Shown here in pieces: positions 1 to 64,000 of a stretch of DNA of 64,000 nt. The stretch is taken from positions 1-64,000 of the forward strand of contig JACRLR010000040.1 of NCBI GenBank assembly GCA_016219645.1, written 5' to 3'. Numbering within the stretch: position 1 is the first letter of the stretch; the number at the start of each line of letters is the position of its first letter. The position numbers and the translations under genes are program-made. This DNA comes from Nitrospirota bacterium. GTDB taxonomy: Bacteria > Nitrospirota > Nitrospiria > Nitrospirales > Nitrospiraceae. Below the pieces are notes generated by a model. The model had not been told where the DNA came from and ran no database searches. It was given only the letters and a program-made list of their open reading frames with translations.

Positions 1-68
1 AACCGTTCCCGGCGAGTGGGCTTGCGATACTGTTCAAACGTAACCTCGGCAAATGTCGATTGCTGCAT
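1..68 (-). CDS. IS5-family transposase, N-terminal fragment cut by window edge
   Basis: Only the first 22 codons lie in the window. They read MQQSTFAEVTFEQYRKPTRR and onward, the characteristic N-terminus of IS5-group DDE transposases. The ATG at 66-68 (bottom strand) follows a GGGAGG ribosome-binding site. Whether the rest of the gene is intact cannot be seen. The element end and a possible target duplication lie just upstream, so this is the start of a transposase inside an IS and not an isolated fragment. Confidence 0.75.
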   Translation of the reverse strand, partial: MQQSTFAEVTFEQYRKPTRRER

Positions 69-137
69 GGGCGCGCCTCCCGTTCAGTGCTGCGCTACCC
101 TTAGCACATCATGAACGGAGAATAAATCAGACCTTCC
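1..137 (-). mobile_element. End of an IS5-family insertion sequence
   Basis: The sequence ending at 137 reads, on the bottom strand, GGAAGGTCTGATTTATTC. This resembles IS5-group terminal inverted repeats, which start GGAAGGT. It lies 52 bp outside the transposase start. The next four bases, TTAG (138-141), fit the YTAR target duplication of this group. The other end is outside the window, so neither the pairing of the repeats nor the duplication can be confirmed. Confidence 0.6.
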
Positions 138-290
138 TTAGCATCGCCGTTACCCCTAGAGGCCATCGTCTCCGCGAAGTACTGCGCCCCTCCTTCCAAC
201 GAGGAAAAAGCTTTCCTTCAATACGATCGTGATGGGTTCGGTGAGGCAGGGGAGCTGTGCGCGCGTCAGATACGAATCACTTCTCATCAT

Positions 291-335
291 TGGTGCGCCC
301 GGAGGGACTTGAACCCCCAACCCTCGGATCCGAAG
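291..335. repeat. attL: 45-bp copy of the tRNA-Arg 3' end
   Basis: These bases are identical to 8914-8958 and comprise CCA end, acceptor 3' strand, T arm, variable loop, the 3' strand of the anticodon stem and most of the anticodon loop of tRNA-Arg(TCG) on the bottom strand. The match ends at 335, where the sequence diverges. The 5' half of the tRNA is absent, so this copy is an attachment-site remnant and not a gene. Confidence 0.9.
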
Positions 336-459
336 ACCCTCCTAGTACTTCTGATACTAAGAGTGAGCAGGAATGACAGACAGTGACGCTACCCCTATGG
401 ATAAAGGCGATTAAGTCATTGAGCTTGCGATCAGTGGCGATGGCGGCACATTGGCAATC

Positions 460-499
460 GTGACCAAAACCGTGACCGAACCGTGACCGAACCGTGACC
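460..499. repeat. Four GTGACC direct repeats, probable integrase arm sites
   Basis: GTGACC occurs at 460, 472, 483 and 494, spaced 11-12 bp (one helical turn), within a broader CGTGACC(A/G)AA unit. Two further copies with 12-bp spacing lie at 8850 and 8862, beside the other att copy. Helically phased direct repeats on both flanks of att are typical arm-type binding sites for tyrosine recombinases. That role is inferred here; nothing in the sequence proves binding. Confidence 0.5.
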
Positions 500-564
500 A
501 AAAGTCGAGGCTCAAAACGTGGATGAGCGTGTCATCTGAACGACAGGATACCCCTTGGGATAGA

Positions 565-792
565 TCAGACCTGCGATTCAAATTCACTGCGTGCAATGCC
601 ACTTTGACGGATAATGGATTGGAGGGTACCTAGTCGAATTTCGTGGTGATCAGGGACAGGGACGGTCACGGTTCCAGTAGCGGTCCGGCGCTGCATGACG
701 ATGTGGCTGCCGCGACGCCGTACTTCTGCAAACCCATGCTGCGATAAAATCTGGCAGACCTCGCGTCCGGAGAGAACCCGAAGTTTAGCCAT
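565..792 (-). CDS. hicA: HicA-family toxin (mRNA interferase)
   Basis: A 75-residue protein with the HicA/YcfA double-stranded-RNA-binding-like fold signature: SGREVCQIL, a GSH motif with the catalytic histidine at residue 30, and the terminal VPVPDHHEIRLGTL block. Family members cleave translated mRNA independently of ribosome stalling and are neutralised by HicB. The gene follows and overlaps hicB by 8 bp on the same strand, as expected for translational coupling. Length is typical for HicA. It is cargo of the integrative element near attL, where it could stabilise the element; that role is inferred. Confidence 0.9.
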   Translation of the reverse strand: MAKLRVLSGREVCQILSQHGFAEVRRRGSHIVMQRRTATGTVTVPVPDHHEIRLGTLQSIIRQSGIARSEFESQV

Positions 793-1009
793 GCGTGGCT
801 TCGAAGCGTGTCACAAAGACTTCGGTATGCAGCCGTCGCTGTACTTCTCCGGGGTCCGCGCATTCCAGAAATAATTCGACGGCTTCTTTCAGATGAGCCA
901 TCGCTTCTTCCACCGTGGCCCCCTGGCTGGCCACGTCCAATTCCGGGCAGAGAGAAACATACCCGTCGCCTTCTTTCTCCACAACCGCCGTATAGCTATT
1001 GGCCGCCAT
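785..1009 (-). CDS. hicB: HicB-family antitoxin
   Basis: A 74-residue protein with the HicB partial RNase H-like fold: YTAVVEKEGDGYVSLCPELD followed by the ASQGATVEEAM helix. It is a short HicB; no C-terminal ribbon-helix-helix or HTH DNA-binding segment is present, so autoregulation would need another factor or a cryptic surface. A GGAGGGG ribosome-binding site lies upstream of the ATG. It is transcribed first, with hicA overlapping its stop. The product should bind and inhibit HicA in the cytoplasm. Confidence 0.88.
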   Translation of the reverse strand: MAANSYTAVVEKEGDGYVSLCPELDVASQGATVEEAMAHLKEAVELFLECADPGEVQRRLHTEVFVTRFEATHG

Positions 1010-1550
1010 AAGTAAGTCCCCTCCAACCCGTCTATGCCATGGAGAATTATAGCTGAGCTCGCCTCAGAAACATAGCGAGACAAGTCAAACCCCCTCACTC
1101 GCCTGAGATCCTCGAACGGGAAGTCTTTCGACACCCCTTGCCCCCAATACGTCCACCTATCTGCCGGCATGGGGCACTAACAAGAAGTTCGCAGTGCACA
1201 ATGGCCCCCAAACTGTATCATTTGCGAACCATCCGGATTGAGATGCCAAGACCAGGAAGACAAGCGGTTTAGGAAAGCGTTGCCACACCCTACTCCAGCC
1301 TACTCTGGCTCATTCAGGCCAATTCCAGCCAAGAGTTACGAAAAAAGCGACTTTGGCTGGAGTGGGTTGGAATGAGCTGGAGTGAGGTGGAGTTGAGCAC
1401 AAGATGAGCACACTTCTGTTGGTTGGGCCTTCTTCTTCATACTGCTCGCTCCCTCCAGTCTCGAGTTCTCCGCTGGCTGAAACCACTGCATCGTCGCCAC
1501 TTTGGCCACAATGATGATGTGGTGACTAGGAGGCTGATCTTCTCTCTCAC
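1010..1550. other. Gene-free stretch containing a 41-bp imperfect inverted repeat
   Basis: No convincing gene is seen here. The promoter of hicBA should lie at the left end. The main structure is an imperfect palindrome with arms 1292-1332 and 1353-1393 around a 20-nt loop rich in A. Each arm is built from variants of CTCCAGCC or CTCATTC words. The downstream base composition looks non-coding up to the lipoprotein stop at 1551. Confidence 0.6.
1292..1393. repeat. Long imperfect hairpin in the integrative element
   Basis: The left arm (41 bp) and the reverse complement of the right arm agree at roughly three quarters of positions without gaps, ending in an identical CCAGCCAA/TTGGCTGG next to the loop. 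It lies between hicB and a convergent-side lipoprotein gene. It could be a terminator-like structure, a replication origin for the element's HUH Rep, or a degenerate repeat; the sequence alone does not decide. Confidence 0.6.
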
Positions 1551-2087
1551 TTAGGGTGGAGACGTTGTAGTAACCATTGGAGGATAATAGCGTGGAGGCG
1601 TTGTAGCAACCATTGAAGGAAATGGCTCAGATCTATCACCCTCGCGCCTCGATATCACCGAGGCATTGCTCCACCGAAGGATGTCCACAATCTGATCACT
1701 CATGGTTGATTTGAGAAGCGCACCATACCCACCTGGTTCGGCATGGAGGTAAATGGGTATAAACAGATTTCCGAGCGCGATCGACTGGAAATAGTACTGA
1801 ATATGCAAAACAGACTCAGACACGGCATAGAAGAGATTTGCGTGAGACGCGCTATAGCCAAGGGAAAAGAAACTATGGATCGGCCAAGTATCGCTCAGAT
1901 GCAAGGTGTTCGCATCCACTCGTTCGACCGACCAGTTTTCCTGAGCCTGCTGTGCCACTCGATCGAGAGGATTGTCTGCCACCGTTGCCCGAATGTAGGT
2001 AGCCGAGGAGCAACCGAATGTGCCGAGCAATAGAAGCAAGAGCAGCGATTTCGGGAATGCATATAGGACGGAGAATCTGCTCAGCAT
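1551..2087 (-). CDS. Putative lipoprotein, element cargo
   Basis: I do not recognise the family. The 178-residue product starts with a basic/hydrophobic signal peptide ending in LLGTFGCSS, a lipobox with the acylated cysteine near residue 26, so it should be anchored in the periplasmic face of a membrane. The mature part has no clear domain and a proline/tyrosine-rich tail. I prefer the ATG at 2087, which has GGAGG 6 nt upstream; an in-frame GTG and ATG lie just before it. It is one of three lipoprotein genes on the same strand of the element. Confidence 0.65.
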   Translation of the reverse strand: MLSRFSVLYAFPKSLLLLLLLGTFGCSSATYIRATVADNPLDRVAQQAQENWSVERVDANTLHLSDTWPIHSFFSLGYSASHANLFYAVSESVLHIQYYFQSIALGNLFIPIYLHAEPGGYGALLKSTMSDQIVDILRWSNASVISRREGDRSEPFPSMVATTPPRYYPPMVTTTSPP

Positions 2088-2202
2088 CATCACCCTCCGT
2101 GGTTGGATCTACAGCACCGTGAGTTGCGGCCGAAAAGTGGTACAAACAACATTTAGTAGGCGTCGAATGGAAACGGGATGAGCTGTTCGCATCATTGCCC
2201 GC

Positions 2203-2598
2203 TCACTGCCCAAGTTGATGGGCCGATTGTTTGGGTCCCTCAAACTTGATCGCGATCCCTTGTACTTTGGTACAAGTGTACGAGTAGACATTGTATATGG
2301 GAATAAAGCCGTAGAGGCTGGTCTCTACCGTCACATTCAGAATGGCATCACCACCTCTTTCTAGCAAGGCCTTATCGACCACAGTACCAAAATCAGATCT
2401 ACCCCAAGGAATGATCGCTAAAGCAAAATGTCGGCAAGATTCTGCCTGTACCGGGCCTAGTTCAGTGAAGCCTCGGCTCTCTCTTAGCAAGGAACCCGGG
2501 TCCGCAGTACTTCTTGTTACGAGACCAAGTGTTCCGGAGGAACTACATCCAGCCAGAAACATGACAAAAAGGGCAACAATCCACAGTGGTCGCTGCAT
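2203..2598 (-). CDS. Putative lipoprotein resembling TRL-like small lipoproteins
   Basis: The 131-residue product has a signal peptide with lipobox FLAGCSSS (cysteine near 17), then a compact domain with two cysteines and a GGDAILNVTVETS segment. The pattern of a Gly-Asp-Ala stretch followed by beta strands recalls TRL-like or YsxB-like envelope lipoproteins, but the assignment is weak. The start at 2598 has a strong AAGGGGGG site. The frame is open further upstream to 2823, but that part has no signal-like features. Function unknown. Confidence 0.65.
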   Translation of the reverse strand: MQRPLWIVALFVMFLAGCSSSGTLGLVTRSTADPGSLLRESRGFTELGPVQAESCRHFALAIIPWGRSDFGTVVDKALLERGGDAILNVTVETSLYGFIPIYNVYSYTCTKVQGIAIKFEGPKQSAHQLGQ

Positions 2599-3023
2599 AA
2601 ATTCCCCCCTTCTCAATCTTAGGTAATTATTATTCCTCAGCATTCTTGGTGGCGCATTGTAGAAGGGACACGAACGACCGCACAATAGACCCAAATGGGG
2701 GGATAATTTGGATGCATGGCGCAGCAGGATGAAGGGCTGATTTATACAGAAAGACAGGGAGTCAAAAATGGTTCCGCCATTTGCATTGTAACCCATTGAC
2801 ATTATGGAACAATTACTAGTCAAGTAGGCGGGGTCAAAAACAACTCTTTGTTGACCCGAGACTTCAGAGTTTTCCCCTAGACTGATTGAACCTTCGGCAA
2901 CTGGGCGACGAATGCCGCTCGCAGTGACGGTGGAAGACCGGAATCACCAATCAACGGCTACTATTACAGGCAAAGACCATCCTCTTAATTTGTTTCACGC
3001 GAACTCTTAGGCCAACCAGAAGT
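2599..3023. other. Spacer between lipoprotein genes, with a small hairpin
   Basis: No gene is supported. A 7-bp inverted repeat GGGTCAA/TTGACCC (2831-2837 and 2851-2857) sits 170 nt beyond the stop of the next lipoprotein gene and could end its transcript or act as an operator. There is no T tract. Confidence 0.4.
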
Positions 3024-3701
3024 TCACCTTGGCGATGTAAGCTGTTGGAATTTTGTCCACAACTCAGCCGTACAGATTTCTGTTGCCTCCTTGACCATCG
3101 TCTTTAGGATCTCTCCGTCCTTTGCTTTAAGGTCCTCTAACGTCGGATCTCGTTCCCCCCCATCAATCTTTTCAGATACACAAGTGTCGTACCATATCTC
3201 TTTAGCATCCTGAAGTGATATCAGCCGTGCGCTCGATTTCAAAATGACATGAAATTTCGACCACGAAGTGGATCGAAGTCCCCATTGAGCAGTGCGAACC
3301 TCAAGAAGCAACCCTTGTGAAAAACGACGCCTCAGATCCTCTGGTTCGCTCCATGATCCATCAAACTCATTCGGGCGAACGTCCTTCAGATCATATTCTT
3401 TGAACACGCGTCGAGTAAGATCTTGTGCAATCGTTCGATTGGGATTCTCCAGATGATAGAGCCCAGCCAAGTCATCATGGAAACCTTGCTTCACTGAACT
3501 AAGGAGACCCATACTGAGACCCGCCATTACCTCCTCTCCTCTTGTGACATAGTAAAAATAGGGAGGGGCGTCATGCACAGAATAGAATGGGACACTCTTC
3601 AGCAACGAACGGTTTTCAGCCGTTAGCTGTATCGAATCTTTCGCGCAACCGGCAAGCCCTCCACTCACACAAATGAGAACCAGTAGCATCCTTGACCACA
3701 T
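3024..3701 (-). CDS. Putative lipoprotein of about 225 residues
   Basis: The product begins MWSRMLLVLICVSGGLAGCA, a signal peptide with lipobox LAGC and acylation cysteine near residue 19. The mature part is mixed alpha/beta and charged, with two further cysteines (DTCVSEK and EICTAEL). No family is recognised. A GGGGGG run precedes the ATG. The reading frame happens to stay open upstream through the antisense of the adjacent transposase, but signal peptide and ribosome-binding site fix the start here. It is the last of three lipoprotein genes, directly next to the IS insertion. Confidence 0.7.
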   Translation of the reverse strand: MWSRMLLVLICVSGGLAGCAKDSIQLTAENRSLLKSVPFYSVHDAPPYFYYVTRGEEVMAGLSMGLLSSVKQGFHDDLAGLYHLENPNRTIAQDLTRRVFKEYDLKDVRPNEFDGSWSEPEDLRRRFSQGLLLEVRTAQWGLRSTSWSKFHVILKSSARLISLQDAKEIWYDTCVSEKIDGGERDPTLEDLKAKDGEILKTMVKEATEICTAELWTKFQQLTSPR

Positions 3702-3825
3702 CCGAACCCCCCTATAGTAATTACTGTTGATGGATTTGGCATGATTGATTAGGTGCTCAATCATTTGTTTTTGGACCCTCAGGAAAGGATACCTTGAGCC
3801 ACCCAAAATATCGAGGGTGCGAATT

Positions 3826-5259
3826 GAGTCATCTAAAATCTTACCCAGCTGGCCCTCGTTGCGACATCTATGTTTCTTACCCTCCGGCCCGCATCCTGCG
3901 GCGCCAGGGAGGGCACCATGGAGCGGAGTGGGATGGGACAGCACTCGAAGCGCGAGTACCTGGAGTCGATTTATGTGCGGTATCGGCAGAGTCGCCGAAC
4001 TGAGAAGCAGCGGATTCTCGACGAATTCATGCGGGTCTGTGGCTACCACCGCAAGTACGCGATTGGGCTGCTCAACCGACCCTTGCCTGTTCCGAGGCCG
4101 CGGCGGCGGGGGCGGCGCGCGCCGCACTACTCGGAGGCCGTCATTGATGTGCTGGCGCAGCTCTGGGCCGCGTCCGGCTATTTGTGTGCGGTGCGCCTGA
4201 AGGCGGCGCTGCCGCAGTGGCTGCCCTGGCTGCGCCAGCGCATCCCGCTGACCTCGGCACAGGAGCGGCAGCTGCTGGCCATTAGCCCACGGCAGGTGGA
4301 ACGCCGCCTCCACACACGGAAGCAGCGGCTGAAGCGGACCCTCTATGGAACGACACGGCCGGGCGCGTTGCTCAAGCACATGATCCCGATCAAGACGGAC
4401 CATTGGGATGTGACCCGCCCCGGCTATCTCGAAATTGATCTGGTCTCGCATTCCGGGGCGACTGCGGCCGGGGAATTTCTTTATACCCTGGACTGTGTCG
4501 ATATTCAGACCGGGTGGGTGGAGCGCCAGGCGGTCAGGGGCAAAGGCCAACAGGGCATTGTGCAGGCGTTGACCATCATCGAACGCCACCTGCCCTTTGC
4601 GCTGCGGGGGATGGATTCCGACAACGGTAGTGAGTTCATCAATGATCAGGTATGGGCCTTTTGTCAGCGCCGGAGCCGGCCCGTGCAGTTTACGCGCTCC
4701 CGGCCCTATAAGAAGGACGACAACGCCCACATTGAGCAGAAGAACTGGACCCATGTGCGGAAACTCGTTGGCTGGGAGCGGTACGACAGCCCCGCGGCCC
4801 TCGCGGCGCTCAATGCCCTGTATCGTGATCTCCGGCTGTTTCAGAATCTGTTTCAACCGTCGATGAAACTGCTGCGGAAGGTGCGGCTCGGCTCACGACT
4901 CATTCGCCGCTATGCGGCGCCGCAGACGCCGTGGGCACGGGTCCTCGCCAGCCCGGAGGCCGATGCCGCGAAGGTGACGGACCTGCAGCGCCTCCTGGCT
5001 CGGACCGATCCCTTCGTCTTGTCGGCCCGGATCGATGTGCAGCTGGAGCAGCTGTGGGCCTTGGCGAGGCGAGCCCGCCAGCCGCGGGCCTCCGTGCCGA
5101 CGAAGCCTCGGCCACGGACCGTGACCCCGTGGCGGGGCTGGACGTTCAGCGCCAAGGTCAAGCAGGACCGACAGGAGCAGCGACAGCAGGTCGCCGTGCG
5201 CCGGTAAGATTTGGTCATGACGCAACGACTCCCCAGTGGGTAAGATTTTTAGATGGCTC
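3826..5259 (+). mobile_element. Complete rve-type insertion sequence with terminal repeats
   Basis: A left end GAGTCATCTAAAATCTTACCC (3826-3846) matches, inverted and nearly identical, a right end GGGTAAGATTTTTAGATGGCTC (5238-5259). A partial internal copy, GGTAAGATTTGG, follows the transposase stop at 5204. One intact transposase gene fills the element. No flanking target duplication is obvious, so the exact ends may be off by a few bases. It lies inside the tRNA-Arg element, so it inserted into or travelled with it. Confidence 0.75.
3918..5207 (+). CDS. DDE transposase with integrase (rve) core domain
   Basis: The 429-residue protein has an N-terminal HTH-like region (residues 1-60), an RNase H-like rve core with candidate acidic residues in YLEIDLVSH, GMDSDNGSEF and NAHIEQKN, and a basic C-terminal tail. 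This is the two-aspartate-plus-glutamate arrangement of IS481/ISNCY-like integrase-type transposases; the exact IS family is not certain. The ATG at 3918 has AGGGAGG upstream. The gene is visibly more GC-rich than the lipoprotein genes next to it. All catalytic motifs appear intact. Confidence 0.88.
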   Translation: MERSGMGQHSKREYLESIYVRYRQSRRTEKQRILDEFMRVCGYHRKYAIGLLNRPLPVPRPRRRGRRAPHYSEAVIDVLAQLWAASGYLCAVRLKAALPQWLPWLRQRIPLTSAQERQLLAISPRQVERRLHTRKQRLKRTLYGTTRPGALLKHMIPIKTDHWDVTRPGYLEIDLVSHSGATAAGEFLYTLDCVDIQTGWVERQAVRGKGQQGIVQALTIIERHLPFALRGMDSDNGSEFINDQVWAFCQRRSRPVQFTRSRPYKKDDNAHIEQKNWTHVRKLVGWERYDSPAALAALNALYRDLRLFQNLFQPSMKLLRKVRLGSRLIRRYAAPQTPWARVLASPEADAAKVTDLQRLLARTDPFVLSARIDVQLEQLWALARRARQPRASVPTKPRPRTVTPWRGWTFSAKVKQDRQEQRQQVAVRR

Positions 5260-5533
5260 GACAGGGGGTGGCCTTAGAGAGATCTCGGCAGGATTGTGGA
5301 CACCCCTTTCCTGCTGCTTTGACCAGCTGAATCAAGTGAAATTCTGCATGCTATGTGCTTCTCCTCAAGAAACCTAACAGGGGGAGCCTCACGACACCCC
5401 CTTACCCCCAAGATGCGCCCGCGTATCCGCCGGCGAACGGAGATTCAATCCCGCTGCGGTGGCTTCCTCCGGGCTGGCAATCGCGCCAGCATCACTGAAG
5501 AGGCTGGCACGGTTGCAGGCCCTTCGCGCGCGA

Positions 5534-6514
5534 CTAGGATTTGGCCTCCTGCCCCGGAGTGGGTGGGGGCAGGGGTCTTGAGCTGTATCTGATCCAGTGA
5601 GAAGAGGGATCTGCGAAGCCTGACATCCATCCGAATGTACCTCCGCCTCCCATCCATTGATTGAGGGTGCTGTACTCCCCAACCCGACGGAGCATTTCCT
5701 GGAACAGGAGCCCGAACATCCGTGCCTCCACGTCTGGAGCCTGTGGTCTCACCACAAGCTGGAACCGTTCAGTCGGGACCGTGATCCCTAGGGAACTGAA
5801 ATAGCGATGCTCTCCAAACTCGCGGGGGAGGTTATCCAGATCCTTGGAGACATATTTGGAGAGATACCGAGCAAGTTTGACCGGCGAACTCCCTGACCGT
5901 GGGCCTCTCACGTTGACCTGGCCTTGTCCATTGCCCACGATCTTGTACCAGCAGCGACGAAGAAGGCGCACATCCTGGAAACCTCGCACGGCGAGGTGTG
6001 GATGAATGGCCCCACGCTGTTGACACTCCAGCACCGCCACGAAGGGCATCGGGTACCCGGCGCGCGTGAGCATCCGGCGGAGTCGGTCCAAGTCTCGAAG
6101 GACTCGATCACGGTTCGCCACATTGTCACGGTAGGTGAGCGTGACAAGATGATCCGCGCTGATCGTAATGCACTTTCTTCTGATCTCTCCCGTGGCTCTC
6201 GCTCGCGCCCGTTGCTCATTGTGTGCTCGATTGCGTGATCTCCCCTTGCACCCTTTCTTCCCAGGTCGGGGATCAGACAGGCCCCACGAAGCCTCGACCC
6301 ACTGTGTTCCAAAGTCATGAATCTTAATCGTCCACGCGGACCCGATCGCCCGGAGTGCGGAGCAGTGAGACTGAGAGTGATCGTCGAGAAATGTCCTCTT
6401 GTCAAGTTTAGGGGCTGCCGGGGGCCCGGCAGCCGTGCGCGGCTGGCTGGCGCCAGCCAGCGCATCGGCACAGCACGGGTGGCCCTTTCCCTGCAAGTGT
6501 TGAACGTGGTCCAT
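5534..6514 (-). CDS. HUH replication initiator, ORF2/G2P-like
   Basis: This 326-residue protein carries the ordered motifs of rolling-circle initiators: motif 1 VTLTYRD (124-130), motif 2 HPHLAV with the metal-binding HxH at 171-173, and motif 3 YLSKYVSKD with tyrosines 217 and 221. The arrangement matches the phage G2P/microvirus-VP4/element ORF2 group. It would nick one strand at an origin and start rolling-circle replication of the excised element. The first ~110 residues are basic and not recognised, so the true start could be internal. It follows a small HTH gene by 28 nt on the same strand, likely one operon. Confidence 0.8.
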   Translation of the reverse strand: MDHVQHLQGKGHPCCADALAGASQPRTAAGPPAAPKLDKRTFLDDHSQSHCSALRAIGSAWTIKIHDFGTQWVEASWGLSDPRPGKKGCKGRSRNRAHNEQRARARATGEIRRKCITISADHLVTLTYRDNVANRDRVLRDLDRLRRMLTRAGYPMPFVAVLECQQRGAIHPHLAVRGFQDVRLLRRCWYKIVGNGQGQVNVRGPRSGSSPVKLARYLSKYVSKDLDNLPREFGEHRYFSSLGITVPTERFQLVVRPQAPDVEARMFGLLFQEMLRRVGEYSTLNQWMGGGGTFGWMSGFADPSSHWIRYSSRPLPPPTPGQEAKS

Positions 6515-6542
6515 CGTGGCGTCTTCTCTCGGAACCGTTCGC

Positions 6543-6752
6543 TTACGGCACTACGTCTCCGGGGTCGACGGCATCCCGCCATCCATCACGAATAAGGCGG
6601 TCGACCACCTCAATGGGAATCCGCACCGATCGCCCGATCTTCACATACGGGATGCGTCGTAACAGGATATCGCGCCGCCATGTCGAGACCTTGCGACCAG
6701 TGCGTGCAGCAGCCTCAAATACGGTGAGTAACTGGTGACTGTTCTTCTGCAT
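6543..6752 (-). CDS. Small HTH protein, AlpA/excisionase-like
   Basis: A 69-residue protein with a winged-HTH of the MerR/excisionase type: LLTVFEAAARTGRKVSTWRR, then a wing IPYVKIGRSVRIP and helix EVVDRLIRDG. Proteins of this size and pattern act as recombination directionality factors or repressors in integrative elements. The ATG at 6752 has GGGAG upstream; a longer in-frame start exists at 6785 but adds residues without homologous character. It precedes the Rep gene and is divergent from the zinc-finger gene, so it may control both; that is inferred. Confidence 0.78.
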   Translation of the reverse strand: MQKNSHQLLTVFEAAARTGRKVSTWRRDILLRRIPYVKIGRSVRIPIEVVDRLIRDGWRDAVDPGDVVP

Positions 6753-6855
6753 CGCTCTCCCTCGCTGTTGATGATTGACATTCAAAGCCCGCTTACCTCA
6801 TGATGACACTCTAGTAACTAGCAATAGGCAATTCAAGGTTACATATCGGTTACCC

Positions 6856-7737
6856 ATGATGTCTCACTTCCCCACACAAGCTTCCCTCTGGTGGCGCAGT
6901 AGCATCCGCATTGAGGGGACTCGTCTTGTCCCCGTACCACCCTTTGTTCCGTACAATCCCTTTGACTCGTACTTTCCCATTGAAACCTCGACCCGCGAGC
7001 AACGGTCGCTGCCCTATCTCTTGCTCGACGTGGATTATGAGGACATCCAGGCGGTCGCACGCTTCTGTGAGCGGTTCGGGGTTCTCGGGAATTTTCAGAA
7101 TGTCGGCTGGGCACAGTGGGCGGCGGAATCCGGGCTCGTCTATCCATTACTGGCCACAGGACCGTCGTCCCAGCATGCAAAGGAGGTCGTCAAGCAGACA
7201 AATCTCTATCGGGCAAGTGCAGGAGCACGACCGAATCAGACGCTCTGTACGCCGATGACACTGGATGATTTCCGCCACGCCCGCTGGGACCTGGCCGAGG
7301 CAATCGAGTTGGCACAACAAGCGAGCGGTCAGCCGCCCGTGCGCCCGCTGAACCCTGAAGACGACGCGGGCGTCAGGCACCTGTCGCTGAAGGAGATCCG
7401 CCGGCGCGCGTCGTTCGCCATGGCTGCAAGGCTGTCGATGATCCGGCCTCGCCCGATATGGGACGTGTTAAAGGATCAGTGGGTCACTACTTGGGACGTC
7501 GGGACGCTGGAAGCGGCGATGTATCTCATGCTGCTGTTCGATATCCAGGGACGTGGGCAGATCCTTACGTGCCCCCGCTGTCGCAAAGTCTTCGTGGCGG
7601 ACCGTGCTCGCACGCAGTTTTGTTCCAACCCCTGTCAGAATGCGGCAAAGGTGCAACGGTTCCGGGCCCGTCAGGCGCAGCGCGAGCGAGCCAGTAACAC
7701 CACGCACAACCCGGTGAAAAAACACCGCAAGGACTGA
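6856..7737 (+). CDS. CGNR-like zinc-finger protein, element core gene
   Basis: The C-terminal ~60 residues contain CPRCRKVF followed by RTQFCSNPC and a basic helix: a four-cysteine finger resembling the CGNR/DUF6076-type zinc finger. The ~230 residues before it include tryptophan-rich N-terminal strands and helices of an ABATE-like flavour, but with no confident match. Possible role is nucleic-acid binding. The tandem ATG at 6856/6859 is chosen provisionally; the frame is open to a TTG at 6775 and no strong ribosome-binding site decides. It lies between the divergent HTH-Rep unit and integrase. Confidence 0.65.
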   Translation: MMSHFPTQASLWWRSSIRIEGTRLVPVPPFVPYNPFDSYFPIETSTREQRSLPYLLLDVDYEDIQAVARFCERFGVLGNFQNVGWAQWAAESGLVYPLLATGPSSQHAKEVVKQTNLYRASAGARPNQTLCTPMTLDDFRHARWDLAEAIELAQQASGQPPVRPLNPEDDAGVRHLSLKEIRRRASFAMAARLSMIRPRPIWDVLKDQWVTTWDVGTLEAAMYLMLLFDIQGRGQILTCPRCRKVFVADRARTQFCSNPCQNAAKVQRFRARQAQRERASNTTHNPVKKHRKD

Positions 7738-7769
7738 ACGATTGTTTCATCGAGAGAGGAGACGAGTAG

Positions 7770-9059
7770 ATGGCACGCAAAGGAGGTACTGATCGAGGCA
7801 TCACCCAACGAAAGGGTCGCAAGGGCTGGTGGGTCCGTATCTATGTCCACGGGAGAGAGCGATGGTACCGCTGTGATGCCAAATCACAGGCCAAAGCCCT
7901 CTATGGCCGATTGAAAGCTGACATTCGGGAAGGGACGTTCTTCCCAGAGAAATTTGCGCCACGGAAGGACATCACGCTTCGGGCGTGGATTCTCCGTTGT
8001 CTCGAAGGGTCCACAAATCTGAACATTGAGGGTGAACGGCGGTATGGTCGTCGGTGGTCGCTGCTGCTAGGGAAGCGAATGCTGGCCGATGTCTCACGGG
8101 AAGACATCCGGCAGGTTCAGGCTAAAATGCGGGCCAAACTCAAACCGCGTCCCAAGAATGCTTCTAAAGATTTTCAACCCAAGCGGCGGTGGAGCGATGC
8201 GACGATCAACCGACATTTTGCGTTTCTCCGTCATGTGCTGATGCTGGCAGTTAAAGACGGGAAGCTGACTCAGAATCCGGTCTCTGGGTTGAAGTTCTTC
8301 CCCGAAGTGAAGCGAACGAGGTTTTTGTCCGGCGAGGAGCTTGCCCAGCTCCGAGGGGTGATGCAACAGAGCGACTGGAAGTTAGTCGCCTTTGCGATTG
8401 AGACGGGTCTGAGGCGAGGAGAACAATTTAGTTTGCGATGGGATCAGGTTGACCTAGAAAACGGTGTCCTCACTCTTCCATTGCCCAAGGGAGGAAAAAC
8501 CCGGCATGTGCCCTTGAGCAAGGAAGCCCAGGTGATATTGAGGTCATTTGACTCGTTTCTGCGGTCGGCGTGGGTCTTCCCAGGGTTAAAGAACGTCTCT
8601 CAGCCAATGGACAGCCGTGCGTTCCTTCGCCGGTCGTTTGAGCCTGGCTTACGGAAGGCGGGAATTGTTGGGGCTTGCTGGCATTCGCTACGCCATACCG
8701 CCGCGAGCCGAAGAGTCATGGCCGGAGTGGATTTAGTCTCCGTGAAAGAGATTCTTGGTCATCGTGATATCCAAACAACCCTTCGGTATAGCCATCTCGC
8801 GCCAGGGCACCTTCGGGACGCTGTGAACCGAGGAAGTCTCTCTGGAACCGTGACCAAAACCGTGACCAATCTGGTGGGGAAACGGGAAGAGAAGAGGCAA
8901 CCTGTTGATTATATGGTGCGCCCGGAGGGACTTGAACCCCCAACCCTCGGATCCGAAGTCCGATGCTCTATCCAATTGAGCTACGGGCGCACGTGGCTAT
9001 TTCAAACACTTCGAATGAGATCCTGTCAAGGAGGAGGCGAGGGCACAGCCTCGTGTTGA
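7770..9059 (+). CDS. Tyrosine recombinase (phage-type integrase)
   Basis: The product has an N-terminal arm-binding segment, a core-binding SAM-like domain (about 65-180) and a catalytic domain with the full active site: R215, K243, H305-x-x-R308, H331 and the nucleophile Y340. A GAGGAG site lies 8-10 nt before the ATG. It should integrate and excise the element at tRNA-Arg. Codons 381 onward are written across the att core and the antisense of the tRNA gene, ending at 9059 (429 aa) in this integrated state. In a circle the frame would run from E396 into the left arm and stop at 374-376, giving 409 aa. Residues 358-368 are encoded by the GTGACC repeats. Confidence 0.93.
   Translation: MARKGGTDRGITQRKGRKGWWVRIYVHGRERWYRCDAKSQAKALYGRLKADIREGTFFPEKFAPRKDITLRAWILRCLEGSTNLNIEGERRYGRRWSLLLGKRMLADVSREDIRQVQAKMRAKLKPRPKNASKDFQPKRRWSDATINRHFAFLRHVLMLAVKDGKLTQNPVSGLKFFPEVKRTRFLSGEELAQLRGVMQQSDWKLVAFAIETGLRRGEQFSLRWDQVDLENGVLTLPLPKGGKTRHVPLSKEAQVILRSFDSFLRSAWVFPGLKNVSQPMDSRAFLRRSFEPGLRKAGIVGACWHSLRHTAASRRVMAGVDLVSVKEILGHRDIQTTLRYSHLAPGHLRDAVNRGSLSGTVTKTVTNLVGKREEKRQPVDYMVRPEGLEPPTLGSEVRCSIQLSYGRTWLFQTLRMRSCQGGGEGTASC
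8850..8867. repeat. Two GTGACC repeats at the right end of the element
   Basis: GTGACC at 8850-8855 and 8862-8867 is in the same orientation and with the same AAAACC linker as the left-arm repeats at 460-477. They lie 46 bp from the att core and inside the integrase coding region. They are likely arm-type recombinase sites. Confidence 0.45.
8914..8958. repeat. attR: att core within tRNA-Arg
   Basis: This is the second, identical copy of the 45-bp core at 291-335. Here it is continuous with the 5' half of tRNA-Arg, so the gene is complete at this junction. The strand exchange presumably occurs in the anticodon-loop or T-arm part of the core, as for other tRNA-targeting recombinases. Confidence 0.88.
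8914..8990 (-). tRNA. tRNA-Arg (anticodon TCG)
   Basis: A 77-nt cloverleaf on the bottom strand with encoded CCA. The acceptor stem is GCGCCCG/CGGGCGC, D arm GCTC/GAGC, anticodon stem TCGGA/TCCGA with loop CTTCGGA (anticodon TCG), T loop TTCAAGT. Discriminator base is A. It serves as integration target for the element to its left. Confidence 0.95.
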
Positions 9060-9086
9060 CATGGCAGAGACCATGATCGAGCCTGC

Positions 9087-9587
9087 TCACACCAGCGTGA
9101 GTAACGTTTCAATCAGCTGATTGATTGATTGATCGTCGGTCTCGATCCTATGGTCGGCCGCCGCTTGATATTTCGGCGTCCGTTCCCGCAACACCTCCTG
9201 AATTTCATCGACGAACGACTTGGTCCCGGTCAACGACGGACGCTGATTGTTACCGCCGATTCGTTTCGCGATCGTCTCGACGGAGGCTGTCAGCCAAAAC
9301 ACGGTGCCATTCTTCTTCAAGGCCTCGACATTCTGCGTGCGAAGTATGGCTCCACCGCCGGTGTCGATCACAAGCCGGTCACGGCTGGCGAGTTCTCTGC
9401 AGATATCGGACTCCAGATCGCGAAAATACTCCCATCCCTCTTGAGTCACGATCTCCGGAATCGTGCGCTTTGCACGTTTAACAATCTCTGTATCGGTGGA
9501 CACAAGCTCTCGTCCCAATCGCGCAGCAAGCAGTCTGCCCACCGTACTCTTGCCGGTCCCCCGATAGCCAATCAGCACGATATTCAT
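9087..9587 (-). CDS. aroK: Shikimate kinase
   Basis: A 166-residue P-loop kinase that phosphorylates shikimate at O3, the fifth step of chorismate synthesis. Visible are Walker A GYRGTGKST (residues 7-15), the shikimate-binding DTE near 32-34, a YFRDLES segment and the substrate-binding DTGGGAI near 75-81. Length is normal. It overlaps the end of aroE by 4 bp (ATGA), so the two should be co-translated. It complements the larger aromatic cluster at 20.6-26.2 kb. Confidence 0.95.
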   Translation of the reverse strand: MNIVLIGYRGTGKSTVGRLLAARLGRELVSTDTEIVKRAKRTIPEIVTQEGWEYFRDLESDICRELASRDRLVIDTGGGAILRTQNVEALKKNGTVFWLTASVETIAKRIGGNNQRPSLTGTKSFVDEIQEVLRERTPKYQAAADHRIETDDQSINQLIETLLTLV

Positions 9588-10438
9588 GAGAAACGGGATT
9601 CCAGGACAGAGCGCATGACATCGGCTGGAGCAGCCTGATTAGTCCAGAGTTCGAACTGGGCCGCAGCTTGATGAAAGAACATCTCGAGCCCTGGAATGGT
9701 CCGGCAGCCTGCTGCCTTGGCATCTTTCAGCAACTGGGTGTCCCGAGGGTTGTAGACAATATCCATGACCGTTAGTCCTGCATGAAGTAATGTCGCCGGC
9801 ACAGAGGTATCATGCACTTTGGGCCACATACCCATCGGCGTACAATGGATCAGCACGTGAGTATCCGGCAGAACCTTTCGCAATGTCCTCTCATCAAGAG
9901 GCAATTCCTGCACGATCATCCCTGTGTTCGACTGGAGGTCTCGTGCCAAGGCTGTGCGTTCCTGGGCATCGATTCCAAGGATGGTCAAACGATCGATCCC
10001 AGCCTCTGCTCCAAGCGCGAATGCAATCGCTCGGGCAGCGCCTCCTGACCCCAGCATGGTAACTTGACGCTCTTTCAAGGCAACCGCGCCTTCACGAAGC
10101 GCCCGCAACGCGCCGGTCGCATCGGTGTTATACCCTGTGAGGGTTCCTTCCGTAGCAACAATGGTATTGATCGCGCCGATATGACGCGCGGTCGGCTCGA
10201 CTATGTCAAGAAACGGAACGGCTGCCATCTTATGGGGGATGGTCACGCTGGCGCCGCGAAAGTTGCCTAAGGCGCGAAGACCCTTGACCGCATCCTCGAT
10301 CGCTTCCACCCGGAACGCGAGATACACAAAGTTCAGCCCGAGCTTCTGGAACGCGGCATTGTGAATGGCGGGTGAGAGCGAATGCTCGACTGGATTGCCG
10401 ATTACACCACAAAGCTGAGTGTGCGCGTTGATTTCCAT
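9584..10438 (-). CDS. aroE: Shikimate dehydrogenase
   Basis: This 284-residue enzyme reduces 3-dehydroshikimate to shikimate with NADPH. The substrate-binding N-terminus shows IGNPVEHSLSPAIHN, then the SVTIPHK motif with the catalytic lysine, NTIV and NTDATG. The dinucleotide-binding glycine motif GSGGAARA follows, and the C-terminus ends with a GLEMFFHQAAAQFELWTN helix. Length is typical. It is the first gene of an aroE-aroK pair. Confidence 0.95.
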   Translation of the reverse strand: MEINAHTQLCGVIGNPVEHSLSPAIHNAAFQKLGLNFVYLAFRVEAIEDAVKGLRALGNFRGASVTIPHKMAAVPFLDIVEPTARHIGAINTIVATEGTLTGYNTDATGALRALREGAVALKERQVTMLGSGGAARAIAFALGAEAGIDRLTILGIDAQERTALARDLQSNTGMIVQELPLDERTLRKVLPDTHVLIHCTPMGMWPKVHDTSVPATLLHAGLTVMDIVYNPRDTQLLKDAKAAGCRTIPGLEMFFHQAAAQFELWTNQAAPADVMRSVLESRFS

Positions 10439-10536
10439 GGGTTAAAAGATTGTGACTGCTGTTTCGTCTTTAGCTCAACTCACAATGTACCCATCGCCGC
10501 GAGTGGGGCCTTCACTATTTCCCAAGAGGCATCTAC

Positions 10537-11292
10537 TCACGAGATGGTCATCCCTCCATCGATAGAAAAGGTTCCGCCTGTGACCCAGGCTGCCTCGTCG
10601 GAGGCCAGATAGAGGACCATACTGGCCACCTCTTCTGGTTTCCCGGCTCGGCGGATAGGATAGTGAGAGAGAATGGGATCCAGTTGTTCAGGGTTGCTCA
10701 TCAGCGGAGCGGCCATCGGCGTATCGATGAGCCCTGGATTCACCACATTACAGCGAATGCCCTCCTTAGCGTAGTCGACCGCAAGGGCTCTGGTCATAGC
10801 ATCGAGCGCCCCCTTAGAGGCTGCATAGACCGGCAATGTGGGAAGCCCAATCAGACTCGCGACAGAGGAGATATTGACGATGGCTCCCTTCCCCTGCTTC
10901 AACATCTGTGGTAGGACAGCCCTCGTCATGCGGAATACTCCGCTCAAGTTGACGTCGAGGACATGCGCCCAGGTCGCATCATCGATCTCGTGGAGTCGCC
11001 TCCCAAAGTCCCCTACCCCGGCATTGTTGACGAGGATGTCGAGCCGTCCAAACTGCTGCACCGCCTGACGTACCGTTTCCTGGACATGGGATTCATCTGT
11101 CACCGAACCGACAACGGCGAACACCTTGCCCTGCTCCTTCAGAATGTCGCTCACGACCCGGTACAGCTCATCTTGCCGTCTCCCTGTGATCACGACCGAT
11201 GCCCCCTCACGTGCAAAAGCTTTCGCAATCGCCTCACCGATACCGGCGTTGCCGCCTGTGACGACCGCAACCTTTCCACTTAACCGATTCAT
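10537..11292 (-). CDS. Short-chain dehydrogenase/reductase
   Basis: A classical 251-residue SDR. It has the cofactor motif TGGNAGIG (residues 13-20), NNAG near 90, catalytic Ser-Tyr-Lys as NISSVASL and YAASK, and the GLIDTP loop. Members reduce or oxidise alcohols, ketones or sugars with NAD(P)H; FabG- and glucose-dehydrogenase-like proteins share this pattern and the substrate cannot be told. Its start overlaps the trmI stop by 4 bp, so it is translationally coupled to trmI, an unexpected pairing. Confidence 0.9.
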   Translation of the reverse strand: MNRLSGKVAVVTGGNAGIGEAIAKAFAREGASVVITGRRQDELYRVVSDILKEQGKVFAVVGSVTDESHVQETVRQAVQQFGRLDILVNNAGVGDFGRRLHEIDDATWAHVLDVNLSGVFRMTRAVLPQMLKQGKGAIVNISSVASLIGLPTLPVYAASKGALDAMTRALAVDYAKEGIRCNVVNPGLIDTPMAAPLMSNPEQLDPILSHYPIRRAGKPEEVASMVLYLASDEAAWVTGGTFSIDGGMTIS

Positions 11293-12158
11293 CCTACGTG
11301 ATCCTCTCGTTCTTCGTATGCATCAGTGGCCCCACCGACAGACTCAACAGTTTGAGCCGCGGGCCACAGGCCAGATTCGATTTTCCTAGCCACTGTGATA
11401 AATCCTGAATGCGCGACCATGCGATGATCAGGCCGTATACTGCGCCCCCGAATCGACCAGGTCCTCAGCAACGTTTCAAATGTTTCAACCATACCGAAGA
11501 CCGTCGCTCGCTCAAGGGCCTCCACCGTCTGCACCACTTGAGGAACAGTAGGAACAAAACTCAAATACATGCCGCCGGAACGAAGGACCTGTGCAGCATG
11601 CGGTACCACCTGCCAGGGTTCGGGAAGATCTAGGACGAGACGATCGAAGGGCAGACCATCATCGAGCAAGCTGATCCCCTCGTACGCGTTCCGGCGAAGC
11701 GGGAGGAGATTCGGCACCGGGCCCATGTATCGTTCAATATTCATCATCGCCGTTCTCGCGAAATCCTCACGGGCTTCATAAGTCACCACCAGGCCCCTTG
11801 GCCCAACGGCACGCAAGAGGGCCATCGTCAACGCGCCGGAGCCTGTCCCCGCCTCGAATACGCGCGCACCAGGATAGACATCCGCCCACATAGGAATGAG
11901 CGCAAGATCCTTCGGATACAACACCTGCGCGCCACGCGGCATCTTCAGTACATAGTCGCCGAACGTAGGCCTAAGCGCTAACATCGTCTTGTTGCCGGAG
12001 AGTGTGACTAAAGAACCATCGGGCTTTCCGATGAGGTCGTCGTGAGAAATTTTGTGACCGCTCAGCTGGTAAAGATCTCCAGCCTTCAGGGTCAGGGCAT
12101 ACTGCCGCCCTTTCTTGTCGACTAAGTGGATACGTTCGCCTGACTGGAAATGCGACAT
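11289..12158 (-). CDS. trmI: tRNA (adenine-58-N1)-methyltransferase TrmI
   Basis: A 289-residue class I SAM methyltransferase that makes m1A58 in the T loop of tRNAs. The N-terminal beta domain (1-~75) is followed by the SAM-binding VFEAGTGSGALTMAL near 100, YEAREDFA, and the catalytic-loop motif DLPEPW characteristic of the TrmI/Trm61 family. The C-terminus closes the Rossmann fold. It is transcribed upstream of the SDR gene, with divergent promoters expected toward the sigma-factor gene. Confidence 0.93.
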   Translation of the reverse strand: MSHFQSGERIHLVDKKGRQYALTLKAGDLYQLSGHKISHDDLIGKPDGSLVTLSGNKTMLALRPTFGDYVLKMPRGAQVLYPKDLALIPMWADVYPGARVFEAGTGSGALTMALLRAVGPRGLVVTYEAREDFARTAMMNIERYMGPVPNLLPLRRNAYEGISLLDDGLPFDRLVLDLPEPWQVVPHAAQVLRSGGMYLSFVPTVPQVVQTVEALERATVFGMVETFETLLRTWSIRGRSIRPDHRMVAHSGFITVARKIESGLWPAAQTVESVGGATDAYEEREDHVG

Positions 12159-12645
12159 CGGGAATCTATTCTAGAAGTGCTGTGCCAGGTTTTCAACAAG
12201 GCAAGTCACCAGGTGGCAGACTAGGATCGCCCGATAATTCGAATGAAAGGCTACCTGTATGCCACTTCCCTCGTATCTTAGACGACACTACGTCGCGTGC
12301 CGGGACAGAAGAGTTGAGCCAAAAGTAGATGTGGCGATTGGGCCAGTCGCCTTATGGCCACCCTACACACCTGTAGCAAGATCGCCTCACTGCCTCTCAC
12401 ATATCCTCATTAGAGAGCTTTAATAGTGTCGCCTTTTCCTCGTGATTGCGATCTGTCGTTCTCATGAGCGATCCAGCATAGGACTTGCTACGTAGAGAGA
12501 TAGCAGAGGAACCATGGAGAAGGGAGTCTACAATGAATCGTTTGGCGAATCGCTGTCTCTCATAGACTAGAGCAGGAGCACGCAAGCCCCTTGAAATCGC
12601 AACCACGTGAAGTCAAACATCGGTTGCCAGAGGAGGGATGACGAT
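12159..12645. other. Divergent intergenic region between trmI and sigma-factor gene
   Basis: No gene is supported in these ~490 bases. The short frame on the bottom strand (12397-12606) has no recognisable features. The stretch should carry divergent promoters for trmI and for the sigma factor, but I see no clear -35/-10 pair. The right end holds AGGAGGG (12631-12637), the ribosome-binding site of the sigma gene. Confidence 0.6.
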
Positions 12646-13902
12646 ATGAAAAAGAATCTGTTCTCAAACACTGATCCGGAAGAGTCGCTTACGCTGGCGA
12701 AGGACGTTGATGCGGACGACCCCGAAGCGAGCGATCTGTTGGAAGCGATCAGCCGAGGTTCATCCGAAGAAGACCAGCCCGAGGAGACGTCAAAAACAGA
12801 GACTCGCACCGTTGCGAGCGGCGGCCCGTTCTTGCTGGAGTCACTCTATTTTCGTTCCTTCGGCGAACGCGCCCTCTTGACCAGAGAAGAAGAAGTCGCG
12901 CTAGCGAAGAAGATCGATGACGGAACGAGTACCATTCGAAAAACGTTACGCCAAGTCATACAAGTCTTCTCAAAGCTCAAGCATTCGGACTCCGTGCGCG
13001 AGGCCCGGCGCACACTCCAGATGGTCAGAGGCTTGAGCGGATTTTCAGCTACCGCGATCGACAAGGCCGAGAAGAGTCTCACCGACATGATCGAGCAGGG
13101 AACCGGGCAGCAGAAGCTTCCGGCTTCCATCGCCAAGCAGCTCAAGGAAGGATTGGTCGCCCTCCATTCTGCTCGCATCATACTCGAACGGGCAAAGGAT
13201 GAATTGGTGCGCTGCAACCTCCGCCTCGTCGTGGACGTCGCAAAGCATTACACGGGCCGCGGGCTGACGTTGCTCGATCTCGTGCAAGAAGGAAATATCG
13301 GACTCATGAAAGCGGCAGAGCGCTATCAATACCGCAAAGGATTCAAATTCAGCACCTATGCGACCTGGTGGATCCGCCAAGGCATCACGCGCGCTCTGGC
13401 GGATCAATCCCGGACCATCCGCATTCCAGTCCACCAGACAGAAGCCTCACATCGCATCCTCCGCGTGACCAGACGACTGGGGCAACAGCTGGGCCGGCCG
13501 GCTCGACTCGAAGAGATCGCGCGGGTACTACGGATGAGACCGGAGCGGCTCCGCGAAACCATGCAGGCCTTCCAGGAGCCAGTCGCCCTTGAGAAGCCGG
13601 TGGGTGACGGAAATACGGAATTTGGGGAACTGCTCCCCGATCTGCAAGCAGTCCAACCCGATGCCCATGTGCATCGGACGGAACTGTCGAACCAGCTTGA
13701 ACGTATACTCGGCATGCTTACGCCCCGAGAGCAAACTGTCATCCGGCTGCGCTTCGGTGTCGGCCACGATCAGCCCCGCACACTGGAGCAAGTAGGGCAG
13801 AGCCTCTCGGTGACGCGGGAACGAATTCGCCAGATCGAAGCAAAAGCGTTGAAGAAACTGAAGACCCCCCAGGTGAAGGAAATGTTTGCCGCCATCCGGT
13901 AA
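12646..13902 (+). CDS. Sigma-70 family RNA polymerase sigma factor (group 1/2)
   Basis: The 418-residue protein has an acidic N-terminal leader (1-~55), region 1.2 (TREEEVALAKKID), a ~100-residue non-conserved spacer, region 2 with NLRLVVDVAKHYTGRGLTLLDLVQEGNIGLMKA split over residues 191-223 and the -10-reading YATWWIRQ (238-245). Region 3 (TEASHRI) and region 4 HTH with VTRERIRQIE follow. The ATG at 12646 has AGGAGGG 8 nt upstream; an in-frame GTG at 12607 is less likely. Length and lack of a long region 1.1 suggest an RpoS-like or secondary RpoD-like factor; I cannot say which. Confidence 0.88.
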   Translation: MKKNLFSNTDPEESLTLAKDVDADDPEASDLLEAISRGSSEEDQPEETSKTETRTVASGGPFLLESLYFRSFGERALLTREEEVALAKKIDDGTSTIRKTLRQVIQVFSKLKHSDSVREARRTLQMVRGLSGFSATAIDKAEKSLTDMIEQGTGQQKLPASIAKQLKEGLVALHSARIILERAKDELVRCNLRLVVDVAKHYTGRGLTLLDLVQEGNIGLMKAAERYQYRKGFKFSTYATWWIRQGITRALADQSRTIRIPVHQTEASHRILRVTRRLGQQLGRPARLEEIARVLRMRPERLRETMQAFQEPVALEKPVGDGNTEFGELLPDLQAVQPDAHVHRTELSNQLERILGMLTPREQTVIRLRFGVGHDQPRTLEQVGQSLSVTRERIRQIEAKALKKLKTPQVKEMFAAIR

Positions 13903-13991
13903 ACCACTCGCTTGTAAAGCAGAAAGAGGCGGGGACGATCCTCGTCTCTTGTCCGTTCTACGACTTTCACCCAGAGACGACTTGTGCGACA

Positions 13992-14837
13992 ATGCGGGCG
14001 ATTCGACCAGACGAGGCCCCATTTGGTATTTGCATGAGCCTCCTTGATGGACCAACCCCAAGTCCTGACTTCCCGGGACAGGGGACCGACCCTATTCCGC
14101 TACCACCTCGAACAGGCACGCTCGTCCGCTTTTCACAACCGATCCCCTATGACGAAGCATGGGCCATTCAGAAAAAACTGCAGGAAGAACGGATTGCGGA
14201 AAGGCAAGGGGATGTGTTGTTGCTGCTTGAGCACTCACCGGTCTTTACCCTGGGCCGTATGACACAACCGGCACATTGGAGCCTCGGGGGTGAAGTCCTG
14301 CGCCGGACAGGCGCCACCGTCCAGTCCGTCGATCGGGGCGGCTCGATTACCTACCATGGACCCGGGCAGGTCCTGGGCTATCCGATCCTGAAGCTGTCAC
14401 ACTATTGCTCAGGGCCGAAGCAGTATGTGTGGAAGTTGGAGGAGGTGTTGATCCATACCCTCTTGCGATGGGGGATTGAGGGCTATCGTCTGGAGAAGAA
14501 ACCTGGCGTCTGGGTTCGCCGGAATCACACTGATGCGAAAATTGCGGCGATCGGAGTCCGGATCGATCACGGGGTCACGATTCATGGATTTGCCCTGAAT
14601 GTCGATCTGGATCTATCCCCTTTTTCCTATATCATGCCCTGCGGACTGTCACAATGCCCTGTCACGTCCATGGCTGAGGTCCGGCAATCCATGCTGCCGC
14701 CCTCAGTCGTTGCACAACAGATTGCTGAGGAATTCGCCCGAATATTCGACATTCGATGGGAAAGTCTCTTGCCCGACATCATGGGACAGGGGCATGACGG
14801 CCATGGTCATACATCGGCAGTCCCGCTAGACACCTGA
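13992..14837 (+). CDS. lipB: Lipoyl(octanoyl) transferase
   Basis: LipB moves octanoate from acyl carrier protein to the lipoyl domains of 2-oxoacid dehydrogenases and glycine cleavage H protein. The sequence shows RGGSITYHGPGQVLGYPIL, the acyl-binding lysine in DAKIAAIGVR, GFALNV, and the catalytic cysteine in MPCGL. The 281 residues exceed the usual ~210-240, mostly by a 40-residue N-terminal extension, so the ATG at 14034 may be the true start. It is followed after 15 nt by a glutamate dehydrogenase gene. Confidence 0.92.
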   Translation: MRAIRPDEAPFGICMSLLDGPTPSPDFPGQGTDPIPLPPRTGTLVRFSQPIPYDEAWAIQKKLQEERIAERQGDVLLLLEHSPVFTLGRMTQPAHWSLGGEVLRRTGATVQSVDRGGSITYHGPGQVLGYPILKLSHYCSGPKQYVWKLEEVLIHTLLRWGIEGYRLEKKPGVWVRRNHTDAKIAAIGVRIDHGVTIHGFALNVDLDLSPFSYIMPCGLSQCPVTSMAEVRQSMLPPSVVAQQIAEEFARIFDIRWESLLPDIMGQGHDGHGHTSAVPLDT

Positions 14838-14852
14838 CCAAAGGAACACAGG

Positions 14853-16109
14853 ATGCACGAACTTGATACAGCAACCTTCCGTCTGGCGGTTGCACAATTC
14901 GATCAAGCGGCCGAGGCCATGGAGCTTGATCATAATTTGCGAGAACGGCTGAAACTTCCGCAACGGTCGCTGATGGTCAGTGTCCCGGTCCGGATGGATG
15001 ACGGCCGGGTGGAGGTCTATACAGGCTATCGCGTCCAGCACGATTCTTCCCGGGGCCCCTCAAAAGGCGGCATTCGTTACCATCCGGATGTCAATCTTGG
15101 AGAGGTCGCGGCTCTTGCCATGTGGATGACCTGGAAATGCGCACTCGCCGACCTGCCCTACGGCGGAGCCAAAGGGGGTATTGCAATTGACCCCAAAAAA
15201 TTGTCACGAGCGGAACTACAACGATTGACCAGACGCTATGCAGCAGAGATCTTCCCGTTGATTGGACCAGACAAGGACGTCCCCGCCCCGGATGTCGGGA
15301 CAGACGCCCAGGTCATGGCCTGGATCATGGATACATACAGCCAGCAAGTGGGATTTGCTGTGCCGGGCGTCGTCACGGGTAAGCCCCTATCGATTGGAGG
15401 AAGCCTCGGGCGTGAGGAGGCCACCGGCCGTGGAGTCGTCTATGTCACCATAGAAGCACTTCAACACCTCAAGCTCGACATTCGAAACAGCACTGTGGCA
15501 ATTCAGGGATTCGGCAACGTCGGGTTCCATACAGCCCGTATCATGCAGGAATATGGGGCCCGTGTGATCGCAGTGAGCGACGTGAACGGAGGCATCCACA
15601 ATTCGAACGGGTTGAACATCTCGGAGCTCTTCACACGCTACAAAACCGGGGGCCAGTCCCTCCATGACACCAGGCTGGGGGAGTGGCTTTCCAACGACGA
15701 ATTGCTCCAACTCGACTGCACCGTCCTGGTCCCTGCCGCCCTCTCCGAGCAGATCACCGAACGCAATGCCGCGAAACTGCGCTGCAGAATCCTCGCTGAA
15801 GGAGCGAACGGCCCCACGACACTGGAGGCGGATCGCATTCTACAGGACCACGGAGTCTTTATTATTCCGGACATCCTGGCCAACTCAGGCGGCGTGATCG
15901 TGTCGTACTTCGAATGGGTGCAGGATCTGCAGCGTTTTTTCTGGAAAGCGACAGATATTCAAGCTCGCCTGCAGGATATTCTCACCTCCGCCTTCCATCG
16001 GACATTGCAATTCTCTGTCTCCAAGAACACCTCTATGCGCATGGCTGCCTTGATGAGTGGGATTGACAAAGTCGCTCAAGCTCACCTCCATCGTGGACTC
16101 TATCCGTGA
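14853..16109 (+). CDS. gdhA: Glu/Leu/Phe/Val-type amino acid dehydrogenase
   Basis: A 418-residue NAD(P)-dependent dehydrogenase, most likely glutamate dehydrogenase converting 2-oxoglutarate and ammonia to glutamate. The substrate-binding GGIRYHPDV and the catalytic-lysine motif YGGAKGGI are present, with GPDKDVPAPDVGTD. The Rossmann motif GFGNVGFHTA lies near residue 220, and the C-terminus shows ANSGGVIVSYFEWVQ. Length matches the hexameric small GDH class. Cofactor preference cannot be read with confidence. Confidence 0.93.
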   Translation: MHELDTATFRLAVAQFDQAAEAMELDHNLRERLKLPQRSLMVSVPVRMDDGRVEVYTGYRVQHDSSRGPSKGGIRYHPDVNLGEVAALAMWMTWKCALADLPYGGAKGGIAIDPKKLSRAELQRLTRRYAAEIFPLIGPDKDVPAPDVGTDAQVMAWIMDTYSQQVGFAVPGVVTGKPLSIGGSLGREEATGRGVVYVTIEALQHLKLDIRNSTVAIQGFGNVGFHTARIMQEYGARVIAVSDVNGGIHNSNGLNISELFTRYKTGGQSLHDTRLGEWLSNDELLQLDCTVLVPAALSEQITERNAAKLRCRILAEGANGPTTLEADRILQDHGVFIIPDILANSGGVIVSYFEWVQDLQRFFWKATDIQARLQDILTSAFHRTLQFSVSKNTSMRMAALMSGIDKVAQAHLHRGLYP

Positions 16110-16218
16110 GTTCCCCATACGCATGATTGAAGGAGAATGCAGGGGCTTGGCCCCCTCACTCTTGCAGTCCTCTTACTGGATGCGCTAGGGTGGCCCGGCT
16201 ATAGCCGAGTCGGAAGGG

Positions 16219-16530
16219 ATGAAAGAGGCCTTCGGGATGGATCGAGACGTCGTGTTGTCCCTTTGGGAAGCCCACAAGAAGGAGCGATGGCCGCAAGTGG
16301 GAAACCTGCACGAGGGACCGCTGATGACCCTCGATACAGTGATCAGCGGGTGCGTGGTGTATTTCCTCGATAGCCCTGAAGGCCTTGACGCCCAGCGGAT
16401 CGGGATCCTCGAAGATTGTGTCGCCGATCTGGATAATCTGACCGACGAACTTGAAGAAGGCTGTCGGCCATACTTTCAACGGCTCCGGCACCTCGGAGCC
16501 CTCCTCATCCCCACCCAACACACCAGCTAG
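16219..16530 (+). CDS. Conserved-looking small hypothetical protein
   Basis: The 103-residue acidic product has no recognised domain. It reads as a folded alpha-helical protein (VVLSLWEAHKKERW, RIGILEDCVADLDNLTDEL) with two cysteines and no signal peptide. GGAAGGG lies directly before the chosen ATG; the ATG at 16237 is a possible alternative. It sits between gdhA and a membrane-protein gene on the same strand, 9 nt before the latter, suggesting co-transcription with it. Confidence 0.55.
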   Translation: MKEAFGMDRDVVLSLWEAHKKERWPQVGNLHEGPLMTLDTVISGCVVYFLDSPEGLDAQRIGILEDCVADLDNLTDELEEGCRPYFQRLRHLGALLIPTQHTS

Positions 16531-16538
16531 AGTTTCCC

Positions 16539-17312
16539 TTGAAACGGCGGCCACTTGCATCGTGGGTGGAACTTCAAGTCCCGCGTGGGTGGCTATCGAT
16601 CGTCCTGGTTGGTCTCTGCATGATGCTTCTCATCAACACAGCTCCACTCTATGCCCAGCCAGGCGAAGGCTCACCCGCTCACGGGCACGATCATCATGGG
16701 ACAAGCGTGAGTGGATGGGAAGGTTCAACCCAGGGCGTGGCCTATTCGGAGTTTAACCATCATCTCGTTGGAATATTGGTTCTGATCATCGGCCTGAGCG
16801 AGCTGCGCCAGGCGCTGGCAACGCCGTTCTGGGCTTGGACTAGGTTTCTTCTGCCGGGAGCTCTGCTCACCACAAGCTTGTACCTCTTCATCTGGAGTGA
16901 CCATGAAGCTTGGCCCATCGGCTCGCTCAGTTTCATGGAAACGTTCTTCGGCAGTGACTCGGAGATTTTTCAGCATAAGAGTTACGCGATCTTGTCGTTG
17001 ATGGTGGGAGTGATCGAGCTGTTCCGTCGACTTGGAACCATTGGTCATACGGTGTGGGTCACACCCCTGCCGTTGTTTGCCGTCATCGGAGGATTGATGT
17101 TGTTCGGCCACTCACACGGTCTCCATCCCTCGGCTGCTCGAATCGCCTTGGACCATACGATTATGGGCACGATGTCGGTGACGGCGGGGTCGTGTAAATT
17201 ACTGTCCGATTGGTTCCGCGCCTCGACTCACAAGGGTTCTTCTCGATGGGAGTTACTCTGGGCCCTGTTGATTCTGTTCATCGGAGTACAGCTGTTGCAG
17301 TATTCAGAGTAA
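16539..17312 (+). CDS. Integral membrane protein with histidine-rich loop
   Basis: Of 257 residues, the first ~40 form a signal-like hydrophobic segment ending LYAQ. A histidine-rich stretch AHGHDHHG follows, and about five further transmembrane helices, with paired histidines and GHSHGLHP in a later loop. Such histidine placement suggests metal or heme binding, possibly copper- or cytochrome-related, but I do not recognise the family. The TTG at 16539 is the only start that keeps the whole signal segment; an ATG pair lies at codons 28-29. Confidence 0.6.
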   Translation: MKRRPLASWVELQVPRGWLSIVLVGLCMMLLINTAPLYAQPGEGSPAHGHDHHGTSVSGWEGSTQGVAYSEFNHHLVGILVLIIGLSELRQALATPFWAWTRFLLPGALLTTSLYLFIWSDHEAWPIGSLSFMETFFGSDSEIFQHKSYAILSLMVGVIELFRRLGTIGHTVWVTPLPLFAVIGGLMLFGHSHGLHPSAARIALDHTIMGTMSVTAGSCKLLSDWFRASTHKGSSRWELLWALLILFIGVQLLQYSE

Positions 17313-17344
17313 TTTACCCTGCCGCGGTACGGCTTCCGGCATAA

Positions 17345-17374
17345 TTGACAGCCTTCCAAACCCTGTGCTACGAG
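17345..17374 (+). promoter_or_regulatory. Possible promoter upstream of yebC
   Basis: TTGACA at 17345-17350 is a perfect -35 hexamer in the spacer before yebC. With 18 bp spacing the -10 would be TACGAG, a poor match, so this is only a candidate. It is the best sigma70-like hexamer in the spacer and lies about 80 bp before the gene. Confidence 0.3.
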
Positions 17375-17454
17375 TACGAACTCTCAGCGAATGAAATAAT
17401 GAAATGGTGTTTGAGAGTAGTCGGATTCCCTGAGTCCCGCTACATGGAGTAGGT

Positions 17455-18207
17455 ATGGGTGGACATAGCCATTGGGCAACGGTCAAACGGCACAAGGGGG
17501 CCCAAGACGCCAAGCGCGGAAAGATCTTCACACGAATTATCCGCGAGGTGGCAATTGCGGCTCGCTCGGGCGCCGATCCAGATGGTAATCCGCGGCTCCG
17601 GTTGGCTATCTCGAAGGCAAAAGAAGCCAACATGCCCGGCGATACGCTGAAAAAAGCCATTCAGCGAGGCACGGGAGAATTGCCCGGCTTGGTGTATGAA
17701 GAATTCACTCTGGAAGCTTATGGGCCCGGAGGAACCGGTATATTGATGGAAATTACCAGTGACAACCGCAATCGCACCGTTGCCGAGCTACGAAACCTCC
17801 TCACGAAAAATCACGGCAATATGGCAGAAGCGGGCGCCGTCTCCTGGCAGTTTCATAAAAAGGGGCTGCTCACGGTTGAGAAGCACAGCGTCGACGAAGA
17901 TACCCTCTTGTCTCTTGTCCTTGATGCAGGAGCGGAGGACGTGAAGGTGGGAGAGAAGAGCTTTGAAATCCTCACAGATCCGCACTACTTTGAGCAGGTC
18001 AAGAAAGCCCTCGGGGATGCCAAGATCAATACTACGCTTGCGGATGTAACATTTGTTCCTCAGAACACCATCAGACTAGAGGAAAAGTCAGCCGAACAAA
18101 TGCTCAAGTTGATGGAGGTCTTGGACGAACATGATGATGTACAGAAAGTTCATGCGAACTTCGATATTTCCGATGAGGTGATGGAGAAAGTAGCCGCCGC
18201 TGGATGA
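17455..18207 (+). CDS. yebC: YebC/PmpR (TACO1) family protein
   Basis: The 250-residue protein shows the family N-terminus GGHSHWATVKRHKGAQDAKR, followed by IREVAIAAR, the NMPGDTLKKAIQRGTGE block and the acidic C-terminal domain (SFEILTDP, YVP-like DVTFVPQNT). YebC proteins were annotated as transcriptional regulators; established work links the family also to translation of proline-rich stretches. Length is normal. It precedes ruvA on the same strand with a hairpin in the spacer, the usual yebC-ruvCAB neighbourhood but without ruvC. Confidence 0.95.
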   Translation: MGGHSHWATVKRHKGAQDAKRGKIFTRIIREVAIAARSGADPDGNPRLRLAISKAKEANMPGDTLKKAIQRGTGELPGLVYEEFTLEAYGPGGTGILMEITSDNRNRTVAELRNLLTKNHGNMAEAGAVSWQFHKKGLLTVEKHSVDEDTLLSLVLDAGAEDVKVGEKSFEILTDPHYFEQVKKALGDAKINTTLADVTFVPQNTIRLEEKSAEQMLKLMEVLDEHDDVQKVHANFDISDEVMEKVAAAG

Positions 18208-18234
18208 ACGACAGCGGTAGCTGCTCAGGCGTTG

Positions 18235-18290
18235 AGGCTGAAGGTCGGAGTTCAGAATGCTTCAGCCTTCAACCTGAACACCTTCAGCCT
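18235..18290. repeat. Inverted repeat in yebC-ruvA spacer
   Basis: AGGCTGAAGGT (18235-18245) and ACCTTCAGCCT (18280-18290) are perfect 11-bp inverted arms; between them TTCAGCCTTC and AACCTGAA repeat the same words. It could form a hairpin between yebC and ruvA. There is no T tract, so it is not a canonical terminator. Confidence 0.6.
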
Positions 18291-18307
18291 ATGTTGCCTC
18301 TTAGAGT

Positions 18308-18916
18308 ATGATCGCTTTATTGACAGGCCGATTGGCCTTCAAGGCACCGACTCATCTGGTCCTCGACGTTCAGGGGGTCGGCTACGAAGTGTTTATTCCT
18401 CTCAGTTCCTACTATGGGTTACCGAATCTTAGCGAGAATACCTCGCTGAGCGTCCACACCCATGTCCGGGAAGACGCCATTCAACTCTTCGGATTTCTCA
18501 CGTCGCAAGAGAAAGAGGCTTTTGTGCTGCTGACCAGCGTGTCCGGGGTCGGACCCAAATTGGCGCTCAGCGTACTGTCGGCTCTTCCAGTGTCCGATCT
18601 GGTGTCGGCGATTCAGTCAGAAAATGTCGAAAAGCTGACGACGGTTCCAGGGATCGGGAACAAGTCGGCAAGCCGACTCGTGTTGGAGCTCAAGGACAAA
18701 GTGGGAAAGCTCCATCCCAGCCTCTTGTCTGCAAATGATTCACCCGGGCAGGGACAAGACGTGACCTTCGACGACGCGTTGTCGGCGCTCGTGAATTTGG
18801 GTTATCGCCCACAAGATGCCAAAGATGCGCTCAAACAGGTGAAGAAGTTCAATCCCGCATCCATTGTGCTTAAAGATATGATTCGTGAGTCTCTGAAAGA
18901 GTTGGCAAAGAGATAA
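18308..18916 (+). CDS. ruvA: Holliday junction branch-migration protein RuvA
   Basis: A 202-residue protein with the OB-fold domain I (1-~64), the two helix-hairpin-helix motifs SGVGPKLALSVLS and VPGIGNKSASRLVLELKDK in domain II, and the small C-terminal domain III (ALSALVNLGYRPQDAKDAL) that contacts RuvB. It binds four-way junctions as a tetramer. The length is typical. ruvB follows 0.5 kb downstream; ruvC is not adjacent. Confidence 0.96.
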   Translation: MIALLTGRLAFKAPTHLVLDVQGVGYEVFIPLSSYYGLPNLSENTSLSVHTHVREDAIQLFGFLTSQEKEAFVLLTSVSGVGPKLALSVLSALPVSDLVSAIQSENVEKLTTVPGIGNKSASRLVLELKDKVGKLHPSLLSANDSPGQGQDVTFDDALSALVNLGYRPQDAKDALKQVKKFNPASIVLKDMIRESLKELAKR

Positions 18917-18928
18917 GAAGAGAGCGAC

Positions 18929-19417
18929 ATGATGACCAGAGTGATTCAGCTGACAGCTCGGATGTTCTTGCCCATCGGGCTGGTGGTGTTCTTCTTGGGG
19001 CTATGGAACTTACCCGGGCAAGCCGAAGAGCCGAATGAGCCCAAAAGCATTCGCAAGACGTGTGGTACATGTCCTGAAGGCTACGCTACCACCGGCGTGA
19101 CAGAGGCTAAAGAGATCTGCAAGGACGGCGACCCCACCCTTGTTCAGTGTGTCCCGCTAGGAGCGAATCTTCTGTCCGTCTGCGGATCATGCCCCGACGG
19201 TTATCGTGAAATCGGCAATTCAAATGTGCCGGCTCGCTGTGGAAATCGGGAGGGAGGGCGTCTCACCCAATGTCAGTTGGAGAAGCTGGAACTGAACCTT
19301 CCGGATCCGACCCAAGGAGGAAAGATATGCCCGCCGGACTGCGGGGGTACAGCAACACCCGGGCAAGGCGCCTTGCCGCCTCCCCCCAAGTACCTTCCAA
19401 CACCGGAGAAGAAATAA
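18929..19417 (+). CDS. Secreted cysteine-rich protein with repeated CGxCPxGY motifs
   Basis: The 162-residue product has a signal peptide ([23 protein letters not shown], split at about residue 32 after QAEE). Its mature part has two related modules: [12 protein letters not shown] and [12 protein letters not shown], each followed by further cysteines, then a CPPDCGG motif and a proline-rich tail. The even number of cysteines suggests disulfides in the periplasm. No family is recognised. It starts 12 nt after ruvA and 25 nt before ruvB, so it is embedded in the ruv transcription unit. Confidence 0.75.
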
Positions 19418-19442
19418 GACCACCGAGAGAGAGTCCGCTACG

Positions 19443-20450
19443 ATGGTTGAGCGAGTCGTCGGTACGCAGATCACGGACGAAGAGAGAAGTGTCGAGGCTG
19501 TGCTGCGTCCGCAGACCCTGGAAGAGTATGTTGGCCAGGAGCGGATGAAAGAATCCCTTCGGATCTGTATCGAGGCGGCTAAGCAGCGGGAGGAAGCGCT
19601 CGATCACACAATTTTTTACGGCCCCCCTGGGTTGGGGAAGACGACCATCGCCCACATCATTGCTCGCGAGATGGGGACCGCACTCCGCTCAACCTCTGGG
19701 CTCGTGTTGGCCCATGCGGGCGACTTAGCCGCCATCCTGACGAACCTCCAAGAGCACGATGTTCTGTTCATCGACGAGATTCACCGTCTCCCTGCCGCTG
19801 TTGAGGAAGCGCTTTATCCGGCGATGGAGGACTACCAGCTTGATCTCGTGATCGGCCAGGGGCCTGCTGCCAGGACGGTGAAATTAGATCTCCCCCGATT
19901 TACGCTCGTCGGGGCCACCACGAGGGCCGGTGCCCTGACCTCTCCCCTTCGTGACCGATTTGGGCTTGTTCACCGCCTGGACTTTTATTCTCCGATGGAG
20001 TTGCAGACGATTGTGACACGCTCGGCTGGAGTCCTCGGGATCCCGATCGATTCCGAGGGAGCGAGCGAGATTGCCGGTCGCGCTCGCGGAACCCCACGCA
20101 TCGTGAACCGGCTGATCAAACGGGTACGCGACTATGCCCAGATCAAGGCGGCGGGACGAATTACCCAGACTGTGGCCCAGGACGCATTGACATGGCTGGG
20201 CGTTGATACGGGGGGGTTCGATGAGATGGATCGTCAGATTCTTCTCACCATCATTGACAAGTTTGCTGGAGGACCGGTCGGGGTGGAATCCCTGGCTGCT
20301 GCGGTCCAGGAGGATAAGGGCACGCTCGAAGATGTCCATGAGCCCTATCTGATTCAGGCCGGCTTTCTCGAACGAACCGGCCGTGGCCGCCAAGCCACGA
20401 AGCGCGCCTACGACCATTTTAAGAAGCCGATCTCCCCTCTTTTCTCGTGA
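19443..20450 (+). CDS. ruvB: Holliday junction DNA helicase RuvB
   Basis: The 335-residue AAA+ motor has [13 protein letters not shown] at the N-terminus, Walker [10 protein letters not shown] near 65-73, Walker [10 protein letters not shown], sensor 1 [10 protein letters not shown] and the arginine-finger/sensor 2 GTPRIVNRL, followed by the winged-helix C-terminal domain ([14 protein letters not shown]). It drives branch migration with RuvA. The length is standard. Confidence 0.97.
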
Positions 20451-20535
20451 TAAGCCTGGCCGCTGTTACGTCCTCCTAATCGAGACGTGAACAGCCGGGA
20501 CCATTCTGCAAGCCCATGAAACGTTGAAGGTCTCC

Positions 20536-20565
20536 TTGCATTGCCAGGAATGGTTCCTGTATCAT
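20536..20565 (+). promoter_or_regulatory. Candidate promoter for the aromatic cluster
   Basis: TTGCAT (20536-20541) and TATCAT (20560-20565) are 18 bp apart, about 75 bp before the GTG of pheA and after the ruvB stop. Both hexamers match sigma70 consensus in five and five positions of six or nearly so. It is a plausible start for the pheA-hisC-aro operon. Confidence 0.4.
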
Positions 20566-20640
20566 TTATGACTTGGCCTGCTCCCTTCCAGCGTAAGGAG
20601 GGAAGCCCATATCCATGGGTGGGAAGAGGGGGAATTAGTT

Positions 20641-21717
20641 GTGTCCGGGGACTTCTCCAACTACCGGAAAGAAATCGATCGCATCGATGATGAGATCTTG
20701 CGCCTGTTGAATGAGCGGTCCAAGAGTGTCATCGAAATCGGCAAGATCAAGAAACAGAAAGATTCGGGTGCCAATCTCCATACCCCGGCGCGGGAGGCGG
20801 CGATCATCGAGCGCCTCGTGCGACAGAACTCCGGACCATTTCCATCCGAGGCCATTCGGCCAGTCTATCGAGAAATCATGTCCGCCTCCCTCTCGCTCGA
20901 AGGCCCTCAGAAGGTTGCCTATCTGGGCCCTAGGGCTACGTTTACGCACATGGCCTGTGTGCAAAAATTCGGGTCGTCCGCTCAATATATTCCGGCCAAT
21001 AGCATCAGAGAGGTATTCAGTGAAGTCGAACGAGGGCGCGTCAATTTTGGAGTAGTCCCGATCGAGAATACGACAGAAGGTGTGGTGACCCACACGCTTG
21101 ATATGTTCATTGATTCCGAGCTTCTGATCTATGGCGAGGTACTCCAAGAAGTCTCCCATCACTTGATGTCGAAATCCGGCGTGATGGGAGATGTGAAAAC
21201 CATCCACTCTCATCCCCAAGCCATTGCCCAATGTCGCAACTGGCTGGAAACCAACCTGCCCGATGTGCCCTGGTCGGAAGTGGCGAGCACCGCACGTGCC
21301 GCAGAGCTGTGCGTGGAAAATCCCGCTGTTGCCGCTATTGCCTCAGAGTTGGCGGCCCAGTTGTACGGCTTGAAGGTCATTAAGTCCCGCATCGAAGATA
21401 ATTTGAACAACATGACCCGCTTCCTGGTCCTGTCTCAGAAACCGCCCGAGCGTACGGGAAAGGATAAGACCTCCTTGATGCTCTCAGTGAAAGATAAAGT
21501 CGGCGCCCTGTATGATCTACTCAGGCCTTTTGCCTCTCATGGCCTGAGCCTGACCAAGATCGAATCGCGCCCTTCCAGACGAAAAGCCTGGGAGTACATC
21601 TTCTTCGTTGATGTCGAAGGACACATCCAGGAAGACCGGGTCAAGAAAGCCGTCGATGAAATCGTTGGCCGCTGCCTGTTTATGAAAGTCCTCGGATCCT
21701 ATCCAGCCCACAGTTGA
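20641..21717 (+). CDS. pheA: Bifunctional chorismate mutase / prephenate dehydratase
   Basis: The 358-residue P-protein converts chorismate to prephenate and then phenylpyruvate. An AroQ chorismate-mutase domain (5-~85; RKEIDRIDDEILRLLNER) is followed by the prephenate dehydratase domain (~95-270; AYLGPRATFTHMA, the GVVPIENTTEG motif) and a C-terminal ACT domain for phenylalanine feedback (KDKVGALYDLLRPF, KIESRPSR). The GTG start has GAGGGGG upstream. It is the first gene of the pheA-hisC-aroF-tyrA-aroA run, 4 nt before hisC. Confidence 0.95.
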   Translation: MSGDFSNYRKEIDRIDDEILRLLNERSKSVIEIGKIKKQKDSGANLHTPAREAAIIERLVRQNSGPFPSEAIRPVYREIMSASLSLEGPQKVAYLGPRATFTHMACVQKFGSSAQYIPANSIREVFSEVERGRVNFGVVPIENTTEGVVTHTLDMFIDSELLIYGEVLQEVSHHLMSKSGVMGDVKTIHSHPQAIAQCRNWLETNLPDVPWSEVASTARAAELCVENPAVAAIASELAAQLYGLKVIKSRIEDNLNNMTRFLVLSQKPPERTGKDKTSLMLSVKDKVGALYDLLRPFASHGLSLTKIESRPSRRKAWEYIFFVDVEGHIQEDRVKKAVDEIVGRCLFMKVLGSYPAHS

Positions 21718-21721
21718 TGTC

Positions 21722-22804
21722 ATGGCACTGAACGTCCATCCAGATATTGCCTCACTGAGTCCCTACGTTCCCGGGAAACCGATTGAGGAGCTGCAACGGG
21801 AACTGGGCCTCACACGCGTCATTAAACTGGCCTCTAACGAGAACCCCTTGGGCTCATCTCCGAAGGCCCTCACGGCGTTACGTGAGGGGAGCTCGGCCCT
21901 GCATCGCTACCCAGACGGCGGTGCATTCCGCCTGCGTGAAGCCCTGGCAAATCATTGGAAGGTGACACTGGATCACGTCATTCTCGGGAATGGATCGGAT
22001 GAAATCTTGGGCCTGCTCGCCCGCACGTTTTTGGCCCCGGGAGACGAAGCGGTCATGGCCGATCAGACCTTCGTCATCTATAAGATGGAAGTCACGGCAG
22101 CCCACGGAAAGCCTGTCGTCGTCCCATTGAAGCAGTGGAGACACGACCTTCAGGCAATGGCGGCCGCTGTCACCGACCGAACAAGGCTCTTGTTCCTCTG
22201 TAACCCCAATAATCCAACCGGCACGATGGTGACAGCCGATGAAGTCGAACTGCTGCTCTCGCGCGTGCCTGCCCATGTGGTCGTGGTGTTCGACGAAGCC
22301 TATTTTGAATATGTCAGGAGCCAGCAGTTTCCGGACTCCATGGCGTATGTGAGACTGGGACGGAATGTGATTGTGCTGCGGACTTTTTCGAAGATCTACG
22401 GCCTCGCTGGATTGCGAATCGGGTACGGTGTCGCGACAGCGGAGATCATTAGTTTCTTGAATCGAGTGCGCCCTCCCTTCAACGCCAATAGCCTCGCGCA
22501 GCGCGCCGCGCGCGCCGCCCTCGGTGACGAGGAACATGTGGCCCGGAGCCGGGCGGTGAATGAAGCAGGGATGAGGCAGATGGTCAATGGATTGTCCTCG
22601 CTTGGGTTTACCCCAATCCCAAGCGAAGCGAATTTTGTCTATGTTGACGTCGGACGTGACGGCCGGGCGGTATTTGAGGCCCTGCTGAGGGAAGGCATCA
22701 TCATTCGTCACATTGATGGGCCTATGGTTCGAGTGACCATTGGCCTCGAGGAAGAAAACAGGGAATTCTTGGCTGCACTCAAGCGGGTGATCCACTCGCA
22801 TTGA
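21722..22804 (+). CDS. hisC: Histidinol-phosphate aminotransferase family
   Basis: This 360-residue fold-type I PLP enzyme shows LASNENPLG, the NPNNPTG motif, DEAYFEY, the PLP-lysine in TFSKIYGLAG and the RIGYG segment. HisC normally aminates imidazole acetol phosphate, but in aro/tyr clusters HisC-type enzymes also transaminate phenylpyruvate and hydroxyphenylpyruvate. Its place between pheA and tyrA and the absence of other his genes make an aromatic role likely; both activities may coexist. Confidence 0.92.
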   Translation: MALNVHPDIASLSPYVPGKPIEELQRELGLTRVIKLASNENPLGSSPKALTALREGSSALHRYPDGGAFRLREALANHWKVTLDHVILGNGSDEILGLLARTFLAPGDEAVMADQTFVIYKMEVTAAHGKPVVVPLKQWRHDLQAMAAAVTDRTRLLFLCNPNNPTGTMVTADEVELLLSRVPAHVVVVFDEAYFEYVRSQQFPDSMAYVRLGRNVIVLRTFSKIYGLAGLRIGYGVATAEIISFLNRVRPPFNANSLAQRAARAALGDEEHVARSRAVNEAGMRQMVNGLSSLGFTPIPSEANFVYVDVGRDGRAVFEALLREGIIIRHIDGPMVRVTIGLEEENREFLAALKRVIHSH

Positions 22805-22819
22805 GTGCCTAGTAATCAC

Positions 22820-22943
22820 GCAGGATGCTCAAAAAGGCTGTTCAGCAAGGCCGCAGCGAGCGAAGAGGCGAGGCGTACGCTTCGGTACGTTGAGCCTCTG
22901 AGCGAAGCGAGAACGATGCTGGCGGACTTTTTCAGCATCCTGC
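22820..22943. repeat. 124-bp palindromic repeat element between hisC and aroF
   Basis: GCAGGATGCTCAAAAAG at the left end and CTTTTTCAGCATCCTGC at the right end are near-perfect inverted termini. The interior is also largely self-complementary (CGAGCGAAGAGGCGAGGCGTACG against CGTTGAGCCTCTGAGCGAAGCG), with a CGTACGCTTCGGTACG centre. The whole unit can fold as one long cruciform. Its end-to-end symmetry suggests a REP/MITE-like repeat family member; copy number cannot be seen here. Confidence 0.75.
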
Positions 22944-22956
22944 TAGTGAGGGCAAC

Positions 22957-23970
22957 ATGATTATCGTACTAAAACCAGAGGCAAGCGAACGGGAAGTCGA
23001 CCATATTATCGATCGACTGCGTGAACTGGGGCTGAAGTCGCAACTGTCGACTGGTCAGGAGCGGACGATCATCGGGGTTGTCGGCGACGATCGGATACTG
23101 CACAACCAACCCCTCACGGCCATGCCGGGTGTTGAAAGCGTGTTGCCGATTCTCGCGCCCTGGAAACTTGTCAGCCGAGAGTTTAAGCGTGAAGGCACGG
23201 TTATCGATGTCAGCGGCAGGAAGGTGGGGGGCAGCAAACTGATCATCATGGCGGGACCCTGCGCGGTAGAACGGCTCGAAGTCACGGTCGGCATCGCTCA
23301 CGAAGTCAAGGCGGCCGGAGCGAGTATTTTGCGCGGCGGCGCCTACAAGCCTCGGACCTCGCCCTATTCCTTTCAGGGGTTGGGACGTGAAGGATTGGAT
23401 TATCTGGTTGAGGCCAGAAAACAAACCGGGTTGCCGGTGGTCAGCGAGATTCTAGATACCCGTGATATCGAGCTGTTTCTCGAAAAAGCCGACATAATCC
23501 AGATTGGCGCCCGCAACATGCAGAATTTTGAGCTCCTCAAGGAGGTTGGGGCCTACGACAAGCCGGTGCTCTTGAAGCGGGGGCTTTCGGCGACGATCAA
23601 AGAATTTCTCCTGTCGGCAGAATACATCATGTCCCGAGGGAATCCGAACGTCATACTGTGTGAACGGGGGATCAGGACCTTCGAAACGCAATATCGCAAT
23701 ACACTCGATCTCGCTGCTGTTCCTACCTTGAAAGAACTCTCGCATTTGCCCGTCATCGTCGACCCCAGCCATGCCACAGGGAAATGGAATCTGGTGGCGC
23801 CGATGTCGAAAGCTGCAGTGGCCGCGGGAGCAGATGGCATCCTGATCGAAGTCCATTCGAACCCGGAATGTGCGCTGTGCGACGGTGAAGAATCCATAAA
23901 GCCGAGTCAGTTCAAGGAACTGATGCGGGACATGGGAAAGATTGCCGTCGCAGTCGGTCGTGAACTGTAA
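22957..23970 (+). CDS. aroF: 3-deoxy-7-phosphoheptulonate synthase (DAHP synthase, type I beta)
   Basis: The first enzyme of the shikimate pathway, joining phosphoenolpyruvate and erythrose 4-phosphate. The 337 residues comprise an N-terminal ferredoxin-like regulatory domain (1-~70) as in Thermotoga DAHP synthase, then the TIM barrel with [36 protein letters not shown], and metal-binding DPSHATG. The start is 14 nt after the palindromic repeat and the stop overlaps the tyrA start by 1 bp (TAATG). The symbol is a family-level label; aroG naming would be equivalent. Confidence 0.95.
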
Positions 23971-24863
23971 TGGCGCTGCATTTCACCCAAGTCGCAATCA
24001 TCGGAGTGGGGCTGATCGGTGGATCGCTCGGCATGATACTTCGTCGAAAGGGGTTGGCGGCAAATGTCATCGGGGTCGGGAGGAGTGTCGGGAACTTGAA
24101 AACAGCGGTCGAACTTGGCGCGATCGATCGTTTCGTGCGCGCTGCCAAAGATGGAGTGGAGAATGCCGACCTAGTCGTGTTGGCCACACCGGTTGACACC
24201 TATGATCGCCACCTGACTGAGTGGGCATCATGCCTAAAAAAAGGCGCCATTGTGACCGACGTCGGAAGCGTAAAGGGTCGGCTGGTCGAACAGGCTGAAC
24301 GGGCCATGCCGGAGGGGGTCCATTTTGTCGGAGCCCATCCCATTGCCGGCAAGGAAAAGACCGGCGTGGCGGCCGGATCTGATCAGCTCTTTGTCGGTGC
24401 ACGCTGCATCATCACTCCGACGGACCGGACGGACCCCCAGGCGCTTGAACGGGTCCGCACGATGTGGGAGGAAACCGGCTCCGTGGTGCTCACAATGGAT
24501 GCCCATCTGCATGACAAAATTCTCGGAGCGGTGAGCCATTTGCCTCATGTGGTGGCCTTTGCCTTGATCAATGCCCTCGCTGAAATTCGCGACCGACAAA
24601 TTCCCGCACTCGATCTGGCGGGCCACTCGGGCGGCGGGTTGCGGGACACGACCAGGATTGCCGCGAGCTCCCCAGAAATGTGGCGCGATATTTTCCTCTG
24701 GAACCGAGACAATTTGGTCACGTTCATTGAGGCCTATGAACGTTCGTTGAGCCAATTGAAACAGTTCATTCGAGTCGGTGATGTCACAGGTATCGAGAAA
24801 GAACTTGAGCGGGCCAAGCAGGAAAGAGAAAAATTCTCTGTGCGACCTGCTCCGTCTGCATAG
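23970..24863 (+). CDS. tyrA: Prephenate dehydrogenase
   Basis: This 297-residue enzyme oxidatively decarboxylates prephenate to 4-hydroxyphenylpyruvate, or arogenate to tyrosine. The Rossmann motif GVGLIGGSLG lies near residues 12-21; later come DVGSVKG, the FVGAHPIAGKEKTG active-site block and SHLPHVVAFAL. There is no ACT domain at the C-terminus, so feedback control is not evident. It is translationally coupled to the DAHP synthase gene. Confidence 0.95.
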   Translation: MALHFTQVAIIGVGLIGGSLGMILRRKGLAANVIGVGRSVGNLKTAVELGAIDRFVRAAKDGVENADLVVLATPVDTYDRHLTEWASCLKKGAIVTDVGSVKGRLVEQAERAMPEGVHFVGAHPIAGKEKTGVAAGSDQLFVGARCIITPTDRTDPQALERVRTMWEETGSVVLTMDAHLHDKILGAVSHLPHVVAFALINALAEIRDRQIPALDLAGHSGGGLRDTTRIAASSPEMWRDIFLWNRDNLVTFIEAYERSLSQLKQFIRVGDVTGIEKELERAKQEREKFSVRPAPSA

Positions 24864-24874
24864 CACCTATCTAT

Positions 24875-26197
24875 ATGGCAACTTTGACTGTCACGCCAGG
24901 CCGACCATTACGGGGAACGATTTCTGTCCCGGGCGATAAGTCGATCACCCATCGTGCCATCATCATGACAGCCTTGGCGAACGGGGTCAGTTCGGTTGCG
25001 GGTTATTGTCGAGGCGAAGACTGTCTCAATACGATGCGCGCATTCCAGACTCTCGGAGTACGTATCGATGAATCGGCCGAGGAGCTACGTGTCTACGGCA
25101 AGGGACTCTGGGGCTTGACCGAGCCGAGTGGGCCGATTGATTGCGGAAACTCGGGAACGGGCATTCGACTCTTGACCGGCCTGCTCGCAGGACAGGATTT
25201 TTTTACGGTACTGACCGGCGACGAATCGATTCGTCGCCGACCAATGGGGCGGATCGTCAAGCCCTTGCGGGAAATGGGAGCTACCATCGCCGGACGCAAG
25301 GGCGGTGAACTCGCCCCCTTAGCGGTAACGGGAAGTCGTCTCCGCGCAATCAACTACACCTCGCCGGTGGCGAGCGCGCAGATCAAGTCAGCATTGTTAC
25401 TCGCAGCCTTGTTCGCCGAAGGAACGACCCGTGTGACGGAGCCGCGTCTCTCGCGTGACCATACGGAACGGTTGTTCCAGTCTTTTGGTATTGCCCTTCG
25501 ACGGGAAGGGCCGACCCTGCTGATTGACGGACAGCCGTCGGTTGGGTGGAGTGCGGCACCACGATTGGTTGTACCGGGTGACTTCTCTGCCGCCGCATTC
25601 TTTATCGTCGGCGCGACGATCATTCCCGGCTCGGACGTGACGATTCAACAGGTGGGAGTCAACCCGACCAGAACCGGCCTATTGGACGTGCTGACGAGGA
25701 TGGGCGCAGACATTCAATTGCTCAATCAACGGGAAGAGGCAGGAGAGCCGGTTGCCGACATCCGAGTGAGGTCTGCGAGGCTGCGCGGAGTGGCAGTCAG
25801 GCCGGACTCGATTCCACAGACGATCGATGAATTTCCCATCCTCTGTGTCGCGGCCGCAGTCGCAGAGGGCCAAACGGTCGTCTCAGGGGCCGAAGAATTG
25901 CGGGTCAAAGAGAGCGATAGGATAGCGACAATGTCGGCAGAACTGCGCGCAATGGGGGCGCAGATCACGGAGAATCCCGACGGGATGGTTGTGCGAGGAC
26001 TTGGCACGACAGAAGATAACGGTCGGCTGCAGGGTGCCCATGGCCGTAGCCATGGGGACCACCGGGTGGCGATGTCATTGGCCATCGCGGGTTTGACCGC
26101 GCCCACGCCAACCCTGATTGACGAGACGGACTGTATCGAAACATCATTTCCGACATTTCATCACACACTCCTGGAATTATTGACTGAACGCCGCTGA
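24875..26197 (+). CDS. aroA: 5-enolpyruvylshikimate-3-phosphate synthase
   Basis: A 440-residue enzyme adding enolpyruvate to shikimate 3-phosphate. Visible are PGDKSITHRAII, the PEP-binding CGNSGTGIRLLTGLL, RRPMGRI, the VKESDRI motif and the C-terminal GDHRVAMSLAIAG. The GNSGTGIR motif differs from the GNAGTAMR motif of the enterobacterial enzyme and looks closer to class II. It is the last aromatic gene of the cluster; its 3' end contains the probable cmk promoter. Confidence 0.95.
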   Translation: MATLTVTPGRPLRGTISVPGDKSITHRAIIMTALANGVSSVAGYCRGEDCLNTMRAFQTLGVRIDESAEELRVYGKGLWGLTEPSGPIDCGNSGTGIRLLTGLLAGQDFFTVLTGDESIRRRPMGRIVKPLREMGATIAGRKGGELAPLAVTGSRLRAINYTSPVASAQIKSALLLAALFAEGTTRVTEPRLSRDHTERLFQSFGIALRREGPTLLIDGQPSVGWSAAPRLVVPGDFSAAAFFIVGATIIPGSDVTIQQVGVNPTRTGLLDVLTRMGADIQLLNQREEAGEPVADIRVRSARLRGVAVRPDSIPQTIDEFPILCVAAAVAEGQTVVSGAEELRVKESDRIATMSAELRAMGAQITENPDGMVVRGLGTTEDNGRLQGAHGRSHGDHRVAMSLAIAGLTAPTPTLIDETDCIETSFPTFHHTLLELLTERR

Positions 26198-26207
26198 GGG
26201 CTATAAT
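26180..26207 (+). promoter_or_regulatory. Sigma70-type promoter inside the aroA 3' end
   Basis: TTGACT (26180-26185), a 16-bp spacer and a perfect TATAAT (26202-26207). Transcription should start around 26213-26215, only 6-8 nt before the GTG of cmk. This would drive cmk-plsC-rpsA separately from the aromatic genes and give a nearly leaderless mRNA unless the real start is further downstream. Confidence 0.6.
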
Positions 26208-26220
26208 ACGAGGCCATGAC

Positions 26221-26916
26221 GTGGGTTATGTTGCTGAGGACAAGCAAGCGAGCCGCCTGATTATCGCGATCGATGGTCCAGCCGGTGTCGGCAAGAGTAC
26301 GGTGGCCCGGTTATTGGCTTCTCGGTTGGGCTATCTGTATCTCGACACCGGCGCCCTCTACCGGGCGGTGGCGTGGGCTGTTCTTGAATCTGGCCGGGAC
26401 CCTACGGATGCCGAGGCGGTCGCCGCTCTGTTACCCACCCTCTCGCTCCAGGTGCAGTTCCATCACGGAACCGCAACGGTATTGGTCAACGGCAAGGACG
26501 TGAGTGGTGGCCTACGAACGCCTGCGGTGTCGGCCACTGCGTCGGTAGTCTCGGCCATTCCAGCGGTTCGGGCCTGGCTGCTGCCCATCCAGCAACAAAT
26601 CGGACAAGACGGGGCGGTAGTGGCTGAGGGACGGGACATGGGAACGAACGTGTTCCCCGCGGCAGACGTGAAGTTTTTCCTTGAAGCGGATCCGACTGTC
26701 AGGGCTCAACGCAGACATCGGGAACTCGTTGCAGCGGGACATTCCAAGGCTCTTGAAGAGACGACAGCCGACTTGGCGGGACGGGATACCAGAGATCGTT
26801 CCCGCTCAACCGCCCCGTTAGTTCCCGCTGAAGATGCCCGGTTCATCGACACCTCGATATTGTCCGTCGCGGAGGTCGTGGACCAGATGATGGCTGTGAT
26901 TGCGGCCAGGTTGTGA
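26221..26916 (+). CDS. cmk: Cytidylate kinase
   Basis: The 231-residue NMP kinase phosphorylates CMP and dCMP. It shows the P loop IAIDGPAGVGKST (near residues 15-27), the YLDTGALYR motif, GRDMGTNVFP and the LID-like RDTRDRSRS. A 12-residue N-terminal extension precedes the usual start of the family; GTG at 26221 is the only in-frame initiation codon seen before the P loop, with GAGG 7 nt upstream. It overlaps plsC by 4 bp and precedes rpsA, a widely conserved cmk-rpsA arrangement. Confidence 0.94.
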   Translation: MGYVAEDKQASRLIIAIDGPAGVGKSTVARLLASRLGYLYLDTGALYRAVAWAVLESGRDPTDAEAVAALLPTLSLQVQFHHGTATVLVNGKDVSGGLRTPAVSATASVVSAIPAVRAWLLPIQQQIGQDGAVVAEGRDMGTNVFPAADVKFFLEADPTVRAQRRHRELVAAGHSKALEETTADLAGRDTRDRSRSTAPLVPAEDARFIDTSILSVAEVVDQMMAVIAARL

Positions 26917-27569
26917 GTTCGGTCCTCTATGGGATCCTGTGGATCCTTTCCAGGACCATCGGCTGGCTCTGTTTTCACTATCGAGTCGTTGGTTCAGTGC
27001 CCCGCACCGGTGGGTTCATCGTTGCGGCGAACCACGCCAGCTACCTGGATATTCCGCTCCTAGGTTGTGGGATGCGGCGGCGGGCCTGGTATTTGGGGCG
27101 CAGTGATCTTTTTCCGATACCGGGCATGAACCAGATTCTGCAGTGGCTGGGGTGGATTCCACTGCGGACCGGTCGATTGGACCGTGATGCATTTGGTAAA
27201 GCAGTGACGCTGATCAAGGAAGGAAAGGTCGTGGTGATCTTTCCGGAGGGCACACGCAGCCAGGACGGTCGATTACAACGTCCCAAACCCGGGATCGGTG
27301 TGATTGTTGCCCAAACCGGTTGCCCCGTGGTGCCGGCCTATTTGAAGGGCACATATGATGCTTTACCAACGGGAGCCAAGTGGCCGCGCTTCCGTCCTGT
27401 GACCGTTCTCTACGGAGATCCCCTGACGTTTCCCCGGAGTGGGGAATCAGGAGAGTCTAGGCAGTTTTATCAGGAGGTGAGCCGCACCGTGATGGATCGT
27501 ATCGCCTCCTTAGGTGCCGTGGAATCACCGACCCAGCAGTCCAGTGCCGACATTCGCAACGCTGAGTGA
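26913..27569 (+). CDS. plsC: 1-acyl-sn-glycerol-3-phosphate acyltransferase family
   Basis: A 218-residue membrane-associated acyltransferase that acylates lysophosphatidate to phosphatidate. The catalytic HX4D motif is NHASYLD near residue 42, and FPEGTRSQDG is the second conserved block; GIGVIVAQTG and VPAYLKG follow. One N-terminal hydrophobic segment is present. The start (GTG) overlaps the cmk stop by 4 bp. Confidence 0.92.
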   Translation: MSSVLYGILWILSRTIGWLCFHYRVVGSVPRTGGFIVAANHASYLDIPLLGCGMRRRAWYLGRSDLFPIPGMNQILQWLGWIPLRTGRLDRDAFGKAVTLIKEGKVVVIFPEGTRSQDGRLQRPKPGIGVIVAQTGCPVVPAYLKGTYDALPTGAKWPRFRPVTVLYGDPLTFPRSGESGESRQFYQEVSRTVMDRIASLGAVESPTQQSSADIRNAE

Positions 27570-27625
27570 ATGCCGGTGTATAACTATCAGCACCCGACTC
27601 CGGTCGGAAGAGTAGGATTCATATC

Positions 27626-29350
27626 ATGAGTACGGCTTCGCCATCGAGTGATCAGCAATTAGATCGAGCAGCCTTAGCAGCCCTGTACGAGGAGACCTTC
27701 AAAAACCTCGAAGAGGGCACCATTACTGAAGGCCGCGTTGTCGCCGTGACCAAAGACAAAGTGGTCGTCGACATCGGCTACAAGTCCGAAGGCATGATTC
27801 CGAACGATCAGTTCTCCGCCGAGGAGCTTCAGAACATCAAGGTGGACGATCGGTTTCAAGTCTATATCGAGGAGTGTGAAGACGCGGACGGCAACTTGGT
27901 TCTGTCCAAGGAAAAAGCCGACAAGATGAAGATTTGGGAAGAGCTGGAAAAGCTCTTCAATGACGGGAAAAGCATCGACGGCAAGATCGTCGCGCGAATC
28001 AAAGGCGGCATGATGGTGGACATCGGCGTCAAGGCGTTTCTACCTGGCTCACAGATCGACCTTCATCCGGTGCGAGATCTTGACGGGCTGGTCGGGCGCA
28101 CGTTTCCGCTCAAGATCATCAAGATCAATCATCGGCGCGGCAACGTCGTGGTATCCAGACGCGTGCTCTTGGAAGAGACGAGGGATTCGAAACGCAAGAC
28201 GACCCTCTCCACGTTGAAGGAAGGGCAATTGATTCAAGGCGTGGTGAAGAACATTACGGATTACGGGGCCTTCATCGACCTCGGCGGTATCGACGGACTC
28301 CTCCACATCACGGACATGTCCTGGGGCCGTGTCGGCCATCCGTCAGAAATGTTCAACATAGGCGACAAGGTGGAAGTGAGCGTGCTCAAATACGATCGAG
28401 AGACTGGACGCATTTCGCTCGGCTTGAAACAAAAGAGCGCCGACCCCTGGACCGGCGTAGCCACTAAGTATGCGATTGGCACCCGTGTCCGAGGTCGTGT
28501 CGTGAGCCTGACCGACTACGGGGCATTCATCGAGCTCGAGCCCGGTGTCGAAGGACTCGTGCATGTCTCCGTCATGTCATGGACGCACGAGGTGCGCCAC
28601 CCGTCACGCGTCGTATCTATCGGGGATCAGGTCGAAGCGGCAGTACTGAATGTGGATACAGCCAGCAGGAAGATTTCGCTCGGCATGAAACAGACTGCGC
28701 CAAACCCTTGGGATATGGTTGAAGGGAAGTACGCCATCGGCACGCGCATCGAAGGAAAAGTGAAGAGTCTTACTGACTTTGGCGCGTTCGTTGGACTCGA
28801 AGAGGGCATCGACGGATTGATCCACATTTCCGACATGTCTTGGACCAAGCACATCAAGCATCCCTCCGAACTCTTCAAGAAGGGGCAGAAGGTAGAAGCT
28901 GTAGTCTTACGGATCGATAAGGAAAAGGAACGGCTCTCGCTCGGCTATAAGCAACTCAAGAGCGATCCATGGGACGACGAGATTCCGAGCCGGTTTACTG
29001 TTGGGGATGTGGCAGTGGGGAAGGTGAGCAAGGTCGCCGACTTCGGCATTTTCGTCGAGTTGGAAGGGGGAGTCGAAGGGTTGATTCACATCAGCGAGGC
29101 CGGTCTCGACCAACAGGCTAAGCTCGAAGAGAAATTCAAGCTGATGGATGAGGTGACGGCCAAGATCATCAAGGTCGATCGTGAAGAACGGAAGATCGCA
29201 CTCAGCCTACGCGACCATGAACTGGATACCGATCGCCGTAAGGTGGATGAATTTCATGCCACGCAAGGTGCGTTGGACCAAAGCTTGGGTCGTGCCGCGA
29301 AGCAGAACCGGAAGCCACGTCAAGGCGAGGACGATAACGAGGTGCGATGA
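27626..29350 (+). CDS. rpsA: 30S ribosomal protein S1
   Basis: The 574-residue protein has six S1/OB-fold repeats, recognisable by recurring VVDIGYKSEGMIP, YGAFIDLGGIDGLLHI, YGAFIELEPGVEGLVH, FGAFVGLEEGIDGLIH and FGIFVELEGGVEGLIH segments. S1 recruits mRNA with weak ribosome-binding sites to the 30S subunit. The length is slightly above the E. coli protein's. It follows plsC and precedes sppA and the IHF-like gene on the same strand. Confidence 0.96.
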   Translation: MSTASPSSDQQLDRAALAALYEETFKNLEEGTITEGRVVAVTKDKVVVDIGYKSEGMIPNDQFSAEELQNIKVDDRFQVYIEECEDADGNLVLSKEKADKMKIWEELEKLFNDGKSIDGKIVARIKGGMMVDIGVKAFLPGSQIDLHPVRDLDGLVGRTFPLKIIKINHRRGNVVVSRRVLLEETRDSKRKTTLSTLKEGQLIQGVVKNITDYGAFIDLGGIDGLLHITDMSWGRVGHPSEMFNIGDKVEVSVLKYDRETGRISLGLKQKSADPWTGVATKYAIGTRVRGRVVSLTDYGAFIELEPGVEGLVHVSVMSWTHEVRHPSRVVSIGDQVEAAVLNVDTASRKISLGMKQTAPNPWDMVEGKYAIGTRIEGKVKSLTDFGAFVGLEEGIDGLIHISDMSWTKHIKHPSELFKKGQKVEAVVLRIDKEKERLSLGYKQLKSDPWDDEIPSRFTVGDVAVGKVSKVADFGIFVELEGGVEGLIHISEAGLDQQAKLEEKFKLMDEVTAKIIKVDREERKIALSLRDHELDTDRRKVDEFHATQGALDQSLGRAAKQNRKPRQGEDDNEVR

Positions 29351-29382
29351 TGCACCATATCTCGGTGTAGGCAAGCAGAACC

Positions 29383-30279
29383 ATGAGTGATGAAACGATC
29401 GAAAGACCGGCCAAGCGAGGGATCCTGCGCAGAGTATTCTGGGCACTCGGCATCGGGCTGGGTTTACTGTTTCTGATGAACCTATTTTTCCCCGACCTCG
29501 ACATGTCGATGGAGGACCGGGTTGGATTGATTCGTATCGAAGGTGTGATTGTGGATGCGCAATCCACCATCGGCGAATTAAAGCGTTTTGCCGACAATCC
29601 CTCCATTAAAGCCATTGTATTGCGAATCGACAGTCCGGGAGGTGGGGTCGTCCCGTCCCAAGAAATACATGATGCAGTCCGGCGGGTTCGGAACAAGAGC
29701 AACAAGACAGTGATCGCATCGATGGGTACGGTGGCGGCCTCAGGAGGATACTATATTGCCGTCGCGACCGATCGGATCATGGCCAATTCAGGGACATTGA
29801 CGGGGAGCATCGGCGTGATCATGGAAATGGCGAACGTTGAAGGACTGCTCCAGAAGATCGGGGTCGAAGGTGTGGTGATTAAAAGTGGGCGCTTCAAGGA
29901 TGTGGGGTCGCCACTCCGGAAGATGGGCGATGAAGAGCGTGAGCTGCTCCAATCCGTCATGGATGATGTCCATAGACAGTTCATCGAGGCAGTGGCGGAA
30001 GGACGGGGACTCGACGTGGCGGCTGTGCAGGCTTTGGCGGACGGTCGAATCTTCACGGGCCGTCAAGCCAAAGCCTCTAAGCTGGTGGACGAACTCGGCG
30101 ATCTCCAAGCGGCAATCCAGCTTGCGGCAGATGTCGCCGGCATCGAAGGTGAGCCGAAAGTCATTGAGCCACGCCGGCGATTTTCAATAAGAGAGTTGAT
30201 CGAATCACGATTGTCCGGGCTCTTTCCGAAGCTGGACTTTTACTCCGGGGTCAGCCTTAAATATCTTCTGGCATTCTAG
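29383..30279 (+). CDS. sppA: Signal peptide peptidase SppA, short form
   Basis: The 298-residue membrane-anchored protease has one N-terminal transmembrane segment (about 18-37) and a single ClpP-like peptidase S49 domain. The nucleophilic serine is in TVAASGGYYIA and the general-base lysine lies in the SGRFKDVGSPLRK region. DSPGGG forms the oxyanion-site loop. It degrades cleaved signal peptides in the membrane. The single-domain size corresponds to the Gram-positive/archaeal-like form rather than the ~600-residue E. coli type. Confidence 0.93.
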   Translation: MSDETIERPAKRGILRRVFWALGIGLGLLFLMNLFFPDLDMSMEDRVGLIRIEGVIVDAQSTIGELKRFADNPSIKAIVLRIDSPGGGVVPSQEIHDAVRRVRNKSNKTVIASMGTVAASGGYYIAVATDRIMANSGTLTGSIGVIMEMANVEGLLQKIGVEGVVIKSGRFKDVGSPLRKMGDEERELLQSVMDDVHRQFIEAVAEGRGLDVAAVQALADGRIFTGRQAKASKLVDELGDLQAAIQLAADVAGIEGEPKVIEPRRRFSIRELIESRLSGLFPKLDFYSGVSLKYLLAF

Positions 30280-30331
30280 CGCGATCAGATCGACGGATAG
30301 GCCGATTCATCATCACGAAGGGGGATCCAAC

Positions 30332-30613
30332 ATGACGAAGGCCCAAATCATCGAGCGCGTATCGGAACAGGTCACAACTTTGACGAAACGGCAGGCGGAA
30401 GTTGTCGTCAATACGATATTCGACTGTGTGCGAGATTCATTGAAGAACGGCGATAAGACAGAAATTCGAGGGTTCGGAAGTTTCCGGTTAAGGGCTCGCC
30501 GCATGAAAGAAGGACGGAATCCTAAGACCGGAGCCACGGTGGCGGTCCCTGCCAAGAAAGTTCCTTTTTTCAAGGCCGGCAAGGAATTGAAAGAACTCCT
30601 GAACCAGTCATAA
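30332..30613 (+). CDS. ihfB: Integration host factor / HU-family DNA-binding protein
   Basis: The 93-residue histone-like protein has the HU/IHF fold: MTKAQIIERVSE, KTEIRGFGSFRLRARR and the beta-arm GRNPKTGATVAVPAKKVPFFK with the intercalating proline. It bends DNA as a dimer. Placement two genes after rpsA favours the IHF-beta subunit, as in many proteobacteria, but residues alone do not distinguish IHF-beta from HU with certainty. GGGGG precedes the ATG. Confidence 0.9.
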   Translation: MTKAQIIERVSEQVTTLTKRQAEVVVNTIFDCVRDSLKNGDKTEIRGFGSFRLRARRMKEGRNPKTGATVAVPAKKVPFFKAGKELKELLNQS

Positions 30614-30625
30614 CAGGACGCTCGC

Positions 30626-31627
30626 ATGAACGCACCAGAACCCCATGACGCGGTCGGGATCGATATCCGCTGGACGGATGAGGCCTCCACCCGTCTAGAA
30701 CGGGCACCGCTGTTCTTGCGGGGAATGGTTCGTCGTCTAGCCGAGAAAAAGGCCCGCGAACTTGGCTGCCCAGAGATTACGGGAGAGCTACTCGATCAGT
30801 TCAAAAACCAAATGATGGGAGGGATGGGTGGAGAGTCCGGCATCGCGGAAGCAGCGGCTGTGATGGCGGAAGGCCGGTTGCCTTGGACCGCTGCCGCGAA
30901 AGAACGGTTGAGCGGCGTTCCTGAGTTCATGCGAGGTATGATCAAGCAGATTGCTGAAGAAGTCGCCAAGAAAGATGGCCACCTGGAAGTCAATATCGAC
31001 CTTTTTACAAAGGTCGAGGCCATGGGGGATATCCGTGAAGCGGCGGCGGCTTCTCTTCCATGGACGGAGGGGGCCTTGGCAAGATTGCAGGACAAATTGA
31101 AGCAATCGCCTCCGATCGCAGCCGAGTTTGTGACCGATATGCTCAAGCGGGATACCGAAGACTTGGCGCGAGAAAAAGGGATCGCCCAAATTGACGAGCA
31201 GGTTCTGGTACAGCTATGGGATGAACCTCAAGAACGTGTGACGTGGGCGGATGAAGCATGGAAACGGTTGCAGACATCGCCGGATTTCGTGCGGAGTGGC
31301 ATCCGGAAAGCCGCTGAGCGGCGAGCCCGAAAACTGGGGCTCAAGGAAATCGACTCCGACCATCTGACCACATTTCGCAATCAGGCGATGATGAAGGCCG
31401 TGAAACGGATCCGTTCGTTCGGATACAACGAACTGACGTTTGAGGCCTTCGATACAGCGCTAGAGCAAACCAAGCGCCTACAAGGGAATGAGCAGGCGGA
31501 AAAACGGCTCCAGGAAATTCGTGGGCATTTTGCCGATCCTGATACGAAGAAGCCGGAGGGTGGCACACTCGGCGCCGATCTGATGGACCGCTTCCGCAGG
31601 TACCTGAAAGGAGAAGGAACTCTCTAG
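30626..31627 (+). CDS. Protein with four tandem PCP_red-like repeats
   Basis: The 333 residues contain four copies of a ~45-residue module beginning W(T/A)xEA and continuing through RL, a P-x-F/FVR segment, a basic helix and an (A/R)-R-x-x-G turn. They start at W16, W87, W146 and W207. The module matches the small C-terminal PCP_red domain of light-independent protochlorophyllide reductase subunit B. No catalytic part of that enzyme and no other chlorophyll gene is present. It starts 12 nt after the IHF-like gene. The role is unknown; nucleic-acid or protein interaction is only a guess. Confidence 0.75.
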   Translation: MNAPEPHDAVGIDIRWTDEASTRLERAPLFLRGMVRRLAEKKARELGCPEITGELLDQFKNQMMGGMGGESGIAEAAAVMAEGRLPWTAAAKERLSGVPEFMRGMIKQIAEEVAKKDGHLEVNIDLFTKVEAMGDIREAAAASLPWTEGALARLQDKLKQSPPIAAEFVTDMLKRDTEDLAREKGIAQIDEQVLVQLWDEPQERVTWADEAWKRLQTSPDFVRSGIRKAAERRARKLGLKEIDSDHLTTFRNQAMMKAVKRIRSFGYNELTFEAFDTALEQTKRLQGNEQAEKRLQEIRGHFADPDTKKPEGGTLGADLMDRFRRYLKGEGTL

Positions 31628-31761
31628 AACGAATCCCGCGACTCGCCATAGCTGTGCTCCCAGCAGGTCTTCCCGTCCACGATCTCAATCTGAACACATC
31701 GGGTCTTTCAGACGCCTCACGGCTGATCCTTATCGATTAGCTGACGAATCGTGATGAGGGT

Positions 31762-31783
31762 GAGGCCGTTTGTAGGCGGCCTC
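31762..31783. terminator. Hairpin between convergent genes
   Basis: GAGGCCG (31762-31768) and CGGCCTC (31777-31783) pair perfectly around an 8-nt loop. It lies between the PCP_red-repeat gene on the top strand and a convergent small gene on the bottom strand, so a shared terminator is plausible. No T tract follows on either strand. Confidence 0.4.
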
Positions 31784-31791
31784 TGTTACGA

Positions 31792-32112
31792 TCAGTGGAC
31801 AGCCGTCTCTTGCGGCCAGAATTTGTGTCGGATTTGAGGAAGTGGCTCGTTATCCAAATTCGGGATGTCGTAGAGACAGCGATCAATCGTCGCTACCTCC
31901 TCTTCTGTCAGGTCCAAGGTGATCCTCTTCTTCCAAAACTGATCGAGCGTAAAATAATCACCCGACTGGGGCTTTTCAGCCAAGAGTGCTTTCATCTTCT
32001 CGAAGCCTGCCGTGTCTACCCCAGGGACCCGACCGTTATTGCGGTCGTGACACCAATGCAGTATCTCGGCAATTCCATACATCGATAGCTCAATCTTCAC
32101 TGTCTTGCTCAT
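31792..32112 (-). CDS. Hypothetical protein, 106 residues
   Basis: I do not recognise this family. The product (MSKTVKIELSMYGIAEILHW and onward) is soluble, mixed alpha/beta and acidic toward the end, without signal peptide or transmembrane segment. The ATG at 32112 follows a good GGAGG, which favours it over an upstream in-frame start at 32160. It is convergent with the PCP_red-repeat gene and divergent from the FG-GAP lipoprotein gene. Confidence 0.65.
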   Translation of the reverse strand: MSKTVKIELSMYGIAEILHWCHDRNNGRVPGVDTAGFEKMKALLAEKPQSGDYFTLDQFWKKRITLDLTEEEVATIDRCLYDIPNLDNEPLPQIRHKFWPQETAVH

Positions 32113-32312
32113 AGATTCCTCCTTCTCCAGGTGCTTATTGTACCCCAACCATTGCCCCATTTACAAAGGGGTTGCTGGGCGGGCCAGGACCTGGCACACC
32201 ACGGTTTGGTGGACAACGTTGCGCAGCCCGATTGATTGCCAGGAGAAAGCGCCGATCTGTATACTGGGGACTTTCGTTTTGGCGAGAACGCCCGAGTTAG
32301 AGGCATGCGCCC

Positions 32313-33557
32313 ATGTGGACGAATCACCACGCCGTTGGTTTCCTTCTTGAAAAGTGGTGGGCGATCAAGGAACCTGCTTGCTCTACCAGGTCTCGCGCGT
32401 GGGATCTTGCGGCCGCGGCGGCAAGCTTCTTACTGCTGTTGGCAAGTGGTTGCACCAAACAAGATCCCTACGTTCCACCAGATCTTTTCTACTACTTTGC
32501 CAGTTACAAAGTCGGTAAGAATCCAACGACCGTCACTCCCACTGACGTGAATCAGGACGGTTTCACCGATCTGGTGACCACCAACATGGGCAGCAATACC
32601 CTTTCGATTCTCTTAGGCAATGGGGACGGCACCTTTGGCGAGCAGGTCGAATTGAGTGTGTGTAGGGAGCCTCGCTCGCTGGCGCTAGGGCTGTTCAATT
32701 CCGATCCTTTTCCCGATGTAGTCTTGGCCTGTTCAGGAGCTGACGAAGTTGCCATACTGTTCGGCCGAGCAGATGGAAAGTTTCAAGAGGGGACGCGCTA
32801 TCCCGTTCATAGGACCCCCATCGCAATTGCGATCGACGACCTGAACGGCGACCAGGCGCTGGATTTCGTTGTTGCGTTGCGCAACGACAAGATCAAAGTC
32901 TTCTTGGGGACCGGTACCGGTGAATTCACCCATGGGGCGCAGTACGAATATGGCGATACACCCACATCGGTAGCGATGGCTGACTTGGATGGCGATGGGA
33001 AGGTCGATTTAGCCGTCACAAACGGGGGCCCGATGTCGAATGCGGTCTCAATCTGGATGGGGAATGGCAACGGCACCTTTCGCCCTCCCACAGACTACCG
33101 GACAGGGAAGCGTCCCCTCGGAGTCAGTTTCGCCGACTTCAATCATGACCGGATCCGCGATCTCCTTGTGATCAACGGCGTGAAGGACAGTTTTACAACT
33201 TTCCTGGGAATAGGGAATGGAACCTTCCAGCCAGGGCACGATTCCGGCGCCGACGTGGGGCCGAATTTTGGACTTGCCCGCGACTTCAATGGCGACCGGC
33301 GCACCGATGTGGCTATCGTCAACCTTCAGTCGAGCGATCTCTCCATTCTCTTCGGCCGTGACGATGGGACATTCGAATACCCACCGAGAAACTATAAGAC
33401 AAAACCAGGCCCCTTCGCCCTTGCGTCGTTTCGCGTCACAACGAAGGATACTGAAGAACCTGGACTCGTGACGGCGGACAACGGCAATGAAAGCGTTTCC
33501 ATCTTTCTCCATCGGGGGTTGAAAGCGTCATCTGCCTCCATCGCGCCTGCTCCATGA
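32313..33557 (+). CDS. FG-GAP/VCBS-repeat lipoprotein
   Basis: A 414-residue exported beta-propeller protein. The hydrophobic segment ends in LLLASGC, a lipobox with the cysteine near residue 47, after an unusually long 30-residue N-region, so the true start may be later. At least five FG-GAP units follow with Ca-binding-type loops: DVNQDGFTDL, DLNGDQALDF, DLDGDGKVDL, DFNHDRIRDL, DFNGDRRTDV. Such proteins mediate surface or ligand binding. AGAGG lies 9 nt before the chosen ATG. No partner gene is evident nearby. Confidence 0.8.
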   Translation: MWTNHHAVGFLLEKWWAIKEPACSTRSRAWDLAAAAASFLLLLASGCTKQDPYVPPDLFYYFASYKVGKNPTTVTPTDVNQDGFTDLVTTNMGSNTLSILLGNGDGTFGEQVELSVCREPRSLALGLFNSDPFPDVVLACSGADEVAILFGRADGKFQEGTRYPVHRTPIAIAIDDLNGDQALDFVVALRNDKIKVFLGTGTGEFTHGAQYEYGDTPTSVAMADLDGDGKVDLAVTNGGPMSNAVSIWMGNGNGTFRPPTDYRTGKRPLGVSFADFNHDRIRDLLVINGVKDSFTTFLGIGNGTFQPGHDSGADVGPNFGLARDFNGDRRTDVAIVNLQSSDLSILFGRDDGTFEYPPRNYKTKPGPFALASFRVTTKDTEEPGLVTADNGNESVSIFLHRGLKASSASIAPAP

Positions 33558-33608
33558 TTGTGATCCGACCTCTGACGCGAGACGGATCTGAACCAATGGG
33601 CAGTCTTC

Positions 33609-33887
33609 TTGACAGCCTATCAACCCTCGGCTAGAGTGGCCGAGAATTGGGTTTCCGAGCCTTTTGGCGCTCTGTTTGGAGACATTGTGAGATCCTTTCG
33701 ATGGTGGTTTGCTATGGGCGCTCTGCTCACCCTCTCTGTGCTTATGGTACAAGGGGGCGTACGAGACCTGCTCGACGGGCCCCCACTCGGCAGTGGGGCC
33801 AGTGCGTATCTCTCGTTCGGCACCACAATTTTTGGCGGAGGGTTGTTGGCAGGCTGCTTGGCATTGGTGATGAATCGACTTAGGTAG
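33609..33887 (+). CDS. Small membrane protein with two predicted helices
   Basis: The 92-residue frame has two hydrophobic segments (about 33-50 and 70-89) with a short hydrophilic link, and otherwise no recognisable family. The start is uncertain: TTG at 33609, GTG at 33636 and an ATG at 33714 are possible, none with a strong ribosome-binding site. It lies between the FG-GAP gene and a small zinc-ribbon gene on the same strand, 8 nt before the latter. Confidence 0.5.
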   Translation: MTAYQPSARVAENWVSEPFGALFGDIVRSFRWWFAMGALLTLSVLMVQGGVRDLLDGPPLGSGASAYLSFGTTIFGGGLLAGCLALVMNRLR

Positions 33888-33895
33888 GCACCTCA

Positions 33896-34084
33896 ATGCA
33901 CTGTTTGAAATGTAAGGGCTTTATGATGGTGGAGCGTCACTATACGCTGGTAAACCGGAGACTGTATGCCCGTTGTTTGAATTGCGGGTTCTGGATCGAC
34001 CTTGCCGATTTGCTCCGCTTCTTCCATAAGGTGATCGACAGCGGGTTTCGGGGCGGGAAGGTGAGGGAATCTTATACCCTATGA
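33896..34084 (+). CDS. Small zinc-ribbon protein
   Basis: The 62-residue product opens MHCLKCKGFMMVE and has a second pair in ARCLNCGFWID, i.e. two CxxC knuckles about 25 residues apart, likely coordinating one zinc. The remaining residues are basic and hydrophobic. It resembles the other small zinc-ribbon protein at 43287-43532 in layout (CxxC near the start, CLNCG in the middle). Function unknown. It ends 17 nt before the peptidase gene. Confidence 0.65.
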   Translation: MHCLKCKGFMMVERHYTLVNRRLYARCLNCGFWIDLADLLRFFHKVIDSGFRGGKVRESYTL

Positions 34085-34100
34085 GTCGGAGAAAGGCTTC

Positions 34101-35024
34101 ATGATGACAACAGCCCACGTCAAAGCCCATCGGCCACCACTGCTTGCCTACGTTGTTGGAGTGTTCGTCGGTTTCCTGTTGATCGGTGCCGAGACCGTCA
34201 TTCCTTCCATCGCTACTGCAAAGAGCGTAGGAGCTCAGCCTGCGCAGGTCCGAACGGCATTCGCTCCAAACCAGTTTCCTCCATGGCGAGTTGCGCCAGC
34301 CCATGGCATTCTTCTCAAAGAACTCAATAGTGGGCGTGTGCTGTATGAACACGATGCGGGAAAGCGAATGTCCCCGGCCAGTCTCACGAAAATCATGTCA
34401 GCGCTGGTCATTCTGGAAAGGGGACAGCTCGATGATCTCGTCACGATTAGTCCCAGTGCCGCACGGGCTCACAAGACGCATTTACGCATGAAGGCAGGGC
34501 AGGTCTTTAGGCTGGACGATCTGCTGAAGGCCATGTTGATCATGTCAGCGAATGATGCTTGCCTGGCAGCCGTAGAGCATGTCGGCGGCGACGAAGCACA
34601 GTTCGTAGCGCTCATGAACGACAAGGCAGAGGCCCTAGGCTTGGCTGATACACATTTCAGCAATGGCTGCGGGTTCGATAACCCGGACCACTACTCGACG
34701 GCTGAAGACCTTGCCGCGTTGAGTGTTATTGCCCTCGATCAGCCGATCTTCCGGCAGTTGGTCCGTGAAGAACGCGCGATCATCACACCGATCAGCGGCC
34801 ACCGGGCCTACGTGCTGCACAACACCAACCGGTTATTAGGCCGCATCCCCGGCGTGGAAGGCGTCAAGACCGGATTTACATCGAAAGCGGGGCGGTGTCT
34901 TATCGCCAAGGTCTCTCAAAACGGCAACGATCTTCTGCTGGTCATTCTTAACTCCAAGCGTCGCTGGAACACCGCGACAAATCTCATTACCTATGGGCTG
35001 CAAGCAGCCGGCTTGCCGCACTGA
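34101..35024 (+). CDS. D-alanyl-D-alanine carboxypeptidase (PBP5-like)
   Basis: A 307-residue penicillin-binding protein that trims the terminal D-Ala of peptidoglycan pentapeptides. An N-terminal hydrophobic signal/anchor (14-40) is followed by the serine-peptidase motifs SxxK (SLTK in SPASLTKIM), SxN (SAND) and KTG (VKTGFT), in the right order and spacing. There is no C-terminal amphipathic tail of DacA type, so it is closer to DacB/PbpG-like shorter enzymes. GGAGAAAGG lies upstream. Confidence 0.9.
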   Translation: MMTTAHVKAHRPPLLAYVVGVFVGFLLIGAETVIPSIATAKSVGAQPAQVRTAFAPNQFPPWRVAPAHGILLKELNSGRVLYEHDAGKRMSPASLTKIMSALVILERGQLDDLVTISPSAARAHKTHLRMKAGQVFRLDDLLKAMLIMSANDACLAAVEHVGGDEAQFVALMNDKAEALGLADTHFSNGCGFDNPDHYSTAEDLAALSVIALDQPIFRQLVREERAIITPISGHRAYVLHNTNRLLGRIPGVEGVKTGFTSKAGRCLIAKVSQNGNDLLLVILNSKRRWNTATNLITYGLQAAGLPH

Positions 35025-35197
35025 ACTGAACTCTTCTGTTTGATAAGTCGACAGCCTAGTAGCCAAAGGCGCGAATGTCCTCTGATGCGATCGGCAAAGA
35101 TAGCCAGGCGTGTATCGGCTTGTAGGAGAGAAAAGAAAGCTGAAAAGTGATCGAAATTGACAGACATGTGTTCGGGTAGGATACCCAGCCCACATCG

Positions 35198-35731
35198 CTA
35201 TCGGAGCAGAGAAAACTCGATGTTGATGTCTTTCCCCAAATAGTTGATGACGAACCCCTGCTTATCGTAAGCCAGTATTGCACCCATCACGTTTTCGTCT
35301 CCGTACTCTTCTTTGCCCAGCAGCTTCCGGATGTCATCAGGGCTTTCGCTGTTCAACACGTTGCGAAAGATGCCGCGAGTCTTATAGGAAAATCGATTGT
35401 TGATAAAGATCAGGTCGACCTTGCCGTCCTGGATGCGCACGCCAGCCATAGGACCGGTCGGTTTGCGTTGGTCGAGCAAAAAAATAAACAAGGCTTCCTG
35501 TTCCACTTTGACTCCGGGAATCTTTTCATTCACCAGCGTATCCAGGGCTTTGGCTTCGGAGTCTCCCAGTTTCACTCCAAACAGTGAAATCTCAGGACTC
35601 TTCAAAGCCTTGGGATCCATCACATCGTTTTTGCTCAATTCATAGGGTTCGCCATACCCCGGAGACACCCCTACGCCGACTCCCGTCGTCACGATGCAGA
35701 CTAACGTAACGACTCGCAGTACATCCTTCAT
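35198..35731 (-). CDS. Secreted hypothetical protein
   Basis: The 177-residue product has a signal peptide (MKDVLRVVTLVCIVTTGVGV and following, cleavage after about residue 27). The mature domain is alpha/beta with the sequence FGVKLGDSEAKAL near its start, a pattern also seen in small periplasmic domains that assess concentration or surface features, but I cannot name the family. No lipobox is visible. It converges with the carboxypeptidase gene. Confidence 0.65.
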   Translation of the reverse strand: MKDVLRVVTLVCIVTTGVGVGVSPGYGEPYELSKNDVMDPKALKSPEISLFGVKLGDSEAKALDTLVNEKIPGVKVEQEALFIFLLDQRKPTGPMAGVRIQDGKVDLIFINNRFSYKTRGIFRNVLNSESPDDIRKLLGKEEYGDENVMGAILAYDKQGFVINYLGKDINIEFSLLR

Positions 35732-36252
35732 CGACTCATCCTTATCCGTAGATGCCGAGAGATTTTATGGTACGCGAAGTTTATCGGCGAAATTGGTAGG
35801 GCCAACGCAGCTTCGGGCATTTTATCGAACAGCCTGAGAACTTGCAAGGAACGGCTGAACCCATCATCGAGATCCATCCTCCCGCTGTTACTCAGGGTTC
35901 AACGAGTTGCGACGCGTCATTTTCCGCTCACATCTATGGAGCGGTCACGGGAAATTCTTCCATCTCCCCCATATTCCGAATGCGACTTTCGCAAGCGAAA
36001 TTTGAACCGGGATATCACATTCATCGCAGCGACTGTATCATGTCCTTTCGAAACGTGGCGCCATCGGGCAACGCCCTTCGTGTTGTGGAGACGGGTGGCA
36101 GTATTCCGTACCATGAGGGTCTCGATCGGCAATGCAAGAACGGAACGGACACAGTGGTGAATCCGTTGAATAAGAAAACGGCATGCTGAATTCATCTTTA
36201 AGAACAATGGGATAGCTTGACATGCCCGTAGTCTTCACGCAGACTGCGGTTC
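35732..36252. other. Gene-free stretch upstream of malQ
   Basis: Frames exist on both strands (for example 35842-36189 top and 35917-36207 bottom), overlapping each other, but neither has a domain, signal or clear ribosome-binding site. I see no clear gene. The region should hold promoters for malQ and for the secreted protein at 35198-35731. Confidence 0.5.
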
Positions 36253-38502
36253 ATGCAGGACCAGACGGAGCAGACACTCCTTGCCACACTCGCTGAACGT
36301 GCCGGCATTGCACATGACTATCACGATATAGCCGGAACTCTTCACGTTACGTCCGATGACACCCGCCGCGCCATTCTGACTGCCATGGGATTTACCGTTG
36401 ATTCAGCCGCATCCCTGACACAGGCATTGCAGGAATGGGATGAAGCACCCTGGCAACGTCCCTGCGAGCCGGTGCGGATCCTCCATGACGATGAGACGGA
36501 ACCTTCTCTGTTCTGTTATCTCGCACTTGAGGAAGGAAAAGAACAGTCTGTTGCGGTGGAGTGGCAAGTCCACGACGAAACGAATGTCTTGGTGCAGGAA
36601 GGGAGCACAGGACCCGGTCTTTCTGCTGTCGAGGTCCGTCTTCTCAACGGTCGACGGCATGTGCGTGTTGAAATACCTGCCCCCCGTGGTCTCTCGCTTG
36701 GGTATTATAATTTGACCCTGCGGGCCGAGGGCTTGGTCGGAGGGCCCGTGGGAACGATGCGTGTCATCGTGGCGCCACGCCACTGCTATGTCCCCCCATG
36801 GCTCGAAGCAAACCAACGGTTGTGGGGACTGGCCTTGCAGCTCTATTCGTTGTCCTCAGATCGAGATTGGGGATGCGGCGACTTCAGCGATCTCGGGCGG
36901 ATTGTGGAATGGGCCGGAAAGGAACTCGGCGCCGGAGTCATCGGGCTCAATCCTCTTCATGCGCTCCGGAACACCAAACCCTATCATATCAGCCCCTATG
37001 CGCCCAACAGCCGACTGTATCTCAATGAACTCTATATCGATCTCGAGCAGCTGCCGGAATTCTATGGGTCTGAGGAGGTGCGGCACGAGCTGCTTGCTCC
37101 CGAGTTTCAAGCCAACCTGCAGGCGCTACGAGAAAGCCGTCTGGTGGACTACGACACCATTGCGACCACGAAACGTACGATGCTTGAGTTGGCCTACCGC
37201 TCATTCCTTACAGAGGCCTATGGCGGTGAAGAGCCGAATCTCCGACCAAAAACTTCGCGAGCCTTGCTTCTAGAGAAGTTCATCCAGTCGGAAGGCCTAC
37301 CGCTTGAGCTCTATGCCGCCTTCCAGACGTTGGAGGAAGAACGCCGACTGATTCAATCCAAGTCAGCCACCTGGTATGAATGGCCTGAACCTTTTCTGAC
37401 GCCTGGCCAGCCGGTTCGTGAATATGCGGAGCGGCACCGGAAACGCATTCGCTTTTTTCAATACATTCAATGGGTGGCGAGCGAGCAGTTGAATGAGATT
37501 CGACAGACAGCCGAGAAGCTGGGGATGCCGATCGGGCTGTATCACGATCTGGCGCTTGGCGCTGATCGCAATGGGGCCGAGGCCTGGATCTATCAAGCCG
37601 TCCTGGCGCTCGGAGCCGACTGCGGCGCCCCTCCAGACCCCTTTGCGCCAGAGGGGCAGAATTGGGGCTTACCTCCGATGAATCCTCGCGCCCTCCGCGC
37701 CAGCGGCTATGAACTGCTCATTCAACTGCTGCGCAACAATTTCCGATCGGGGGGAGCCATCCGGTTGGATCATGTGATGTCGTTCTGCCGCCTCTTCTGG
37801 ATTCCGCGTGGGAAGCCCGCATCCGAAGGTACGTATGTGCATTATCCCTTTGAAGACATGTTGGCCATCCTCTCACTGGAGAGTGTTCGATCCAGGACCC
37901 TCGTTATCGGAGAAGACCTCGGCACAGTTCCTGATTGGATTAGAGCGCAGCTGGCACAAGCACGAGTGCTGTCCTACCGTGTATTCTACTTCGAGCGCGC
38001 CGCGGATGGCGCAATGAAATCACCCAGTGACTATCCCGCACAATCGCTCGCTGTCGCCACGACGCACGACCTGCCGACGCTCACTGGGTTTTGGTCCGGC
38101 GAGGATTTGCAAATACGGGCGAGGTTGAGCGATTTTGCAGATGGCGCGGCACACCACCATGCATGGGAAGAGCGCCAGCGAGACAAGAGAGCCATCCTCA
38201 GTGCGCTTCAGCGGGAAAGTCTCCTGCCAAACGGCGTGACTCAGGACTTAGCCACCGCGCCTGCCATGACGAACGATCTTTGCCGAGCCATTCATACCTA
38301 CCTGGCTCGCACGCCATCTTGTATCGTGTTGGCAAGTCTCGAAGACGGCTTGGGCGAATTATCACAAACCAATCTTCCTGGGACGGTCGACAGTCACCCA
38401 AACTGGACCCGCAAGTATTCAATTCCCGTGGATGAGATTATGTGTGATGAACGCCTCCGGCGGCTTGGGTCTGTCTTGTGTTCAGCCCGCCAGCTCAGGT
38501 AA
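36253..38502 (+). CDS. malQ: 4-alpha-glucanotransferase (amylomaltase)
   Basis: The 749-residue GH77 enzyme transfers maltodextrin units between glucans, linked to glycogen or maltose turnover. A ~150-residue N-terminal domain precedes the barrel, which shows NPLHALRNTKPYHISPYAP, the nucleophile in RLDHVMSF, the acid/base in VIGEDLGTVP and the transition-state aspartate in TTHDLPTLTGFW. The length is slightly above the E. coli protein (about 690). No glycogen gene is adjacent in the window. Confidence 0.95.
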   Translation: MQDQTEQTLLATLAERAGIAHDYHDIAGTLHVTSDDTRRAILTAMGFTVDSAASLTQALQEWDEAPWQRPCEPVRILHDDETEPSLFCYLALEEGKEQSVAVEWQVHDETNVLVQEGSTGPGLSAVEVRLLNGRRHVRVEIPAPRGLSLGYYNLTLRAEGLVGGPVGTMRVIVAPRHCYVPPWLEANQRLWGLALQLYSLSSDRDWGCGDFSDLGRIVEWAGKELGAGVIGLNPLHALRNTKPYHISPYAPNSRLYLNELYIDLEQLPEFYGSEEVRHELLAPEFQANLQALRESRLVDYDTIATTKRTMLELAYRSFLTEAYGGEEPNLRPKTSRALLLEKFIQSEGLPLELYAAFQTLEEERRLIQSKSATWYEWPEPFLTPGQPVREYAERHRKRIRFFQYIQWVASEQLNEIRQTAEKLGMPIGLYHDLALGADRNGAEAWIYQAVLALGADCGAPPDPFAPEGQNWGLPPMNPRALRASGYELLIQLLRNNFRSGGAIRLDHVMSFCRLFWIPRGKPASEGTYVHYPFEDMLAILSLESVRSRTLVIGEDLGTVPDWIRAQLAQARVLSYRVFYFERAADGAMKSPSDYPAQSLAVATTHDLPTLTGFWSGEDLQIRARLSDFADGAAHHHAWEERQRDKRAILSALQRESLLPNGVTQDLATAPAMTNDLCRAIHTYLARTPSCIVLASLEDGLGELSQTNLPGTVDSHPNWTRKYSIPVDEIMCDERLRRLGSVLCSARQLR

Positions 38503-38706
38503 GACCGTCTAGCGGCTGGTGGAAAGCACGTGATGGAGGAAGGGTTTCACGCCGGGAAGTCGAGGTCTTCTGAACTTCGAACCGGAACGTCACATGTCAA
38601 CCCCGAGCTTCGGATCACACCCGTTACGCACATGTCCGGTTTCATGCGTCATGGACCAGGGCGTTGACGGAATGGTTCGGCAGTCTACCGGCCTTCTCTT
38701 CATCTT

Positions 38707-39870
38707 ATGTTAAAGCAAAATCGCATTGTGCTGGCGATTGCAGGGGCTGTGTTTCTGGCGATCGTCGTTCTCGAAATGGTCGCCCCGGCGAACATCGTCG
38801 CCGCGTACGGCCTTGTATTACCAATTCTTCTGGTGGCAACGGTACGTAGCCGCAGCCTGATGCTGCTGACGGTCGTAGCCTGTATCGTGGCGACCTACAT
38901 CGGGCTGGTGCAACCAACTAAGCCAGGACGTTTTCAAGCAGCCGTCATAAACCGCAGTGTGGTTGCAGGAGTGCTCTTGGTCGTAGCCTATATCGGCATG
39001 ACTTGGGAAGAGCGCAAGGCGAGAGAGGAGGCCGCGCGTGTGGCGCTCGCCCGAGAAAGGGAAAATCTCCTGAAGGCTAATACACAGCTGGTCAATGCGA
39101 AGGACCAGTTGAATCGGTCGGAACGCTTAGCCGCAGTGGGACAATTGGTGGCATCGGTGGCGCACGAGGTCGGCACACCGCTGCACTCAATAGCCTGGCA
39201 CCTCCAGGCGCTGGCTGAAGAACCGGGCATCACGCCTGAGATGAAGAAGCGGGTGACAGTGATCGATGAACAGCTCACCCGCGTGGTTCGGATCATTCAG
39301 GATTTACTATCCTCAACCAGGCAGCGCCAGCCTAAACCGACCTGGTTACCAGCGGAACAGATGATCAGCCCGGCAACTGTGCTCATGGAGCCAGCCTTCC
39401 ATGCAAAAGAGATTACCTTGACACTTGAGATTCCTAATGACCTCCCGCTCGTCTGGGCTGATGCGGAAAAGATGCATCAAGTATTCGTGAACATTTTGGC
39501 CAATTCCTTAGCCGCCACCCAGCCTCACGGGATGGTGAGCATCATTGTTGGAGCCCGTGCCGCCTCTCCTGACGAACTCGACCGCGGCCTCCGGGTAACT
39601 GAGACGATGTCATCCCTGGTCGTCACAATCGAGGTGCGAGATACAGGATGCGGCATGCCGGAAGCTGATGTGCAGAAAGCGTTCGAACCATTCTTTACGA
39701 CGAAGGCTATTGGCACCGGCACCGGGTTAGGACTATTCTTAAGCCGCGAAACAGTCGTGGCCCATGGGGGCAGTCTACTCCTTGAAAGCCAAACTGGCCG
39801 CGGCACAACCGTTACCGTAACCTTGCCTGGCTTGATGGCCGAGTCGACGCGCGTGACAGAAAGGGTTTGA
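38707..39870 (+). CDS. Membrane sensor histidine kinase
   Basis: The 387-residue protein has about four hydrophobic N-terminal helices (6-98) with hardly any extracytoplasmic loop, a coiled-coil linker (100-140), then HisKA with H153 in SVAHEVGTPLHS. The catalytic domain has N box NILANSLAAT, G1 DTGCGMP, F box FEPFFTTK and G2 GTGTGLGL. No HAMP or PAS domain is seen, so it may sense the membrane or a membrane partner. Its stop overlaps the next ATG by 1 bp (TGATG), pairing it with the NtrC-type regulator. Confidence 0.93.
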   Translation: MLKQNRIVLAIAGAVFLAIVVLEMVAPANIVAAYGLVLPILLVATVRSRSLMLLTVVACIVATYIGLVQPTKPGRFQAAVINRSVVAGVLLVVAYIGMTWEERKAREEAARVALARERENLLKANTQLVNAKDQLNRSERLAAVGQLVASVAHEVGTPLHSIAWHLQALAEEPGITPEMKKRVTVIDEQLTRVVRIIQDLLSSTRQRQPKPTWLPAEQMISPATVLMEPAFHAKEITLTLEIPNDLPLVWADAEKMHQVFVNILANSLAATQPHGMVSIIVGARAASPDELDRGLRVTETMSSLVVTIEVRDTGCGMPEADVQKAFEPFFTTKAIGTGTGLGLFLSRETVVAHGGSLLLESQTGRGTTVTVTLPGLMAESTRVTERV

Positions 39871-41273
39871 TGCAACCAGCGAATATCCTCGTAGCCGATG
39901 ACGATGCAGTAGCGAGGGATCTCTTGGTTGAGGCTCTAAAGAAGGAAGGCTATGCCGTTGAAGCCTTTGCCAGCGGAGAGGAGATCATCGCTCGTGGACG
40001 CCAGGGGCAAGTGGATCTTGTTCTGACTGATATTCGAATGGGTGCAGTCGATGGGCTTACGGTCCTGCGCGAGTTTAAACGGATGAGCCCTGACACGGCC
40101 GTCGTGGTCCTGACATCGTTCGGCTCTCTTGAAGGCGCGATCCAAGCGATCAAGCAAGGAGCCTATGACTATCTCGCCAAGCCGTTTAAGAAAGAGGATA
40201 TTACACTCGTGGTGAAGCGGAGCCTCGATCACTGCCGCCTCGTTCGAGAAAATATCCGGATTCGTGAAGAGTTAAAAACCAAAGACGAATGGTCGCCGCT
40301 GGTGGGAAGCAGTCCCGCTATGCTCGAAGTTTACACGCTGGTCGCCCGAGTAACCGAGAGCAAGAGCACAGTCCTCCTGCAAGGGGAAAGCGGGACCGGC
40401 AAGGAGCTCATCGCCAGGGCGATCCATGCGAACGGGCCTCGTCGGGACAAGCCGTTCATTCCGGTGAATTGTGGGGCATTGCCAGATACTCTGTTGGAAT
40501 CGGAAATGTTCGGGTATGAGAAGGGCGCCTTTACCGGCGCGGTGGGAAGCAAAGTCGGCCTCTTTGAATCTGCGAACGGGGGCACGTTGTTTCTCGATGA
40601 AATCGGTGAGTTGGGGCAAGCCGTGCAAGTCAAGCTGCTGAGGGTCATGCAAGATCACGAAATCCGCCGCGTCGGCGGCACAACATCGACGAAGATTGAT
40701 GTCCGGATTATTGCCGCGACAAATCGGGATCTCGAGCAACTCGTCAAGGAAGGGAAGTATCGGGACGACTTGTTCTATCGCCTCAATGTCGTACGCATCA
40801 CCTTGCCGCCGCTTGTAGAACGGCGGGAAGACATTCCCATGTTGGTCCATCACTTCTTGGAGAAGTACGCGACGGGAACGGCGCATGCGGTGCGCGGAGT
40901 GCTGCCGGAAACGATGAAGTTGTTGACGCAATACCGATGGCCCGGCAATGTGCGCGAATTGGAAAATGCCATTGAACGGGCCGTCTCGTTAGGTCACGGC
41001 CCCTTCCTCACGCCGGACGACCTGCCGGCACAGCTGCGTCGGCCTGAGTACCTGTCGAAAGAGACAGCAGAGGCGATTGGCCCAGGCGACGAGGGATGTT
41101 TGTCGCTTGAGGAGGTTGAGAAACGTCACCTCGTCCGCGTTTTGAAGGAAACCAAGGGAAACAAAGTCAGAGCCGCGAAGATTCTCGGTATTGACCGGCG
41201 CACACTCTATCGGATGGCTGAGCGGTTTGGATTGGATCTTGGGGATGATGCCGACAGTGGAGAGATAGAGTAA
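39870..41273 (+). CDS. NtrC-family sigma54-dependent response regulator
   Basis: The 467-residue protein has a receiver domain (1-~120; acidic pair at 10-12, phosphoacceptor D54, K in YLAKPF), a central AAA+ domain with GESGTGKE, the sigma54-contacting GAFTGA motif, GGTLFLDEIGEL Walker B, and a C-terminal Fis-type HTH (NKVRAAKILGIDRRTLYR). Phosphorylation by the coupled kinase should switch on sigma54 promoters. I saw no obvious -24/-12 site in the immediate neighbourhood. Confidence 0.95.
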   Translation: MQPANILVADDDAVARDLLVEALKKEGYAVEAFASGEEIIARGRQGQVDLVLTDIRMGAVDGLTVLREFKRMSPDTAVVVLTSFGSLEGAIQAIKQGAYDYLAKPFKKEDITLVVKRSLDHCRLVRENIRIREELKTKDEWSPLVGSSPAMLEVYTLVARVTESKSTVLLQGESGTGKELIARAIHANGPRRDKPFIPVNCGALPDTLLESEMFGYEKGAFTGAVGSKVGLFESANGGTLFLDEIGELGQAVQVKLLRVMQDHEIRRVGGTTSTKIDVRIIAATNRDLEQLVKEGKYRDDLFYRLNVVRITLPPLVERREDIPMLVHHFLEKYATGTAHAVRGVLPETMKLLTQYRWPGNVRELENAIERAVSLGHGPFLTPDDLPAQLRRPEYLSKETAEAIGPGDEGCLSLEEVEKRHLVRVLKETKGNKVRAAKILGIDRRTLYRMAERFGLDLGDDADSGEIE

Positions 41274-41339
41274 GAGCTTGTGAACCTTCCGACCGGACTT
41301 ATAGACCGCCTTTTCTGTCATAGAGCGCATTCACACGGA

Positions 41340-41750
41340 TCACTTACCGGTACCGGCCTTCAATCGATAGACAAGATGGGTGTCCGTCTGCGAGACACCG
41401 TCAATCTCATGAATCCGGCTCAGAACCAGCCGGGTGAGTGCATCCTGGTCCGATACTTCGGCGATCACAATAATATCAGGCTTGCCCCAGCAGGGGTCGA
41501 TGGTCGTAAGCTGTTTGATTCCGGACAGGGCTCGAACGACATCACTTGTACGTCCCGGCAGTACATTGATGAGCACGTAGGCCCGATCTGATATGACTCT
41601 CCCTCCGTCAACTGGGGTGTGAATCGTACTAGGCACGGCAGAAACGCCTGGATCAGGGCCAGCGTGGCGGATGCCTGTTACGTGCGGCAATGCGGAGGAA
41701 CGTACAGGTGGGGCAGGAAGCGTGCCGACAGCGGGCTTAGATTTCTTCAT
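41340..41750 (-). CDS. Lrp/AsnC ligand-binding (RAM-like) domain protein without HTH
   Basis: The 136-residue product has a ~48-residue proline-rich N-terminal tail and then a ferredoxin-like RAM/AsnC domain (AYVLINVLPGRTSDVVRALSG, DIIVIAEVSD, VSQTDTHLVYRL). It lacks the N-terminal winged HTH of Lrp regulators, so it could be a stand-alone ligand-binding or oligomerisation module. The ATG has GAGGTGAT upstream. It follows the proline-rich pseudo-nuclease gene by 8 nt on the same strand. Confidence 0.75.
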   Translation of the reverse strand: MKKSKPAVGTLPAPPVRSSALPHVTGIRHAGPDPGVSAVPSTIHTPVDGGRVISDRAYVLINVLPGRTSDVVRALSGIKQLTTIDPCWGKPDIIVIAEVSDQDALTRLVLSRIHEIDGVSQTDTHLVYRLKAGTGK

Positions 41751-41758
41751 AGATCACC

Positions 41759-43153
41759 TCATTTCGGAGCGACAAGTACATCGATGACAAATGATTTGCT
41801 CACGCTCGCGAGACTCGCTTCGAGACCTCGGGGGTTTCCGATACGCCCATCGGGGTCATACACAAAGCACAGGAGCGTGGTGCAGCGACCGTGAGACCGA
41901 TAGCGTTCTGCGTCAATCTGAAGTTGGTCGCTAAGGTCTTTGGCATTGAGGCCCGGACGCGTTTTCTTGACGATCACCGCAAGTCGGCCGTCGTTCAACA
42001 AGAGTGCCGTGCGCGGGGTTCCGCTTGAGTAGCTCGGAGTCCATTCATCCGTGTCAATGTTGTCAAATTGAATTCGTAGGAGTGCGTGCAGCAGATCTTG
42101 CGCATCACACTCATCTTCTACACTTAACGTGGCTCGATATTCTCCGCGCAGGCGCAACTGCCGTGCGACGGAATGGAACCGAGAACAAAACATTTTCACA
42201 AGTTCCGCTGGATCCGATCCGGCCTTTGGAAACTGGAGAACAGGCTCCTGGTATGAGGAAGGGTCCATAGGCAACGAGGATCGCGGCTGCATATGCGGTG
42301 GAATGGAAACCGGTTCCTGCGTCTGGTGTTCTGTCCTGGCGGAGGGAAATGAATGCATGACGGACTCCTGTTCTTGTCGTAGCAACTGTGGTGGATGTAT
42401 CGTTTGTGATGAAATGGCCTGCTCGGCCTGGGGAGCTTGTGGAGGCCTGTCCGTGGATACAGGAACGAGCCGAGCCACCGGGTGCGCTGGGGTATCGGAG
42501 GCCGGCGGCGCCGGCGAAGCCGCTACGGTTGGCATTGGTTCAGGCGGAGGGCTGGACAGGCTCGGAGGCTCGGGCTCTCTTGAAGGGACTGTTCTTGTCT
42601 GATTGGGCTGCGGTTGATTTGGTATTGCCACAGCTGATGCCAGATCGAGATTCGTGGTCATGGCGACGGACATGACCACGGGCGGCGGCGTGATCGGTGC
42701 AGTTTGCATCATGGTCATCTGGACCGTCGGAATCGCCGGCGGCACTAAAGTCAACAGAGGGCTGGCGGGTATCGGTGAGGTCGGGACTGTTGATGAGGCT
42801 TGGGCAAGCGGCGGCTCCCCGTGAAGATCACGCTTCTTCTGCTCAAGCCTAGCAATGAGATTCTTGATGAGTGCAATGCTCTGCTGTGTTTCCTCAGGGC
42901 TATCCATGAGGAGTTTGTGGTGCCGATGTTCTTGGAATTCAGAAGATTTCTCACCAAACGTTCGACGGATACACTCACGGAACTGTAACTCTGTTCTGGC
43001 TCTGGCCGCGTCTAGGTAGGGAAAACCTTCTCGGCTAAGGTCTTCCACCTGTGCGAGAAATTCCTGAAGGTTTGCGACACCACGGGCGAGTTCTTCTATC
43101 GTGGCGGATTTGGCCCGCAAACGGGACTGTTCTGATGTTTTCGCTCGTGCCAT
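41759..43153 (-). CDS. Proline-rich protein with degenerate PD-(D/E)XK-like domain
   Basis: The 464-residue protein has an N-terminal helical region (1-~115), a ~200-residue Pro/Ser/Thr-rich linker, and a C-terminal domain (about 322-464) resembling the REase_DpnII-MboI PD-(D/E)XK fold: DAQDLLHALLR, the motif IVKKTR, LSDQLQIDAERY and CFVYDPDGRIGNP. In relatives the block before the lysine carries D and E (xDFLL...VEVKK); here these positions read TALLL and VIVKK, so D and E are lost and only lysine remains. It is likely non-catalytic. I choose the ATG at 43153 over a TTG at 43195. It precedes the Lrp-like gene. Confidence 0.7.
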   Translation of the reverse strand: MARAKTSEQSRLRAKSATIEELARGVANLQEFLAQVEDLSREGFPYLDAARARTELQFRECIRRTFGEKSSEFQEHRHHKLLMDSPEETQQSIALIKNLIARLEQKKRDLHGEPPLAQASSTVPTSPIPASPLLTLVPPAIPTVQMTMMQTAPITPPPVVMSVAMTTNLDLASAVAIPNQPQPNQTRTVPSREPEPPSLSSPPPEPMPTVAASPAPPASDTPAHPVARLVPVSTDRPPQAPQAEQAISSQTIHPPQLLRQEQESVMHSFPSARTEHQTQEPVSIPPHMQPRSSLPMDPSSYQEPVLQFPKAGSDPAELVKMFCSRFHSVARQLRLRGEYRATLSVEDECDAQDLLHALLRIQFDNIDTDEWTPSYSSGTPRTALLLNDGRLAVIVKKTRPGLNAKDLSDQLQIDAERYRSHGRCTTLLCFVYDPDGRIGNPRGLEASLASVSKSFVIDVLVAPK

Positions 43154-43286
43154 GAAGTCTGGGAAAAGTCTAGCCCAGGCTCCACAACGTGGCAAGAAAA
43201 CATGGGAAAGTGAACAGAGGCTCCGGACGCCTGTGAAACTAGATCACTGGATTGCCGGCTATCCAAGGAACTGGCAGTGATGCAGA

Positions 43287-43532
43287 CTAGGCTGCGAGAC
43301 CTGGGATGACATCGCCCTCTTCTTGGATCCCAATACGGTCTTGGCCAGACGCCCGCCCGGTTGAGACAACTGCAGCCCTCCCCTGTCTGAGCCGATTTCG
43401 CTCCATGACGGGATCAAAGACATGTCCGCAGTTCAGACAGCGCCAGCCGGTCAGCCACATATCTTCGGAACTCTCCAGCAGATCCATGAAGTGATCTTTC
43501 GCCATACAGCCCTGACAACGCATGCAGGTCAT
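43287..43532 (-). CDS. Small zinc-ribbon protein, 81 residues
   Basis: MTCMRCQGCMAKDHFMDLLE and WRCLNCGHVFDPVMERNR give two CxxC knuckles about 30 residues apart, followed by a flexible tail. The layout parallels the small protein at 33896-34084. GGAGGG lies before the ATG. It is the first gene on the bottom strand upstream of the pseudo-nuclease gene, but 133 nt away. Function unknown; zinc-binding is inferred from the cysteines. Confidence 0.7.
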   Translation of the reverse strand: MTCMRCQGCMAKDHFMDLLESSEDMWLTGWRCLNCGHVFDPVMERNRLRQGRAAVVSTGRASGQDRIGIQEEGDVIPGLAA

Positions 43533-43789
43533 AATGCCCTCCTTCTGTGTTCCACTAGCCAGAAGAATAAACGATTACTCCCGCGTTGGTTAGACCCCAA
43601 AAGAGTTACCTCAAATGAAGGGGGCGTCGCGCGGCCCTGATTATTTACAACGGCTTGTTGCGCAATGGCTGAGCCATCCACAGCCAGACAGGCGTGCAGA
43701 GCCCTGAAGATACGACGTTACCAGGGGATCTGTTTGGTTGAGTATGGCGTGGAATGGATGTGGAATCGTCCGTATGAGGGAAGTTGGTT

Positions 43790-43866
43790 TGGTGCCCCCG
43801 ATACGAATTGAACGTACGACAAACGGTTTAGGAAACCGCTGCTCTATCCAACTGAGCTACGGGGGC
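43790..43866 (-). tRNA. tRNA-Arg (anticodon CCT)
   Basis: A 77-nt cloverleaf on the bottom strand with encoded CCA: acceptor GCCCCCG/CGGGGGC, D arm GCTC/GAGC, anticodon stem GCGGT/ACCGT with loop TTCCTAA (anticodon CCT), T loop TTCAATT, discriminator A. It is intact and has no duplicated end nearby, so it is not an integration site here. Confidence 0.94.
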
Positions 43867-43982
43867 ATGGTGTGAATCTATCGCACTTACCGGAGGATTG
43901 GAAGGAGAGATTGGGGTGACCACCCTGTCAGCTTCGTTGTTCGCATGGAGTACTCTGGCCCCTATCTGTTCAGCCAACCTTC

Positions 43983-44381
43983 CTAGGGCGAGGTCTTATG
44001 CCCGGGCGCTGATACTCCTCCATCAACATCAGACCATTTCTTCCCGTTCACCTCTGCCCATACTTCATGGACGATTCGTTGCTCGAAGCCATACCATGCG
44101 GGCTTGCCGAGTAGTTCCTTAAGGAATTTGATGTCCGCATCCGTCAGAGTCTTCGGACGTGGTCTCATCGCGAGCACTTCGCTGGCTGCAGCAAGTTCTC
44201 TTGGCGAAGGGCGGACACGTTGCGAGCCCTGAGGCGGTTCCCCTTGCCGTGACGATTGACTCGACTGCGTTTTGTATATCTGGGTCAGTGCCACCCCTTC
44301 AGTACTCGAAGTTGCTTGCGTCGGTATCACATGAATCATGGTGACCAAGAGCACAAACCCCAACGATACGGGCAGCATCAT
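43983..44381 (-). CDS. Secreted hypothetical protein, 132 residues
   Basis: The product starts MMLPVSLGFVLLVTMIHVIP, a signal peptide probably cleaved after TQA, followed by a low-complexity Ser/Gln/Pro-rich linker and a short conserved-looking C-terminal helix region (DIKFLKELLGKPAWYGFEQRIVHEV, in two parts). No family is recognised. TGGAG lies before the ATG. Upstream in-frame codons to 44489 lack signal-like features. Confidence 0.55.
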   Translation of the reverse strand: MMLPVSLGFVLLVTMIHVIPTQATSSTEGVALTQIYKTQSSQSSRQGEPPQGSQRVRPSPRELAAASEVLAMRPRPKTLTDADIKFLKELLGKPAWYGFEQRIVHEVWAEVNGKKWSDVDGGVSAPGHKTSP

Positions 44382-44582
44382 CTGCTCCACCTCACTTCCA
44401 GTAATGATACTCGGGAAGATCGAGCGACTGGGTGACAACTCCATGTTGATCAGGAGATAGAATATAGCAAGGTGCGCCGAGACGGGCAACGGGACGAGGT
44501 GTCATGATAGTTCGCAACGACAAAGGCGGAGTATTCACAAGCAGGTTGGGATGTCGGAATGTGTGTAACGTGCCGGGTGAGA

Positions 44583-44936
44583 TTAGCCGTACCAACGAAC
44601 GGCTTGTGTGGCGCTCGACTTGCCGGCGGAGTCATCGTAAGCAAGGAGAGTCGCTGCGAGCACGGCATGGACCAGTTGGATCAAGGTTTCAACGGAGAAT
44701 GGCTTCTGGAGAAACGGTGCTTGATCCGTGCCGATTCGATAGGCTTTGCGGTCCTGTGCCGACAGGCTCGACATCAGGGTCACGCGGAACGTTCTCTTCA
44801 TAGCCAGGGTCCGTTGGATGACTTCATGACCATGGACTCGTGGATACGGATTTCCGGTTGAGGTCCTGTGAAAGCCAGGAGGACGCAGCATCAGATCGGT
44901 CAACAGCAGGTCGATCGGCTTCTGGCTGGTAGCCAT
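44583..44936 (-). pseudogene. Truncated response-regulator receiver domain
   Basis: The frame begins in mid-receiver at PIDLLLTDLML, the strand carrying the phosphoacceptor aspartate, and continues through TLMSSLSAQD, FLQKPFSVETL (the conserved lysine) to the last helix. The first strand and helix with the acidic pair are missing. Upstream in the same frame AEFLKI follows directly after the stop of the DUF4340 gene. This is the C-terminal end of a hybrid kinase or regulator truncated by deletion. The ATG at 44936 has no real ribosome-binding site. Confidence 0.6.
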
Positions 44937-44963
44937 GATCTTTAAGAATTCAGCTGTCTTTGC

Positions 44964-46331
44964 TTAGAGGGCCTTCTCCGTTTTCGCACTCAGAAGTTCG
45001 CTCTTTTTGGGAATCTGTGTGAGCAGATCCGCGCGAATCTGAAATATCCCCGAGATCCGCTGCCCCATGGCATAGGCCAATCCGTCGGCATGGCTCCCAA
45101 TCGAAAGTCTCCCTCTGCTCTTCCCATCCCTCCCTGTAGCGATAAACTCCGCAGTCGGGGTCACGAGCCCGTAGGGGGCCAATGGCCCAGCCTGCTTGCT
45201 CACCCGATCCTCAGCCGGGACATTCGCGACACGGCTGACAAACAAGTCGGTCGCCTGTTGGTCCAATTTTTCAGCAGGCCGATCTTCGAGGACCCACTCG
45301 TTTTGTTGATTGATCAGCACATATTGTTCGGTCGGGGTCTTCACGGAAAGGATGGCGATGTCCGTGTAATCGATGCCGAGCAGCCGTTTGTCCTGGAAAA
45401 CAAATAATTCCTTGGTCAGGTCCTTGATCACAGCGGCATTGACACGATAGAGGGGGCCATCGGGTCTCGTTTCCGCGATGGCCATGCCGCTATCTTCATC
45501 CGGCTTGTACAGCCTGACCGTCTGATCGCCATCGGCCGTATGAATCGCGACTTTCACCTTCGGCATGGCCAGTCTTTTGGCTAAGGCATCGCGTTCAGGT
45601 CCTGGGTCGATGATACCGAGAGCCTTGAGGTCTTCGAGCCTGAAAAGCAGGGTCCGTACCTCTGTTTGATCGGCTTCGGCTTCGATGGGGTAGCGAAGCT
45701 TCCATTTGCTCTTGGGTTTTTCCTGTCCCTTATAGAGCACAATTTCTGTGGTCGGATAGGTCAGACGGATCCGTTCGACCTCCCCCTGTAACATATGCAA
45801 GATGTCCTTACGCCGGAAGGTCATCAACGTCTTGTTCACGAAGTCTTTCGGGGCCAAAGTGGTAAGCAAAACCTTGTGATCCGTTTCACGAAGGACATAG
45901 AGTGTGGAAGAGAGAGGGCCACTATCCCCAATCAAGAAGGTCTCCCGTGCGGCGCCGGCTATGACGGTGACTTTCGTCACCGGGTTGTCGAGTCCAAAGG
46001 GAGTCAGATTGGCCGGGTGGTCCTCGACGACGCGGGTCACGGTACCTGTGGCCAAAGCCCGAATCAGATTCTGTACCTCCCGCTGATCAGCTTCTGTGGT
46101 GAGAGGCGCGGTCAATACCCAGCCCTGCTGTGGCATTCGAACGAAGACGAGTTCGTACTGATCCGTCTTGATGGTGAGTCCGGAGAGGGTCTCCTGGTCA
46201 AAGAGCAGCACCTTCTTGTCGGCTGTGTCTTGTCGCTCTTGCGATTCTTTCTCTGGAAATTCAACGATATAGAGGTACAGGCCGAGCCCGGCCAGTACAA
46301 GCACCATGATGAGTGTAGGCCAATAACGCAT
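44964..46331 (-). CDS. DUF4340-domain protein of Gld-like ABC operon
   Basis: The 455-residue protein has one N-terminal transmembrane segment (YWPTLIMVLVLAGLGLYLYI) and a large periplasmic domain of repeated beta units typical of DUF4340 (PFGLDNPVTKVTV, FLIGDSGPLSSTLYVL, RKDILHM, PYGLVTPTAEF). Such proteins accompany GldG-like proteins and an ABC-2 exporter, presumably as a periplasmic component. Its start is 4 nt from the GldG-like stop. The exact role of the complex in non-gliding bacteria is unknown. Confidence 0.85.
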   Translation of the reverse strand: MRYWPTLIMVLVLAGLGLYLYIVEFPEKESQERQDTADKKVLLFDQETLSGLTIKTDQYELVFVRMPQQGWVLTAPLTTEADQREVQNLIRALATGTVTRVVEDHPANLTPFGLDNPVTKVTVIAGAARETFLIGDSGPLSSTLYVLRETDHKVLLTTLAPKDFVNKTLMTFRRKDILHMLQGEVERIRLTYPTTEIVLYKGQEKPKSKWKLRYPIEAEADQTEVRTLLFRLEDLKALGIIDPGPERDALAKRLAMPKVKVAIHTADGDQTVRLYKPDEDSGMAIAETRPDGPLYRVNAAVIKDLTKELFVFQDKRLLGIDYTDIAILSVKTPTEQYVLINQQNEWVLEDRPAEKLDQQATDLFVSRVANVPAEDRVSKQAGPLAPYGLVTPTAEFIATGRDGKSRGRLSIGSHADGLAYAMGQRISGIFQIRADLLTQIPKKSELLSAKTEKAL

Positions 46332-46335
46332 GGAG

Positions 46336-47859
46336 TTATAGACGCCGGCGTCGGCGCCAAACCATGACGCCGGAGAACAACATAGTGGCCGGCAGGAGGA
46401 TCACTTGGAGATAGAGCAGTGCTCGTTCCTGTAAGGGATTAGGGGTAAATGGTTGGAGCGCAGAATCCCTTGGGACGATCGCCATGATGTTTCGTTCTTC
46501 AGCCAACCAAGCAGCAGTGTGGAGAAAAAAGTCGCTGTTCCCTGGAAAGTTCACGAAGGCATTGGTCGCAAATATGGAATTGCCAATGGCCACGATCGCA
46601 GGCCGGGACTTGCCTTCCTCCTGTGCGGCTTTCGGTGTAAGGGCCGCGGCCATTGGCAGGGGACCTTTTATATCCTCCTGTTCATTGAGGGTCACGACAC
46701 GGCCTTTCAAGTCAGTTTCTGCCCAGCTATTCGGCGACGTTCTGGCGAGCGGCACGAAATCCCATGCGTTGCCGGCCTGTTCATCGAAAGTAATATGTCG
46801 GGCGAGGGGAAACAGCACAGCGGCGGAGAGGTCCTGCGTAATTTCATGCTCTGTGAACGTACGGACCAGCAGAGATGTCAGATCTCCCTGGGCTAATCGA
46901 TCTTGGAGGTCGACGAGTGCCCCGGGGCCGAGTCCGAGGCCCCATCGTTTCAGCAGGGGATTCAGGTCGGCCTGCGTATCCGGGTCGATGAGCAGGAGGA
47001 GATGGCCGCCCTTTTCCACATAGCCGTGAATCCGTTCCTGTTCCTCGGGAGTCACGGGGCGACGGGGCCCAGCCACGACGAGGATCGCTGTCTGATCCGG
47101 CACAGCTTCCTCTTTGAGCAAGCTGACCGTGCCGACGTCGTAGCCCTGTCTAATCAGGATCTCTCTGGCTGCTGACAGTCCGGTCCTCTCGCGATCGTCT
47201 AGACTCGGTTCCCCATGCCCTTCGAGAAACAACACCCGTTTCTTGCTGTCTTGAGACACACGGATCAACGCCCCTGTGAGTTCTGTCTCCGATGGAGATG
47301 TGACGCGAACGGTGCGACCGGCGCTTTCAAAAATAGCCGTGTCTGTCCGCGAAATGCCGTAGTTTTGAGCGACTTTTGGCTGGCGCTCCGGATCGACAAA
47401 CGACACGGAGATCTTCGGGCTCGCTTGCCGATAGCTATCGAGTCTCTCCTTATACGATTGGTATCCGGGATCTTTTTCTCTGGTAAAGACGGTGATGTTC
47501 ACCTCGCGCGCGAGACTTCTCAACACGCGATGCGTTTGCGGCGCGAGGGAAAAGTTCTGGTTCTCCGACAGATCCCAACGAATGGAATGTCGGGCTGCGA
47601 GAAAATTCACGATTGCAAGAATGCCGATGAAGAGGAGGATCATCAGCAGACTGTTTGCGCCCATACGTGTAGAACGACGGGAGGAAAAAGCTTTCAGGCT
47701 CATGAAATGGACGAAAAAAAAGACGATCAGACACAGAAGCGCCGATCCTTCCAGGAGGCTGACCAACCAGAGTTTCTCCGGAAGGAGGCTATAACTGACC
47801 GCCCCAGCCACCGCCAGAACCACTCCGATCACACCAAGGGGAATCGTTTTGAGGTTCAT
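46336..47859 (-). CDS. GldG-like protein of ABC operon
   Basis: The 507-residue protein has about three N-terminal transmembrane segments (residues 3-~85), an ABC_transp_aux-like extracytoplasmic domain (LSENQNFSLAPQTHRVLRSL, SVVFVDPERQP-like FVDPERQPKVAQNYGI, FLEGHGEPSL) and a final transmembrane helix before RRRRRL. This corresponds to GldG in the GldAFG transporter. The ATG at 47859 overlaps the permease stop by 4 bp (ATGA); a GTG at 47865 is also possible. Confidence 0.85.
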   Translation of the reverse strand: MNLKTIPLGVIGVVLAVAGAVSYSLLPEKLWLVSLLEGSALLCLIVFFFVHFMSLKAFSSRRSTRMGANSLLMILLFIGILAIVNFLAARHSIRWDLSENQNFSLAPQTHRVLRSLAREVNITVFTREKDPGYQSYKERLDSYRQASPKISVSFVDPERQPKVAQNYGISRTDTAIFESAGRTVRVTSPSETELTGALIRVSQDSKKRVLFLEGHGEPSLDDRERTGLSAAREILIRQGYDVGTVSLLKEEAVPDQTAILVVAGPRRPVTPEEQERIHGYVEKGGHLLLLIDPDTQADLNPLLKRWGLGLGPGALVDLQDRLAQGDLTSLLVRTFTEHEITQDLSAAVLFPLARHITFDEQAGNAWDFVPLARTSPNSWAETDLKGRVVTLNEQEDIKGPLPMAAALTPKAAQEEGKSRPAIVAIGNSIFATNAFVNFPGNSDFFLHTAAWLAEERNIMAIVPRDSALQPFTPNPLQERALLYLQVILLPATMLFSGVMVWRRRRRL

Positions 47860-48623
47860 TTCCACCGTGCCGAGTCCACAACCCGGTGGGATAAAAAGAG
47901 CATCAATATCAATGCGCTAAAAAAATACACGAGGTCTTTTGTGTCAATCAGCCCGCGCACCAAGTGGTCATAATGGTCCATGAATGACAGGTACGAGACG
48001 GCTTGCCCGATGGTTGTATCCCCAAGCAGTGAGCCAAGGCCGGCAAGGAGCCAGAGAACGAGCAATAGCCCGATACTGACAAAGGCCGCGACGATCTGGT
48101 TTTCTGTCAGTGCCGAGGCCAGCACGCCGACGGAGAGAAAGAGGGCCCCGAGCAGGATCAATCCAAGATAGCCGGTCAGCACGGGATACCAATCGAAATC
48201 GCTGAACAGGGCCAGCGTAAGCGGCATGAGGCCGGTCAACCCGAGTAAGCCCAGAAACACGAGGAATACACCCATAAACTTGCCGACCACGATCTCGTTG
48301 ATACGGATCGGAGAGGTCAGCAAGAATTCAAAGGTGCGGAGTTTGCGTTCTTCGGCGAACAACCTCATCGTCAAGATCGGCAGGATAATCAGAAGGATAA
48401 ATCTGGTGCTGGCAAAGAGATTCCTGAACACCAGATCGTTCAGATTGAGTTGGGCGCTTCCCTGCATCTGCACCAACTGAATCGCCTGGGATCCGGCAAA
48501 AACGACGTAGAGATAGGCCAGCAGTCCTACGGTCAGGAGAAACACGGACCCGACGGCATACACCACGGGCGAGACAAAATACGAACGCAGCTCTTTTGCG
48601 ATAATCGCTTGGACTGGTGTCAT
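47856..48623 (-). CDS. ABC-2 type permease (GldF-like)
   Basis: The 255-residue protein has six transmembrane helices with the ABC-2 layout: an N-terminal cytoplasmic segment (PVQAIIAKELRSYF), a first long helix, the conserved RLFAEERKLRTFEFLLTSPI loop split around residue 90, and paired C-terminal helices. It matches GldF of gliding ABC transporters. The start overlaps the ATPase stop by 4 bp and the stop overlaps the GldG-like start by 4 bp, so all are co-translated. Confidence 0.9.
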   Translation of the reverse strand: MTPVQAIIAKELRSYFVSPVVYAVGSVFLLTVGLLAYLYVVFAGSQAIQLVQMQGSAQLNLNDLVFRNLFASTRFILLIILPILTMRLFAEERKLRTFEFLLTSPIRINEIVVGKFMGVFLVFLGLLGLTGLMPLTLALFSDFDWYPVLTGYLGLILLGALFLSVGVLASALTENQIVAAFVSIGLLLVLWLLAGLGSLLGDTTIGQAVSYLSFMDHYDHLVRGLIDTKDLVYFFSALILMLFLSHRVVDSARWK

Positions 48624-49600
48624 ACTGACCGGCTTGCCGGTTCTGCTGAAGCAACGACTGTGTCCGGTGCGAAGCCTTCCTCATGTCTGGTCAATTGGAG
48701 GAACACGTCTTCCAACGTCATGGAAATCGCTTTCAGTTCAAGCAGACCCCATCCGCTGGCGACAGCCAGACGGGCCACTTCTTCCCGCACGTCCCGGCCA
48801 AGTTCGCATTCCAACAGATAGGTGCCGGGGGCGTCACTCGCGAAGACATTCTGGACCCCCTGCACCGCCTTCAAGCTGCCAATCGTGTCAGCTGCCGGAG
48901 ATTTGACTGTGAGCGAAATCTTCTCAGACTGTCGCAGACGCGCCGAGAGCTGCTCAGGGGTGTCTTCGGCCACGATGCGCCCACCGCTGATAATCACGAC
49001 GCGCTGGCACACGGCGGTCGCTTCCGGAAGAATGTGGGTGCTCAGGATGACGGAATGGGATCCAGCCAGGTTCTTGATCAACTCCCGGATCTCAATAATC
49101 TGTTTCGGGTCGAGGCCGACCGTCGGTTCATCCAGGATCAAAATCGGAGGATCGTGCAGCAGAGCCTGAGCGAGGCCGACACGTTGGCGGTATCCGCGCG
49201 ACAGATTCCCGATGAGCCGCTGTTGCACCGTGCCGAGACCGAGCCGCTCGATTTCACGCTGCATGGACGAGGTGAGGATTTTTCCGCTTAAACCGCGAAG
49301 GCGGCCGACAAACTGAAGATACTCCGTGACCGTCAATTCCAGGTAGACCGGCGGAGTCTCCGGCAGGTAGCCAATCCGGCGTTTCACCTCCATTGGGTGG
49401 TCCGCACAGTCGAAGCCCGCTACCCGCGCAATGCCCTCGGTGGCCGGCATAAAGCAGGTCAGGATACGCATAGTGGTAGTCTTACCAGCCCCGTTCGGGC
49501 CCAGGAATGCCAACACCTCGCCCTTGGCAACGGAGAAACTCACACGATCGAGGGCGGTATGTTGTCCATACCGCTTCGTGATCTTTTGAACTTCAATCAT
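48620..49600 (-). CDS. ABC transporter ATP-binding protein (GldA-like)
   Basis: The 326-residue ATPase starts MIEVQKITKRYG and has Walker A GPNGAGKTT, the signature LSRGYRQRVGLAQAL, Walker B ILILDEPTVGLD and the H loop STHIL, plus a ~90-residue C-terminal domain found in ABC-2 exporter ATPases. It powers the transporter formed with the next genes. The ATG at 49600 is preferred on homology; the frame opens further to 49708. A perfect 11-bp hairpin lies 35 bp upstream. Confidence 0.93.
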   Translation of the reverse strand: MIEVQKITKRYGQHTALDRVSFSVAKGEVLAFLGPNGAGKTTTMRILTCFMPATEGIARVAGFDCADHPMEVKRRIGYLPETPPVYLELTVTEYLQFVGRLRGLSGKILTSSMQREIERLGLGTVQQRLIGNLSRGYRQRVGLAQALLHDPPILILDEPTVGLDPKQIIEIRELIKNLAGSHSVILSTHILPEATAVCQRVVIISGGRIVAEDTPEQLSARLRQSEKISLTVKSPAADTIGSLKAVQGVQNVFASDAPGTYLLECELGRDVREEVARLAVASGWGLLELKAISMTLEDVFLQLTRHEEGFAPDTVVASAEPASRSV

Positions 49601-49634
49601 CTGTGGTGATTGGATCGATTCTGTTGGGGAGTAC

Positions 49635-49669
49635 TGCCTGGTAGGCTTGCGGTCGCACCCTACCAGGCA
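49635..49669. repeat. Perfect 11-bp inverted repeat upstream of the ABC operon
   Basis: TGCCTGGTAGG (49635-49645) and CCTACCAGGCA (49659-49669) pair fully around a 13-nt loop, 35 bp before the ATPase start. It may be an operator or leader hairpin of the operon. The position on the 5' side makes a terminator unlikely unless for an unseen upstream transcript. Confidence 0.55.
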
Positions 49670-50310
49670 ACTGAGCGGCATCTTACTCAGTCGTATCGAG
49701 GCAGTCAATATCGCGCTCGCCTGGAGCTTTACAGGTTTTTTCAGCCCCGATAGAGTCCGCTCGCGCGTGGACAGGCCGATCGGAGAGGGATCGAATGACC
49801 AGGAGACATCGGGCCTGGATGGCGCTATTCGCTCTGTCTACATTGATGGTATTGCCCGCGTTCTCGTCTGACTGCGAGGCAACCGACAGACGGACCTATG
49901 CCTAAGTAAGATGATATGATTGCGAGATTGCTCCTGAGTCCGCAGTAGGCTGTTGAGAGACTCGGGTTATAGGACTGTTTCAGACACGGTGCCTCAAATC
50001 GTCCTCATCGAACGAATCCCGGGGTTGACTGCTACTAGTACTTTCTTCTATAAAGGCTCCCAAGCAAGATACTGAAAATGTCCGTGAGCAGTAGTGGGGA
50101 GGTACGGCTGGTGTGTTTCAGCGCCCTGCGGCCCACGTTCATTCTAAGCAGGACGTGCATAGGATCACGACGTACGAGCAGAACATTTTTCACCGGCACG
50201 CCTAGGGTGCCAACGACAAAATTTGTCCGTTCATTTTCGTGCAGTTTTTATCAATATATTTTTTTCTCCTTCATCCCAACGTAGGGACTAGGGATACGCT
50301 CTCGGTATTG

Positions 50311-50376
50311 TTGGACTAACAGTTGAGCCGTACTCTGGGGGAACACAGGACAGTGACCTGTGTACTGTTAGTTCAA
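50311..50376 (+). promoter_or_regulatory. Nested inverted repeat in the rlpA leader
   Basis: TTGGACTAACAGT (50311-50323) pairs with ACTGTTAGTTCAA (50364-50376) at 12 of 13 positions. Inside, ACAGG (50345-50349) and CCTGT (50357-50361) form a second hairpin. The structure ends 20 nt before the ATG and just before the AGAGG ribosome-binding site, so it lies in the mRNA leader or overlaps an operator. Confidence 0.5.
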
Positions 50377-50396
50377 CCAGAAATAAGAGGTGCTTG

Positions 50397-51239
50397 ATGC
50401 TCAGTCATTCTCTCGGAGGCAGCCGGCAGCTGCTATGGGTACTGAGTCTCGGTCTGGGATTGCTCCTGAGCGCCTGTTCATGGGTTCCTAAGGGGGCGTC
50501 TCAATTGGATGTGGGGATTGAGGATCGCGGGGTTGCATCCTGGTATGGCGAGTCATTTCATGGCAAGCAGGCGGCCAACGGCGAACTGTTCGACATGAAG
50601 GCATTGACCGCGGCCCATAGGACCCTCCCCCTCGGCAGCGTAGTGCGGGTTGTCAATCTGAAGAACGGAAAGCACGCCCATGTGAAAATCACTGACCGAG
50701 GTCCCTATGTCAAAAACAGGATCCTCGATCTTTCTCGTGGCGCAGCGGCTCAGTTAGGGATGATGGAAGGGGGCCTTTCCGTCGTACGGGTTCAGCTGGT
50801 TGGGGAGCGGCGGCCAGCTGCGCTACTCTCTTCTAAGGCCATGGAAACGGCATCCCTCGCCGTTATTCTCGGAAATCGAGCCCCATCTTGGGGTACAGAG
50901 ACATCCCTCTCAGATTGGGAAAAACCTGCTTCCCAGCTGGTCAATCCCCTTCGGCCACCTCCCGGCGATATCTGGATCCAGCAACGGGCCAGACGTTTGA
51001 TTAGCCTGCAGGCGCCAGATAACGCAGACCATGCAGAAATAACGACCGCCGTTGTTACAGGGCTGCCTCAACCAATCAGCCTAGTCGCCGTATGTTCATT
51101 TTTTGAACGGTCGTGCCTATTCCGTGAGCGGCTGACCGCCTCACCGTCTTGCGATCTAGTATCTGGCCTGACGCGCTATGCACCACGCCGCGATGTGACT
51201 CAACCTTTCCAAGGCAAGCGTCATTCCTATCTCGTGTGA
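50397..51239 (+). CDS. rlpA: RlpA-family septal lipoprotein / lytic transglycosylase
   Basis: The 280-residue lipoprotein has a signal peptide with lipobox LLSACS (cysteine near 27) and the double-psi beta-barrel RlpA domain (about 40-130): GVASWYGESFHGKQAANGE, FDMKALTAAHRTLPLG and KITDRGPYVKNRILDLSRGAA, in separate blocks, including the conserved His and Asp. RlpA cleaves peptide-free glycans at the division site in some bacteria. The C-terminal ~110 residues lack a SPOR domain and are not recognised. The ATG at 50397 follows AGAGG. Confidence 0.88.
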   Translation: MLSHSLGGSRQLLWVLSLGLGLLLSACSWVPKGASQLDVGIEDRGVASWYGESFHGKQAANGELFDMKALTAAHRTLPLGSVVRVVNLKNGKHAHVKITDRGPYVKNRILDLSRGAAAQLGMMEGGLSVVRVQLVGERRPAALLSSKAMETASLAVILGNRAPSWGTETSLSDWEKPASQLVNPLRPPPGDIWIQQRARRLISLQAPDNADHAEITTAVVTGLPQPISLVAVCSFFERSCLFRERLTASPSCDLVSGLTRYAPRRDVTQPFQGKRHSYLV

Positions 51240-51365
51240 GGGCTGAAGCCTAACCAGATACAAGGCGCAACTCACCAGAAACAAAAGACAATCTCGAACG
51301 GCCCCGCGAAGCGTCGGCTCAAGCAGACCACCAACTGGTGGACACCGGCGTTATCCTGCTAGTTG

Positions 51366-51833
51366 CTACACCCAATCAGTGGGTGCCTTAGTCGGCTGTT
51401 CAGTCACCTGCCCGGCAAGCGAGTCACGAATCGTCCGACTCACCTCATCGATCGCTCCCGCCTCCGAAACCGGAACGATCCAGGCATCTGCCGGCTCCAG
51501 TTCAATACGATAGTGTCTCTTCCCAGTGGAGAACCATTCGATGTACGGATGAGGCACAAGGTTCGGGTGAGGGTCGAACGAAATCAAGTTCACATCCCCA
51601 ATCTGCGGATTTTCCATATCACCAAGCAGCTGTCCGGCCAAATCCTCGTCCTCAAACCGGCGATTCCGAAACTGAATGACCTGCCCCGCGATATCGGCCT
51701 TGAAATTTCCCCGCAAATACATATCAACAGGACCGATCACCGCAAACACGATCCGCCCCACGATCGTACCGTCAACACGATTATCCAGAAACCCCTCCTG
51801 CACCCAGCGTCCATTGCCAAATTTTTGTGCCAT
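51366..51833 (-). CDS. Hypothetical protein, 155 residues
   Basis: A soluble protein starting MAQKFGNGRWVQEGFLDNRV, with beta-rich sequence (GTIVGRIVFAVIGPVDMYLRGN, split over residues 22-43) and a WFSTGKRHYRIELEPADAW segment. No family is recognised. An AGGAG site precedes the ATG at 51833. The same frame continues open upstream in antisense-like sequence overlapping the EamA gene, but start and ribosome-binding site fix this smaller protein. It follows the EamA gene by 17 nt, probably one transcript. Confidence 0.65.
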   Translation of the reverse strand: MAQKFGNGRWVQEGFLDNRVDGTIVGRIVFAVIGPVDMYLRGNFKADIAGQVIQFRNRRFEDEDLAGQLLGDMENPQIGDVNLISFDPHPNLVPHPYIEWFSTGKRHYRIELEPADAWIVPVSEAGAIDEVSRTIRDSLAGQVTEQPTKAPTDWV

Positions 51834-51850
51834 CTGACTCCTATAACGAG

Positions 51851-52720
51851 TTACGCCGGCTGGATCGTGCCAACCGACGGGGAGGACGACTGGGAGCCGC
51901 TTCCGAAAGCCCCCACCAATACCGCCAATAAAATAAGGCCGCTCCCAATCCATCCTTGAAGGTCCAATGTTTCTCCCAGAAAATACCAAGAAAGGCCAGC
52001 TGCATAGGCCGGTTCTGACGCAAAGATCAACGCGACCTGTTGCGCTGGAACAATCCGCTGCACCCACATCTGAACGGCAAAAGCCCCCGTTGCAAGTCCT
52101 CCGGTCACCCCGAGCCCGACAAGCAACAGCGATGTCGGCGCAAAGGCTTGAGCCGGTGCCTGTTCGACCAGGAGAGCGGGACACAATAGGACGACCATCG
52201 CCATCATTTGCCAGGCAAACAAGGATGGTGCGTCGACCGCGCGTGTAAACCGTTCGAGACAGGCAATATGAGCGGCAAATGCGATCGCGCAGACGAGCGT
52301 CAAGAGGTCCCCTAGATTCGCTGATGCGCTGGGCTTCACCAGCAGCCAGAGTCCCACAGTTGCGATGCCAATGGCGACCCAGACACGACGGTCGAATCGT
52401 CGCAGAATCAACGGCACGATGACAACATAGAGCGCCGTAATGAAGGCGGAGTTCGATGCCGTGGTGTAGTTGAGGCCGATCGTTTGGAAGACATAGCCAA
52501 GAATCAGCCAACCGGTGGCGATCGCGCTCGCCCGCAACAGAGCCGGGTCGCGGTGCAAGTGAAATCTCAAGAGCAGATACCCTCCCCCGACCAGCAATGC
52601 TCCTAAGAGAAATCTGAGAAACAGAAACGAGAATGGCGGGATTTGCTCCAACACCGCCTTGGTAGCGGGGAATGTCGCGCCCCAGATGAATGTTGTCAGT
52701 AAGAGTGCGAGTCGTGGCAT
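51851..52720 (-). CDS. EamA/DMT-family membrane transporter
   Basis: A 289-residue protein with ten predicted transmembrane helices in two EamA repeats (first ~5-130, second ~145-275), including WGATFPATKAVLEQIPP near the start and ASEPAYAAGLSWYFLGETL in the second repeat, typical of drug/metabolite exporters. The substrate is unknown. A hairpin-rich spacer precedes it. The upstream gene on the same strand is a small cysteine-containing protein. Confidence 0.9.
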   Translation of the reverse strand: MPRLALLLTTFIWGATFPATKAVLEQIPPFSFLFLRFLLGALLVGGGYLLLRFHLHRDPALLRASAIATGWLILGYVFQTIGLNYTTASNSAFITALYVVIVPLILRRFDRRVWVAIGIATVGLWLLVKPSASANLGDLLTLVCAIAFAAHIACLERFTRAVDAPSLFAWQMMAMVVLLCPALLVEQAPAQAFAPTSLLLVGLGVTGGLATGAFAVQMWVQRIVPAQQVALIFASEPAYAAGLSWYFLGETLDLQGWIGSGLILLAVLVGAFGSGSQSSSPSVGTIQPA

Positions 52721-52734
52721 GGAATCGAAGCAGT

Positions 52735-52823
52735 GCTGAGTTTTGAGTTATGAGTTCTGAGTATTCAGGTGAACCCGAAGCAACCGAACTGACTGCAACT
52801 CAGCACTCAGAACCCAGAACTTT
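52735..52823. repeat. Low-complexity hairpin-forming spacer
   Basis: The left part (52735-52769) strings together TGAGTTTTGAGTTATGAGTTC; the right part (52795-52823) has the complement-like words AACTCAGCACTCAGAACCCAG. The two can pair over much of their length. It lies just beyond the stop of the 69-residue gene and before the EamA start, where it may act as a weak terminator. Confidence 0.5.
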
Positions 52824-52829
52824 GCCTGT

Positions 52830-53039
52830 TTAGGCTTTGCACAAGGCACATCGGCGTTGTTCGGTCGTCCCAGCTTGTTCCATTGCTGCGAGCGCTCGCT
52901 CCTTATCCGGGTAATCGAACCACCCGCCTTCCCAGAAATCGGTTGAGGAACCGATCGACGTAGAGGGCACCTCGGAACAACGCTCGTTATGGAGCGTGAC
53001 TCGATCGATCGAACGCGCGATGTGAATCCAATAGGTCAT
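52830..53039 (-). CDS. Small cysteine-containing protein, 69 residues
   Basis: The product MTYWIHIARSIDRVTLHNER resembles a small family with a YWIH N-terminus, a central C, a GGW(F/H) segment followed by a helix (KERALAAMEQAG) and a C-terminal CxxC (RCALCKA). This layout suggests a small metal-binding or nucleic-acid-associated domain. The start at 53039 is chosen over an upstream TTG; there is no strong ribosome-binding site. Function unknown. Confidence 0.6.
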   Translation of the reverse strand: MTYWIHIARSIDRVTLHNERCSEVPSTSIGSSTDFWEGGWFDYPDKERALAAMEQAGTTEQRRCALCKA

Positions 53040-53098
53040 GAGGGACCAGCCAGGGGTGAACCGCAAGGGGTGCTCCTTACCCTTTACCCCTTACCGGC

Positions 53099-53275
53099 TT
53101 AAGGCAGGAGCTGCCACTCATCCTTTTCAATGAAGACCTTTACGCCCGTCTCAAGCTTTTTGATATCGTCCTTGTCAAAGAGCCGCATATACCGCTCAAT
53201 CCGGTCCGGATCGTCGATCCGCTCTTCCTGCATCATTCCACCGACACTCTTATACTTCCGAATCAACAGAGACAT
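53099..53275 (-). CDS. Small acidic/basic protein, 58 residues
   Basis: A compact frame with an excellent GAGGAGG ribosome-binding site before the ATG at 53275. The product begins MSLLIRKYKSVGGMMQEERI and is rich in charged residues in helical pattern (DRIERYMRLFDKDDIKKL), ending KDEWQLLP. No family is recognised. It is divergent from the FmdB-type zinc-ribbon gene. Translation is likely given the ribosome-binding site and the coding-like residue pattern. Confidence 0.6.
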   Translation of the reverse strand: MSLLIRKYKSVGGMMQEERIDDPDRIERYMRLFDKDDIKKLETGVKVFIEKDEWQLLP

Positions 53276-53398
53276 CGAAATCCTCCTCTTAAACCACTAG
53301 AAGTCCTACCAGCAAGGTAGGTACAATAAGGCAAATCTCAACAGCCGGTCAAGAGCGCCTTCTTGTGCTGTGCTTGGCCTCGCATAAGGAGAGAAGCC

Positions 53399-53707
53399 AT
53401 GCCGATCTATGAATACAGTTGCAACCAATGCGGGAAGCATTTCGACGCCACCCAATCCGTGCATGCCAGGGCTGAAGATACCCTGTGCCCACACTGTCAC
53501 GCCCAGAGCGCCACACGGTTACTGTCGGCATGCACAACGCAAGTGAAAGGGACTCACAAGACCGGCTTCGCTGAAATGAAAGCCTACAGCATGTTAGACG
53601 AACGGATGGACAAATTCGCCAAACTCCCGCCGCTGATGGGCAAACGTGCGGCACCACCTGCCGCGCCCCCTGCTGACCCTACGACTGGCGGCCCAACGGA
53701 CAAGTGA
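53399..53707 (+). CDS. FmdB-family zinc-ribbon protein
   Basis: MPIYEYSCNQCGKHFD followed by CPHCHAQSATRLLS is the FmdB/CxxC_CXXC_SSSS-type regulatory zinc ribbon (two CxxC pairs, ~22 residues apart). The 102-residue protein continues with a flexible part ending in a proline/alanine-rich tail. Function of these proteins is poorly defined; a regulatory or chaperone-like role has been suggested for FmdB. GGAG precedes the ATG at 53399. Confidence 0.88.
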   Translation: MPIYEYSCNQCGKHFDATQSVHARAEDTLCPHCHAQSATRLLSACTTQVKGTHKTGFAEMKAYSMLDERMDKFAKLPPLMGKRAAPPAAPPADPTTGGPTDK

Positions 53708-53771
53708 ACCAGCTGTAGCCTGTAATTACGAGTCCTTCGTTCCCTGCCCACCAGAACCCCATGGAGATTAC

Positions 53772-54593
53772 ATGGTGGCGAGACTCTTATTCTCCTTAAG
53801 CCTGAGCCTCCTGTGTACCTTCGGGATGGGGTTGGTCACCCGAGCGGAAATCGCCGGGAACCTCACCATCGCTGGCAATGGGCCGGAGCTGTCAACGATC
53901 GAATCCCTCGCCCACGCGTTTGAAAAGGCCAACCCCCGGGCCTACCTTGATATCGTCTGGGACGGCAATTCGAGGCCAGTTCAGATGGTAAAATCTGGCC
54001 AGGCCCACATCGCCGTCACCGGAACTGAGGAGCCAGGCTTCTCCGCAATACCTATCGCGTGGGATGGCATCGGAGTCCTCGTACATCTCTCCAATTTTAC
54101 GAAAGAAGTCACGAAGCAACAGGTGGCCGACATTTTCTCTGGAAAAACCAAGCTGTGGTCAGAACTTGGAGGCCCTGAGACGAAAATCTTGGTCATCGAT
54201 CGGCCTCGAAACCAAAATCTCCGAGATGCCTTTGAGTCCCAGCTCGGTATATCCGGCAGGATCACAGGGGCTGCCAAGACTGTCGGTTCCGATGAACAGG
54301 TCGTCAAGACTGTCGTGGGAACACTACCGCCTCTCTCTGCGGTCGCCTACCTTTCCTTGAGCCAGGGATTGTCTGTCGTCTCAAGCGGAGTCGCCGTCAG
54401 ACTTTTACCCATCGACAAGGTCGAGCCGGAGGTCCCTACCGTCAAAGACGGTCGTTATCCGCTCCGACGTCCCGTCCTTTTCCTATCCAAAAAAGGGCCG
54501 AATCCCCTGGCAGAAGCATTCATCCAGTTCGTTCTATCCCCTGCCGGTCAACAGCTCATTACCGAGACGTATGTTTCGATCAATGAGAAATAA
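53772..54593 (+). CDS. PstS-like periplasmic substrate-binding protein
   Basis: The 273-residue product has a signal peptide (MVARLLFSLSLSLLCTFGMG, cleavage around 27) and a PBP-like domain with ITIAGNGPELSTIESL-type opening (LTIAGNGPEL), two lobes, DIFSGKTKLWSELGG and FIQFVLSPAGQQLI at the end, the pattern of phosphate/anion-binding proteins. No permease gene is adjacent, so it may be a stand-alone sensor or binding protein. The ATG at 53772 has GGAG upstream. Confidence 0.85.
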   Translation: MVARLLFSLSLSLLCTFGMGLVTRAEIAGNLTIAGNGPELSTIESLAHAFEKANPRAYLDIVWDGNSRPVQMVKSGQAHIAVTGTEEPGFSAIPIAWDGIGVLVHLSNFTKEVTKQQVADIFSGKTKLWSELGGPETKILVIDRPRNQNLRDAFESQLGISGRITGAAKTVGSDEQVVKTVVGTLPPLSAVAYLSLSQGLSVVSSGVAVRLLPIDKVEPEVPTVKDGRYPLRRPVLFLSKKGPNPLAEAFIQFVLSPAGQQLITETYVSINEK

Positions 54594-54624
54594 TCCTACG
54601 TCATTGTTCTTGAAGGAGGTGCCT

Positions 54625-55089
54625 ATGCAAAAGAGGAAAGCGTTGTGGTTGATGTCACTGGGATTCTTTATAGTGTCGGCGTCGGCGTCGCCCATCGCCG
54701 TCTCTTACGCAGAGGAGCCAGGCGCCATGGTTGACGGCGCAGGATTCACTCTCTACGGTACAGAATCGATCAAGGGGTTCGATGCCGGAAAAGTCGAACG
54801 AGACCCTGTCTGCGATCAGAGTAAGCGCCCGCGAATCTCCAAAGTCGAACCGGATGAAGCCAGGCCTGGGGATAAAGTTGTCATCACGGGCGAGAATTTT
54901 GGCACAAAGGAGTGTTTTCATGCAGTGACCTTCAGTTCGGCCTCAAATAAGTCTGTGGAATTCAAGTTTATGAGCGACTCGGCGATTGAAGCAACGGTAC
55001 CGGATGCAAAAGCGGGGATGTCGTTCGTGATTATCGTCGCAGGCGGCGGAAGCGCCCAGTCAAAACCGGTCTTGATCAAGTCCAAGTAG
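54625..55089 (+). CDS. Secreted IPT/TIG-domain protein
   Basis: The 154-residue product has a signal peptide (MQKRKALWLMSLGFFIVSASA, cleavage near 29) and a single IPT/TIG immunoglobulin-like domain in the C-terminal ~85 residues: PRISKVEPDEARPGDKVVITGENFG, split over residues 68-92, ending IIVAGGGSAQSKPV. Two cysteines (VCDQ, ECFH) may form a disulfide. AAGGAGG precedes the ATG. It follows the PBP-like gene by 31 nt, so the two may act together. Confidence 0.8.
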   Translation: MQKRKALWLMSLGFFIVSASASPIAVSYAEEPGAMVDGAGFTLYGTESIKGFDAGKVERDPVCDQSKRPRISKVEPDEARPGDKVVITGENFGTKECFHAVTFSSASNKSVEFKFMSDSAIEATVPDAKAGMSFVIIVAGGGSAQSKPVLIKSK

Positions 55090-55263
55090 GCTCGATCAAG
55101 CAAGGCCCTGAGCCAGCGGCAACCGTGCCAATAGCCCCCGAAAATTGGCCTGTTTTCTCCCGACGTCCCTCGACAGGACTCCTGATCCTATGCTAGGTTA
55201 CGCCCTCATTTTTGCCTGATATTTCATAAGAGTCTCACAGGATCTGAAGAGACAGGGACCGGT

Positions 55264-56682
55264 ATGTTTAAGAAAATTCTGGTCGCCAATCGCGGCGAAA
55301 TCGCCATGCGGATTATCCGCGCCTGCCGCGAACTCAACATCGCTACCGCAGCCATCTACTCCGAAGCCGACTCGACCGGGATCTACGTCAAAAAAGCGGA
55401 CGAGGCCTACATGGTTGGCCCGGGACCGGTCAAAGGTTTCCTGGATAGCCAACAGATCGTCGACCTGGCACAACGGATTGGCGCCGATGCCATCCATCCA
55501 GGCTATGGTTTTCTTTCAGAAAATTCACAATTTGCACAACTGTGCCACACCTCCGGTGTGACCTTCATTGGCCCATCACCCCAGGCCATCGACTTGATGG
55601 GAAGTAAGATCAAGGCCCGCGAGCTGGCCAGGCGGATCGGGGTTCCAATCGTCCCTGGGACCGAAGGCGGCATCACTGACATAACGGACGCTCTATCCTT
55701 CGCAAGGGACACCGGCTATCCCATCATGATTAAAGCCAGCGCAGGCGGCGGAGGACGCGGCCTCCGAGTCGTACGGTCTGATACGGAGCTTCGTGAGAAC
55801 ATGGCGGTTGCCTCACGGGAGGCCCAAGCTGCCTTCGGCAATGGAACAGTCTTTCTTGAAAAGTATATCGAGCGACCGCATCACATCGAATTTCAGATCC
55901 TGGCCGACCGGCACGGGAACATCATCCATTTGGGTGAGCGCGATTGCTCGATTCAGCGCCGGCATCAGAAACTCATCGAAATTGCTCCATCCTTGATTCT
56001 CACCCCGCGTCTGCGTGCCGAAATGGGTGAGTCGGCCATCGCCGTCGCCGAGGCTATCGAGTATGACAATGCCGGCACCGTCGAGTTTCTCCTCGATCAG
56101 GACAGCCGCTATTACTTCATGGAGATGAACCCTCGCCTGCAGGTGGAACATACCGTGACCGAGCAGATCACGGCGATCGATATCGTGCGCCATCAGATTA
56201 CCATCGCAGCCGGCATCCCTCTGGAGATCTCGCAACAGGAGGTCACGCTCCAAGGCCATGCGATCCAGTGCCGCATCAACGCAGAAGACCCCAAAAACAA
56301 CTTTCGTCCCTGCACCGGTACGGTCACAGCCTATCTCTCGCCTGGCGGGATCGGCGTACGTATCGATGGAGCAGTCTACAAGGACTACACGGTGCCACCG
56401 TACTATGACGGCCTCTTGGCTAAACTCACCGTGCGCGGCAGGACGTGGGAAGAAACTGTCAGCCGCATGAGACGATCGCTCGAAGAATATGTCTTGCGTG
56501 GGGTGAAGACCACGATCCCTTTTATGATGGAGATCATGCAGGACCATGACTTCATGGCAGGACATTTCGACACGTCCTATCTGGAGACGCACCCTGACCT
56601 GTTCAACTACCACGACTTTGAGCAGCCGGAGGATCTGGTGCTGGCGCTCTCTGCGGCCATTGCCGCCTACGAAGGGCTGTAA
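55264..56682 (+). CDS. pycA: Pyruvate carboxylase subunit A (biotin carboxylase)
   Basis: This 472-residue biotin carboxylase uses ATP and bicarbonate to carboxylate biotin. It shows ILVANRGEIAMRI at the start, the ATP-grasp GGGGRGLRVV, EKYIERPHHIEFQ, MEMNPRLQVEHTVTE and HAIQCRINAED. It is followed by the biotin/transcarboxylase subunit gene, so the pair forms a two-subunit pyruvate carboxylase (or related acyl-CoA carboxylase). In autotrophs with the reductive TCA cycle this supplies oxaloacetate. Confidence 0.93.
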   Translation: MFKKILVANRGEIAMRIIRACRELNIATAAIYSEADSTGIYVKKADEAYMVGPGPVKGFLDSQQIVDLAQRIGADAIHPGYGFLSENSQFAQLCHTSGVTFIGPSPQAIDLMGSKIKARELARRIGVPIVPGTEGGITDITDALSFARDTGYPIMIKASAGGGGRGLRVVRSDTELRENMAVASREAQAAFGNGTVFLEKYIERPHHIEFQILADRHGNIIHLGERDCSIQRRHQKLIEIAPSLILTPRLRAEMGESAIAVAEAIEYDNAGTVEFLLDQDSRYYFMEMNPRLQVEHTVTEQITAIDIVRHQITIAAGIPLEISQQEVTLQGHAIQCRINAEDPKNNFRPCTGTVTAYLSPGGIGVRIDGAVYKDYTVPPYYDGLLAKLTVRGRTWEETVSRMRRSLEEYVLRGVKTTIPFMMEIMQDHDFMAGHFDTSYLETHPDLFNYHDFEQPEDLVLALSAAIAAYEGL

Positions 56683-56704
56683 ATAACACCAATGATCAAT
56701 TGTG

Positions 56705-56742
56705 AATGTTCAATGATGAATTCTCCGGATTGATTGAACATT
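56705..56742. repeat. Hairpin in the pycA-pycB spacer
   Basis: AATGTTCAAT (56705-56714) and ATTGAACATT (56733-56742) are perfect 10-bp inverted arms; the words TTGA, TTCAA and CATT recur around them, with a further copy at 56747-56756. It lies in the 92-nt gap between the two subunit genes and may shape the relative expression of subunits. Confidence 0.55.
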
Positions 56743-56774
56743 GAGCATTCAACATTCCAAATTATCGTAATCGA

Positions 56775-58673
56775 ATGACTGCAAAACCGAAGAAAAAGGC
56801 CAGTAAAAAACAGCCGTCACTGCAGATTGAGCCGGCGCCTGGCAAACCCATCCTGATCACCGACGTCGCCTTGCGCGACGGCCATCAGTCGCTCTTGGCT
56901 ACACGCATGCGCACGGAGGACATGCTGCCCATCGCCCAAAAACTCGACGCTGTCGGCTATTGGTCGCTCGAAGTTTGGGGTGGCGCCACTTTCGACACCT
57001 GCCTCCGTTTCCTCAAAGAAGATCCCTGGGAACGGCTCCGTGCGCTACGGGCCGCCATGCCCAATACCAAGCTCCAAATGCTGCTCCGCGGTCAGAACCT
57101 GGTCGGATATCGGCACTATGCCGACGATGTGCTGGAACGATTCATCGAACGGTCCGCGGCGAATGGCATTGATGTCTTTCGTATCTTCGATGCATTGAAC
57201 GATGTCCGCAATGTCGAACGGGCTATGCGAGAGGTAAAGGCCTGTGGCAAACATGTCGAAGCCGCCATCAGCTATACCGTCAGCCCCGTCCACAGTGTCG
57301 ACCGTTTTGTCGACATGGCGAAACAGCTTGAAGATTTGGGAACCGACACGCTCTGTATTAAAGACATGGCCGGGCTCTTGTCGCCGCTCGACGCCTATCA
57401 CCTTATCCGCCGAATCAAAGCAGCGGTCACGGTCCCGCTCCATTTGCATTCACACTACACCTCGGGAATGGCCTCGATGACCTCCCTCATGGCAATTTTG
57501 GGCGGTCTGGACATGCTGGATACATCCATCTCGCCCTTGGCCGGCGGCACCTCGCACCCCTCAACAGAAACACTGGTGGCCTCGCTGCGCAACAGCCCAT
57601 ACGATACGGGGCTTGATCTCGCGTCGTTCCTCCCGATCACCGAATACTTCCGCACTGTCAGACGCAAGTATCGGCAGTTCGAAAGCGAGTTTACCGGGGT
57701 CGATGCAGAGATCCTTACCTCGCAGATTCCCGGCGGTATGCTCTCGAATCTCGCCGCGCAATTGACTGAACAGAATGCGCTCGACCGGATGAAAGAAGTC
57801 CTGGACGAAGTGCCGCGCGTCAGAAAGGAGATGGGTTATCCCCCTCTCGTCACTCCTACCAGTCAGATCGTCGGAACCCAAGCCACGCTCAACGTCCTGA
57901 CGGGCGAACGATACAAAGTCATCACCACGGAGACCAAAAACTACTTCCTCGGACTCTACGGACGGGCGCCGGGGCCCCTCGATCACGACATCATGGCCCG
58001 CGCAATCGGGGACGACCAGCCGATCAAGACGCGGCCCGCCGACCGCTTGGAGCCGGAGCTCGAGGCCACGAGAAAAGATCTCCCCGCCTCAGCCGCCACG
58101 GTGGAGGATCAGCTATCGTTCACCCTCTTCCCCACGATCGCGCGCGACTTCTTTGAGGCGCGCGAGAAGGGAGACCTGACGCTGGAGCCTCTCGAGAGCT
58201 TCTCCTCCAGTGGATCGGCTGCGGCCACCGAACTTCATCTTGCCCCGGCCGAATTCAACGTCACAGTCCATGGAGAAACCTACCATGTCCAGGTGTCAGG
58301 TTCCGGACGAAAGGTCGACGGACGCAAACCCTATTACATCCGGGTCAACGACAAACTCGAAGAAGTCTCGCTGGAGCCGATCCAGGAAATCCTGGCCGGC
58401 GTGCCGGAAGCCCCCGACGCCGGAAGCGGCGCCAAACCGAAACGGCCCAAGCCGTCCAAACCGGGAGACGTCGCTCCCCCGATGCCCGGTCGCGTCGTCA
58501 AAGTGCTCGTCATGGTCAAGGCTGTGGTCAAGGCCGGCGACCCCCTCCTGATCATCGAAGCCATGAAGATGGAAAGCCAGGTCCCAGCGCCGATCGACGG
58601 AACAGTCTCGGCGATCCTGGTCGCCGAGGGCGACAACGTGAAGACGGATGAGACAGTCATCCAGCTGGAGTAG
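56775..58673 (+). CDS. pycB: Pyruvate carboxylase subunit B (carboxyltransferase-biotin carrier)
   Basis: The 632-residue protein has an N-terminal Lys-rich leader, the HMGL-like carboxyltransferase TIM barrel (ITDVALRDGHQSLLATRMRT split across residues 28-47; LHLHSHYTSGMA; catalytic lysine in CIKDMAG), the conserved PYC_OADA domain (~300-500) and a C-terminal biotinyl domain with EAMKMES and the biotinylated lysine near residue 597. A proline/lysine-rich linker joins them. Homologues act as oxaloacetate decarboxylase alpha in other contexts; pairing with pycA and lack of beta/gamma subunits favour pyruvate carboxylase. Confidence 0.92.
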   Translation: MTAKPKKKASKKQPSLQIEPAPGKPILITDVALRDGHQSLLATRMRTEDMLPIAQKLDAVGYWSLEVWGGATFDTCLRFLKEDPWERLRALRAAMPNTKLQMLLRGQNLVGYRHYADDVLERFIERSAANGIDVFRIFDALNDVRNVERAMREVKACGKHVEAAISYTVSPVHSVDRFVDMAKQLEDLGTDTLCIKDMAGLLSPLDAYHLIRRIKAAVTVPLHLHSHYTSGMASMTSLMAILGGLDMLDTSISPLAGGTSHPSTETLVASLRNSPYDTGLDLASFLPITEYFRTVRRKYRQFESEFTGVDAEILTSQIPGGMLSNLAAQLTEQNALDRMKEVLDEVPRVRKEMGYPPLVTPTSQIVGTQATLNVLTGERYKVITTETKNYFLGLYGRAPGPLDHDIMARAIGDDQPIKTRPADRLEPELEATRKDLPASAATVEDQLSFTLFPTIARDFFEAREKGDLTLEPLESFSSSGSAAATELHLAPAEFNVTVHGETYHVQVSGSGRKVDGRKPYYIRVNDKLEEVSLEPIQEILAGVPEAPDAGSGAKPKRPKPSKPGDVAPPMPGRVVKVLVMVKAVVKAGDPLLIIEAMKMESQVPAPIDGTVSAILVAEGDNVKTDETVIQLE

Positions 58674-59655
58674 ATCGATAGTCCATCGCGACTCCGGTCC
58701 AGTCAAAAGACAGCGGTGCCTTCCGTTGCTCGCCGCCGCAGTGGTATGCCTTGTCATGACCGCCTGCTCCTCTCCACCATCGATTCCAACACAGTTTGAC
58801 GCCATTGAGCGCATGCCTGTCCAAACCGTCCTCGTCCACAACCAGAGGATCGCCTATCTGGATGTCGGCGAAGGACCGCCGGTCATCTTGATCCACGGAT
58901 TCGGGGGATCGATGTGGCAATGGGAATATCAGCAACATGCACTATCGCAACATTTCCGCGTCCTCACCCTCGATTTGCCCGGGTCCGGGCTCTCCGATAA
59001 ACCTGAGATCGACTACAGACCGGATCAGATGTTGGAATACTTTGTCGGATTTATGGATGCCGTGAAGATCCCGCATGCCACGTTAGTCGGCAACTCCATG
59101 GGCGCCGGATTGGCTATCGGTATGGCACTGGCGCATCCGACACGAGTCGACAAACTTGTCCTGATCGACGGGTTGCCACAACAGGTCATGAAGAAACTCA
59201 CCAGCCCATCAGTCCGGCGGGCCTTAGAAACCAGTGCGCCATCCTGGCTCGTCTCATTCGGCAATTTGCTGTTCGGCGGACTGATGACCGAGTCCGTCTT
59301 GAAAGAGATCGTGCATGACCCGACTCTCCTCACACCGGCGGTCATCGATCGATCCAACCGAAACCGTCAGCGCCCGGGACTCATCAAACCCATCCTGTCC
59401 GCCAGAGAAAACCTTCCGTTATGGGAGTCGGGATTTGCCAGGCGCATCGAAGAAATTATTCATCCTACGCTGGTGATCTGGGGAGAAGAAGATCGGGTAT
59501 TCCCCATCGCCGTGGGCAAAGAACTTCACCAGACCATCAAGGGGTCACGATTCGTCAGCATATCTGGAGCAGGACACATCCCGCAGTGGGAACGACCCAA
59601 TGTAGTCAACCAGGAGCTCATCGCATTTATTGAACCCTCCCCTCTCGTGCAATAA
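58648..59655 (+). CDS. Alpha/beta hydrolase lipoprotein
   Basis: The 335-residue protein has a signal peptide with lipobox LVMTACS (cysteine near 41) and an alpha/beta hydrolase domain with the oxyanion motif HGFGGS, nucleophile elbow GNSMGAG, an acid in WGEEDRVF and catalytic histidine in GAGHIPQWE. This order and spacing fit an active esterase or epoxide-hydrolase-like enzyme of unknown substrate. The ATG at 58648 lies within the pycB end (26-bp overlap), consistent with translational coupling; a later start would lose the positive signal-peptide region. Confidence 0.85.
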   Translation: MRQSSSWSRSIVHRDSGPVKRQRCLPLLAAAVVCLVMTACSSPPSIPTQFDAIERMPVQTVLVHNQRIAYLDVGEGPPVILIHGFGGSMWQWEYQQHALSQHFRVLTLDLPGSGLSDKPEIDYRPDQMLEYFVGFMDAVKIPHATLVGNSMGAGLAIGMALAHPTRVDKLVLIDGLPQQVMKKLTSPSVRRALETSAPSWLVSFGNLLFGGLMTESVLKEIVHDPTLLTPAVIDRSNRNRQRPGLIKPILSARENLPLWESGFARRIEEIIHPTLVIWGEEDRVFPIAVGKELHQTIKGSRFVSISGAGHIPQWERPNVVNQELIAFIEPSPLVQ

Positions 59656-59805
59656 CCCTGCGTGATGTTATTCTCTTATGCTATAAAAGCAGATCCGCGA
59701 GGTGCTTCTATGCTGAACCGTGTGCTGAATTCCGCTCACAAGACAAGCGCAAGCCAACTTATGTCAGATAAGAATGGTCACAGTCACTTCAACAAGGAGG
59801 GCAAA

Positions 59806-60462
59806 ATGAGGGCAGTATATCGAACGGTCATTGGCGCCGCACTCTGCATGACGCTCGGGTTCACCGGATGCGGAAGCACCGGCAGCACCAGTTTTCTCTA
59901 CAAGGATATGACAATCGCTGGCGGTAGCGCCATAGCTGGTGAAGGCCAAAAAGTCCTCTACAAGGGAAGCCCCCTGGTGCTTTCGGGAACCGGCATTAAA
60001 GTCGGCGATCCCCTTCGAGAGGTGCAACTGACACAGACAGACCTCTCGCCGATCGGCATCACCGACACAAAGGGCAAGGGCAAGGTCAGGATCATCAGCG
60101 TCGTGCCGTCGCTCGACACCCCGGTGTGCGAACAGCAGACCCACTATTTGAGCGAGAAGAACAAGGGTCTCGACAAGATGGTTGAATTGGTAACCGTGAG
60201 CGTCGACACCCCCTTCGCGCAAAAACGCTTCGCGCAGGAAGCCCGCATCAACAACGTGACTTTTCTCTCGGACTATAAGGATGCTGAATTCGGAAAGGCC
60301 TACGGACTGTTTATCAAGGGCCCCCACATCCTGGCTCGTACAGTCATGGTGGTCGATGCCAACAATACCGTGCGATATCTGCAAGTTACCCCCGAACTGG
60401 CCCAACTGCCGGACATGGATAAAGCCTTCGCTGTCGCCAAGTCATTGATCAACCAAAGCTAG
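59806..60462 (+). CDS. tpx: Tpx-type thiol peroxidase, lipoprotein form lacking resolving cysteine
   Basis: The 218-residue protein has a signal peptide with a lipobox-like FTGC (cysteine 22) and a thioredoxin-fold Tpx domain. The peroxidatic cysteine is C108 in SLDTPVCEQQ. In the usual Tpx the resolving cysteine lies in FAQ(S/K)RFC; here the matching segment reads FAQKRFAQE with alanine at 143, and no other cysteine remains in the mature domain. It should be a 1-Cys-type peroxidase facing the periplasm, reduced by another thiol. AAGGAGG precedes the ATG at 59806; the frame is open upstream to 59662. Confidence 0.85.
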   Translation: MRAVYRTVIGAALCMTLGFTGCGSTGSTSFLYKDMTIAGGSAIAGEGQKVLYKGSPLVLSGTGIKVGDPLREVQLTQTDLSPIGITDTKGKGKVRIISVVPSLDTPVCEQQTHYLSEKNKGLDKMVELVTVSVDTPFAQKRFAQEARINNVTFLSDYKDAEFGKAYGLFIKGPHILARTVMVVDANNTVRYLQVTPELAQLPDMDKAFAVAKSLINQS

Positions 60463-60475
60463 GTAGAACAACTCG

Positions 60476-60540
60476 GGCTGAGGTTGAGGCTAAGGAAAGG
60501 AGCCGCATACTTCTCCTTAACCTTAGCCTTAACCTCAGCC
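60476..60540. repeat. Word-repeat hairpin after tpx
   Basis: GGCTGAGGTTGAGGCTAAGGA (60476-60496) pairs with TCCTTAACCTTAGCCTTAACCTCAGCC (60514-60540) with a few mismatches. The arms are made of GAGG/AAGG words. It lies 14 nt after the tpx stop and 19 nt before the sthA ATG. It may serve as terminator or stabiliser, without a following T tract. Confidence 0.55.
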
Positions 60541-60558
60541 TTCCTTTAGAATGGAAAG

Positions 60559-61962
60559 ATGGCCCATTACGATCTTCTTGTCATAGGGACCGGGCCCGCC
60601 GGCCAGAAGGCTGCGGTTCAGGCGGCCAAGCTCGGCAAAAAAGTCGGCATCATCGAGCGCAAAGAAGTCGTCGGCGGTGTCAGTACCAACACCGGCACCA
60701 TCCCCAGCAAAGCCCTCCGCGAAGCGGTTCTCTATCTCGCAGGATTTCGCCAGCGCACCCTGTACGGAGCCGAATATCGACTGAAAAAGACGATCACGAT
60801 CGAAGATCTCGCCTTTCGTGCCAACCACGTCATCAAGAATGAGATTGAAATCGTGCAGAATCAGATGGCGCGTAACGGCATCGATCTGATCTATGGGGAA
60901 GCCAGCTTCATCGACCCCCATCGGATCAATATTCAACGGGCCGGCACAACCACAGAACACCGCGCGCACGTGATCGTCATTGCCGTTGGAACGAAACCGG
61001 CTCGGCCGGCTGATATTCCCTTCGACAAGGATACCATCATCGATACAGACGGGTTACTCACGCTCAAACACCTTCCAACATCGATGGTCATAGTCGGCGG
61101 CGGCGTGATCGGTACAGAATACGCGTCGATCCTGGCCATGATAGGCGTGCCGGTTATTCTGATCGACAAGCGACCGCGCTTGCTGGAATTTGTCGACGCC
61201 GAGATTATTGCCGCTCTGCAAAAACAGATGACCGCGATCGGCGTGACGATTTACCATGAAGAAGAAGTGGTCGCGATCCGAAAAAATACCGATGGCCAGG
61301 TGACGGTCTCGCTGACGCACACACCACCGATCAGCACTTCAACGCTCATGTACGCGATCGGCCGCGTCGGCGCAACGAAACGCTTAAACCTTGATGCTGT
61401 CGGCCTTACACCTGACACACGAGGCCGCCTGGTCGTAAACGACCATTTCCAAACAGCAATTCCCCATATCTACGCTGTCGGCGACGTGATCGGCTTTCCG
61501 GCCTTGGCCTCGACATCCATGCAGCAAGGACGCCATGCCTCCTGCCATGCCTTTGGCCACCCCGACCACACCGACACGGACCTCCTCCCCTACGGCATCT
61601 ATGCTATTCCGGAAATCTCGATGGTGGGGCGGACCGAAGAAGAGCTGACCAAGGCAGAGGTCCCCTATGGGGTCGGCATCGCACACTATCGAGAAATCGC
61701 TCGAGGACAGCTCATCGGCGATGAGACCGGGATGGTGAAGCTGCTTTTCCATCGCCACAGCCGAGCGCTTCTGGGTGTCCATGCCATGGGTGAAGGGGCT
61801 ACAGAGCTTATTCACATAGGGCAAGCCGTCATGGCGTTCCAGGGAAGGATCGACTACTTCATCGATACCATCTTCAATTACCCGACATTGGCAGAATGCT
61901 ACCGGGTCGCTGCGCTCGACGGCATCAATCGTTTGCCGAGGCCCTGGATACCGCATCGGTGA
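60559..61962 (+). CDS. sthA: Si-specific NAD(P)+ transhydrogenase
   Basis: This 467-residue flavoprotein moves hydride between NADPH and NAD+. The FAD motif LLVIGTGPAGQKAA lies near the start. The redox-disulfide cysteines of related disulfide reductases are replaced (GGVSTNTGTIPSKALRE), as is usual in soluble transhydrogenase. The NAD motif VIVGGGVIGTEYA and the C-terminal dimerisation domain follow. The length is standard. Confidence 0.92.
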   Translation: MAHYDLLVIGTGPAGQKAAVQAAKLGKKVGIIERKEVVGGVSTNTGTIPSKALREAVLYLAGFRQRTLYGAEYRLKKTITIEDLAFRANHVIKNEIEIVQNQMARNGIDLIYGEASFIDPHRINIQRAGTTTEHRAHVIVIAVGTKPARPADIPFDKDTIIDTDGLLTLKHLPTSMVIVGGGVIGTEYASILAMIGVPVILIDKRPRLLEFVDAEIIAALQKQMTAIGVTIYHEEEVVAIRKNTDGQVTVSLTHTPPISTSTLMYAIGRVGATKRLNLDAVGLTPDTRGRLVVNDHFQTAIPHIYAVGDVIGFPALASTSMQQGRHASCHAFGHPDHTDTDLLPYGIYAIPEISMVGRTEEELTKAEVPYGVGIAHYREIARGQLIGDETGMVKLLFHRHSRALLGVHAMGEGATELIHIGQAVMAFQGRIDYFIDTIFNYPTLAECYRVAALDGINRLPRPWIPHR

Positions 61963-61969
61963 AATTCGT

Positions 61970-62095
61970 GAAGCATCATTCGTGAATCGCATCTCGTTCG
62001 TCGCGCTAAATTCGCGAGACATGCGAGAAGAGCGAGACTGGTCGGAAGTGTCATCTTCGCGAGGCGAGCCTGGCGTGCACGTTTAGCCTGTCTCG
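61970..62095. repeat. Low-complexity spacer with degenerate word repeats
   Basis: The spacer before tenA is made of repeating words: ATTCGTGAA and ATTCGTGAATCG, GCGAGA, GAGCGAGAC, TCGCGAGGCGAG, with the pair GAGCGAGAC/GTCTCGCTC able to fold. No gene and no TPP-riboswitch core is seen. The ribosome-binding site of tenA is AGAGAGG. Confidence 0.45.
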
Positions 62096-62136
62096 CTCAC
62101 AACTTACGAACGACGTTCACTTAAGAGAGAGGTCAC

Positions 62137-62805
62137 ATGTCCTTCTCAAATCATTTGAGGCAACTCGACAAGCCGATATGGAACAAACAGCTCACCCATC
62201 CGTTCGTCGTGGCCTTGGGCAAGGGAACCTTGCCGGAACGCAAATTCAAGTACTACATTCTGCAGGACGCGCGGTTCCTCGGTGAGCTATCCCGTGTCTT
62301 CGCTGCCGGAGCGCTCAGAGCGCCGGACTCCGATTCCGCTCTCCGTTTCGCCAAACTCGCCGAAGAAACCATCACCGTGGAGCGGAGCCTACACGAGAAT
62401 TACGGGAAGCGCTGGAGGATGACCGCGAAGGAGATGGCATCCGTGCCCATGGCGCCGATAAACTATGCCTACACCAGGCACATGCTCACCATCGCCCACA
62501 CAGGCTCGGCAGCGGAGATCACCGTCGTCGCTCTCCCCTGTGCCTGGATCTACTGTGTTGTTGGGCAGCATCTGTTGAAACAGGGTCCGCCAAGGAACAA
62601 TCATCCGTATCGGGACTGGCTCATGCTCTATGCCTCACCGGAGTTTGCCGAGGTACAGCGCTGGATGAGAAAGAAGGTGGACCAGTGGGCCAAGTCGGCG
62701 GGCAAGGAAGAAAAGCGGCGGATGGAAGACGCGTTTGTGATCAGTTCACGGTATGAGTGGATGTTTTGGGAGATGGCGTGGAACGAGGAAACCTGGCCTG
62801 TGTGA
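62137..62805 (+). CDS. tenA: TenA-family thiaminase II / aminopyrimidine hydrolase
   Basis: The 222-residue helical protein salvages thiamin-breakdown pyrimidines. It has the family blocks PFVVALGKGTL, FKYYILQDARFL and the catalytic cysteine in LPCAWIYCVVG, with the C-terminal YEWMFWEMAW carrying the conserved glutamate, so it is the Cys-containing TenA_C type. Conserved tyrosine and aspartate positions look intact. No other thiamin gene is adjacent, so it may be a stand-alone salvage enzyme. Confidence 0.92.
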   Translation: MSFSNHLRQLDKPIWNKQLTHPFVVALGKGTLPERKFKYYILQDARFLGELSRVFAAGALRAPDSDSALRFAKLAEETITVERSLHENYGKRWRMTAKEMASVPMAPINYAYTRHMLTIAHTGSAAEITVVALPCAWIYCVVGQHLLKQGPPRNNHPYRDWLMLYASPEFAEVQRWMRKKVDQWAKSAGKEEKRRMEDAFVISSRYEWMFWEMAWNEETWPV

Positions 62806-63329
62806 ACTGACGGGTCCTGTCGCTGACCAGCCCGTCCGGTCCGGCCGCCTCACCAACTCGGCGGCGCGCACAAACGTGGCGCTCTTTATTCATCACGCCG
62901 TGCGCCCTCTTACCCCGCCCGGTGTAGGAAGGAGAGGGTAGCCCGTTAGTCTCCTTTGCTCGCGCAACGCGCGGTCTCGGAAGACCCTCGTTGGACGCGC
63001 GCAGTTGGAGACCAATCGGGCCACCCTTGAACAGAAGATGAAAGCTAAGATGGAGGGCGCCCAGGTCAAAGCCACCCGTCAAGTCACGACGGGCCAGATT
63101 GGGGGGAGATAAAAATCGGAGAGACGTGGGTGGGAGCCCCTGTGCTCGCAGGACGCGCACGATGGGGCACCCCACCCACAGCCCCTAGTGAGTTCATAGC
63201 CACCCGGATGAGAGAAAAATGGGAAGTCCTATGTTGCTAAGCCCGCCTTGCTGGACAGGCTCTGTCCGCTGGGTATAATGTGCGCTAGCGTTGAAGTTGC
63301 CTCTTGTCTCAAAGGATAATTCCCTAGCT
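62806..63329. other. Gene-free stretch after tenA with possible decayed coding fragment
   Basis: No intact gene is seen in these ~520 bases. The part 63007-63114 reads on the top strand as a short frame (NRATLEQKMKAKMEGAQVKA and onward, ending at a TAA at 63112) with coding-like lysine/glutamine content, but no ribosome-binding site or domain. It may be a relic or chance. A G/C-rich palindromic part, GTGGGTGGGAGCC near 63127 and GGGGCACCCCACCCAC near 63164, lies further right. Confidence 0.4.
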
Positions 63330-64000
63330 ATGACTCGCCTCTTAAGCACGATCATACTTGCTATCGCTGCCCTCTGGGCAGTTCCGGTTCATGCGGCGTC
63401 GCAATATGAAGAGAGTTTGAAGCAATTGGCGGAGGGAGTGATCGCCGACACTGTGAAAGCGGGGAAGGGGCAGCTGGCGCTGATGGACTTTACCGACGCC
63501 AAGGGCGCAGTCACGCCGATCGGGAAATTTTTGGCGGAGGAGTTGGGCACGCAGATCTTAGTCACAGGAGAACTCAAGGTCGTCGAGCGCGCTATGGTGG
63601 GGTCGACGTTGAAGAAGTTCCATGTCACCCAGTTCGAACCGGCTCAGGCTAAAGCGGTCAACCAGGCAGCCAAAGCAGTGAATGCCGATGTATTTGCAAC
63701 CGGTTCCTATCTGGAATCACCGGACGGCCTTCGGGTGACGGTCAAGCTACTGAACCCCAGCACGCTGCATTCACTGGGTGCCACGCGCAGCACAATTCCG
63801 AAAGCCGGCCCTCTGGCGGAACTGATCAAGGAGGCGCACAAGCCCCCTGTCGTGAAGGTGGACCTTGCTGCCAAACCGGCGCCACCGCCCGGTCTTGGGT
63901 CTCACAGCAACGAATATTACCAGTTGGTCGTGACGGCCTTGCACAGGCGGGAGAAACAGATCTCGGCCGATCTCACCATTGAGAACAAATCCTCGCGCGA
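63330..64000 (+). CDS. FlgO/CsgG-like secreted protein, C-terminus cut by window edge
   Basis: The visible 223 residues begin MTRLLSTIILAIAALWAVPV, a signal peptide cleaved after VHA. A FlgO/CsgG-like domain follows: QLALMDFTDAKGAVTPIGKFLAEELGTQIL (in parts), LKVVERAMVGSTLKKF, and VNADVFATGSYLE, as in proteins that assemble outer-membrane or flagellar surface structures. A proline-rich link and a new beta-rich part begin near residue 178. The frame is open to the window end. The ATG has no strong ribosome-binding site (AAAGGA 14 nt upstream). Confidence 0.7.
   Translation, partial: MTRLLSTIILAIAALWAVPVHAASQYEESLKQLAEGVIADTVKAGKGQLALMDFTDAKGAVTPIGKFLAEELGTQILVTGELKVVERAMVGSTLKKFHVTQFEPAQAKAVNQAAKAVNADVFATGSYLESPDGLRVTVKLLNPSTLHSLGATRSTIPKAGPLAELIKEAHKPPVVKVDLAAKPAPPPGLGSHSNEYYQLVVTALHRREKQISADLTIENKSSR

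Follow-up and report, generated by a model that had tools for sequence, protein, structure and literature searches.

In the Myxococcus phage Mx8, the phage attachment site attP lies within the integrase gene int, and integration provides this gene with a new 3' end (Tojo, 1996; Magrini, 1999; reviewed in PMC6070905). The integrase of the integrated form was described as changed in its behaviour towards the sites, not as inactivated (PMC6070905). In BPs and related mycobacteriophages, integration at a tRNA-Arg gene alters the C-terminus of the repressor, from which a degradation tag is removed (PMC9262239), while in archaea the suicidal integrases of the SSV type have their gene split by integration into two inactive parts (PMC8371274). 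The authors of Islander allow for integrases which extend across attP, naming Mx8 and SSV (PMC4383910). Given the precedents of Mx8, BPs and SSV, the phenomenon considered here is of a known kind. It concerns a mobile integrative element of 8.6 kb, seated at the tRNA-Arg(TCG) gene of a Nitrospirota bacterium.

Attachment Site and Gene Content of the Element

The features of the element and of its target are collected in Table 1; the window is the whole stretch of 64,000 nucleotides that was analyzed.

Table 1. Coordinates of the element, its attachment sites and its genes, counted from the first letter of the window.
Feature	Coordinates	Strand	Remarks
att core, left copy (tRNA fragment)	291..335	.	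Direct repeat and empty sites
Circle-form tail, codons 397-409 (DPPSTSDTKSEQE) and TGA	335..376	+	In the int frame only once excised
Putative arm-type integrase sites, four CGTGACC	456..500	+	At 458, 470, 481 and 492 (span 458-498)
HicA/HicB-like pair	565-1009		Near the left end
Insertion sequence, rve-type transposase	about 3835-5249		Within the element; 33-nt imperfect inverted ends
Rolling-circle replication initiator	5534..6514	-	PF23343; weak RepSA/pSAM2 match
Excisionase-like HTH protein	6543..6785	-	PF12728, TIGR01764; homologue in 53/69 related loci (window counted)
CGNR zinc-finger protein	6775..7737	+	Directly upstream of int; similar protein in 34/69 related loci (window counted)
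int, tyrosine recombinase, integrated form (429 aa)	7770..9059	+	PF00589, 7e-25
Putative arm-type sites inside int, two CGTGACC	8843..8870	+	At 8848 and 8860 (8848-8866); coding TVTKTVT
att core, right-hand integrated copy (45 bp, equal to 291-335)	8914..8958	.	Encodes about residues 383-396 of the integrase
tRNA-Arg(TCG), regenerated target gene	8914..8990	-	Identity ends in the anticodon loop (8952-8958)
Integrated-form tail, 33 aa (VRCSIQLSYGR...)	8958..9059	+	Encoded by the tRNA gene, read in antisense, and by host DNA

In the direct repeat that delimits the element (291-338/8914-8961), the copies 291-335 and 8914-8958 are exact over 45 bp, and a single mismatch follows at 336/8959. The identity begins where the tRNA has its 3' end and extends across the whole anticodon loop to its far edge, and the attachment site is anticodon-centred. 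A 3' tRNA fragment at one end, an intact tRNA gene at the other and empty sites in relatives place the element among those targeted to tRNA genes with crossover in the anticodon loop. In one element-free locus (L153, genome G249) an intact tRNA-Arg gene directly adjoins the homologue of the window's left flank, with exactly matched spacing, and two others (L152 and L159) keep parts of this flank beside an intact tRNA-Arg gene; the left boundary is thus supported independently of the direct repeat. None of the left ends examined in the assemblies was preceded by the 3' end of int, as it would be at the circle (attP) junction.

As to the gene content, the replication initiator scores above the cut-off for PF23343 and reaches 31.8 bits with the RepSA profile, for which the cut-off is 34. 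Its homologues are present in 2 of the 69 loci (window counted), and its presence suggests that the excised circle may replicate. Comparison with pSAM2-like elements (AICE) identified no transfer gene in the element, and the HicA/HicB-like pair had no similarity match in the 68 other loci checked.

Two types of short repeat, GTGACC or GGGAGC/T, occur across the relatives. The type found at the left end is also that of the right end in all 33 elements typable at both ends, and the repeats are far denser in the end sequences than in the element interior (3.1 vs. 0.13 per 550 bp). Most simply, these repeats would be arm-type integrase sites. Since such repeats lie together with the core in the end of int, the last stretch of this gene would serve as protein-coding sequence, arm sites and core at once.

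The Integrase and Its Two Predicted C-Termini

The product of int contains the PF00589 domain and the residues R-K-H-R-H-Y, which identifies it as a tyrosine recombinase of the phage integrase family. The catalytic residues, whose roles were assigned via the known tyrosine-recombinase motif, are R215, K240, H305, R308, H331, and Y340, and the fold ends at about residue 352; in an alignment of 39 sequences R215, K240, and R308 are invariant and Y340 is nearly so. The AlphaFold2 model of the integrated form has a recombinase fold resembling lambda Int and Tn1549 Int, and its residues 353-429 (pLDDT < 50) are predicted to be disordered. The integrated tail should therefore lie outside the folded enzyme and leave the catalytic fold untouched, and, as both tails start at the same place in the disordered region, any effect on the enzyme would be indirect.

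Due to the position of the core inside the 3' end of int, the tail of the integrase must differ between the free circle and the chromosome. The preliminary description of this DNA had claimed that the int frame crosses the att core without a stop, and that it ends after 429 codons in the integrated state and after 409 in the circle. Both readings were reproduced: the former base by base and by script (7770-9059, with a tail of 33 residues after E396), the latter by recomputing the joined circle (8913-core-336), in which the frame ends with TGA at 374-376. Codon 396 is GAA (8955-8957); in the circle, codon 397 is GAC (335-337) and is followed by CCT CCT AGT ACT TCT GAT ACT AAG AGT GAG CAG GAA TGA, so that the C-terminal end of the predicted circle form, read by hand and by script, is DPPSTSDTKSEQE. 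Crossover anywhere in the 45-bp core leads to the identical joined product. By itself, an int frame that stays open through the core is no improbable event, since two of the three antisense frames of the 3' half of tRNA-Arg(TCG) are stop-free; the feature that goes beyond chance is that the sister elements discussed below conserve the circle-form tail.

Recurrence of the Tail Swap among Relatives

Searches for homologues of the integrase in the phylum, family, and class yielded many, and about 100 loci were read. Nearly all of these loci adjoin a tRNA gene, in a constant orientation. Two different tails, as the preliminary description had predicted for the window, recur when the tails of homologous integrases are compared: among the 49 related elements with both ends delimited, 34 swap tails, their int frame passing the crossover, and 15 do not, their int stopping ahead of it. 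The swapping elements target tRNA-Arg, -Cys, -Gln, -Lys, and -Gly. In the displayed copies of tRNA-Arg (ACG, CCG, TCT), int uses an open frame, which is usually the sole open one; the displayed copies of tRNA-Gln(TTG) have stops in all three antisense frames within the core, and int at this target ends just ahead of the core, with the exception of L057. The 15 relatives without the swap, which include Gln-targeting ones with 71-74% identity in Int, count against a switch. Peptide-pattern searches of viral_contigs and genome_contigs yielded no useful close relatives, and the integrases in plasmid and phage records were distant (< 60% identity only).

Some loci have a composite structure. In L049, L105, and L107, a partial tRNA comes after int, with the apparent left end of another element behind it; these are apparently tandem elements, in which the neighbor may supply the int tail. 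Two remnants of less than 1 kb, L145 (G452:C260) and L163 (G261:C12), have left-end sequence joined to the 3' end of int and look like internal deletions, the join in L145 being apparently located between arm-site repeats.

The circle tails are acidic, with a mean of -1.7 vs. +1.3 for the other frames and +0.6 for the integrated tails (p = 0.003 and 0.004, respectively, over 16 elements that are not independent). The ends of the tails also bear on the idea of a stability switch like that of the BPs repressor, in which one of the tails would be a degradation tag. The geometry of the locus does match that of BPs, likewise at a tRNA-Arg gene (PMC9262239); however, no ssrA-like end (LAA or similar) occurs among the listed tails of the element and its relatives, and the ends vary from group to group (SEQE, MFSL, KDSV, KAIK), which makes such a switch very improbable.

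Selection on the Circle-Only Tail

The sister group comprises tRNA-Arg(TCG) elements of another genus, represented by 14 left ends. Its circle tail (STLETDSDQGGQMDMFSL) has 21 aa (e.g., GAQSTLETDSDQGGQMDMFSL), is free of indels, and retains its stop in all 14. In a codon model the dN/dS ratio of this tail is 0.24, tested against 1 (LR 25.3, nominal p = 5e-7), and without L164, L165, and L167, judged to be possibly orphaned, it is 0.27 (LR 19.4). A shuffle control was made because the alignment is short: in 120 column shuffles free of stops the median dN/dS was 0.88, none of the 120 was at or below 0.24, and the largest LR was 11.8. A simple column shuffle, scored by the count of amino-acid types, was marginal (p = 0.036), which counts against a switch. 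The sense frame is the sole stop-free frame of the six in the 14 sequences; coding of the tail in antisense was considered and rejected, as every antisense frame contains stops. The dN/dS ratio is 0.06 in the catalytic part of the integrase and 1.1 in the linker from the tyrosine region to the core, where constraint on silent sites at the DNA level probably inflates the value; the sister-group tail therefore forms a separate island of constraint. Judging from these codon statistics, the circle-only tail of the sister group is under purifying selection at the protein level.

The left end might instead be conserved as DNA, to which Xis, the integrase or some host factor binds within attP. Such constraint would agree with the putative arm-type sites just beyond the tail and with the situation in the window's own genus, described below. 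Nevertheless, in the sister group it is the third codon positions that vary most (14 of 20, vs. 10 of 20 first and 8 of 20 second positions), the stop is retained even where TAG has become TAA, and the 60 bp past the stop are more variable than the tail (41 of 60 columns) and have no codon pattern; moreover, the Gln-targeting relatives keep this DNA and lose the frame. We consider conservation as DNA improbable. Selection on the tail as protein, on the contrary, supports the view that the tail acts in the circular state, and, as a tail present only in the circle is kept as protein in the sister elements, the swap probably matters.

Natural Controls and the Window's Own Genus

The tRNA-Gln(TTG) relatives with Int 71-74% identical retain homologous left-end DNA, with int ending before the core. 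The tail frame is broken in all four of them, by premature stops in L182, L183, and L053 and by loss of the stop in L179. In some sister elements a second copy of the tail is present which is not joined to the core; its dN/dS ratio of 0.61 is not different from 1. The second left-end copy is located about 830 bp inside the element in L044 (10009-10991, oriented), as well as in L040, L041, and L043. Between the two left-end copies of the L044 group, the opposite strand encodes a DinJ/YafQ-like toxin-antitoxin pair, named from its translations. The internal tail copy does not clearly belong to a gene.

In the window's genus, the tails of L141-L144 (GSPSASDTESEEE, DPPSTPEAKSEQE, DLPSIPESESEQE, VLPSIPETKSEQE) consist of 13 codons and a stop, as in the window, and the tails of this genus resemble by eye that of the sister group (PSTSDTKSEQ/QSTLETDSDQ). 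Their dN/dS ratio over 12 codons was 0.57-0.61, which is not significant (p = 0.23-0.27), and the DNA past the stop appears to be as conserved as the tail; thus, no protein-level selection is established in this genus.

This result in the window's genus fits with an incidental overlap, i.e., attP packed into the 3' end of int for economy, with the frame open by chance and the swap having no effect on the enzyme. So do the two open antisense frames of tRNA-Arg(TCG), the dN/dS of 1.1 in the linker ahead of the core, the existence and persistence of non-swapping relatives, and the predicted disorder of the tail. At the same time, an incidental overlap is opposed by the protein-level selection on the circle tail of the sister group, and by the fact that the frame is lost precisely in those relatives whose int stops short of the tail DNA. 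We regard it as rather unlikely, although it is the rival to be taken most seriously.

Proposed Mechanism and Its Significance

The explanation that we favor, with moderate confidence, is that attP is located inside the 3' end of int, the circle tail being selected in at least one sister group and the integrated tail being a by-product of the target. Here attP, consisting of putative arm-type sites and a tRNA-derived core, is embedded in the tyrosine-integrase gene of the element itself. When the element is a free circle, the int frame continues through the core into the left end and would yield an enzyme of 409 aa with a short acidic tail, which integration into tRNA-Arg would replace with a tail encoded by antisense tRNA and host DNA (33 aa here). 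The C-terminus of the circle form would be the native one, at least in that sister group. The sequences establish the geometry, the frames, the empty sites, the recurrence of the swap, and the protein-level selection on the sister-group tail together with its decay in relatives that do not translate it. Both forms of the integrase are presumably made. A disordered acidic tail would favor a task of Int at the circle stage, either integration or control of Int, and integration, by analogy with Mx8, may remove the effect of this tail. That the tail could report the integration state, as the preliminary description suggested, is plausible, and the selection seen in relatives lends it partial support.

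More tentatively, and with considerable doubt, one may think of a clade-wide recombination memory, in which a selected acidic circle-stage tail, present in many Nitrospirota elements targeting tRNA genes, would be deleted by integration, and a change of the target tRNA would rewrite or abolish the switch. If true, the recombination product itself would set the direction or the amount of integrase activity. Where an integrase is altered by the reaction that it catalyzes, a single gene suffices to make integration and excision asymmetric, and Mx8 is a bacterial precedent for this. Since the clade contains dozens of natural variants at different tRNAs, among them a group whose tail is selected and relatives devoid of the switch, comparison could test whether such tails regulate recombination.

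Comparison with Known Systems

With the SSV-type integrases the element shares an att site inside the integrase gene; there, however, the gene is split, whereas here it is whole up to the core, and the catalytic domain is intact upstream of it. BPs resembles the element in that attP falls within a gene, attB lies in tRNA-Arg, and integration alters a C-terminus. In BPs it is the repressor that is altered, with the loss of an ssrA-like tag, while here the altered gene is int and no such tag was seen, the two tails ending in SEQE or TASC; the locus thus differs from integration-dependent immunity of the BPs type. As in the tRNA islands of the Islander type, the anticodon-centred attP is accompanied by a tRNA fragment at one end, an intact tRNA at the other, and an integrase beside it (PMC4383910); selection on the tail, analyzed here, is not analyzed in the available portion of that paper. 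Like Mx8, the element has attP within int and a C-terminus that is replaced on integration, as predicted here from sequence. Mx8, however, is a phage of 49.5 kb, whereas the present element of 8.6 kb resides at a tRNA anticodon loop and takes its integrated tail from antisense tRNA, and the change falls in a predicted disordered extension, about 56 residues past the catalytic tyrosine. No earlier report of such a swap in this clade was found in the literature searched, most subscription papers being outside the search. To the known systems the present analysis adds the recurrence of the swap on many tRNAs within one clade and the selection test on the tail.
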